Shown here in pieces: positions 1 to 42,609 of a stretch of DNA of 42,609 nt (the first letter of the stretch is position 1; each line of letters starts with the position of its first letter). The DNA is from Candidatus Hydrothermarchaeota archaeon (GTDB taxonomy: Archaea; Hydrothermarchaeota; Hydrothermarchaeia; Hydrothermarchaeales; BMS3B), in contig WANW01000023.1 of the NCBI GenBank assembly GCA_015521615.1, forward strand, positions 1 through 42,609, read 5' to 3'. Under the pieces are notes generated by a model. The model worked only from the letters and a program-made list of their open reading frames with translations, was not told the DNA's origin and made no database searches. Made by a program: the position numbers and the translations under genes.

Positions 1-898
1 CCTGCCCGAGTGGGATGTGAAGCACCACCCACTCTGTTGCATACTTTGAGGCTTTTCTTGTTTTTCTGAAAAACTTCTCATAGAAGCACAAGAGCGTGCT
101 GTACTCCCCTGGCGTGTTTTCAACCTCATCCCTGCCAATCTGAACTCTTATATTTGAATATCTTTCTGAGCTATTTAGAAGAGCCCTGCAACTCTCTTTA
201 AACTCTATAAGCTCACCGAGTGAGTTCATTTTCGGCAAAAATATCAAAGCTTTTCCAGTTTCTAAAAATGTCCTGTATATCAGCCCTGTATCTGCCCACA
301 CCAAAATTCCCAGAAAGTAGCACTTCGGGCAGAAGTTTTCAAAGTACTCCTTAAATGAATATCTCTCTCCATCTTTATATGACCTCACCCCACTTAAGCT
401 CTTAATTTTTGTGACAAGGGGATAGGAAGCCTGCTGGAGTTTTTTATATGGCTTATAAAATCTTTCACCGCACACAATGCAGGTTTCGTTGCCATCTCTG
501 ACGGCCAAATCCACAATTTTCTTTACAGCATCTATAACTTTATCCTGTGAGTAGATATCCTCCTTAAAGGCAACAATTCCGCCAACTTTCTTATTCTCTT
601 GAATCATTATAAAATCCTTCTTAATCTCCTTTTTCTCTCCTGTTTTATCATCCTCCCCCCATACGACAAGATTGTGACGGATGTTTTTTATTGCAATCCC
701 GAGCTGATGGGAGAATTTATCAATATCGCCTACAGAGATTGTCAACATAAAATCGTTTGCATATACATCTACATCCAGGTATTCCTGATTTTCTTTGAGC
801 AATTTTATCAGATATTCCAAGCCGTTGTCTAGCCAAGGGTTGTTATTAAGTGGAAAAGTTAATGTCTTCCCAACCGCCACACTCTCACTCCGGGGCAT
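1..898 (-). CDS. Type I CRISPR-associated Cas8-like large subunit (Cst1 / CXXC-CXXC-like), truncated by left window edge
   Basis: Manual translation of the - strand from ATG at 898 (GGAGGGGG upstream) is open to position 1: MPRSESVAVGKTLTFPLNNNPWLDNGLEYLIKLLKE...ETCIVCGERF...ENFCPKCYF... N-terminal NPWLDNGLEYL and two CXXC motifs resemble the CXXC-CXXC Cas8 group; a Cas6 gene lies nearby on the same strand. Confidence 0.55.
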   Translation of the reverse strand, partial: MPRSESVAVGKTLTFPLNNNPWLDNGLEYLIKLLKENQEYLDVDVYANDFMLTISVGDIDKFSHQLGIAIKNIRHNLVVWGEDDKTGEKKEIKKDFIMIQENKKVGGIVAFKEDIYSQDKVIDAVKKIVDLAVRDGNETCIVCGERFYKPYKKLQQASYPLVTKIKSLSGVRSYKDGERYSFKEYFENFCPKCYFLGILVWADTGLIYRTFLETGKALIFLPKMNSLGELIEFKESCRALLNSSERYSNIRVQIGRDEVENTPGEYSTLLCFYEKFFRKTRKASKYATEWVVLHIPLGQ

Positions 899-1004
899 TG
901 AACCCCCTCCATTTTCTGCTAACAGTGTTGAAACCGAGATTACTTAAAGCTTTCTATCTTGTGCCTCTGTTTTCCTCTGAAAATGTGTTGTTCACGGCAC
1001 GGCG

Positions 1005-1180
1005 CTACGCATAGAACAGCGGCACAAAGGCAACCTGCGTGTCGTTGATCTTCCTGATGCCGAACTCCCCGTCGGTGAAGACCACAGCTCGTTCAGGTTT
1101 GTAGGCTCTGAGAAAGCTGTAGAAAATTCTCCAGTTTTTCTTCAATTTTTCGTGGATAATACTCCATGAATTATAAAGTT
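1005..1180 (-). pseudogene. C-terminal remnant of an archaeal AAA ATPase (ATP-binding/DUF4143-type) ending ...YKPERAVVFTDGEFGIRKINDTQVAFVPLFYA*
   Basis: Short - strand open stretch with no start or ATPase core; the sequence resembles the C-terminal tail of mobile archaeal ATPases; upstream in-frame stop near 1180. Confidence 0.4.
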
Positions 1181-1265
1181 GTTAGTGGACTTAGTATCGC
1201 CATGGGATGAAAGGAACCTGTAGGTGGTGCAGGGAACAGCTTTAATTTGCGCTAATCTGGGCGAA

Positions 1266-1320
1266 AGTATAAATACCTCTTCCAGCAATAAATTAAATAG
1301 TTTAATTTATATATAAAACA
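1266..1320 (+). promoter_or_regulatory. Promoter region with TATA-like elements and perfect palindrome ATAAATTAAA-TAG-TTTAATTTAT (1288-1310) upstream of GYMM operon
   Basis: AGTATAAATA at ~1266-1275; 10-bp perfect inverted repeat with 3-nt centre; SD-like AAGGAGG follows at ~1320. Confidence 0.45.
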
Positions 1321-1336
1321 AGGAGGCGGGTGTGGC

Positions 1337-1819
1337 GTGAGCATAACACAAAAATTGGCTATTCTATATGCTATCCTCATAACCCTCGGCACAGCAGGTG
1401 CGCAGATGATGGGCTATAGAGAGGGCGGCTATGGAATGATGGGCGCTCCTGGCTATGGCTTTGAGCCCAACACGAGCTACTACTCTTACCGGGGCTATCA
1501 GACCTACCCCTATGGGTACGGAGGTATGCCCATGGGCGGATATGGTATGATGGGTGGTTACGGTATGATGGGCGGCATGATGCCGATGATGGGTGGCTAT
1601 GGCGGAGGTATGATGGGAGCTTATCCCGGCTATGGGATGGGCTACTCCGGTGGCTGGCTCCTGCTTCTTCTCATAGCCGTGGCAGTGGTTCTAATTTACT
1701 ACGCAAGGGGTAAGGAAGCTGCCCCTTCGAGTGCAAAGGATATCCTGGACATGAGGCTCGCGAGGGGCGAGATAACCCTGGAGGAGTACCAGAGGCTCAG
1801 AGAGGTGATTGAGGGATGA
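1337..1819 (+). CDS. Secreted/membrane Gly-Tyr-Met-repeat protein with C-terminal TM helix and SHOCT-like domain
   Basis: N-terminal signal-like segment; GGYGMMGGYGMMGGMMPMMGGYGGGMMG repeats; TM GGWLLLLLIAVAVVLIYYA; C-term DILDMRLARGEITLEEYQRLREVIEG fits SHOCT. Confidence 0.7.
   Translation: MSITQKLAILYAILITLGTAGAQMMGYREGGYGMMGAPGYGFEPNTSYYSYRGYQTYPYGYGGMPMGGYGMMGGYGMMGGMMPMMGGYGGGMMGAYPGYGMGYSGGWLLLLLIAVAVVLIYYARGKEAAPSSAKDILDMRLARGEITLEEYQRLREVIEG
1527..1620 (+). repeat. Imperfect tandem repeat encoding GGYGMM-type units
   Basis: ggatatggtatgatgggtggttacggtatgatgggcggc repeated units; similar units at 2461-2520 in the third gene. Confidence 0.7.
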
Positions 1820-2382
1820 AGCGCGGGATAGCGCTGATAATTGCAGCGGTTCTCGTATTCCTTGCAGTTGGGCTCTACTCGCAGTACTCCTACTACAGGG
1901 CGACTCCGCTCTATGGTGGTGGCATGCCCATGATGGGCACCCCCTATCAGGGGGCGCAGCCCGGCTATGCGAAGCCAGCGCCGCAGGTGCGCTTCTCCTC
2001 AAACGGTAAGATGATTTACTTCACCGGCGTGGACATGGAAGGCAACCGCATCCTGCCCAAGTACGGCGGACCCATGTGGCTGTACATGCACGGTGGAAGC
2101 TGTGTATCCTGCCACGGCGAAGACGGCAGGGGAGGCAGGCCGGTGATGATGTGCTCAGAGATTCCGCCGGACATAAGGTACAGTACGTTGACCAGCGAGG
2201 AGATGGAGCACGAGGGCGAGGAGGAGCATCCTCCCTACAACGAAACGACGATTAAGCGTGCCATAACCGAGGGTTTAAACCCCGCCGGCGAGGAGCTTGA
2301 CCCGTGCATGCCCAGATGGGAGATAAACGACAGAGACCTGAACGATCTGATTCTTTTCCTGAAGGAGCTCGACAGGAGGTGA
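1816..2382 (+). CDS. Membrane-anchored mono-heme c-type cytochrome
   Basis: N-terminal TM, single CVSCH heme motif in GGSCVSCHGEDGRGG, C-terminal helix DRDLNDLILFLKELDRR typical of class I cytochrome c; 4-nt overlap with upstream gene. Confidence 0.8.
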   Translation: MKRGIALIIAAVLVFLAVGLYSQYSYYRATPLYGGGMPMMGTPYQGAQPGYAKPAPQVRFSSNGKMIYFTGVDMEGNRILPKYGGPMWLYMHGGSCVSCHGEDGRGGRPVMMCSEIPPDIRYSTLTSEEMEHEGEEEHPPYNETTIKRAITEGLNPAGEELDPCMPRWEINDRDLNDLILFLKELDRR

Positions 2383-2387
2383 ATGAT

Positions 2388-2609
2388 TTGGCGAAAAACG
2401 ACAAGCTTGTGGCTGGGGTAATACTGACCGTTATCGGACTGCTCGGATTGAGCTCAGGTGGCATGATGGGCTACGGTGGAATGATGGGTGGCTACGGGAT
2501 GATGGGCGGCTACGGAATGGGTTTTGGCTTCTTCCCGCTGCTGATCAGTGCGGTGTTCCTGGGCATAACCCTCTTTGGGGTGTACCTGATATATGAGGCA
2601 GTGAAGTAA
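2388..2609 (+). CDS. Small membrane protein with (GGYGMM)n repeats
   Basis: LAKNDKLVAGVILTVIGLLGLSSGGMMGYGGMMGGYGMMGGYGMGFGFFPLLISAVFLGITLFGVYLIYEAVK; likely TTG start at 2388 after SD AGGAGG (ORF track start 2304 overlaps cytochrome gene). Confidence 0.65.
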   Translation: MAKNDKLVAGVILTVIGLLGLSSGGMMGYGGMMGGYGMMGGYGMGFGFFPLLISAVFLGITLFGVYLIYEAVK

Positions 2610-2620
2610 AGCAAATATTC

Positions 2621-2650
2621 ACTGTCAAAATTTTATTATTTTTTGACAGT
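2621..2650 (+). terminator. Perfect inverted repeat ACTGTCAAAA-N10-TTTTGACAGT, candidate terminator/regulatory hairpin
   Basis: 10-bp perfect arms, AT-rich loop, 11 nt after stop codon of the GYMM operon. Confidence 0.45.
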
Positions 2651-3055
2651 AGTTATCAAAAAACTTGAGTATTTTGATACTGAAATATCAAAGCATGGAA
2701 GTCGGGAGGTTTTTTTCATAATCCCCCGGTGAGCATATTTCTCCTGCTAATTTCAAAAGTCTAAGAGGCAGGCTGAGCAGAAAAGGTGCCCATCGGTAAA
2801 AAAACTCCTTCAAGTATGCGAAGGGTGACGCTTACCGAGAGGCGGCTCCGCGCCTTTATTGAGTTTTCCAGGGCGCTAATCGAAAACAACAGGAGGTCAG
2901 AGGCAGAGAGAAAGCCTCCTCGCTCCAAGCGTTAGGTCGGTGTCTTTGTATCTGTAGGCGCTGGCATTTTCTACCACTTTACGGAGGGCATTTTGCAGCG
3001 CTCACCACCTTTGATTTGTACTATACTTACTGATTAACGTACTGCTTTTGTAGAA

Positions 3056-3799
3056 TCACCTCCCAACCTTCACCTCCATAAACCCGAAGCCGAGGCTGTT
3101 CCTCTCCCCGAAGCCCGCGTCGATGCCAAAGCGCAGCAGCTCGCGCTGCTCCTTCGTTAGGTGCGAAAAGTGGAACTCCCACAGCGAGCCAAAGACGCGC
3201 ACCTCGCGGTTTTTAATCAAGAGGTGGTTGCATACCTGCTTCTTGAAAACAAACTGCTGGAATAGGGGCAGGTAGCGCTTCTCTTCCAGCTCCTCGCCAA
3301 GGAAACGCTTATACTTCTTAACAAGATTGTCCTCGAGCTGGCGCAGGAAGGCGTCGAAGGCTATGTTCGGGCGCCAGAAGACGTAGCTGTGCTCACTGGT
3401 GATGCCATACCTTGCGTAGCTGCGCCTCGGGATGCGCACTATTATTGGAGTCCTCGTGACAAGCGTGGTGGAGCGCCCTATTCGCGGAGACGCTATTCTG
3501 AGCTCCTTCAGCGCAAACTGCATGGCACCTATGCTGACACTCTCCCGCTGCAGCAGCGCTTCGGCAAAGGTTCGGATAAGCTCATTATCCGGCGAGGAGA
3601 TTGCCAGGTAGCGTGTATCTCCCGCGGCAATGTCAGCAGGCGGGTATATGTTTGAGAAGCAGAAGTACTTGTAACCCCTGAGGTCGTGCAGGTGCTCGTA
3701 GGCGGTGCCCTTAAGCAGCGAGTACACGAAACCCTGAAGCTTGGCATGGTAGCGCAGGTCGTAGGCGTAGTCGCCAGCGCTCTCAAGCGTAAGTATCAG
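3056..3799 (-). CDS. cas6: CRISPR repeat endoribonuclease Cas6
   Basis: C-terminal glycine-rich GFGERNSLGFGFMEVKV and the overall size fit Cas6. The track starts at internal ATG 3727, but the frame is open to 3811 and encodes (I)SRLILTLESAGDYAYDLRYHAKLQGFVYS, a typical Cas6 N-terminus. Confidence 0.8.
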   Translation of the reverse strand: MILTLESAGDYAYDLRYHAKLQGFVYSLLKGTAYEHLHDLRGYKYFCFSNIYPPADIAAGDTRYLAISSPDNELIRTFAEALLQRESVSIGAMQFALKELRIASPRIGRSTTLVTRTPIIVRIPRRSYARYGITSEHSYVFWRPNIAFDAFLRQLEDNLVKKYKRFLGEELEEKRYLPLFQQFVFKKQVCNHLLIKNREVRVFGSLWEFHFSHLTKEQRELLRFGIDAGFGERNSLGFGFMEVKVGR

Positions 3800-3850
3800 C
3801 CTGCTTATCCTTCACCCCTCCCGTATCAGCTGTAAACACAGCCGCTCCTC

Positions 3851-5263
3851 CTAATAACTCCTGCCCATTATTATGACATTCTCAGCCTTCTCGCCACAGC
3901 CCACGCAGGTGCCCTGCGCCGCCTCCTCGAGTATGCCCAATATATCAACGTCTGCGCTGTCCTCTATGCTCTTACCACACTCCTCGCGTCCGCACCAGGT
4001 AGTTTTAACCACACCACCCTTCTCCACCACCAGCGAGCGTATCTCCTCTATGCTCTGCGCGGAGTGAATCCTGCTCTCCATCTCCCTCCACGCGCGCTCT
4101 TTCAGGTTGGCGGCTATAGCGTTGAGCGTCTCCTGCACGCGCTCCTTTAGCTCGCCTCTCGGTACTGAGAAGCGCTCTCCCGTGTCGCGGCGCACAAGCG
4201 TAACCTCGCCCCGCTCAATATCCCTGGGTCCGAGCTCCACTCTCAGCGGAACGCCGCGTAGCTCCCAGTCGTAGTACTTTGCCCCGGGGCGAATGTCTCG
4301 AGAATCCACGTGTACCCTGAAGTCGGAGAGCTCCTCCATGAGCTTCTCCACTTCGCTATCCACAAGCTCCTTCTTATCCTTGAACCAGATGGGTATCACC
4401 ACAACCTGAATCGGCGCCACCTCTGGCATTAAGCAAAGACCAGAGTCGTCTCCATGCAGGGCGAGAAGCGCTGCTATAACGCGGTCGCTTATTCCGTAGC
4501 AGGTCTGGTAGGCGTACTCCTGCTCCCCCTGAGGGTTCTCGAAGGTTATCTCAAAGGTGCGGGAGAAGTTCTGCCCCAGGTTGTGCACCGTCGCAATCTG
4601 CAGCGTTCTCCCATCCGGGAAGATGGTATCGAAGGCCATGGTATACTCGGCGCCCGGGAACTTGTCCCAGTCGGGGCGGCGGGAGATGATGTAAGGTACG
4701 CCCAGCGTATCAAAGAAACGCTTATAGCACTCTATCGCCTCGCGCACCTGACGCTCCGCATCTTCTGCGCTTGCATGGGCAGTGTGCGCCTCCTTGAAGG
4801 TGGTTATCTCCCTGAGCCTTATAAGCGGACGGGTGTGCTTTGTCTCGTAGCGGAAGGTGTTCACCACCTGGTATATCTTCAGCGGCATGTCAGCGTGGCT
4901 CCTTATCCAGAGCGCAAAGATGGGGTAAATCGCCGTCTCGCTGGTCGGGCGGAGGGCAAGCTTCACCTTCAGCGGCTCGAGACCACCATGGGTAACCCAG
5001 TAAACCTCATCCTCGAAGCCAGCGATGTGCTTCGCCTCCTTGGCAAACTCGTGCTCAGGTATGAGCAGCGGAAAAAGTGCCTCCTCGTGTCCAGTGGCAT
5101 CGAGGATGCTGCGGATAAGCTCAACCACATGCCGGCGAATCTTAAAGCCGTAGGGGTACCACACGTACACCCCCTTGACAGGGTAGCGTACGTCCAGTAT
5201 CTCCGCCCTCTCAATTATCTCATTGTACCACTCGCTGAAGTTGTTCTTCCATCTCTCGCGCAT
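3851..5263 (-). CDS. proS: Prolyl-tRNA synthetase (archaeal/eukaryotic type)
   Basis: Class II motifs ([39 protein letters not shown]), C-terminal Cys-containing domain. Confidence 0.95.
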
Positions 5264-5320
5264 CTCATCACCGTTGCCTTGTCTAGCGCCATCAACGCAT
5301 GCGTTACAACTTTGCGATAT

Positions 5321-5899
5321 TTAAAGGTTGCCTGCGGCAATATCTGCAAAGTAGCGATGAAGGCGGGTGTCACGGGTAAGTTCTGGGTGGAAGGCACACG
5401 CCAAGTAGCGCCCCTGCCTGGCAAGCACAATCGCATCGTCCACTTTAGCCAGAACTTCCACATCCCTGCCAGCGCGGGTTATTATAGGAGCGCGGATGAA
5501 CACTGCATGGAAGGGTTTCTCCCCCAGCACTGGAATTTCCAGGTCCACCTCAAAGCTCTCCCGCTGTCTGCCAAAGGCATTCCTTGCGACGGCTATATCC
5601 ATGAGCCTCAGAGAAAACTGCTTGTAGCCTTCTATCTCCTTTGCCAATAGAATAGCCCCTGCGCAGGTGCCGAAGATTGCAAGCTCCGGCCTTGCACCAA
5701 TTGCTTTATCTATGTCATACTTCTGTATCAGCTTTCCTATGGTGGTGCTCTCTCCGCCGGGGATCACAAGCCCGTCCAGCTCCTCCACCTGCTCCGCCTT
5801 CTTCACTGCTATAACATCGCCTCTGCCACGTATAGCACGCTTCATCGCCGAGAGGTGCTCCGCAACATCGCCCTGAAGCGCAAGCACTCCCACCTTCAT
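5321..5899 (-). CDS. pdxT: Pyridoxal 5'-phosphate synthase glutaminase subunit
   Basis: MKVGVLALQGDVAEHLSAM, GGESTTIGKL, FGTCAGAILLA, CAFHPELT. Confidence 0.95.
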   Translation of the reverse strand: MKVGVLALQGDVAEHLSAMKRAIRGRGDVIAVKKAEQVEELDGLVIPGGESTTIGKLIQKYDIDKAIGARPELAIFGTCAGAILLAKEIEGYKQFSLRLMDIAVARNAFGRQRESFEVDLEIPVLGEKPFHAVFIRAPIITRAGRDVEVLAKVDDAIVLARQGRYLACAFHPELTRDTRLHRYFADIAAGNL

Positions 5900-6798
5900 T
5901 GCTCAGCCTCCCGCTTTGCCAGCTCAGAATCTATTATCGCCTTAAACGCCTCAAATGGCTGTGCTCCCTTCAGAGGGATGCCGTTTATAAAGAATGCCGG
6001 CGTACCCGTAACGCCTGCCCTGAGACCATCCTGAAGGTCCTTCCTCACCTCCTCCTCATACCTGCCTGATGCAAGACACACCTTAAAACTCTCCACGTCC
6101 AGACCTATCTGCTTTGCATACTCAACAAAGGCCACCTCGCCACGCTGTGCCCAGTCATCCTGCTTCTCGAAGAGCACATCATGGTACTCGAAGTACTTCC
6201 CCTGCTCCCCGGCGCAGTCCGCAGCCTCAGCCGCCTTGAGCGCATACACATGAATATTCTCAAGCGGGAAGTCGCGGTACACAAAGCGCACCTTTCCCCT
6301 GTAGGTCTCCAGTATCTTGTCCAGAGTCTCAAGTCTGAACTTCCTGCAGAAGGGGCACTGGTAGTCTGAGAACTCGATTATGACCACGGGTGCGTCGCTC
6401 GGACCTATAGCCGGGTCATCGTCCTGGCTCACCTGCACCCTGCGTGGCTCGGGCTTGTGCACAGGCTGGGACATGTTCACAAGCTGAATCACCAGGATTT
6501 CGCCGTCTCTGGTAACATAAACCGGAGCCACATACTGCACTTTACCGCCCCGGCTAACCTCAATATCAAGGCGATAGAGGTAATCCCCATAGGGAGAGGT
6601 ATTAACCAGCCTGCCGCTTAACCCGCGGGGCTTTAGGATGTTCTCGTCAATATAGGCAAGCGTCTTATTCCCGAGCTGCTGCATATCCATTGCAGCAGGG
6701 GCGGGGGTTTCGCGCTCACCAGGCTGGGAAGCAATAAAATAGCCAGCGGCGAGGCCAACTGCAATACCCACTACCATAAGCTGCAGGGCTCTATCCAT
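5896..6798 (-). CDS. DsbA-family thioredoxin-fold disulfide oxidoreductase, membrane anchored
   Basis: N-terminal TM; EFSDYQCPFCRKF; TGTPAFFINGIPLKGAQPFEAFKAIID. Confidence 0.9.
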   Translation of the reverse strand: MDRALQLMVVGIAVGLAAGYFIASQPGERETPAPAAMDMQQLGNKTLAYIDENILKPRGLSGRLVNTSPYGDYLYRLDIEVSRGGKVQYVAPVYVTRDGEILVIQLVNMSQPVHKPEPRRVQVSQDDDPAIGPSDAPVVIIEFSDYQCPFCRKFRLETLDKILETYRGKVRFVYRDFPLENIHVYALKAAEAADCAGEQGKYFEYHDVLFEKQDDWAQRGEVAFVEYAKQIGLDVESFKVCLASGRYEEEVRKDLQDGLRAGVTGTPAFFINGIPLKGAQPFEAFKAIIDSELAKREAEQ

Positions 6799-6807
6799 CC
6801 TATACCC

Positions 6808-7689
6808 CTACACACCGCGCACCTGCAGGAGTTCCTTCTCACTGAGCTGGCGTATGTCGATACCCTTCATGGGCTCGCCTATGCCCTTGGAAATCTCGGC
6901 GAGGAGTTCAAAGTCATCGTAGTGCGTCGTCGCCTCGACTATAGCGCGGGCCCTTGCCTCCGGGTCTGAGGACTTGAATATGCCAGAGCCCACGAAGATG
7001 CCGTCCGCACCTAGCTGCATCATCAGCGAAGCATCCGCAGGCGTCGCTATACCACCAGCAGCAAAGTTCACCACGGGCAGGCGTCCCAGCTTCGCCACCT
7101 CGCGAACAAGGTCTATGGGCGCCTGGAGCTCCTTCGCCGCGTAGTAAAGCTCGTCCTCACGCATGCCCTTCAGGCGGCGAATCTCGCCCATAACCAGGCG
7201 CATGTGGCGCACGGCTTCGACAATGTTACCGCTTCCTGCTTCGCCTTTGGTACGAATCATCGCCGCACCCTCGGCGATTCTGCGCAGCGCCTCGCCGAGG
7301 TTACGGGCGCCGCACACGAAGGGCACCTTAAACTTGTGCTTATCTATATGGTTCTGCTCGTCTGCAGGGGTTAAAACCTCGCTCTCATCTATGAAGTCAA
7401 CGCCCAGTGCTTCAAGAATCTGGGCCTCGGCGAAGTGGCCTATTCTCACCTTGGCCATCACGGGTATGCTCACCGCATCCATAATCTCCTGAATCTTCGC
7501 CGGGTCTGCCATCCTCGCAACGCCGCCAGCAGCGCGTATATCTGCGGGCACCTTCTCCAGTGCCATCACCGCCACCGCGCCAGCATCCTCAGCGATGCCC
7601 GCCTGCTCTGCGTTGGTGACGTCCATGATAACTCCGCCCTTCAGCATCTGCGCCAGCCCACGCTTCACCTTCACAGTACCTTTCCTCAC
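6808..7689 (-). CDS. pdxS: Pyridoxal 5'-phosphate synthase lyase subunit
   Basis: (M)[32 protein letters not shown] start at 7689 preceded by GGAGGG; track start at 7761 overlaps the upstream gene. Confidence 0.95.
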
Positions 7690-7690
7690 G

Positions 7691-9037
7691 TCAATCCCTC
7701 CTGAGTATGAATCTCTTAACAGCAAGTTTCTTCTCCGCTGCCCTTGCAGCAGCATCCTCAATCCTGCGCCTCATCTCGGTCATATTTTCCGGCTCTTCTT
7801 CTCCAACAACCTTCTTAACCTTTGTATACGCTGCCTCTCTGAACTTCGCTTTGAGCTCGCGCTCGCCTTCGTCGCCCGCGATGTACACTCCTCTGCCTAC
7901 TTCTACTCTTCCTACCTCATAAACTTTTGCCACACCTCGCAGAGCCGCTTTTACCTTGGCAGCCCTATCCTGAGGCAGGATGAGCATCAGCGAGTCTGTG
8001 CTTATCCCGAGGGGATCAATCTCAAGCTCATTGAGCATCTCAAGAACCTTCCGGTTAACCGACTTATAAAGCTCCTCCTCGTATAGCACCAGCTTTTTGC
8101 GAGCAGTGCGCGAGATTTCCCAGGCGTCGCCACGAATTCCGCCGTTGGTGACATCACTCATCGCATGCACCTGGCTGAGGAAGCCACCATGAATGAGTGC
8201 CTCGCAGGCATGCATGAACTCAACATTCAGCGTCTCCTTAACCACGTCGTAGCGCTGATGATAAATTGCTATCGTTGTAATCGTGCCCCCGCCTTTTCCT
8301 TCTGTGAGGAGGATAACATCTCCGGGTTCAGCACGCCTTCTTGTTCTCGGAGGCTCGCTGCTCGTGCCTACTGCAGCCACGCTCGCAACCAGGCGCTCAC
8401 CAAACACCATGTCACCACCAACGCGAAGCGTACTCCCTGCGACGAGAGGCGTAGCACAGAGCTCGCCAACACATGCTACCCCGGCGGTAAAGTCAAAGAG
8501 CTTGCCCACATCACCGTCATCGGCGAGGTGAAGATCGCTTATAAGCGCCCTTGGTTTAGCACCCATCACATATACGTCGCGCAGCGCTGCTCTGGCTGCG
8601 TGGAAGCCGGCAAGGAAGGGAAACTCGCTCAAGCGGGAGTGCATTCCATCCACGGCTACAGTGATGTAACCCGCTTCTCCTCTGACCACACCGGCATCGT
8701 CCTGCTGGCGCGCATCCACCACCGCCTGGGTTGAGCCGATAATCTGTGCCAGCTTACGGTGCACAAAGAAGTCACCCTCCCCGCGTGACCCCACACCAAA
8801 CTCACCCATAGCAACGCCTGCCTCAGCGTAGCCCAGAAGCTCCCGCAGGAAGGTGTCGTCGAGCTCACTGAAACCCAGCGAAGCCCTTACCTCCTCAACA
8901 ATAGCACGGGCAAAGCGAAGGCGCTGCTCCTCACTCCAGTCTTTAAATTCTGCAATGCGTTTCGCGAGCTCAACAGCTATGCTCTCTTCGTCCTTGCCTT
9001 CAAGCAGTCTTCTTCTGACGAATCCTTCAAGATCCAT
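7691..9037 (-). CDS. AIR synthase (PurM/HypE)-like ATP-binding protein
   Basis: [62 protein letters not shown]-terminal helical extension. Confidence 0.75.
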
Positions 9038-9150
9038 TAACAGCTCCACTCTTTTGCTTAGTTATAACAACAACATCAAGAGGATACAGGCGGGGGCACT
9101 TTATAAAAAGGTTAATATATCGACTGCAATATTTTATAGCGGGTGCTGAG

Positions 9151-9531
9151 ATGAAGGTCAAGGAAATAATGCACGGCATAACGGTGGTGAAGCCTGACAC
9201 CAGTGTCAAGGAGATAGCAGAGCTGATGACGGCGAAGCGCATAGGCTCGGTGCTGGTTGAGATTGCACCTCTGCGCTACGGCATACTTACAGAGCGAGAC
9301 ATCCTGACCAAGGTCGTAGCCAATGACGTCGACCCGAGACAGGTAAAGGCAAAGGAAATTATGACTGAGCTTCGCGTAACCATCGACGCAGAGGCGAGTG
9401 TAGAGAAGGCATCTGAGATACTCAATGTGCACCACATCCGCCGCTTACCTGTGATGAAGGACGGCGAGATTGTGGGCATGGTCACAGCTCGAGACGTCGC
9501 CAAAGCATGCATGAGATTGTTCCCAAGGTAG
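9151..9531 (+). CDS. CBS domain pair protein
   Basis: Two CBS repeats (VKEIMHGITVVKPDTSVKEIAELM; ITMELRV...VHHIRRLPVMKDGEIVGMVTARDVA); TATA-like tttataaaa upstream. Confidence 0.9.
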   Translation: MKVKEIMHGITVVKPDTSVKEIAELMTAKRIGSVLVEIAPLRYGILTERDILTKVVANDVDPRQVKAKEIMTELRVTIDAEASVEKASEILNVHHIRRLPVMKDGEIVGMVTARDVAKACMRLFPR

Positions 9532-9599
9532 CCATAAAATATTTATAATGAAAAATCGTGATAATTGTTAATATCGGTGATTGTCGTAGAGGTGAAGAA

Positions 9600-10724
9600 A
9601 TGAAGCTTGCCTATGTTGGCCTGCCCTGTCAGCTCCAGGCACTGCGAAAGCTACAGCTCTTCAGCAAGGAGATAGGTCAGGAATGGGCGAACAGTGTGGA
9701 CCTTACCATTGGCCTGTTCTGCCGCGAGAACTGGGCGTACACCTGCTTCCGCGCCCTGGTTGAAGACGACTATGGCGTTAAGCTCAGCGAGGTTGAGAAG
9801 TTCGACATAAAGAAGGGCAAGGTTATAGCGATGCGCAACGGCGAGGTAATACTGGAGATCCCCCTGCCAGAGACCAAGCCCTATGTGCGTGTGGGCTGTC
9901 AGGTCTGCCTGGACTTCTCTGCAGAGCTCGCTGACCTGAGCGTCGGTGCTGTGGGCTCGCCGGCAAAGTACAGCACGGTGATAGTGCGAACAAGGCGCGG
10001 CATGGAGCTGCTCCGCGGGGCTGAGCGCGAGGGATATGTTGAGGTGAAGCACATAAGCGAGGTTAAGCCCGGAACAAAGCTGGTGCTCAAGCTCACAAAG
10101 GAGAAGCGCGACGAAAACCTCGCCGAAGCTGAGCGCAGAGAGCGCGCTGGCTACGTGGCGAAGCACATCGCAACCATGGGGGAGCAGGACCTTGCCAAGC
10201 TTGTGGCTGAGGCGAAGGGCAAGAGCTTCGCTGACTTGGAGAGGGACGTTATAGACGCCGGGATGTGCATCTCCTGCGGAACCTGCGTGGCTGTGGCAAG
10301 CGAGCAGCTTGAGATGGTGGAGGAGCGTCCGCGCCTGAAGGAATGTGCAAGCGGAGAGATGCCCAACGCTTACCTCGCATGTCCTCGCACCTCGCTGCCC
10401 AGCATGGTTATAACAGAGAGACTCTTCGCAGACGAGGGTGAGATGAACAGCGACAGTCTGGGGAAGTATATCGACATCTTTGCTGTTAAAGCCACTGAGA
10501 AGGCAGCGCTGAAGCGCTGGCAGGATGGCGGTGCTGTAACCGCGCTGCTTCTCTATGCACTCAAGGCAGGAGAAATAGACGCCGCGATAGCAGCGAAGCG
10601 TGACGAGAACTGGCATCCGATTGCAGTCGTGGCCTCAAACGAGGAGGAGCTTCGCGAGACAGGTGGTACGCTCTACTGCTACGTCACAAACATGCCTCTC
10701 CTCAAGGAGGTGGCTTCAAAGTGA
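9600..10724 (+). CDS. FrhB-family (coenzyme F420 hydrogenase/dehydrogenase beta subunit-like) protein with apparently permuted domain order
   Basis: Begins with VGLPCQLQALRKL...GLFCRENW...GCQVCLDFSAELADLSVG (normally the C-terminal half), then CISCGTC...DIFAVKATEKAALKRWQDGGAVTALLLYALKAGEIDAAI...TGGTLY (normally the N-terminal half). Confidence 0.8.
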   Translation: MKLAYVGLPCQLQALRKLQLFSKEIGQEWANSVDLTIGLFCRENWAYTCFRALVEDDYGVKLSEVEKFDIKKGKVIAMRNGEVILEIPLPETKPYVRVGCQVCLDFSAELADLSVGAVGSPAKYSTVIVRTRRGMELLRGAEREGYVEVKHISEVKPGTKLVLKLTKEKRDENLAEAERRERAGYVAKHIATMGEQDLAKLVAEAKGKSFADLERDVIDAGMCISCGTCVAVASEQLEMVEERPRLKECASGEMPNAYLACPRTSLPSMVITERLFADEGEMNSDSLGKYIDIFAVKATEKAALKRWQDGGAVTALLLYALKAGEIDAAIAAKRDENWHPIAVVASNEEELRETGGTLYCYVTNMPLLKEVASK

Positions 10725-11260
10725 AGGAGATACGCTTCCATGGCCGCGGAGGACAGGGCGCAGTTACGGCGGCGGACCTTCTCGCTATGGCAGCCTTCTT
10801 TGACGGCAAGTACTCGCAGGCTTTCCCGAGCTTCGGCACAGAGCGCAGAGGTGCGCCGGTTACTGCGTTTGCCAGGATAAGTGACCGCTTCATCCGACTG
10901 AGGAGTCAGATTTATGAGCCCGATTATATTGTGGTGCAGGATCCCTCGCTGCTCGAGGTTATAGATGTGGCGAAGGGGCTTAAAAGCTCCGGAAAGGCCC
11001 TTATAAACACTGAGAAGAGCAGAATAGAGCTAAACACTGAGGCTGAAGTTTACACAATAAACGCCACAAAGATTGCGCTCGACGTGCTGGGTGTGCCAAT
11101 AGTCAACACCGCCATGATTGGCGCCTTTGCGGCGCTCACAAAGGAGGTATCTCTGGACTCTGTAATAAAAGCAGTGCGCAGACGATTCCCTGCAAAGCTC
11201 GCTGAGAAGAACGTTAAGGCGGTTGAGGTGGCGTACGAGGAGATGGAGGCCAAGATATGA
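10721..11260 (+). CDS. porC: 2-oxoacid:ferredoxin oxidoreductase gamma subunit
   Basis: KEIRFHGRGGQGAVTAADLLAMAAFFDGKYSQAFPSFGTERRGAPV. Confidence 0.92.
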   Translation: MKEIRFHGRGGQGAVTAADLLAMAAFFDGKYSQAFPSFGTERRGAPVTAFARISDRFIRLRSQIYEPDYIVVQDPSLLEVIDVAKGLKSSGKALINTEKSRIELNTEAEVYTINATKIALDVLGVPIVNTAMIGAFAALTKEVSLDSVIKAVRRRFPAKLAEKNVKAVEVAYEEMEAKI

Positions 11261-11520
11261 AGGTCAATATCGCAGCGTGTATCACCGAACCCGGGAGTTC
11301 GGAGCGTAATAAAACTGGCGGGTGGAGAGTTTTCCGCCCTGTGATTAACAATGAGCGCTGCATAGACTGCGGAAGCTGCTGGATTTTCTGCCCGGATGCG
11401 AGCATAACCCGCGAAGAGAACGGTGAATATAAGGTTAACCTGGACTTCTGCAAGGGCTGCGGAATCTGTGCAAATGAGTGCCCGTCTGAAGCTATAGAGA
11501 TGGTGCTGGAGGAGAAGTAA
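11257..11520 (+). CDS. porD: 2-oxoacid:ferredoxin oxidoreductase delta (ferredoxin-like) subunit
   Basis: Two 4Fe-4S motifs CIDCGSCWIFCPD and CKGCGICANECP. Confidence 0.92.
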   Translation: MKVNIAACITEPGSSERNKTGGWRVFRPVINNERCIDCGSCWIFCPDASITREENGEYKVNLDFCKGCGICANECPSEAIEMVLEEK

Positions 11521-12692
11521 TGCCCCACAAGGATGTGATGCATGGTTCTCGCGCAGTGGCTGAGGCGGTGAAGCTGTGCGGCGTTGAAGTGGTAGCCGCC
11601 TATCCAATTACCCCCCAGACGCACATAGTTGAGGATATCGCAGAGATGGTGGCAAACGGCGAGCTTAAGGCAGAGTACATAATGGTTGAGAGTGAGCACT
11701 CCGCCATGAGCGCATGCATTGGAGCGAGTGCCACAGGGGCAAGGGTGTTCACCGCCACCGCATCGCAGGGGCTTGCGCTCATGCATGAGGTGCTGTGGAT
11801 AGCCTCCGGCATGCGCCTCCCCATAGTCATGGTGAATGCAAATCGCGCTTTGAGTGCGCCTATAAACATCTGGAATGACCAGAGCGACTCCATCGCAGAG
11901 CGCGACTCCGGCTGGATTCAGATCTACGTGGAGACCAACCAGGAAGCACTGGACAGCGTGATTCAGGCTTATCGCATCGCTGAGGATAGGGAGGTTCTTC
12001 TGCCGGTGATGGTGTGCATGGACGGCTTCGTGCTCACCCATACTGTTGAACCTGTAGAGGTGCCTGACGAGGAGCAGGTGAAGCGATATCTTCCAGAGCT
12101 TCACCTTCCGCATGTGCTGGACCCAGAGCAGCCAGTAACCATGGGCTCCCTGGGCGACCCGAACTATTACATGGAATTTCGGAAGCAGCAGGAACTGGCT
12201 ATGGAGAATGCGCTACGTGTGGCGATGCAGGCAGATGAGGAGTTTAAGGAAATCTTCGGACGCGGCTATGGTCTTATAGAGGAGTACAACCTTGAAAACG
12301 CCGAGATTGTGCTTGTAACAATGGGTTCTCTCGCTGGGACGATAAAGGAGACGCTCGACGCGCTTGGCGACGATGGTGTTGGACTTCTGAGAATACGCTT
12401 ATTCCGCCCCTTCCCGAAGGAAGCAGTAAGGAGAGCACTTTCGCGGGCAAAGGTGGTTAATGTTATTGAAAAGGATGTTTCCATCGGCTTCGGCGAGGGT
12501 GCGCTCATGACCGAGCTGAAGAGTGTGCTCTACGGCTCTGGCATAAAGGTTCTGGGCACCGTGGCAGGGCTGGGAGGCAGGGACATAACCATAGCACACA
12601 TACGTGAGGCGATTGAGCGCGCGAAGCGTGCGCTGCACGGAGAGAGCGTTGAAGAGATAGCATGGGCTGGTTTGAAGGAGGAAGCACTGTGA
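11520..12692 (+). CDS. porA: 2-oxoacid:ferredoxin oxidoreductase alpha subunit
   Basis: [68 protein letters not shown]. Confidence 0.93.
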
Positions 12693-13663
12693 AGGTTGCT
12701 GCAGATATCCCGAGTTATGTAAAGTGCCGCCATGTGTGCGGTGCAAGTCTGGCGGCTAACCGCTGCTTTAAATTCAGGCTTAATGTCAAAGAGGTGAGTG
12801 AGGAGGAGCTCTTTGCTCCCGGACATAGAGGCTGCGCCGGATGCGGGTGCACCATTGCCATGAGGCTGGCACTAAAGGTAGCCGGCAGGAATGTAATTGT
12901 CACCCATGCTACCGGCTGCATGGAGGTTGTAAGCTCTCCATACCCCGAGACAGCCTGGCGTGTGCCCTGGATTCACGTGGCCTTTGAGAATTCCGCCGCC
13001 GTGGCGAGCGGCGTGGAGGCGGCGCTTAAGGCACTGGGCAAGAAGGACAGGGTTAAGGTAATTGCCTTCGGTGGCGATGGGGGCACAGTGGATATAGGCT
13101 TCCAGGCGCTGAGCGGCGCCCTCGAGCGCGGGCACGACTTTGTGTACATATGCTATGATAATGAGGCATATATGAACACCGGTATTCAGCGCTCTGGAGC
13201 AACACCATATGGGGCCAGCACAACCACCTCTCCGCCTGGCAAGGAGAGCTTTGGCAACAGAACATTCAAGAAGGACATGCCCCGCATAGTAGCAGCGCAT
13301 GGCATACCCTACGTTGCCACCGCAAGTGTTGCCTTCCCCCTGGACTACATGGAGAAGGTGAGGAAGGCGCTCAGCGTGGAAGGCCCGGCCTATGTGCATG
13401 TGCATGCGCCCTGCACCCCCGGCTGGGGCATTGCCAGCGAGAAGAGCATTGAGGTTGCACGCCTGGCTGTGGACAGTGGCATGTGGATACTCTACGAGAT
13501 AGAGAATGGCAAAAGCAGAGTAACCTACAAGCCAACAGTAAAGCGCCCTGTTAAGGAGTATCTGCGAATGCAGAAGCGCTTCAGGCACCTCAGCGAGGAG
13601 CACATCGCCGTGCTCCAGCAATACGTGGACGAGCGCTGGAAGGAGGTTTTCGGGGAGGGATGA
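12689..13663 (+). CDS. porB: 2-oxoacid:ferredoxin oxidoreductase beta subunit (TPP-binding)
   Basis: [59 protein letters not shown] start 12689. Confidence 0.93.
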
Positions 13664-14251
13664 TTAAAACTCAGGGAATCTTTTATAGCCAAGTTCTTTA
13701 ATATTACCCAAATAGTCTATTTCGTATCCTTCAATTTTTATCCTTTCGGATTCTTTTCTATTTATATCTCTTGTGAAAATGATAATCAAGTATTTTTCGG
13801 CAGGTATTTTAATCATGCACTTCGAAACATATTTCTGAAAAGTAAGTAGAATATCGTCAATATCTTTAATACGTGGAGAACAAATCATGATTTTCAAATT
13901 AGCCTTAATATCTAGCAACTTTTCAAAGTCGTAATATATCTCTTTTAATTCAGTACTCCATTCTTGTTCTATGGCAAGCTCAATCCCCCATTCATTCGGA
14001 TAGTCATCTTTGAGTTCAATAGCCCAGCACAAATCAACCAAGTACTCATAATAACCATTCCTAACTCTTGGATCTGTATACACGTTATATCCGAGAGATT
14101 CGCCTAAATCTATAAAATATCCGAGTATTTTTTTAGTCCATTCAGAATTTTTATCATCCCAACTAAGTGGCCTAATTTTTTTGTCGTAATCATAAAGGAA
14201 TCTTGAAAAAATCTCTTTTGGATTCACAAGAATAATTTTACCCCCGTCCAT
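13664..14251 (-). CDS. Hypothetical protein, PD-(D/E)XK nuclease-like pattern
   Basis: AT-rich ORF; YLVDLCWAIE...GIELAIEQEW...IYYDFEKLLDIKANLKIMIC resembles D / ExE / DFxKLL core of PD-(D/E)XK-fold proteins. Confidence 0.5.
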   Translation of the reverse strand: MDGGKIILVNPKEIFSRFLYDYDKKIRPLSWDDKNSEWTKKILGYFIDLGESLGYNVYTDPRVRNGYYEYLVDLCWAIELKDDYPNEWGIELAIEQEWSTELKEIYYDFEKLLDIKANLKIMICSPRIKDIDDILLTFQKYVSKCMIKIPAEKYLIIIFTRDINRKESERIKIEGYEIDYLGNIKELGYKRFPEF

Positions 14252-14327
14252 AGATGAAGAATATCCATTGAAATATATAAATTTTGCGAATAAATTTTAT
14301 ATACAAAGTATAAAAAATACATAAAAT

Positions 14328-14588
14328 ATGGCAACCATACAGATATCGAAAGAGACCCAGAAAAAGCTCTTTGAAGTTGCTGCAAAGCTTCAGCTCAAGC
14401 TAAGGAGAAGGGTGAGTCTTGACGAGACCATAAGGTATCTCCTGACCCTGCATGAGGGTGGCAGACGCAAAGAGAAGTTTGCCTCCTTCTATGGGTGTGC
14501 CCGCGGAGATGAGGCTGAAAAAGCAAGGAAGTTGCTATATGAGCTTCGCGCCGAGGAGGACGCTCGCCTTGAAAAGCTTGGTGGTTGA
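14328..14588 (+). CDS. vapB: VapB-type antitoxin
   Basis: MATIQISKETQKKLFEVAAKLQLKLRRRVSLDETIRYLL N-terminal DNA-binding type region, overlaps a PIN toxin gene. Confidence 0.75.
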   Translation: MATIQISKETQKKLFEVAAKLQLKLRRRVSLDETIRYLLTLHEGGRRKEKFASFYGCARGDEAEKARKLLYELRAEEDARLEKLGG

Positions 14589-14982
14589 TGCGGGCGTGCT
14601 CATAGAGATAGCCTATGCCACCAAACTTGGAGAAGCTGCTGCACGGGTAATAGAAGAGTCGCCCTCATACACCACTCCTTATGCAATCACAGAACTCTTT
14701 TATGTGCTCTGCCGGCGCTTCTCTTCTGAATTTGCAGAGGAAAAGGTGACCCTGCTACTGGAATCGAACTACGTTAAGGTCGAGCACAGCTCAGAGCTGT
14801 GCCTTGAGGCGGGGAAGATAAAATGCGAGCGGAGAATCTCTCTCGCTGACTGCTACATCATCGCCCTCGCAAAAATGCTGGCGGGCAAAGCAATGTTTGC
14901 ACGCAGGGAGAGGGAAATCCAGAAGGAATCGGACAGAAAGCCCTTCGATGTTGAGATAATCTATGCCGAAGATCTGATTTAG
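14569..14982 (+). CDS. vapC: VapC-type PIN-domain toxin
   Basis: (L)KSLVVDAGVLIEIAYA...SLADCYIIALAKML; start is probably TTG 14569 or nearby, overlapping vapB. Confidence 0.8.
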   Translation: MKSLVVDAGVLIEIAYATKLGEAAARVIEESPSYTTPYAITELFYVLCRRFSSEFAEEKVTLLLESNYVKVEHSSELCLEAGKIKCERRISLADCYIIALAKMLAGKAMFARREREIQKESDRKPFDVEIIYAEDLI

Positions 14983-14991
14983 CCAAAAAAC

Positions 14992-15324
14992 CTAAACCAC
15001 GCACTTGATATCCCTGAAAACGTCGTAGTGTTCATCCAGGGAGTATATCTCCCTGATGCCGCGCCTTCGCATAATAAGCACATTGTACGCATCAACGAAG
15101 TCAACCTGAAACCTGCCCGACATCTCCACAGCTTCTCTGCATGCGGAGGCTTCCACATCCACAAGTCTCAAGCCTATGCAGTCCAAAAATGAAAGGACCA
15201 TGTCGGTCGCCTTATTTTCATCGAATCTCTCACTGCCCTCCAGGACGTACTTTATCTCAGCCACCGTGAATACGCTGGTGACAACCTTCTCCTCACCCTT
15301 TTCCACACACCTCATTATTTCCAA
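14992..15324 (-). pseudogene. 5'-truncated VapC PIN-domain gene
   Basis: LEIMRCVEKGEEKVVTSVFTVAEIKYVLEG...VDFVDAYNVLIMRRRGIREIYSLDEHYDVFRDI; lacks the N-terminal strand with the first catalytic Asp; in-frame stop just upstream. Confidence 0.65.
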
Positions 15325-15333
15325 GCGCTTCGT

Positions 15334-15789
15334 TTAGTGGCACCCCTTCTCACACGTCTCACGGGCGAATTCTTCCTCGCGCACGCCTATATGCTCCTCC
15401 CTTCCCAAAACCTCCCCGCTCACAGGGTCAACGTACAGAACCATTGCATTTATGCTTCCCAGGCCTGCGCACCCGCACTTGCGCTCCATAATCTCCACCC
15501 GCCACAGGTAGCGGCCCACCTCCGGCTTGAACTCCAGCACAGCACGCTCCACGCGCAGCGATGCGTTCTCAAAATGCTCCTGGGCAAATTTTTTAAACTC
15601 CTCATCCTCGCTGGCTATGCGTATTGCTTCCTCGCTGGATATGGGGATATGCACACTCGAGTTGAGCTTCTCCAGCTGCGCACTTAGCTGTGCCACCTCC
15701 CCGCTAGCACGTGCATAGCTGAAAAGCAGCCCTCCTGCTAAAATTGCAAGGACCACTATAACTGTAGCAAGAGTCTTATTTTCTACCAT
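15334..15789 (-). CDS. Membrane-anchored protein with PepSY-like domain and Cys-rich C-terminus
   Basis: N-terminal TM (ATVIVVLAILAGGLLFSYA), SSEEAIRIA...YLWRVEIM...VDPVSGEVLGREE pattern; ends CEKGCH. Confidence 0.5.
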   Translation of the reverse strand: MVENKTLATVIVVLAILAGGLLFSYARASGEVAQLSAQLEKLNSSVHIPISSEEAIRIASEDEEFKKFAQEHFENASLRVERAVLEFKPEVGRYLWRVEIMERKCGCAGLGSINAMVLYVDPVSGEVLGREEHIGVREEEFARETCEKGCH

Positions 15790-15790
15790 T

Positions 15791-16048
15791 TCATGCTCTC
15801 GGGATGCCGCCCTCGTTGATTATTAGCACATCCTTAACCGCCTTAACTGCGGTGAAGGGTATAAGGATTTCACCCCTTTCATTCAGCCTGAAGTACTTCG
15901 GGTCCACATCCTTGCCTGGCTTAACTATCAGCATCATCACCTTGCCTGCGACGGTCTCAATGCTTATGTCGGTAAGCCTGCCAATCACCGTACCTCGATC
16001 ACTAACCACATTCCTCCCTATCAGGTCTCTCCCTGCAATCCTGCCCAT
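15791..16048 (-). CDS. PRC-barrel domain protein
   Basis: GRDLIGRNVVSDRGTVIGRLTDISIETVAGKVMMLIV. Confidence 0.85.
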   Translation of the reverse strand: MGRIAGRDLIGRNVVSDRGTVIGRLTDISIETVAGKVMMLIVKPGKDVDPKYFRLNERGEILIPFTAVKAVKDVLIINEGGIPRA

Positions 16049-16081
16049 TCTCCTGCCTCCATCTCTAAATTTGCCAAGGCG

Positions 16082-16501
16082 CTACTTAAAGCTTAGCCCT
16101 CTCTGCGCCGTAGCAGAGATTATGTCGCTAAGGGTGATTATCCCCTCCGGCATGTGCGAAAGCTCTGTCCTGCCTTCTGCACCCTTAACCACGAAGAGCC
16201 TGCTCACCCTGTTCTCATGCATAACTCTTGCTGCCTCAAGAAGTGTGGCATTTGGGTCAATGCCAAAAAAGCTGGTGCTCATTATCTCCTCAACCTTTGC
16301 CTCCTTGCTCACACCCCTGCTCAGAGCACGCACCATATCTGTGTCTGAAACCACACCTGCTGGCTTGCCACTGCTGTCCACAACCAGCAAGCCCGAGATG
16401 CCCTCATTCCGCATTACTCGAGCCACATCGCGCAAGCTCATGCCCACCTCCACTGTAATAAGCGGCTTTTTGAGGAAATCTGAAACCTTTCTTTTGAGCA
16501 T
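16082..16501 (-). CDS. CBS domain pair protein
   Basis: Two CBS repeats (ITVEVGMSLRDVARVMRNEGISGLLVVDSSGKPAGVVSDTDMV). Confidence 0.9.
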   Translation of the reverse strand: MLKRKVSDFLKKPLITVEVGMSLRDVARVMRNEGISGLLVVDSSGKPAGVVSDTDMVRALSRGVSKEAKVEEIMSTSFFGIDPNATLLEAARVMHENRVSRLFVVKGAEGRTELSHMPEGIITLSDIISATAQRGLSFK

Positions 16502-16507
16502 CGCAAC

Positions 16508-16921
16508 TCACTCCGCCATGTACCTGACTAAGTCAGAGGATGTAATTATCCCGACGGGGCGCTGAAGATAGGGTTTTGAAAGACTCGCCTTTTCTGGCTT
16601 CTCCTCCTTCACCACAAAGAGGCGGTGCACCCTCTCGCGGTCCATAACACGGGCTGCCTCCTCAAGGGGTGCGTCCTCCTCAATTATAAGGGTAAAGGGC
16701 ATCATCACCTCACTAACCTTTGTGGTCTCGAAGTTCCTCCCCTTAATTATAGCGTCCAGCACGTCGGTATCTGAGATTACACCCATCGTATCGCCGTCCT
16801 CACTTACCACCGCAACACCCGAGATTCTGTACTTCGCCATAACTCTGACCACATCGCTCAGCGTGGAATTGACATCAACGGTGTAAACCCCCCGCGTCAT
16901 ATAATCCCTGACCTTTGCCAT
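16508..16921 (-). CDS. CBS domain pair protein
   Basis: VRDYMTRGVYTVDVNSTLSDVVRVMAKYRISGVAVV; second CBS repeat follows. Confidence 0.9.
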   Translation of the reverse strand: MAKVRDYMTRGVYTVDVNSTLSDVVRVMAKYRISGVAVVSEDGDTMGVISDTDVLDAIIKGRNFETTKVSEVMMPFTLIIEEDAPLEEAARVMDRERVHRLFVVKEEKPEKASLSKPYLQRPVGIITSSDLVRYMAE

Positions 16922-16925
16922 GCTC

Positions 16926-18500
16926 TCACATCTCCAGTTCCTTTACGCTGTACACCCCGGGTATTGAGGCGATCTCATCAACCACCTCTTTACCCACAGG
17001 CTGGTCCACGCTAAGCACCATGAGCTGAGTCTCACCCTTTTCGCGCCGGCCAACCTGCATCGCTCCTATATTTATCTGCTTCTCTCCGAGAAGTGTGGCC
17101 ACCCTGCCTATCATCCCGGGCTTGTCCTCATGCTTGACGATGAGCATCTTCCCGCCCGGGGTGAGCTCAATGGCATACTCCTCTATGCCCGTGATTCTAA
17201 CCTCGCCACCGATGCTTGAGCCCTTCACTATGGTTTCGCCCTCATCGGTCTTCACCCTGAGGATTATAAGGCTCCCGTACTTCTCTGCATCATCCCTCTT
17301 GGCCTGAGTAATGCGTATGTCACGATTTTTAGCCACCACGGGCGCGTTGAGCAGGTTCACCCCCTCTGTAAGAATGGGCGATAGCAAACCCTTGAGCGCA
17401 GCGTTGGTGAGAACCTCCTGGTGCTCCTCTTTTGCAAGCTCGCCACAGAAGGTCACCTCTACGTCGCGAATTCTGCCGGAGACCAGCTGAATTGCAAAGT
17501 TGCCAAGTGCCTCTGCAAGTGCAAGGTAGTCCTTGAGCCTGTCAAGCACCTCTGGCGGTAGCCTGGGCATGTTCACCACATTGCGCGGAGGTTCGCCACG
17601 CAGCACCTTGAGCACTTCCTCACAGGCGATGAGCGAGGCGTAGCGCTGCGCTTCTTCCGTAGAAGCGCCCAGGTGAGGGGTGACTATGCAGTTCTCCAGC
17701 TCAAGCAGGGGGTTGCCAAATGGTGGTTCCTTCTCAAACACGTCAAGGGCGGCGCCCGCAAGCTTGCCCGAGCGCAGCGCTTCGTAGAGAGCCGCCTCAT
17801 CCACAACACCGCCGCGGGCGGCATTTATTAGATACGCCCCATCCTTCATCTTTGCTATAGCTTCTGCATTTATCAGATGCCTGGTCTGCTCAGTCAGGGG
17901 TACGTGGATGGTAATAAAATCACTCCTCGCAAGAAGCTCGTCCAGGTCGACCACCTCGACGCCGAGCTCCTCTGCAAGCTTCTTTGAAATGTAGGGATCG
18001 TAGGCTATGCAGTGCATCTCAAAGGCCTTCGCTTTCCGCACCACCTGTGAACCTATTCTGCCCATCCCTATTACGCCCAGCGTCTTTCCGCGCAGCTCCA
18101 CACCGAGGAATTTCTTCTTCTCCCACTTCCCTGCTTTAAGACTGGCATTGGCCTGAGGTATTCTCCTCGCCAGGGCGAGCATTAAGCCTATGGTATGCTC
18201 CGCTACAGTTATAGACGAAGCTTCAGGAGCATTAACCACGATAATGCCACGCTCTGTTGCAGCCTTGATATCAATGTTGTCCACTCCAACGCCGGCTCTG
18301 CCTATAACCTTAAGGTTCTCAGCCGCCTCTATAACATCTCGAGTGACCTTTGTAGCGCTCCTGACGAGAAGCGCATCCTTATCGCGAATCTTCTCAATAA
18401 GCTCCTCCTTGCTCAAACCAGTTGCAACTTCAACCTCTGCATGCTGACGAAGAAGCTCTATCCCTGCCTCATGGAGATGGTCGCTCACCAGTACCTTCAT
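16926..18500 (-). CDS. serA: D-3-phosphoglycerate dehydrogenase with ACT domain
   Basis: [59 protein letters not shown]-terminal ACT domain. Confidence 0.95.
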
Positions 18501-18587
18501 CCTGAACCTCCTGCTCTGAATTTTTCATATATTGCGAAACGGTGGTATTTAAAATTTCTCTGGATAGAGAGGATAAAAATGATTTTT

Positions 18588-19805
18588 TCACGGAAAGCTT
18601 CTGTATACCCAGGTATCGCTCTCTGCAGCCTTGGGCTCTGTGTAAACGTCATTCTCCACTCTGCCTCCATTAAAGCTCCACATGCCCCCTCCTCCTCCCA
18701 TACCCCCTCCACCCATGCCTCCATGACACACTGAGCAGTCGCCGTGGCAGGTAGCGCACTGGCTCATCGAAGAAAGACCTGCATGGTTGTTGTAGCGGTG
18801 GCAGCCTGTGCACAGGTCGCCGATGAGCCTCCTTGTAACTTTCTGAGATACATCATGGTAGAACTGCGTTGAGTTGTGCCCACCTCTCGTGTGAGGCTCA
18901 TTGCCCAGGGGATAGGGACCCGAGTTGTTGTGGCAGGTCAGGCAGGTTAGCTTGAGCGCAGCATGCACAGCTGAGGAGTTCAGGTTGTAGTTGTAGTAGG
19001 GTGCACCTGCATAAATATCAAGACTCGCATTCTTGTGGCAACTCCTGCAGTAGGCGTCGGTGGCTCCGCCATAGCTGGAATTGTCGTGGCCAGGGTGATA
19101 GGGTGAGTTTGAAGGTAGATTGTACAACGTACCTGTGTCGTTCACATCGCCAGCGTGCTGCGAGCCATTGGCATTGCCGATATTCCCCAGCTTTATACGG
19201 ATGTGGCACCTCACGCAGCTTATGTCCGAGATGTTCTTCCAGAAGTGGGTACTCCCGCCTTCGTTCTTTATCTCCACTGTATAGCTCCTCTGTGGCCCTG
19301 TAATCACACTCTCTATGTTGTACAGGTAGGTCTCACCGCCGTCCGGAGATGTCACGTTGTTGTATATTGTATAGTTTATGTATTCATAATAAAGAAGGGT
19401 TATGTTTGCGGAGTAGTTGGTGTGGCACATTAAACACGCCTCATTGGGGCCTCTACGTATCTTGTAATTCTCGGCGGTCCTGAAGAGTGGCATGTGCGCC
19501 TCGTAGCTGCTGTTTATCTTGCTCACAACACTGGTATGGCAGTCTATGCAGCGTGGTATGCTCGCTGCATGCGCCTCCTGCCCGGGAGAGAAGGTGGTAT
19601 TGTGGCAAGTCCTGCAGCTGAGGTTGGAGTGATATATGGATAACGAAAGGTTACCCGCCTCCTCTGCATGGCACTTGGTGCAGTCAACATTTTTGCCGGG
19701 TATGAAAGAGTGCTGACCTGTGAACATTGAGAGAGGGAAGGATACGCTTAAAATTAGAAGAGCTATAATTCCAATCCCGAGGATTGTAATTTTTAAAAGC
19801 CCCAT
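18588..19805 (-). CDS. Decaheme c-type cytochrome with Gly/Met-rich segment
   Basis: 10 CXXCH motifs: CTKCH, CRTCH, CIDCH, CLMCH, CVRCH, CRSCH, CLTCH, CTGCH, CATCH, CSVCH; N-terminal signal/TM; GGMGGGGMGGGGGMW. Confidence 0.92.
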   Translation of the reverse strand: MGLLKITILGIGIIALLILSVSFPLSMFTGQHSFIPGKNVDCTKCHAEEAGNLSLSIYHSNLSCRTCHNTTFSPGQEAHAASIPRCIDCHTSVVSKINSSYEAHMPLFRTAENYKIRRGPNEACLMCHTNYSANITLLYYEYINYTIYNNVTSPDGGETYLYNIESVITGPQRSYTVEIKNEGGSTHFWKNISDISCVRCHIRIKLGNIGNANGSQHAGDVNDTGTLYNLPSNSPYHPGHDNSSYGGATDAYCRSCHKNASLDIYAGAPYYNYNLNSSAVHAALKLTCLTCHNNSGPYPLGNEPHTRGGHNSTQFYHDVSQKVTRRLIGDLCTGCHRYNNHAGLSSMSQCATCHGDCSVCHGGMGGGGMGGGGGMWSFNGGRVENDVYTEPKAAESDTWVYRSFP

Positions 19806-19885
19806 GCTTCCTGCCTTTATTCTTTAACATACTTTAATTAATTTAAAATTAAAAATTATAGAAAAATTTATAAACTACCTGCACA

Positions 19886-19917
19886 TTGTTAACCACAGGA
19901 TAAGTCAGGGTTAACGA
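19886..19917 (+). promoter_or_regulatory. Putative BirA operator TTGTTAACC-N14-GGTTAACGA in the bioY promoter
   Basis: Inverted repeat 12 bp downstream of a TATA-like aaatttataaa (19864-19874) and just upstream of bioY; resembles the biotin-repressor signal. Confidence 0.7.
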
Positions 19918-19929
19918 AGGTGGTGAGAA

Positions 19930-20730
19930 ATGTTCATAAGTGAGAATGCGAGGCTTAACTTTTTCAGGTGGAGGTACGAGGCTGGCTACGCCTACAAGCT
20001 TGCCCTTGCAATTGCCTTTGCCGGACTCACCGGCATCGGGGCACAGGCGAAGCTATATCTTCCCTTCACACCCGTGCCGGTAACAGGGCAGGTGTTTTTT
20101 GTGCTTCTGAGCGGCGCTGTGCTGGGCAGGAATTATGGCGCGCTTAGTATGGCGCTCTACGCAACACTAGGCGCTTTAGGTGTGCCCTGGTTCGCAGGAG
20201 GCAAGGCCGGGATAGAAGTGCTCCTGGGCGCAACAGGAGGCTACATTCTGGGCTTTATTGCTGCCTCATACCTGATTGGCTACTTTACCGACACCTACAT
20301 AAGTTCTCGAAGCCTGGCTGCGCAACTCTCTCTCATGTTCGCGGGTGTTGGGATAATCTATGCCTTAGGTGCGGTGCAGCTCGCTTACGTAGTACAGCTG
20401 AGTGCCAGCGAGGCTCTTGCCAAAGGAGTGCTTCCATTTATCCCGGGTGATATACTTAAAGCCCTGGCCGCGGTAGCAGTCTCCACAGCTATTCTGCCCA
20501 GAGGAGGCTATGCCCGAGAAAAAGACGCAGGTGGAGAGGGCAAAGTAAGGGCAAGGCTCCACTTAAGCGCCATTGCAGGCATTGCAGCAGCCTTCTTCCT
20601 AGTGCTTTTCTGGCTGAAGCTCCTCAGCCTGGAAAGCGCAGGCACCGGAGAGCTTCTGTGGTATTCGATGACATACTCAGCGGCAGTGCTACTTTGTGCC
20701 GGAAGTGCAGCCTACCTGGCCAGGAGGTAG
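19930..20730 (+). CDS. bioY: Biotin transporter S component BioY with C-terminal TM extension
   Basis: ALAIAFAGLTGIGAQAKLYLPFTPVPVTGQVFFVLLSGAVLG...GALGVPWFAGGKAG...GATGGYILGF. Confidence 0.92.
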   Translation: MFISENARLNFFRWRYEAGYAYKLALAIAFAGLTGIGAQAKLYLPFTPVPVTGQVFFVLLSGAVLGRNYGALSMALYATLGALGVPWFAGGKAGIEVLLGATGGYILGFIAASYLIGYFTDTYISSRSLAAQLSLMFAGVGIIYALGAVQLAYVVQLSASEALAKGVLPFIPGDILKALAAVAVSTAILPRGGYAREKDAGGEGKVRARLHLSAIAGIAAAFFLVLFWLKLLSLESAGTGELLWYSMTYSAAVLLCAGSAAYLARR

Positions 20731-20731
20731 T

Positions 20732-23700
20732 CTAGGTACGACGCAGGGCGGAGGTCTTCTGCTCAATATACCTCTCCAGAAGCTCTTCCTTTTTCTTCAG
20801 CTCCCTGTTCTTCTCCTCCAGAAGCTTCTTGAGCTCCCTGATCTCCCCTTCCAGTTTTTCTTTTTCCTCCATGAGTGAGGAGTATTTCTTCTCAAGCTGC
20901 TTTGCGCTCTTGTATGCGCTCGCCTCTATCCTGCTGAAAATCTTCTCTGCTGTTGCGGTGGCATTCTTTATAAGCTGTGCGGCCTGGGAGAGAAACTCTG
21001 CCCTTGCCTCTTTACCTTCCCTGACCCCTGGTGCAACACCAACACCAAGCTTTGCGTCTCCCAGATACTCTACCGCAACTCTCAGGAAGGAAACGCACCT
21101 CTCGACCTCACCCTCTATACCATCAACACTCGCGGAGAGGGTATATAGCTTTTTTATAGACTGAGAGGCGCCCTCAATGGCGGTGTCCACCTGTTTTGCG
21201 CTGTACTTCCTGAGACAGGCTTCTACACCCTTTGCTGCCTTCTCCAGCGCCGCAAATATCTCCTTCTCCAGCTCCTTAAGCTCCTTTTCAACCCTCCCGC
21301 CAGCCTGAAGAAGCTTCTGCTTTAAACGAGAATTCTCATTCTTCAGCAGCTCCATCTCAGCGCTCAGCTTAGCAAGCTCTCTGCGCAGTCTCTCAATCTC
21401 GACATCCCTCTCCTTCTGCTCTCTAACGGCACTGTCCACCCTGCCATAAAGGAGCAGATTCTCCTTTTCCAGGGCTCTGCACTTCTCCTCATACTGCTTC
21501 AGTTTCTGCACCTTCTCCTTTAGCTCCTCCATGGCCTTGGTTTTTGAGGTCACCTCCTCACGAAGTGAGTGATACTCCCTGGCGAGCTTTTCCAGTTCCT
21601 CCTTTTCCCGGGTGAGGCTCTCAAGCTCTTTCCTCAGCCTGGAAAGTACCTCCTCCTGCTCGCTGGATTTCTGCTTTAGCTTTTCGTGCTCGCCCTTCAG
21701 GGCCTCAAATTCATAAAGCTTCTCCATCATGCGGGAAATTTGCCTCTCCATCTGTGAATTCTCTTCAAGCAGCGTTTTTATCCTGCCTTTTGCTTCCTCA
21801 AGCTCCTTCGCATTTTTATCCTTCCCTGCGGTAAGGCTGGTGATCTGTTCCCTCGCAGTTTCAAGCTGAGCCTCAAGTTTGCGCACCTTGCTTTCTTCCA
21901 CCGCCAGCCTCTGCTTCAGCTCCTGATTTTCCTTCTCATAGCTTTCAAGTAGCTTTATCCTTGAAATTAGCTCCTGAATCTCCCCTTCCAGCTTTTCTCT
22001 GAGGTTCTCAAGCTCCTCCTTCTCTCCTTGAGTTACCTTGAGTTCCTCCAGCCGCCGGGAAAGCTCCTGCCTCGTATTGTTGAGCTCTTCCTCCAGCTTC
22101 TTCTTCGTGGCTTCAAGCTCAGCAAGCCCTGCCTCAAGCTTCTTAATCGTGTCCTCCAGCTCAGCAATCCTGTCTCTGGCTGCGAGAAGCTCACCCTTCG
22201 ACCGCTTCGCCTCCTTCTCATATTTTTCAAGAAGCTTCACCCTACTGGCAAGCTCATTCCTCTCGTCGCGCAGCTCTTCAAGCTCTGCCTCAAGGGTCAC
22301 CTTCTCTGCATTCAGCTTCTCCACAAGGGTCTCAAACTCCTCCTTCTGCCTGGAGAGCTCCTTCTCCAGGTTTGCCTTCTCAGCGAGCGTTGTGGTAAGC
22401 CTATCCTTTAGCTCGGCCACCTCACTCTCAAGCCTTTCAACATTGCGCTTTGCAGAAGCCAGCTCAGTCTTTAGCGTGGCGTTTTCCTTCTCGAAACCTT
22501 CAAGCAGTTTTATTCTGCTTACGTATTCCTCTATCTCCCTGCCTAACTCCTCAATCTTCGCCTCATTGTCTATCCTGATTTTTTCAAGAACCGCCTTTTC
22601 TTCTTCAAGAAGTTTTTTCTCTTCCTTAATCTTAAGCAGCTTATCTATCTGTTCCTTTGCCAGAGCGTGCTCGTTCTCAAGTTTCCTGTGCTCATGCTCC
22701 AGTTTTTTATGCCTTTCTTTAAGTTTTGTCAGCTCCTGCTCCATCGCATCGAGATTTTCCATCAGCTCAGATATCCTAGAGTTCTGCTCCTCAACGGTAA
22801 ATTGCGAAGCGCGGAGGTTCTCAGTTAACTCCTCAACACGCGCTTCAAGTTCGCGTTTTTTATCGCCAAGCGCCTGAAGCTTCTGCTTCAGCTCCCTGAT
22901 AAGGGAGCGCATCTCCTTCTTCTCAAGGTCATCACCGGCAAACTCCCATTTCTCAACCTTCTCTGCCGAAAAGTCCAGAACAGAGCGAATGCTCTCATGA
23001 GCCCTCTCGTAACCTTCAAGAAGCCTGTCTCTGATAAACAATGTGGCGCTTTCTTTGAGCATTTCACGATTTCTCGCCAGCAGTGCATCGATCTCCGCCC
23101 TCCTCTTTCTCAGTTCTGCAAGCGTTTCTGCAATCTCCTCCTTCCGCTCCCTGAGGCTATCACACCTCTCTTTAAGGGAGGGCAGGTCTGAAAACTCCCT
23201 TAATATCTTCTCTTCCTTTTCCAGTTTTTTCTTTTTAACCTCCTCGTACTTGGAAGAGAAATGTTTCAGTTTGAGCTCAAAAAGCTCTGTTCTTGCCTTT
23301 ATTTCCCCTATACTTGCCTTACCGGTAATCTTTCCTACAAACCTTCCCTTTGGAGAAATTTCAATGGCACCTGCTCCCCCTGAGTACTCATCGAGGAGCG
23401 TCTCAAGAGTAACGGGCTTTCCGGCCAGCTTAATTTCCACATCCTCTGCATAGGGCGCAACATCTCTTATAAAAGCCTGCCTAACCTCAGAGGCGAGGGT
23501 TGAGAACTCTCTCTCCACATCATCTCTAATTCGCTCATATTCCTCCGCCCTTTTTGAATAAGCCGCCTCACTGGCACCAAGCTCACTTTCCACTTCCCTG
23601 GCTTCTTTCTCCAGTGCGGCTATCTTCTCATTGAGCTTTTCCAGCTCACTTTCACCGGTAAAAACTGCCGACAGCTCTTCACGCGTCTTTGTAACCAGTT

Positions 23701-23959
23701 CACAGAACTCTTCTAGCATCTCGGAAGCGCGCATCCCGGCACTTTTGACAAAATCACGTTCCTCCGGGAAATTCTCGTGCATCTGCTTAACCAGCTCCAG
23801 AAGCGGGTTGCGCAGCGAAAGGGCTCGCTCTTCAATCCTCTTCAACCTGTCTACAAACTCACTGCCTGCCGGTTTCTTCAGGGAAGAAAGAGATTTTATA
23901 TCTTCATTAATCGAATACCACTCATCCCTGAGCACATCAAGAAGCTCGCTCACTTTCAT
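20732..23959 (-). CDS. Very long coiled-coil protein (1075 aa), scaffold-like
   Basis: Extensive heptad-rich E/K/L sequence with recurring RIKLLE.YEKE / ELEELR units; no Walker A or ABC signature. Confidence 0.85.
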   Translation of the reverse strand: MKVSELLDVLRDEWYSINEDIKSLSSLKKPAGSEFVDRLKRIEERALSLRNPLLELVKQMHENFPEERDFVKSAGMRASEMLEEFCELVTKTREELSAVFTGESELEKLNEKIAALEKEAREVESELGASEAAYSKRAEEYERIRDDVEREFSTLASEVRQAFIRDVAPYAEDVEIKLAGKPVTLETLLDEYSGGAGAIEISPKGRFVGKITGKASIGEIKARTELFELKLKHFSSKYEEVKKKKLEKEEKILREFSDLPSLKERCDSLRERKEEIAETLAELRKRRAEIDALLARNREMLKESATLFIRDRLLEGYERAHESIRSVLDFSAEKVEKWEFAGDDLEKKEMRSLIRELKQKLQALGDKKRELEARVEELTENLRASQFTVEEQNSRISELMENLDAMEQELTKLKERHKKLEHEHRKLENEHALAKEQIDKLLKIKEEKKLLEEEKAVLEKIRIDNEAKIEELGREIEEYVSRIKLLEGFEKENATLKTELASAKRNVERLESEVAELKDRLTTTLAEKANLEKELSRQKEEFETLVEKLNAEKVTLEAELEELRDERNELASRVKLLEKYEKEAKRSKGELLAARDRIAELEDTIKKLEAGLAELEATKKKLEEELNNTRQELSRRLEELKVTQGEKEELENLREKLEGEIQELISRIKLLESYEKENQELKQRLAVEESKVRKLEAQLETAREQITSLTAGKDKNAKELEEAKGRIKTLLEENSQMERQISRMMEKLYEFEALKGEHEKLKQKSSEQEEVLSRLRKELESLTREKEELEKLAREYHSLREEVTSKTKAMEELKEKVQKLKQYEEKCRALEKENLLLYGRVDSAVREQKERDVEIERLRRELAKLSAEMELLKNENSRLKQKLLQAGGRVEKELKELEKEIFAALEKAAKGVEACLRKYSAKQVDTAIEGASQSIKKLYTLSASVDGIEGEVERCVSFLRVAVEYLGDAKLGVGVAPGVREGKEARAEFLSQAAQLIKNATATAEKIFSRIEASAYKSAKQLEKKYSSLMEEKEKLEGEIRELKKLLEEKNRELKKKEELLERYIEQKTSALRRT

Positions 23960-24176
23960 TTAAATCACACTCACTGAGAAATTAATACACAATTTTTAAA
24001 AGCCTTACGCAGACATGCACATGTTCATGGTCTTGAAGGTATCTTTCTGCAGTAGAGGATAGTGACTCTCAGTTATAAAAAAGTTTATATCAAATAAATT
24101 TAAGAATTTTTAAATAATGGTTCATGGTAGTTGAAAATGCAGGTGCCCGGAAACTGCAATATTGGCGGTGGAGAAT

Positions 24177-26219
24177 ATGAAAGTTGTTTATAAAATTGCG
24201 GGGAGTTTTCTGATTATAGCTCTTCTATCCCATGCGGTGGGTATAATCGGGTACATGAAAATCGGTGAGATAAACTCGGCAACTGCCAGGATATCTCAGG
24301 AGGCATGGCCAAAGGCGGAAGCTTCCGCCCGGCTCTCAGAAGAGCTATTTCTGCTTTCAGAGACTGCGCTCAAGTATTCTTCTGCAGACCCTGAGATGCG
24401 TGAGGAGCTGAGGAATAGCTATTATACCCGCGGGGAGAGATTGAAGGAACTTATAGCTAAAATGAACGACCAGCCTCTGAATGCTCAGGAAAGAGAGGCG
24501 ATGGTTGCAATAGAGGAGAGATACCCCAGATTTTTTGAAGCAGGACTTTTACTTATGAGCGCCTATGAAGAGCTGAGCACCAGCAGAAAGGAAATTTCAG
24601 AGATGGCCGAGGAGCTCCATGAGGTGGGGGATGAGATTATTGAAACATCTGAAAATCCTGAAATTAAAGAGGGTGTGGTAGAGCAGATGCTTGCCGCCTA
24701 TGAGTACATAACCATCGGAGAAGAGGAAGAGAAGGACAAGTTCTGGGAGGTTGGAGATGGTCTGAAAAAGCTACCCGAATATTCCAGTGTAGCAGAGGAG
24801 CATGCGAAGTTTGAGAAGATAGGTTCGAGCCTATTTGAGACTTACGATAAAGTGAAGCTTAAAGAAGCCTATGCGGAGGAGAAGAGAAGGGAGTTTGAAA
24901 GCCACAGAAACGTCATCGTGACAAATGCCGAGAATCTTATTGATGTGCAGAGGAGAACAATGACAGATGCGATGACAACTGCTATTCAGGAAAGTCAGAA
25001 TGCAAAAGAGCAATTGCAAACCATAGCCGGAGTGGCGGTACTTCTCGCATTGATCTTTGCATTCGTCGGGACAAGAACGATTACCCGTCCGCTTAAAGAA
25101 ATCTCAGAGAAGGCAAAACGCGTTGCAAGAGGCGACCTGACAGTGGAGATTCAAAGCCAGAGCAGGGATGAGCTTGGCGAGGTTGCGAGCTCCTTTTCGG
25201 CCATGCTTAAGTCCTTGAGGGAACTTATCGGAAATGTGAGAGGGGTTGCAGAAAATATCGCCTCATCCTCCCAGCAGCTCTCAGCCACAAGTCAAAACAT
25301 CACCGCCTCGGCGGAGGAGATTAATGGAATAACTCAGGAGATGGCAGAGAGTTCCGCAACAGTCTCTGCCAGAGCCCAGGAAACCATGAGGGTCATGGAT
25401 GATATGGAGGGTTCTCTCAGCAGGGTGGAGGAGAGTGTGGAGAGAGCGATGAGCATCGCCACCAGAACACGGGAAGCCGCAGAACATGGAAGCGACGCTG
25501 CAAAGGAGGCGTTGGGCAGAATCAGCGAGATGAGAAAGATAACCTCACGCACATCTGAGGCGGTAAAAGAACTGGGGGAGAGCGCTGAAGAGATAGGAAG
25601 AATTGTTGAGGTTATCTCTGGTATCGCAGATAAAACGAACCTTCTCGCTCTAAATGCAGCAATAGAGGCGGCGCGCGCAGGTGAGCATGGGCGTGGCTTC
25701 GCTGTAGTCGCGGAGGAGATAAGAAAGCTCGCTGAGAGTTCCGCAAAGTCTGCAGAGGAAATAGGAAGCATAATTGAAGAGGTTGGAAGAAAGATAGGCA
25801 AGGTTGTAAGTGAAATAGAGCAGAGTGCTGAGGATATTGAGAACGGAACCCAGGTGGTGAGCAGCGCTCTGGCTTCCTTTAACGAGATAACCAGAAGTGT
25901 GGAGGAGACCAGCGAGGTAATCGGTGAGATAAACCTTGCTACAGGGAAGCTCAAAAAGGATGTGAGGAGCGTAATTGAATCGGCAAATTCTATCGCCACA
26001 ATGATAGAGGATACCGCAGCCGCAACCCAGGAGACCGCCGCCGCAGTGCAGGAGCTGAGCGCTGCGATGCAGGAGCTCGCCGCCATGGCGGAGCATCTTT
26101 CCGAGGCAGCGCAGCGCCTCGAGGATTCTGTAAGAATGTTCAGGCTCAATGGGCCAAAGCCACCAAAGTCAAAAAAGACCACATCTAAAAGCGTTTTATT
26201 GGAGAGCTTAGGTAAATGA
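24177..26219 (+). CDS. Methyl-accepting chemotaxis protein
   Basis: Two TM segments, 4-helix-type sensor, HAMP ([24 protein letters not shown]), conserved tip [41 protein letters not shown]. Confidence 0.93.
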
Positions 26220-26306
26220 ATCTAAAATTTCGTTATAGTTGCAGGAAAAAATTTTATATTGCCAAGTATATAGAATATAGATAAAAGAACACGGAAGGGA
26301 TATCCC

Positions 26307-27680
26307 TTGGAGGCTCTGTTGGAGGATGTGACCAAGTTCAGAGAGCTGGAAAAGACCTACCTCAAGGTTATAAAGGCGCTCAATCTTGAGTGTACCAGAC
26401 TTGAGGAGGAGGTACACCAGCTAAGGAAGCTGAAGGAGGAGATTGAATACCTCCGTCAGCTGGAGCTGTGGTACATAAAGGCGCTTAAGGGACTTAACGA
26501 AGAGTGCAATCGCCTGGAAAGGGAAGTTTATGAGCTTAAAAAGCGCAGTATAATACCAGTACGTGAGATTAATCTCGACGAGTTCTTCAAGAGTTATCCC
26601 CAGCTGATAGGACTTTTTGCCTTCGCAGAAGGTAAGATACGCCTTAAGTCACTTAAAGAGATATCCAGCTGGCTTGGGATGGAATACAAAAATGCACAAA
26701 ATGAGATAAAAGAGCTTGAAAGGCAGGGCGCAGTCTATCTAAAAAATGGACATGTTGAGATAAACAGAGAGGTGCAGCAGCAGCTAAGGAGATATGTGCT
26801 TCGCAGAATTCCGGCAAGGGATGAGATAATCGCCAGCCTCAATGCCGATGCTATAGAGGCGGTGGAGCTTCTCCGCAGAATGCGGGGCGCATTGACAATG
26901 GAGAAATTTGAGGAACTGGAAGCGGAGAAAAAAGCTGCACTTCTCAAGCTGGTCGAAGAGGGGCTGCTATTCAGGACGGTAGACCGGGAAGGAGAGCCAG
27001 TATACTTCATGCCTGAAGAGATTCTTGAGCTGATGGAGGAACTCAGAGTAGAGGTCGCAAAGCGTGCTACTCTCACAAGAGAGGAGCTGATGAAAAAACT
27101 GAATATCAAGGACCCGACTGAAGAGGAGATTGAAATTATACTAAGCACTTTAGACGAATCTGAGCTTGAGCTTGGAGATATTGAGAATAAACTCATTGAA
27201 GCCTTCCGCAATGAGCAGGTGGATGTGCTGGTAGAGGCACTAAAAAGTGACGACGTCCAGGCGAGAAGGTTTGCTGTTTCTGCCCTGTGGAAGATTGGAG
27301 CCGAGAAGGCCGTGGATCACCTGGTTGAAGCACTCAATGACAGCGATGTATATGTAAGAAGGCTCGCCATTTCAGCGCTGCTGAAGGTTCCGGGTGAAAA
27401 CATGGTGGAGCCGATGGTGAAAAAGCTTGAAGATGAAGATAGCATGGTGCGCTACTCCGCCGCATCCTACTTTGACAACTATCCGCATGCGAGTGCCTTC
27501 CCCTCGCTGGTGAATGCTCTGAAGGATGAGGACAGCATGGTGCGCACTGTCGCCGCCTCGGCACTGGGCAAGCTGGGTATGAAGGAAGCAGTACCATATC
27601 TGATTGAAGCATTGCGTGATGAGGATGCGTGGGTAAGGCACTGCGCCGCTGAAGCTCTGGATAGGATAAAGGCAGGATAA
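26307..27680 (+). CDS. Coiled-coil / winged-helix / HEAT-repeat protein
   Basis: N-terminal duplicated coiled-coil, wH-like LKEISSWLGMEYKNAQNEIKELERQGAV, C-terminal HEAT units (DVLVEALKSDDVQARRFAVSALWKIG...); TTG start. Confidence 0.8.
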   Translation: MEALLEDVTKFRELEKTYLKVIKALNLECTRLEEEVHQLRKLKEEIEYLRQLELWYIKALKGLNEECNRLEREVYELKKRSIIPVREINLDEFFKSYPQLIGLFAFAEGKIRLKSLKEISSWLGMEYKNAQNEIKELERQGAVYLKNGHVEINREVQQQLRRYVLRRIPARDEIIASLNADAIEAVELLRRMRGALTMEKFEELEAEKKAALLKLVEEGLLFRTVDREGEPVYFMPEEILELMEELRVEVAKRATLTREELMKKLNIKDPTEEEIEIILSTLDESELELGDIENKLIEAFRNEQVDVLVEALKSDDVQARRFAVSALWKIGAEKAVDHLVEALNDSDVYVRRLAISALLKVPGENMVEPMVKKLEDEDSMVRYSAASYFDNYPHASAFPSLVNALKDEDSMVRTVAASALGKLGMKEAVPYLIEALRDEDAWVRHCAAEALDRIKAG

Positions 27681-27682
27681 AA

Positions 27683-29548
27683 ATGTACGAGTGGCTTGGA
27701 AAGTTGCTGGATGATGAAGAAGAGGAAAAGAAAGAAATCCAATTCCCCAGAGGTAAGAAGCTCGATAAAGAGTTTAGAAATCTAAAAGAAGTAAAGAAAT
27801 TTATCGAGAAATCTAAATTCACCGGAATCGTCAGGGCCAAAACCAGAATTGAGAACATAAACCTTCTGTACCTGAAAGGTGAACTTGCGGGTGTGGCTGC
27901 CTTCTCAAGGCTCGGACTCTACAACACCCTTGGAGAAAAGGCTCTGAGAAACCTCATGGACTCCAGCCTTATCATAGAGTCTATAGAGGAGTATACCTAC
28001 GATGATGTGTATGCCACGCTTATTTCAAACAGAGACATGATAGCAAGTAAGGAGCTGTACAGCAGAATCCTGTCAATAAGTGAGCTATTTGACACCATGC
28101 CCCAGGCGACGCTCGGGCTACTGGAGATGCTGGTATTCAGCGAGGGGCCCGTGCAGAAGGAGCTGCTCAGGATAGTCAGCCTTTCAGTTTTCCTCTCTGA
28201 CTTTGGAGAAAAGGACTTCGATGCTGCCATTGACACAATAAACAAGCTCGACTTTGTAATAAAGCATAAGGGCGGCTATGAAATAGGTCCGGAATACAAG
28301 TCCATGCTGAGACAGATATTCATAAATCGCGCCAGAGTTGAAAGAGCCAAGGAGCTTATTAAGGCTGACGAAGCCACAAATCAGCTCTGCTCCATGCTTT
28401 CTGATACAGGAAAAGTCACATACAATGAGCTTAAAAAATTTCTGGGTGGAGATGTGGATATAGCGATAAGCAAGCTTGTGAGTCTTGGGGTGGTGTTCAG
28501 AGGTGTGGACAGCAGTGGCCTGCCCACCATATTCATGCCAAAAGTGCTCTCTGACCAGATTTTCACCACTGAACTGGAATACCAGAACGTCGAGGAGGTG
28601 CTGAGCAGAGAGGAGCTGATGAAGAAGCTCAATATCCGTGAACCCACAGAGGAGGACATCGAGGCTCTTGTTCGCTCGATGCTTGAGGACGTAGAAGAAG
28701 TGGAGGATGAGGCTGAGGAAAGTGAGGTTCTGGCAAAAAGCGTTGCTGCATCTGCCCTTTCAAAGATAGACGAGGAGCAGGCCATTAAACCCATAATAAA
28801 CGCCCTTTTCGACAGGGATAGCATAGTTCGCGCGAGTGCTGCCAAGGCTCTGGGTGTTATGAAGAGTCCGCGTGCCGTGGAGCCGCTTATTAAAGCTCTG
28901 AGCGACAGGGATAGCAAAGTAAGAGCAAATGCCGCAAAAGCTCTGGGCAGAATAGGCGACGAACGCGCAATAGAGCCTCTCATTGATACACTGAATGACA
29001 GGGACAGTGCTGTGCGTGCAAGTGCTGCAAGAGCCCTGGGAAACCTGGGCAAGCAGAGTGCAATAGAGCCTCTCATTGAAGCCTTCTACAATGAAGAAGA
29101 TGAGCTGGTGCGAAGAGATATAATCTCGGCGCTCTCGGGGTATAGAGATGATAGAGTGCTGGATATAATGATACAGTGCCTCAAAGACAGAGATGCGAAT
29201 GTCAGAAGGATAGCCGCCTCTGCCCTCTGGAAGAGCGGTGGAGAGCGTGCAATAGAGCCTCTCATTGAAGCGCTCAGCGATGAGGAGAGCACAGTGAGAT
29301 ACTGTGCTGTCTCCGCCCTGGACGGTGTGAAGGACGAGCGCATAGTTGAACCGCTTATTAAGGCGCTGAATGATGAGGACGACATGGTGCGCACCGTCGC
29401 CGCCTCAGCACTGGGCAAGATTAAAGATGACAGAGCAATAGAGGCGCTTAAGAAGGCGCTCAACGACAGAAGTGAGTGGGTTAGAAACTGTGCAGCAGAG
29501 GCGCTGCAGAATCTTGGTATAAGCCTGCCCTCCCAGCCCCAGCACTGA
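27683..29548 (+). CDS. HEAT-repeat protein with N-terminal PATAN/DUF-like and winged-helix-like regions
   Basis: IVRAKTRIENINLLYLKGELAGVAAF N-terminus; about 8-9 HEAT units (AIEPLIDTLNDRDSAVRASAARALGNLG); 2-nt gap to upstream paralog. Confidence 0.8.
   Translation: MYEWLGKLLDDEEEEKKEIQFPRGKKLDKEFRNLKEVKKFIEKSKFTGIVRAKTRIENINLLYLKGELAGVAAFSRLGLYNTLGEKALRNLMDSSLIIESIEEYTYDDVYATLISNRDMIASKELYSRILSISELFDTMPQATLGLLEMLVFSEGPVQKELLRIVSLSVFLSDFGEKDFDAAIDTINKLDFVIKHKGGYEIGPEYKSMLRQIFINRARVERAKELIKADEATNQLCSMLSDTGKVTYNELKKFLGGDVDIAISKLVSLGVVFRGVDSSGLPTIFMPKVLSDQIFTTELEYQNVEEVLSREELMKKLNIREPTEEDIEALVRSMLEDVEEVEDEAEESEVLAKSVAASALSKIDEEQAIKPIINALFDRDSIVRASAAKALGVMKSPRAVEPLIKALSDRDSKVRANAAKALGRIGDERAIEPLIDTLNDRDSAVRASAARALGNLGKQSAIEPLIEAFYNEEDELVRRDIISALSGYRDDRVLDIMIQCLKDRDANVRRIAASALWKSGGERAIEPLIEALSDEESTVRYCAVSALDGVKDERIVEPLIKALNDEDDMVRTVAASALGKIKDDRAIEALKKALNDRSEWVRNCAAEALQNLGISLPSQPQH
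28967..29268 (+). repeat. Three identical 20-nt copies of gcaatagagcctctcattga within HEAT units
   Basis: Copies at 28967-28986, 29060-29079, 29249-29268; spacings 93 and 189 nt (31 and 63 codons). Confidence 0.75.
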
Positions 29549-29603
29549 TTACTTTTTTTAAGAAAAATTAATAAGACGAAAGCATGTAAACCTGTATGGA
29601 GGT

Positions 29604-30404
29604 ATGCGAATGGGCACGTCTATTACAGTAGCCGCTGGCAAAGGCGGGACAGGTAAAACAACAATAAGTGCCAATCTTGGAATCGCAATGGCACAGAGGG
29701 GGAGGAGGGTAACAATTCTCGATGCAGACATAGCAATGGCAAACCTTGAGCTCATTCTGGGTATGGAAGGAAAAAACCACACTCTTCAGGACGTGCTTGC
29801 AGGAGAGTGTGGGATAGAGGAGGCAATGTATGAAGGGCCGGGCGGTGTGACAATAGTACCGGCAGGCATAAGCCTGACCAAGCTGAGGCGGGTGGATCCG
29901 GAGAAGCTTGTGGAGGTTATGGAAACCCTCGTTGAGGGTACCGATATCCTGATTATTGATGCACCCGCCGGTCTGGGAAAAGAGGCATACATCGCCCTGT
30001 CCATGGCACAGAACCTGATACTTGTTGTAAATCCAGAGATTTCCTCGCTCTCAGACGCGCTTAAAACAAAAAAAGTGGCTGAGATGTGTGGCACAAAGGT
30101 GCTGGGCGCAATCCTCAACAGGGCAACTGGCAACGAGTTTGACCTCACCGCCCAGCACGTTGGTGCTGTGCTCGATACTCCTATCCTGGCCGTGGTGCCG
30201 GAAGATGCAGAGGTTAAAAAGGCCTCGGCGATTGGTGTGCCTCTGGTGATAGGCTCACCCACGTCAAAGGCAGCAGTTGCAATTAACCGCCTGGCCGCCG
30301 AGCTGCTCGGTGAGGAGTATATCCCACCCACAACTCCCGAAAACAGAAAGAGCATACTTCAGAGAATTCTCGGTGGTTTAAGGCTAACAAAAAATACATC
30401 ATGA
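29604..30404 (+). CDS. minD: MinD-type P-loop ATPase
   Basis: Deviant Walker A AAGKGGTGKTTISANLG, DADIAMANLELILG, IIDAPAGLG, C-terminal possible amphipathic helix SILQRILGGLRL. Confidence 0.9.
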   Translation: MRMGTSITVAAGKGGTGKTTISANLGIAMAQRGRRVTILDADIAMANLELILGMEGKNHTLQDVLAGECGIEEAMYEGPGGVTIVPAGISLTKLRRVDPEKLVEVMETLVEGTDILIIDAPAGLGKEAYIALSMAQNLILVVNPEISSLSDALKTKKVAEMCGTKVLGAILNRATGNEFDLTAQHVGAVLDTPILAVVPEDAEVKKASAIGVPLVIGSPTSKAAVAINRLAAELLGEEYIPPTTPENRKSILQRILGGLRLTKNTS

Positions 30405-30414
30405 GGTTTTCACC

Positions 30415-30648
30415 ATGGTGGACGTTTACACCTCCCTGAAAATCCTCTATGTGCTCTTTGGGGCCAGCATGACGCTGAATGTTGTACTTGCATATAAGGT
30501 TAGAAGTCTTCGCTCACAGATAAAGGAGATGGAAAACAAGGTAACACTTTCAGAGGAGGAGATAAAGCAGATAACCTCCCGCCTTCGCAGGATTAGTGAG
30601 CTTCACGGCGACATAGAGCTTCCACCGCCAATCAGGCTGAGAAGGTAG
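30415..30648 (+). CDS. Small single-TM protein with cytoplasmic coiled-coil tail
   Basis: LKILYVLFGASMTLNVVLAYKVRSLRSQIKEMENKVTLSEEEIKQITSRL; 10-nt gap after minD. Confidence 0.6.
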   Translation: MVDVYTSLKILYVLFGASMTLNVVLAYKVRSLRSQIKEMENKVTLSEEEIKQITSRLRRISELHGDIELPPPIRLRR

Positions 30649-31514
30649 TGCAGGGTACCTGAGAACTCCCTGAGCCTAGTCCTTGCCACTTCCCTGCCCT
30701 CTGGAGTTATCGCATAAACCTTGCCTCTACCCATGTTTGCAGCCTCCTGCTTCACAAGCCCCTTCTCCTGCATTTCATGCAACAGCGGGTAGAGCATGCC
30801 CTGACTCACAAGCACGCCACACCGGTGGAATATTGTCTTTATTATGCTGTAGCCATGCATGGGCTCCGTAGAAAGTATTGAGAGGATTATCAGGTCCAGA
30901 AACTTCTTCACAAGAGTATCTGCCACCTCTGTTGAAATGACGTCAACCTCCCTTATTTCCGCCCTTCCATTGACTGCAACAGGTGATATAATGGTTTTCT
31001 CGGCATCCGCTGAAACCACCACAAAACTGTAGAACCTAAAAACCCGCTCCAGAAACTCTGCGTCTACCGCATCTATGCTGAAGCATGTAATGATGGTAGC
31101 CTCTGGAAAATTTCTAAAAAAGCCTTCAAGGGCTGAAACAAGCTCCTCACGCAGGAGATAGCTCGGAGCCGAATCAAAGTCAAGAATCGCAGCCCCAGCT
31201 CCATGCTCCCGGAAAAAGTTATCCAGTGCGTTTCTCAGGCCCTGGAGGGAGTTCTCAGACCTATCAACCGACCTCCTTATGTTCATCTCATAAACTCTCA
31301 ACCCGCTCTGCTTTTCAAGTTCAACTGCATTTTCAGGAAAAGCATATGAATAGAAAACACCTTTATTTTCACGCAAGCACGCCCTGGCAAATGTTCTGAG
31401 AGCTTCCTGCTTATCAAATTTTGAATCGCATAGAAAGAGCACCTTCTCCCCATCTGCAATACCTTTAAACACAACCGCTTTGGTTTTAACAGGAAATGTG
31501 AAAAACACGTCCAT
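30603..31514 (-). CDS. MEDS/RecA-like sensory domain fused to PadR-family HTH regulator
   Basis: N-terminal EKVLFLCDSKFDKQEALRTFARACLRENKGVFYSY; C-terminal DLIILSILSTEPMHGYSIIKTIFHRCGVLVSQGMLYPLLHEMQEKGLV...YAITPEG typical of PadR. Confidence 0.75.
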   Translation of the reverse strand: MDVFFTFPVKTKAVVFKGIADGEKVLFLCDSKFDKQEALRTFARACLRENKGVFYSYAFPENAVELEKQSGLRVYEMNIRRSVDRSENSLQGLRNALDNFFREHGAGAAILDFDSAPSYLLREELVSALEGFFRNFPEATIITCFSIDAVDAEFLERVFRFYSFVVVSADAEKTIISPVAVNGRAEIREVDVISTEVADTLVKKFLDLIILSILSTEPMHGYSIIKTIFHRCGVLVSQGMLYPLLHEMQEKGLVKQEAANMGRGKVYAITPEGREVARTRLREFSGTLHYLLSLIGGGSSMSP

Positions 31515-31543
31515 GCAAATAAATTCATGCTGAAGGGTAATAA

Positions 31544-31580
31544 AATTTTCTCATGAATTGAGACTTCTCATGAGAAAATT
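31544..31580. promoter_or_regulatory. Perfect 13-bp inverted repeat AATTTTCTCATGA-N11-TCATGAGAAAATT
   Basis: Arms 31544-31556 and 31568-31580; 30-66 nt upstream of the PadR gene start and touching the stop of the translin-like gene. Confidence 0.6.
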
Positions 31581-32172
31581 AGCGCAGCTTCTCCAGCACA
31601 CGGCGCAGTTCACTCTCTTTTATAGCCACTGTTACCTCACCCAGGGTGCGCTCCACTATCATCCTGGCAACATCCTGCTTTCGTTTTATCGCCACTATTG
31701 CACTGGGATAAACAAGGGAATTAAGCTCATGAGCTATCTCATCCATAACATCCAGGAGACGTTCTATCTCGTCAAACTTCTCCTCACGCAGAAGGTCTAA
31801 AATCCGCCTTCTTAGCTCACCCACCACATCACCCAGGCCAAGGAGGTACCACTCCGCAGGCACACGAAGTTCGCGGTGTGATGGTATTTCCTCACCCCGG
31901 AGAAGGCGGAAGGTTAACATTGCCTCCACGTACTCCTGCACCGCCTCCTGGAGTAAACTGAATCTGAAATCCTCTTCGGTCAGCCTGGAAATCAGCTTCT
32001 CCGCCTCACCCAGAAGCTCAGCCGCAGCATCATACCTGTTCAGGTGAATCTCCCGCAGGGCACGTGTGGCAAGCCTTCTCATCTCCCGCGCTATGGCAAA
32101 GACCTCCTCACGACGGGCATCCCTGGCATCGAGCTCTTCCTTAATCTCTGTGATTATATCCTTTAAACCCAT
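31579..32172 (-). CDS. Archaeal translin-family-like helical protein
   Basis: All-helical ~197 aa; LLQEAVQEYVEAMLTFRLLRGEEIPSHRELRVPAEWYLLGLGDVVGELRR resembles translin superfamily. Confidence 0.7.
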   Translation of the reverse strand: MGLKDIITEIKEELDARDARREEVFAIAREMRRLATRALREIHLNRYDAAAELLGEAEKLISRLTEEDFRFSLLQEAVQEYVEAMLTFRLLRGEEIPSHRELRVPAEWYLLGLGDVVGELRRRILDLLREEKFDEIERLLDVMDEIAHELNSLVYPSAIVAIKRKQDVARMIVERTLGEVTVAIKESELRRVLEKLR

Positions 32173-32178
32173 ACTGCT

Positions 32179-33090
32179 TCATTCCTTTTTAATAAGAAAA
32201 ACTTTGCTATCCCTGGAGGAGTCTGCTACAACATAGCCCGTGGCATCAGCCAGTGCCCTGGCGAATTCTCCCACCTCCTCATAGCTCGGCATGTGCTCCC
32301 GCGTAAGGCGGCGGCGCGAATAGCCCACATGCACATAACCTTTGGCCTCAACAAAGTCCGGCTCTGCTTTCTCAATAAGCGGCGCAAATGCCTCTGGCGC
32401 CTCAAGGTTGTAGCCACGCACAAGAGTAATGCGCACCACCTTGCGGCTCCTGCTCTGGGAGAACACCTCCAAACTTGCCATTAAGCGCTCCCAGCCGTCT
32501 TTAATGCGGGGCACATTAATTCTACGGTATAGCTCTTCGTCGTATGCAATCAGGGAGAGGTAAAGGCTGGTCGGGTGAACCTCCGCAATGCGCTCCGGGT
32601 TCATACCATTGGTTACCAGAAAGGTGCTCATGCCACGGCGATGGAAAGCTTCAACAAGCTCGGCTATTCTCGGGTAGTTTGTCGGCTCACCTGCGAGAGA
32701 AATGGCCACATGCTTTGGCGAGAGAGCCTCGGCAAACTCCTGCCTGGTAACCCTCTCTTTCTCACCCCCGTATCCGCTGAGCAGGGCACGCTGTGCCTTA
32801 ATCGCCTCCTCAACAATAAACTCTGGTTCATCAACCTCGCCCTGCATTTCTGCGCCAAGGGTGTGCTCCACCGGACGCCAGCAGAAAACACAACGATGCT
32901 GGCACCACGCCACGCTGGGTGTCATCTGCAGGCAGCGGTGTGATGCTATGCCATAAAACCTTGCTTTATAACAGGAGCGCTTCCTGAGCAGACGCTCCCT
33001 TGTCCAGTGGCACAGCTTTACCGCAGAGTGTCTTCCCACGATACGGTAGCCCTGCTTTTCAAGAATAGCTCTAGCATTGGGGGTGAGCAT
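32179..33090 (-). CDS. taw1: tRNA 4-demethylwyosine synthase (radical SAM)
   Basis: LEKQGYRIVGRHSAVKLCHWTRERLLRKRSCYKARFYGIASHRCLQMTPSVAWCQHRCVFCWRP; SLAGEPTNYPRIAELVEAFHRRGMSTFLVTNG. Confidence 0.92.
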   Translation of the reverse strand: MLTPNARAILEKQGYRIVGRHSAVKLCHWTRERLLRKRSCYKARFYGIASHRCLQMTPSVAWCQHRCVFCWRPVEHTLGAEMQGEVDEPEFIVEEAIKAQRALLSGYGGEKERVTRQEFAEALSPKHVAISLAGEPTNYPRIAELVEAFHRRGMSTFLVTNGMNPERIAEVHPTSLYLSLIAYDEELYRRINVPRIKDGWERLMASLEVFSQSRSRKVVRITLVRGYNLEAPEAFAPLIEKAEPDFVEAKGYVHVGYSRRRLTREHMPSYEEVGEFARALADATGYVVADSSRDSKVFLIKKE

Positions 33091-33133
33091 GGTTTTTATA
33101 CTTAAGGTTAACGTCTTAGCATAATGCGATACC

Positions 33134-34060
33134 ATGAGCTTCGATGAGATCGCCACACGGGCAAGGAAGGCGCTGCTGATAGGAATTGGAGGGGGAGGTG
33201 ACATAATAGGATGTATACCCACAGCAAGCTACCTCTCCATGCTTGGGGTGGAGGTTATGTTGGGTGGCCTGACCTGGGAGCGGCGCGTCGTGGACCCAAA
33301 GCCCGGGCCCAGACGTATAGAAGAGCTGGAGAACATTACAGAGGTCTGCGAGGGTGTGGCACTTGCCAACCCCAGGACCAAAACCACATACGGTACACCC
33401 TTTACTGAAAGCGTCGCCTCAGAGGTGCTGGGCGAAGAGGTACTCCTCCTTGACATAAACGGCGGTACAAGGGGTACTGCCAGGGCGCTTACGCGGGCGA
33501 TTGAAAAGCTTGACATAGACCTGGTTGTTGGTATAGATGTGGGAGGAGACTCCCTCGCAAGGGGAGACGAGCGTGGGGTGCAGAGTCCCCTTGCAGATGG
33601 GGTCATGATCGCAAGCCTTGCAGAGCTCCCCGTACCAAGTGTCCTCGGGGTAATAGGCTATGGCAGCGATGGCGAGCTCACCCTTGAGGAGCTAAACCGC
33701 AATGTGGCGGAGCTTATTGCGAGAGGTGCCCTTCTCGGCGCCAGGGGTGCTACGAAGCAGGACCTGGAGCTCATGGAGCGCATCGCCTCCGCTACGGCTA
33801 CTGAAGCGAGCAGGCTTGTGATAGAAGCCGGGAGGGGGAAGTACGGGACATATAAAATAAGGTCCGAGCAGCGCAGCGTTTACCTCACACCCTGCGCCCT
33901 AGTAACATTTTACTTCTCCCCCGAGCATGTTTTTAGGTTCAGCCACATCGCCCAGCTTATAGCCAACACCAATTCACTTAAAGAAGCCGACGCAATTTTG
34001 AGAAATCATGGCTACCTGACGGAGCTTTACTTTGAAGAGGGTGACGGCGCTAAGTTTTAA
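33134..34060 (+). CDS. DUF1152-family protein
   Basis: ARKALLIGIGGGGDIIGCIPTASYLSMLGVEVMLGGLTWERRVVDPKPGPR; DLVVGIDVGGDSLARGDE. Confidence 0.85.
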   Translation: MSFDEIATRARKALLIGIGGGGDIIGCIPTASYLSMLGVEVMLGGLTWERRVVDPKPGPRRIEELENITEVCEGVALANPRTKTTYGTPFTESVASEVLGEEVLLLDINGGTRGTARALTRAIEKLDIDLVVGIDVGGDSLARGDERGVQSPLADGVMIASLAELPVPSVLGVIGYGSDGELTLEELNRNVAELIARGALLGARGATKQDLELMERIASATATEASRLVIEAGRGKYGTYKIRSEQRSVYLTPCALVTFYFSPEHVFRFSHIAQLIANTNSLKEADAILRNHGYLTELYFEEGDGAKF

Positions 34061-34085
34061 TACCCATGCTGCATTCCTTATTAAC

Positions 34086-34238
34086 ATGAAGCGCGAGCTT
34101 GTCGGCACCCTTGTATGGAGTCAGAATCAGCCCACAATTAAGGATGAAGAGGGCAAGATACGCCTGGTTTACAACCTCTTCGACGGGCTCAGCGGGAAAA
34201 AAATAAAAGTCTCCGTAGAGACCTTCGAGGAAGACTAA
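34086..34238 (+). CDS. Small hypothetical protein (50 aa)
   Basis: MKRELVGTLVWSQNQPTIKDEEGKIRLVYNLFDGLSGKKIKVSVETFEED; internal ATG preferred over track start 34032 which overlaps the upstream gene. Confidence 0.5.
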   Translation: MKRELVGTLVWSQNQPTIKDEEGKIRLVYNLFDGLSGKKIKVSVETFEED

Positions 34239-34612
34239 CCGGCACCTCCTGCTCCAGGTGCACGCGTTGCACGCGAACGAATGGCATCCTGAATTTTCGC
34301 CTGAAGCTCCTTGAGGCGAGAGGTTACCTTCTCCTCCTGGCGCTTCAGCGTATTTATCCTGAGCTCCAGAGTCTCCTTCCTGTCCTTTAGCTCTGCCTCC
34401 ACACTGCCCTTCTCACTCTTTATGAGAAGGTTGCCCACACTCTTATAAACCTCTGCATCTTCGCCAAGTTTCTGCACCTCCTCAAGGGCGCGGGTGACCT
34501 CCTTCAGCTGAAGCTCCATCTGCAGCCTCTGCGTGGCTATAGCTTCGGCCTGCTGCTGGAGCTGCTGAAACTGGGCAAGCTGATGCTGAAGTTGGGGTGG
34601 TAATTGCTCCAT
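34235..34612 (-). CDS. pfdB: Prefoldin beta subunit
   Basis: LPPQLQHQLAQFQQLQQQAEAIATQRLQMELQLKEVTRALEEVQKL...VYKSVGNLLIKSEKG. Confidence 0.95.
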   Translation of the reverse strand: MEQLPPQLQHQLAQFQQLQQQAEAIATQRLQMELQLKEVTRALEEVQKLGEDAEVYKSVGNLLIKSEKGSVEAELKDRKETLELRINTLKRQEEKVTSRLKELQAKIQDAIRSRATRAPGAGGAG

Positions 34613-34615
34613 TTC

Positions 34616-34861
34616 TCAACCTCCTAGTTCAATCGCAAGCTTAAGCCAGCGCATGAAAGATGAAAGCGATGCTCTAAGCGAAGCCGCATCCTTTGCGCTA
34701 ACCTCGAGTATTATCTTGCTGCCCTCTCTTTTAAAGGTTGCCCCGGCACGATTCATTGGAGATGAGTGCACCTCTGGCAAAACCGCCGCATAGACAACCT
34801 CTGCCTGTGCCTCAGTGTCAAACTCCAGCTCAATCCTGGCCTCGCCCCTGAGCACCTTCAA
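34616..34861 (-). CDS. pcc1: KEOPS complex subunit Pcc1
   Basis: EARIELEFDTEAQAEVVYAAVLPE...AKDAASLRASLSSFMRWLKLA. Confidence 0.88.
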   Translation of the reverse strand: MKVLRGEARIELEFDTEAQAEVVYAAVLPEVHSSPMNRAGATFKREGSKIILEVSAKDAASLRASLSSFMRWLKLAIELGG

Positions 34862-35261
34862 TCACCTTCTCCACATTGAACTCGGGTCCATCGCGGAGCA
34901 TAAGCGATGTGCCCCGCTGCATTACAACGCCAGCCTCCACACCCAGAGCACTGGAAAGCTTCCTTGCAAGCTCTCCCCTTGCAGAGTATCCATATCTGTG
35001 CTTAATCTCCCGGGTGAGCATCGCCCTGCTCAGCTTTAATGCAAGCACTCTCTCACCACGGTGGTAAATCTCAATGAGCGAAGGATTGCCCCGCCTCTCC
35101 TTAATCATAACCAGGCGACCCTCCTCTGGCACTAGACTAAAAACCTGCACCAGGTTCGCCTTACCTCGCGTAAAGTAGTCTGCACCCAGCGCTCTGGCAA
35201 AATCTCTGCTGAAGCTTCTGGTACGAGGTGAGGGTTTGCGCGAGGTGGTGACAAGGATCAT
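34830..35261 (-). CDS. Brix-domain (Imp4/Ssf1-like) ribosome biogenesis protein
   Basis: MILVTTSRKPSPRTRSFSRDFARALGADYFTRGKANLVQV. Confidence 0.92.
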   Translation of the reverse strand: MILVTTSRKPSPRTRSFSRDFARALGADYFTRGKANLVQVFSLVPEEGRLVMIKERRGNPSLIEIYHRGERVLALKLSRAMLTREIKHRYGYSARGELARKLSSALGVEAGVVMQRGTSLMLRDGPEFNVEKVIEGAQGRGQD

Positions 35262-35263
35262 CC

Positions 35264-35398
35264 TCAGCGAGCTTTAACCCGCTTGACTGTGGCAGAGGAG
35301 CGAATCTTGAAGAGTATCTTGTAACCGCAGAAGGGACAGCGTACCGGCTCGTCCTTTGTAAGCTCTACCTCGCGCTGACAGCTACCACAGCGGTACAT
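35264..35398 (-). CDS. rpoP: DNA-directed RNA polymerase subunit P
   Basis: MYRCGSCQREVELTKDEPVRCPFCGYKILFKIRSSATVKRVKAR (44 aa Zn ribbon). Confidence 0.93.
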   Translation of the reverse strand: MYRCGSCQREVELTKDEPVRCPFCGYKILFKIRSSATVKRVKAR

Positions 35399-35400
35399 CC

Positions 35401-35676
35401 CTATGCACCCGCCACCTTCTTCACAGCACGCTCCACGGTAAGCGCTGCTGCGGTCTGTGGCAGATAGGCACCGCCGGTAAACTTGGCACCGCACTTCCTG
35501 CAGGCCCATATACCTGAAGCCACGCGCTTCACACCGCGGCGCTGGCATACGGGGCAAACATGGCGAAGCCTCTGCTTCCTGTCTATCTCAACCCACTTTC
35601 TGCGAAGGCGCATACCATAGCGTGGGCCAAACTTACCTGCTGAACCGATTTTCTTTGTCCTTCCCATAAGAATCAC
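35401..35676 (-). CDS. rpl37ae: Ribosomal protein L37Ae (eL43)
   Basis: GRTKKIGSAGKFGPRYGMRLRRKWVEIDRKQRLRHVCPVCQRRGVKRVASGIWACRKCG. Confidence 0.95.
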   Translation of the reverse strand: MILMGRTKKIGSAGKFGPRYGMRLRRKWVEIDRKQRLRHVCPVCQRRGVKRVASGIWACRKCGAKFTGGAYLPQTAAALTVERAVKKVAGA

Positions 35677-36467
35677 CCTGGCAAGTGCTTCCTGAGAAAT
35701 TCTGCCTTCTCTCTTCCCCGCTTAACGATATCAAGGATTTCTTCCTGGGTGAAGGTGCCGCTTCCGCCCTTCTGCATCGCAACAATCTCACCCTTCTCGT
35801 TGTATCCTATTGTGAGCCTGGCGTCAAGCACCTCCTCCTCTTCAAGGCAGGGATCAAGCACAATATGTCCACCTATTTTCGCAAATGTCACCTCTACAGG
35901 TGTATCAACGATAGGAAGCTTCTCCTCCGTCTTCGTCTTGTAGTCCACCCTGCCGTTCTCATCCAGCTTCGGGAACACCGCATTCTTCAGCGCAGCTATT
36001 GCTCCAAGAGTGCACGCGTCGAACAGATTGCCGTCGTAGTCCAGGGGGTGGAGGTCTATAAACACTATCCACACCAGCTCGCCTTCCTTAATGCACAGTT
36101 TCTCCATGTCTATGCACTGAGACTCTCGTATTGCCCTGTCGACCACACGAGCGAGCTCCACTGTGTCCTCATCCGGAGGCCCGCGCTCAAAGCTTGGGCT
36201 CGCAAGGGGGATAAGCTCGGCGTTGGTGGTGAGCACACCTGAGTCAGGCATGTCCGGGAAGGGCTCACCCACTGCAAGCTTCACACCAACCATCACCTGT
36301 GTTTTGCCCAGCTTTACAAGCGCAGAGCCTTCGGCACGCTGATTTATCCCAACCTCAACACTTATATCCCGGTACTCATCGAAGCCTCTGCCATCGATGC
36401 GCTTGCCGCTGTTGAGGAGATTGACAATGTGGTCTCGCTTAACGTCAGCGATGATCTCATGTTTCAT
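35673..36467 (-). CDS. rrp42: Exosome subunit Rrp42
   Basis: RNase PH fold; [20 protein letters not shown]...[22 protein letters not shown]. Confidence 0.95.
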
Positions 36468-37210
36468 TCCTTGCTACCTCCATAACGCTTTCTCAGAGCC
36501 TCTTTCTGTTTCTCATAAACCTGCATGCATCCCTTTACCGCCAGCTTGAAGGCCTCCTCAAACTCCTCCTGGGTAAGGTTACCATCCATCTGAAGCAGGC
36601 TCACCTCACCCGTGCGGGGGACTATTGCCACAGGCAAATCTGCCTCTCCGTAATTGTCCTCAATGTCAAAGAGGTCCAGCACTATCTGTCCACCCACCTT
36701 GCCAGCGGCGCACGCAGGCACCAGGTCCTTCATGGGTATCCCGGCGTCTGCAAGTGCCACGCTAGCTGCGGTTATGCCGGCGCATCTCGTGCCGGCCTGT
36801 GCCTGAAGAATCTCTATATACACATCTATAGCCGTCATAGGATACAGGTGGGTGAATACCACGCTCTCCAGTGCCTGCCTGGTAACCTTTGAAATCTCCA
36901 TGCTCCGCCTATCCGGACCCGGACGCTTGCGCTCATACACAGAAAACGGCGCCATGCTGTAGTATGTACGGAGCACCGCTCGCTGTGGATTTGCCTCGTG
37001 GCGTGGGTGAATCTCCCTTGGACCGTAGCATGCCGCAAGCACGCGATTTCCACCCCACTCGAGATAAGCCGAGCCGTCCGCCCGCTTCAAAACACCTGCC
37101 TCAATCTTCAGAGGCCTGAGCTCGTCCACACGCCTTCCATCGAGGCGCTTCCCGTCTATAATAAACTCCTCGGGTTCACCTACCTTCATACTTTTCCCTC
37201 TCTTTAACAA
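36464..37210 (-). CDS. rrp41: Exosome subunit Rrp41
   Basis: [52 protein letters not shown]. Confidence 0.95.
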
Positions 37211-37859
37211 TCATCTCTTTTATCCTGTCAGTTAAGCCTGAGGTGTGAGCTTCTGCTTCAATTTTCTTTACAGCGCGCTCCACCAAGTCCGCGATTTCGG
37301 GCTTTGCCCTTATCCACACCAGACCATTCTGCCCGACCAGCATTTTGCAGCCGGTTTCCTTCACAATCATGGATATCATGGAGCGCTTTCTTCCAATTAC
37401 CCTCGGGACTTTCGCTGGTGAGATCTCAACCAGTCGCCCGCCTTTTATCACCCTGCTGCCACGCTGGCGCATGGTAATATAAATCCGCCTGTTGAGTGTT
37501 ACCTCACGTACATAGGCATAGATAGTCGTACCGGGGCTCATTATCCTGCGCAGCGGTGTACGAAACGGGTCGACCTCGCGATAGTAGTCGCTGGCGTTAA
37601 GTATCGCAGAGTACGGACAGTTTATGTCCACCTCCCATGCGGTCTCGTATACTGTGCCCTTGATAGTACCAATAACAAAGTCTCCAACCTTTGGGAAGTA
37701 CCTGCCTGTGAGGGGAATAACCCTGACCACACCCCTTGCGGTATCCAGTAGACCAAGAATGGAGGCATAAATCTTATCTCCATCGCGGTAGACACCATCA
37801 CCCAGCTTTACCTTTCCCTCGGCAACCTCTTCTCCGGGTATAACAAGTCTCCTTTCCAT
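37176..37859 (-). CDS. rrp4: Exosome subunit Rrp4 (S1/KH)
   Basis: [37 protein letters not shown]...[16 protein letters not shown]. Confidence 0.95.
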
Positions 37860-37863
37860 GCTC

Positions 37864-38559
37864 CTACCTCAGTATCTTCGTCTCGAAATCACCTTTTGTA
37901 AGCGCATTCAGCTCACGGAAAAGCTCATCCACCGCACCGGCGGGGAGCTTCATCATAAAAGCCCAGCTTCCGTCGCGCAACCATTCTTCCTTTTCAGGCT
38001 TACCAAACTTTATAACAACTGAGTAAGCCTTTGCGGCGTAATTAGCAGGTATTTTAACGGCAAACTTACGCTCCTCAAATTTTATTGGAAGCAGAGGGCG
38101 CAGCGCCTTAATAACCGCAGGTATCTGCTCCTCAGCACTCTTGTGGATGTCAATGTTTACCTTCGCCTCTTCAAGCGCCTTTTCGATGCGCTGCGGCGGA
38201 TGGGGCGTGCCTGTCTGAGGGTTTATCGCGTGCCTGGCGATGTAGTTAACTATCTGCCTGCGGCGCTGCTCCTGCATCTTCCTGCGCTGCTCCGTGGTGA
38301 GCTGAATCTCACCCTTTCTGATAATCTTGCGCACCGCTTCTTCTAGGCTGGAGACGTTGAGTAGCTTAAATGCATGCTCCAGTGAGGCCTTGTCTCCCCG
38401 GCGCGCATCTTTGAAGATGGTATCAACTGCCAGGAGCTTCTCAAAGTCAACCTCTTTTCCATGCTTGAGGTCGAGGGCAAGGTCGGGATCAACCAGAACC
38501 TCAAAACGCTCGCCCCTTGTTTCGAGGCGAGCGATCACCGCCTCATCGAGGCTGACCAT
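37864..38559 (-). CDS. sbds: SBDS ribosome maturation protein
   Basis: [33 protein letters not shown]...[45 protein letters not shown]. Confidence 0.95.
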
Positions 38560-38564
38560 TGGCG

Positions 38565-39317
38565 TTACTCCTCTTCTTCCTTCTCTGTCTTCTTGGGCAT
38601 ACGCTCCAGATAAGCCCGCACCTCTTGAGGTGTGAACTTCCTGAACTCCTGTGTCTCAAGCTCGACCACAGCCATGTCTATGGAGGTCTCGCTCATCTTG
38701 CCGTCTGTGACCTCATTCATTATCTTGAGCGCGAGGTCTATCGCCTCGTCCTTCGTTAAATCATCGCGATACTCATTCTCAAATATCTCCATTGCCGTGC
38801 TCCTGCCAGCGCCTATTGCCGTGGCCTTGTACTCAATCAGCGCCCCGCTTGGATCGGTCTCAAACAGGCGGGGGGCCTCATTCACACCTGCGATGAGAAG
38901 CGCTATACCGAAGGGTCTCACCCCGCCGTGCTGTGTGTAGAGCTGCTTGAAGTCGCATATCTTCTTGGCGAGCAGCTCCACATCTATTGGCTCGCCATAG
39001 GTGATGCGGTGCACCTGGCACTCAACCCTTGCGCGGTCCACAAGCACCCTCGCGTCCGCCACCAAACCTGAGGTAGCAGCGCCTATATTATCATCAATCT
39101 GAAATATTTTCTCTATGCTTCTCGCCTCAACAAGCTTGGAGGTAATGCGCTTATCCACCGCAAGAAGCACGCCATCGCTGTACCTTATTCCCAGAGAGGT
39201 TGTACCACGCTTCACCGCCTCTCTCGCATATTCCACCTGGAACAACCTGCCGTCAGGGCTGAACACAGTGATAGCCCTGTCATAACCCATGCTAGGTATC
39301 GGCTGCATCTTCTTCAC
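38565..39317 (-). CDS. psmA: Proteasome alpha subunit
   Basis: [47 protein letters not shown]. Confidence 0.97.
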
Positions 39318-39831
39318 CTCTCAAATCACTTTTTGTTACCCCGATAAACCTCATCTTACGGAGCTTCAGTCTGTTAATAAGCTCCTCATCACGAGGTAAG
39401 GCATCGCAGCATTCTCCACTTTCCCTAACAACTACAAACTCCTTGCCCTTAAACTTTACTGTACTCTCAGCATTTATAAAGTGTCTCTTCCTATTTAAAA
39501 ACTTTCTTTTAAGGGCCTTCACAGTTCCGCTTGTGCCGAGGGTGCGGATGTGTACCCTCTCACCGGAGATTTCGCTGACTAGACTCAGCGAGGCTATGAT
39601 GTCCGCAACACTAAGGTGAGAGCACACCACAAAACCCTGCTGTTCATCCTCATCAAAGTCCAGTACCATCATATTAGCTTCCGCCACTCTGGCTTCGCCA
39701 AACATGGCAAGGGCAGAGCTAACTATTGCCCTCACAACCTCCTCTCTCTTGAAGGAACGGTCGCTCTCCACGCGAAAGGCTATGTAGCGCTTCCTCATCC
39801 TCAGAGCAGGTGGCAGTGCCTTAATCTTCAA
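39292..39831 (-). CDS. rnp2: RNase P protein component 2 (Pop5) with C-terminal extension
   Basis: LPPALRMRKRYIAFRVESDRSFKREEVVRAIVSSALAMFGEARVAEANMMVLDFDEDEQQGFVVCSH. Confidence 0.9.
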   Translation of the reverse strand: MKIKALPPALRMRKRYIAFRVESDRSFKREEVVRAIVSSALAMFGEARVAEANMMVLDFDEDEQQGFVVCSHLSVADIIASLSLVSEISGERVHIRTLGTSGTVKALKRKFLNRKRHFINAESTVKFKGKEFVVVRESGECCDALPRDEELINRLKLRKMRFIGVTKSDLRGEEDAADT

Positions 39832-40486
39832 CCAGCCTCACCCCTCGCGACAGCTCCTGCTTCGCCAGCCTCTTCTTCTCCAGTATCTCCATTGGTACCT
39901 CCTCAATCGCCCTCCTCGCCTCCGACTGCGAGAAGCCTATGCTGGTTAGGATTGCCTCCGCCTCCTTACTGCCGCGGAGCTCATATCTGCTTTTGGCGCC
40001 TGAGGTTACGACGATGTCAAAACCATACTTCCTGCTCAGAAGCAAAATGCGGTGCACCTTCTGAAGTTGCCTGACCCTAGCAATACCCTTCGCAGAGATA
40101 ATACTCCAGAGGTCAACCTCAATAGCAACGCCATTTTCTGCCGCCTGCCTTGCAACCACCACGTCTACGCCTGAGTCGCGTCTTCCCAAGTAAGGGTGTG
40201 CGAGGATGTCAACGCGAGTATCCCGCGTGGCAGCACGGTTAATCTTCGCCTCGCCGCCATGCACCACCACATAGTCAAACCTTCTCCAGCTTTTGCGGAG
40301 TGCCCTGATCATTGCCCGCTTGCTTTCAGCCTTTATCTCAATCCCCGAGAGAGCATTGTCATAGGCTACACCATCGCAGAGTCCGAGCTTTATCCCCAGT
40401 GAAGCCGCCTCTCTGAGCAGTCTCGCGGGCGAGTCAACGCCACTCGAATTAAGAGAATGAACGCGCAGATCTATAAACATCCTCAC
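39821..40486 (-). CDS. rnp3: RNase P protein component 3 (Rpp30)
   Basis: VVVHGGEAKINRAATRDTRVDILAHPYLGRRDSGVDVVVARQAAENGVAIEVDL. Confidence 0.92.
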   Translation of the reverse strand: MRMFIDLRVHSLNSSGVDSPARLLREAASLGIKLGLCDGVAYDNALSGIEIKAESKRAMIRALRKSWRRFDYVVVHGGEAKINRAATRDTRVDILAHPYLGRRDSGVDVVVARQAAENGVAIEVDLWSIISAKGIARVRQLQKVHRILLLSRKYGFDIVVTSGAKSRYELRGSKEAEAILTSIGFSQSEARRAIEEVPMEILEKKRLAKQELSRGVRLVED

Positions 40487-40905
40487 CGCCTGAAAAGTTT
40501 TTTAAGCTCTTCCTTTATCTCCCCTTCGTTGTAGGGGTAGCTCGTAATCACAAGCACAACCTGAAGCCCCTGTCCCAGGCGGAGCCTGCCCAAGTATGCC
40601 TGCATCTTGTCAAGGCGAATATAGAACCTGCCCTGCTCAAAGCGCTGCTCCACCTCTTCAGCAAGGCGTTTGAGCTCCTCTTCCGGGAGGGATTCAATCA
40701 ACCTATTAAGGAATGTTCGGATCTCTCTCTGCCTAGTTATTTCTGCCTCCAGAATAACTATGGGGTTGCCAAACTGACCCCGCGCCTCGCTGTGCTTCAC
40801 CTCCACATCAAAGGGGAAGATACCGGTGAGGGCCTGCTTTACCCTCTCCACCTCTTCAGTCGCGTGAGCGAAGCAGCTTGCCTTAACGCTGAGTACCCTC
40901 ATCAC
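40483..40905 (-). CDS. RNA-binding domain protein (COG1325, exosome-cluster protein)
   Basis: [52 protein letters not shown]; position in superoperon. Confidence 0.88.
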
Positions 40906-41486
40906 TTTCCTTTGCGCTGATGCGCCCTTATACTGGGTCTGACTTTCTCAGCGCCCTTACCCTTATTCCTCAGACCGCGGGAACGCTTCCCTGCACTTGT
41001 AAGTCCGCGGAACACGCGCCCGCGATGAGCCTTACCAGCGATCCAGCCAAGCTCCTTGTCGTTGCGTACCGCCGGGTGGTGAGGGTCAACCATGATTACC
41101 TCAAAATACTCATACTTCCCATCCTTCCCGACCCAGTAGGAATTGAGTACCTCCAGATTTGGGTATCTGCGCTGGGCACGCTCCTCTGCCAGCCACTGCA
41201 GTGATTTTTTGGGGGTGTACTTTACCACACCCATGCGCTTGGGCCTGCGCCCGGCATTGGGACGCTCCTTCCTGCGGCCGCCTTTACGAATCCTTGCCCT
41301 GACGACAATTATACCCTGTTTTGCCTTATAACCAAGAGCCCTCGCGCGGTCGAGGCGAAGCGGCCTAGGTACGCGCACAACACTCTCGCCACGACGCCAC
41401 TCAGGCAAACGCTCGCGAAGCAGCTGGTAAACATAACTCCTCTCCGGAGACTTCCATGCCTGCGCTATATACTTATATGCACCCAT
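40902..41486 (-). CDS. rpl15e: Ribosomal protein L15e
   Basis: [73 protein letters not shown]. Confidence 0.96.
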
Positions 41487-41782
41487 TTTTTCCACCTTCA
41501 GAATTAGAGGATGAGAATCAATGCTCTTCTAAGCAGATGTGGTATCGTATATAAAGATTATTGAGAGGAGATATTCATATCATCAACTTCATACCTAAGA
41601 GTTAAATATTTATTGTAGTATCCTATAACAATCTGTAGAATAGTTACTTGACGAAGGGGGTAAAAGTCCATTCCCAATATTCTTACCCAAGACATAAAAA
41701 TAAAAGGTGGTAGCAACAAAGGTGAAAAGGAAAACATAATGATTGATAGTAATTAATATAATAAAGTTGAAAGGAGATAAGG

Positions 41783-42609
41783 ATGAATAAATTAATTAGT
41801 AAGCAACTTTGGGACAAATTATTTGAGAGTGTTATATTTAGGAATATCTCCTTAAGCTGTAATTTTGTCCTCGTTTATAAGGACGTATGGGAAAATATTG
41901 AAAATAAGATATCACAATATATATCAGATAAACGTCGTGAATGGGATAATGTGGAGATTCTTCCAACCGATAGGTGGGATACTTTTTTAATGGTTTTTTC
42001 ATCTCAAAAACGAGATGAACATGTTGAGATTCTTATTGAGATTGCTGAGGAACTTGAAGATGCATATGTCCTCAAAGCGTTTTCTTTAGTCCCTGGAAAT
42101 TTGAGGAAAAGTACATTGGAGTCCTTTGTAAATGCAACTAAAGGTATGTGGCTTCCTCGACTTAGATATAATTTCATGGATGAATTAAGCGGTCGTTTTC
42201 AAGAACTATTTAAAGGCGCTAAGATAGATATGAGTGAATTTATTATCAATGTTTTCAAAGAAGAGAAAAATGGATTCTTATATCAAAAAACCATGAGAGT
42301 TTGGGTAGAAAATGATGGAGATAGAGAATATGATATATTAAAATCTATGAATTTAGATAGAAAAAGAATAGTAAATCTTAAAGCTGGCAGATTTATAATT
42401 ACTCTGCCTAATAAAGAAAAGATTGATTTTAGAGTCGATCATACATCTAGATTACTGCTTTCATCTCGACATATAAACGAATTTAGAAAAATCTTGGGTA
42501 TAATTCAGGATGAGATTATTAGAGAGTTTAGAACTTATAAATTAAAACAGTTATTAGTAAGGGATAAAATAGGAAATATCCCTTATGTAAAATTTAGTGG
42601 AGCTAATAC
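41783..42609 (+). CDS. Hypothetical protein, truncated by right window edge
   Basis: Manual translation from ATG 41783 (SD AAGGAGAT) stays open to the edge (about 275 codons): MNKLISKQLWDKLFESVIFRNISLSCNFVLVYKDVWENIENKISQYISDKRREWDNVEILPTDRWDTFLMVF...; AT-rich. Confidence 0.7.
   Translation, partial: MNKLISKQLWDKLFESVIFRNISLSCNFVLVYKDVWENIENKISQYISDKRREWDNVEILPTDRWDTFLMVFSSQKRDEHVEILIEIAEELEDAYVLKAFSLVPGNLRKSTLESFVNATKGMWLPRLRYNFMDELSGRFQELFKGAKIDMSEFIINVFKEEKNGFLYQKTMRVWVENDGDREYDILKSMNLDRKRIVNLKAGRFIITLPNKEKIDFRVDHTSRLLLSSRHINEFRKILGIIQDEIIREFRTYKLKQLLVRDKIGNIPYVKFSGAN

Follow-up and report, generated by a model that had tools for sequence, protein, structure and literature searches.

An anchored cytochrome c operon with Met-rich partners in Candidatus Pyrohabitans, and the linkage of its cytochrome family to copper ATPases

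The window analysed here, a stretch of 42,609 nucleotides from a Candidatus Pyrohabitans (Hydrothermarchaeota) genome, carries a small operon of three co-directional genes that encode a Met/Gly/Tyr-rich SHOCT protein, a monoheme cytochrome c and a small Met-rich membrane protein. We cautiously favour the view that this operon is an envelope copper-handling accessory of the CopB-type (P1B-3) export kind, working without oxygen. A copper-linked function of the module is reasonably probable, since the cytochrome family is linked to copper ATPases; a specific electron transfer step from Cu(I) to heme is at best a tentative proposal. The features on which the analysis draws are the following, in window coordinates.

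1262-1275, + strand: probable archaeal promoter read from the sequence, with a BRE-like CGAAAG (1262-1267) and the TATA box TATAAATA (1268-1275).
1321-1326, + strand: Shine-Dalgarno sequence AGGAGG of gene 1; AAGGAGG is invariant in the four aligned congeners.
1337-1819, + strand: gene 1, 160 aa from a GTG start; predicted secreted or anchored Met/Gly/Tyr-rich ectodomain, C-terminal TM helix and cytoplasmic SHOCT tail.
1742-1810, + strand: SHOCT domain of gene 1, 28.3 bits in the genome scan, over the cut-off.
1816-2382, + strand: gene 2, 188 aa; N-terminally anchored monoheme class I-like cytochrome c.
2101-2115, + strand: heme c attachment site CVSCH (Cys96, Cys99, His100); Cys, Cys and His are invariant in 51 homologues.
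2146-2151, + strand: Met111-Met112 pair, a candidate metal site; each Met is present in 49 of 51 homologues.
2308-2310, + strand: Met165 of MPRW, probable axial heme ligand by comparison with class I cytochromes; invariant in 51 homologues.
2374-2380, + strand: Shine-Dalgarno sequence AGGAGGT of gene 3.
2388-2609, + strand: gene 3, 73 aa from a TTG start behind AGGAGGT; two TM helices with a Met/Gly/Tyr loop between them.
2621-2650, + strand: possible transcription end after gene 3, a 10-bp perfect inverted repeat with T-runs.

The gene order, coordinates and tight linkage reported in the initial annotation were recovered: genes 1 and 2 overlap by 4 nt (ATGA), and 5 nt separate gene 2 from gene 3. 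For gene 3, a GTG at 2379 is a possible alternative start that would create a second 4-nt overlap, as in the congeners G001 and G002. The BRE/TATA block TGGGCGAAAGTATAtATAC upstream of the operon is kept in G001 and largely in G002. An AT-rich, near-perfect palindrome located between promoter and gene 1 (AAATTAAATAGTTTAATTT, 1290-1308) was considered as an operator and rejected, the congeners being devoid of it. Sigma-70 and terminator scans returned nothing above chance, and Rfam gave no match anywhere in the window. Comparison with G001 and G002 shows purifying selection on each of the three genes (dS 0.14-0.89, dN 0.014-0.12, ratios about 0.04-0.24), from which we conclude that these low-complexity frames are real genes. 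The GGYGMM repeats also exceed those of shuffled sequences, as composition-preserving shuffles of gene 1 gave a mean of 0.09 and a maximum of 2 matches of at least five of the six letters. In the 1.8-Mb genome, the GGYGMM-coding pattern GGNTAYGGNATGATG has four matches, all of them inside this operon.

CRISPR genes flank the operon on either side. A type I-B Cas8b gene at 5-898 (- strand; PADLOC E 1e-96) is cut by the window edge, and a Cas6 gene (PF01881) lies at 3056-3727 (- strand), its aligned start being ATA, with no usual start codon where its homologues begin. A CRISPR or defence role of the three genes was nevertheless rejected; PADLOC gives no match to them and the flanks differ between congeners, and the neighbourhood is therefore taken as incidental. 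Further along the window are found an anchored PepSY-domain protein (PF03413; 15334-15789, - strand) and a Cytochrome_C7/MtrC-like multiheme cytochrome (18588-19805, - strand) with a Gly/Met-rich stretch near its C-terminus (GGMGGGGMGGGGGM).

In the gene 1 product, a hydrophobic segment at the N-terminus precedes about 80 residues rich in Met, Gly and Tyr, which are followed by a single TM helix and the SHOCT tail; 11% of the protein is Met, 22% Gly and 12.5% Tyr. It was initially described as a GGYGMM-repeat TM protein with a SHOCT-like tail, a description which stands: there are three exact copies of the repeat, the Met clusters lie in the putatively exported segment, and the C-terminal domain matches SHOCT (PF09851), marginally by hmmscan (E 6.6e-6, 26.1 bits against a cut-off of 27) and above the cut-off in the genome scan, where its orthologues in G001 and G002 also reach or exceed it. 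The description of gene 3 as a small two-TM GGYGMM protein is likewise confirmed by its two hydrophobic segments and intervening Met/Gly/Tyr loop, with one exact and one near copy of the repeat; orthologues are found in G001-G004. By the positive-inside rule, the Met-rich segments of genes 1 and 3 as well as the heme are predicted to face outwards.

The gene 2 product matches PF00034 (26.6 bits against a cut-off of 21.3) and contains a single CxxCH. Its family belongs to the class I-type c cytochromes, heme ligation being predicted from the conserved residues. Near the heme ligands, His92 is kept in 48 of 51 homologues. Tyr122 and Asp119 are also kept, and the front of the protein carries the family signature SNGExIYYTG...GGPxWLYxHGGSCVSCHG. 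The anchored monoheme cytochrome with a GGGMPMMG segment noted at first is present in full, but the GGGMPMMG linker is not kept outside the genus. An AlphaFold model, whose pLDDT was 56 with 13 sequences and 83 with 51, shows an N-terminal helix at residues 2-29, which a linker joins to a single heme domain. The PDB fold search with this model gave weak cytochrome c matches alone, none below E 0.3, and profile comparison matched the cytochrome subunit of fructose dehydrogenase (7w2j, E 1.5e-6). Identity with CcoP/FixP of cbb3 oxidases was rejected (TIGR00782, 13 bits against a cut-off of 180), and domain and profile searches with the three operon proteins found no match to multicopper oxidases. 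Heme c maturation genes (PF01578) are present in the genome. A plasmid search with the cytochrome gave distant matches alone, of at most about 39% identity and mostly unannotated.

Far from being confined to this genome, the exact trio occurs throughout the genus, the nearest named relative being Ca. Pyrohabitans jungbluthii JdFR-16 (Hydrothermarchaeota). The relatives search returned four congeners, and each of them carries the cytochrome with a SHOCT gene upstream and a small Met-rich gene downstream, amid differing flanking genes. Gene 1 is less Met-rich in G003 and G004, so that the architecture seems better kept than the exact repeat. Outside the genus the trio gives way to a core made of the cytochrome with a SHOCT protein, a copper ATPase or both. 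A profile of the conserved cytochrome domain detected the family in 70 of 397 genomes of the archaeal phylum of G050. ANME-2 and Methanoperedens also have it, as do some Chloroflexota; in the phylum of an Anaerolineales contig, 12 of 301 genomes matched, with lower scores. It is frequent in ANME-2/Methanoperedens, Methanosarcinaceae-like and Archaeoglobaceae-like genomes.

The principal evidence for copper comes from the neighbourhoods of these homologues. Of 39 genomes, 19 have a TIGR01511 copper ATPase gene no further than 5 kb from that of the cytochrome, whereas the TIGR01511 matches and sizes of the 39 predict 0.5 by chance. Counted by genus, the linkage holds in 12 of 21 genera from three archaeal families, with a Poisson P of about 2e-15; this is a rough value, given the shared ancestry of the genera and the manual transfer of coordinates. 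Among 54 loci, 18 have a P-type metal ATPase and 20 a SHOCT protein within 5 kb, where a hand estimate based on 1-5 SHOCT genes per 2-Mb genome predicts one to two of the latter by chance; about 22 loci have neither a copper ATPase nor a SHOCT gene within that distance. The SHOCT partners in homologous loci carry Met/Gly/aromatic-rich segments, and the 4-nt SHOCT/cytochrome overlap is identical in nine loci from four archaeal families (the window, L013-L016, L020, L022, L071 and L072).

A CPH motif and a His-rich N-terminus characterise most of the linked pumps, which share 63-75% identity with the CopB-type ATPase of G178. This genome, which we take to be A. fulgidus, has its pump and cytochrome about 33 kb apart. 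Others are CopA-type (CPC), and one has no recognised motif. CPH and a His-rich N-terminus define the P1B-3 group, whose members include the characterised copper ATPase CopB of A. fulgidus (PMC5552934), so that most linked pumps fit the CopB definition. The association extends to Chloroflexota, where three loci show, each on one strand, the orders cytochrome-SHOCT-CopB (L111), CopB-Met/Gly/Tyr protein-cytochrome (L107) and CopB-cytochrome (L108), with pumps 52-64% identical to the archaeal one. In G021 (L021, 10132-12097), a further copper ATPase gene, directly after those of the cytochrome and a small protein, is broken by stops or a frameshift, through decay, assembly error or recoding. Four other loci (L044, L047, L048 and L052) have near the cytochrome an ArsR-like regulator, short membrane proteins of the MMGYGMYGGYG type and a Gly/Met-rich exported protein of about 165 aa. 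The idea of copper handling, raised at first from the Met-rich repeats and their pairing with a cytochrome, thus gains strong indirect support from the conserved linkage of P1B copper ATPase genes to this cytochrome across three archaeal families as well as Chloroflexota, but no copper ATPase was found beside the Pyrohabitans operon: the adjacent CPH/His-rich ATPase that marks P1B-3 efflux operons is present in homologous loci and absent here.

The Pyrohabitans genome does encode four copper-type ATPases, all of them away from the operon. Its CPH-type CopB is found on contig C33 (L079, 1371-3629). A gene for a FixO-like diheme cytochrome, which combines FixO with a second cytochrome c domain (L079, 282-1280), precedes it by 91 bp and makes an independent pairing of cytochrome and copper pump; the CopB of the congener G001 has no FixO-like gene in front. 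One of the other SHOCT genes of the genome sits by genes for a 315-aa permease-like and an ArsR-like protein, both assigned by eye. The CopB location lends itself to another reading, in which the cytochrome donates electrons to a heme-copper oxidase or N2O reductase, or the Met-rich proteins deliver copper to it, while the pump supplies copper for assembly. The heme-copper oxidase-type (PF00115) proteins present in the Pyrohabitans genus make this a serious rival, and a cupredoxin/COX2-like gene, assigned by eye, lies near the G012 cytochrome. We still hold it to be unlikely, given that G448, G178 and G021 keep the cytochrome and have no PF00115 protein, and that the linked pumps are mainly of the CopB type, known for resistance.

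For strict anaerobes, copper comes in the more toxic Cu(I) state, and the oxygen-dependent copper oxidases known from aerobes are of no use to them. If the operon is a copper-handling accessory, a CopB-type pump (in this genome, that of contig C33) would place copper outside the membrane, where the predicted outward-facing Met/Gly/Tyr segments of genes 1 and 3 would catch Cu(I). The anchored cytochrome c would then exchange an electron with the captured copper, the heme most likely taking the electron and converting Cu(I) to the less permeable Cu(II), and would hand it to the membrane electron-transfer chain; the inner SHOCT tail may anchor or assemble the complex. That cytochrome and Met-rich scaffolds together make up an oxygen-independent cuprous oxidase, whose heme feeds the electron of CopB-exported Cu(I) into the respiratory or methanogenic chain, is a speculative possibility. 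Low-complexity stretches rich in Met, Gly and Tyr do not necessarily bind copper. For many years the P1B-3 group was taken to be Cu(II)-specific, whereas the title of a paper from 2018, cited in PMC7558416, calls CopB Cu(+)-specific. Another soft metal (silver, mercury, gold or cadmium), or reduction of Cu(II) before uptake in place of oxidation of exported Cu(I), is the reading to which we give the lowest probability of all; by sequence it is inseparable from the copper one. In Sulfolobus, a role of CopB in silver resistance has been suggested, and Haloferax has a silver-induced SHOCT membrane protein, which is suggestive only.

The main competing proposal concerns electron export. In the genome G448, presumably M. 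acetivorans, the sole family member has one heme and is likely MA0167; the gene just upstream encodes a CopB-type pump. MA0167 is the only monoheme c-type cytochrome listed for M. acetivorans (PMC6703419). It rises about 6-fold during AQDS respiration (PMC6703419), which is not a copper signal, and is higher in DIET; both would suit an extracellular conduit, the alternative put forward in the initial annotation. In such a conduit, the cytochrome and the aromatic proteins rich in Met and Tyr would pass electrons through the envelope and on to minerals or partners. The frequency of the family in ANME-2/Methanoperedens, Methanosarcinaceae-like and Archaeoglobaceae-like genomes, the multiheme cytochrome elsewhere in the window, and the proposal by other authors that Hydrothermarchaeota cytochromes serve proton-gradient formation or extracellular ferric reduction all point the same way. 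However, deletion of MA0167 left AQDS reduction, electron uptake from Fe(0) and direct electron uptake from Geobacter unchanged (PMC6703419, PMC10989991, PMC8546582), which largely refutes the conduit for MA0167 and makes electron export improbable as the core role of the family. Moreover, gene 2 encodes a single CxxCH and a single TM anchor, the operon has no conserved multiheme or porin partner, and the conduit leaves the CopB linkage unexplained. We thus consider the conduit quite unlikely for the operon as well, and the MA0167 deletions lead us to favour an envelope copper-handling accessory over it.

MA0167 has also been proposed as a sensor, as has a monoheme cytochrome of Geobacter (PMC6703419). 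A heme or metal sensor cytochrome with a SHOCT scaffold, signalling the redox or metal state of the envelope, would agree with the small ArsR-like regulators near some homologues, but the operon has no signalling domain and these regulators are not constant neighbours, so we regard a sensor as very unlikely.

Taken together, the repeated occurrence of the cytochrome family beside a copper-export pump, in methanogens, Archaeoglobus-type archaea, methane oxidisers and Chloroflexota, suggests, as far as genomic context can tell, an oxygen-independent copper-handling device that is as yet undescribed. A cytochrome c family tied to CopB across archaea and bacteria is a concrete candidate for how anaerobes cope with copper. 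If the proposal is correct, methanogens, ANME archaea, Archaeoglobi-like archaea, Hydrothermarchaeota and some Chloroflexota would share a cytochrome-based cuprous oxidase, the anaerobic counterpart of CueO and other multicopper oxidases (MCO). MA0167, whose reported deletions left electron transfer intact, would gain a testable function, and cytochromes of this kind in ANME or Hydrothermarchaeota genomes could be interpreted in terms of metal handling as well as electron export. The literature searched, which covers few subscription journals, contains no description of the module, in line with what was first supposed, although this is weak evidence of novelty and MA0167 itself is a catalogued cytochrome.

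Compared with known systems, gene 2 shares with class I c-type cytochromes (PF00034; 7w2j) the CxxCH and a distal Met in a C-terminal MPRW, and differs from the 7w2j type by its single domain, its SNGExIYYTG...GGPxWLYxHGG extension, its N-terminal anchor and the lack of a dehydrogenase partner. Gene 1 ends in SHOCT like other proteins with this domain (PF09851), to which it adds a long Met/Gly/Tyr ectodomain and a conserved pairing with a cytochrome. MA0167 (PMC6703419) probably belongs to the same family as gene 2 and has one heme, but its locus in G448, unlike the trio operon, has no SHOCT partner within 5 kb. In Nitratiruptor, a copper-induced cytochrome c gene lies beside a Cu/Zn exporter. 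In aerobes, the partner of CopB is a multicopper oxidase or a lipoprotein that binds copper. The copB-mco and copXL operons of S. aureus (PMC10233261), which encode the oxidase or the lipoprotein CopL, share with the pump-linked loci described here a P1B-3 ATPase combined with an envelope protein. The proposed role would parallel that of the oxygen-using oxidases, with partners that are not homologous: the redox partner here is a cytochrome c, whereas the S. aureus oxidase needs oxygen, and the Pyrohabitans pump gene is not adjacent. CopG, an envelope protein tied to copper export that adds anaerobic copper resistance and is a proposed Cu(I) oxidiser, differs in having a thioredoxin-like domain and a tetranuclear Cu cluster and no heme (PMC7558416).
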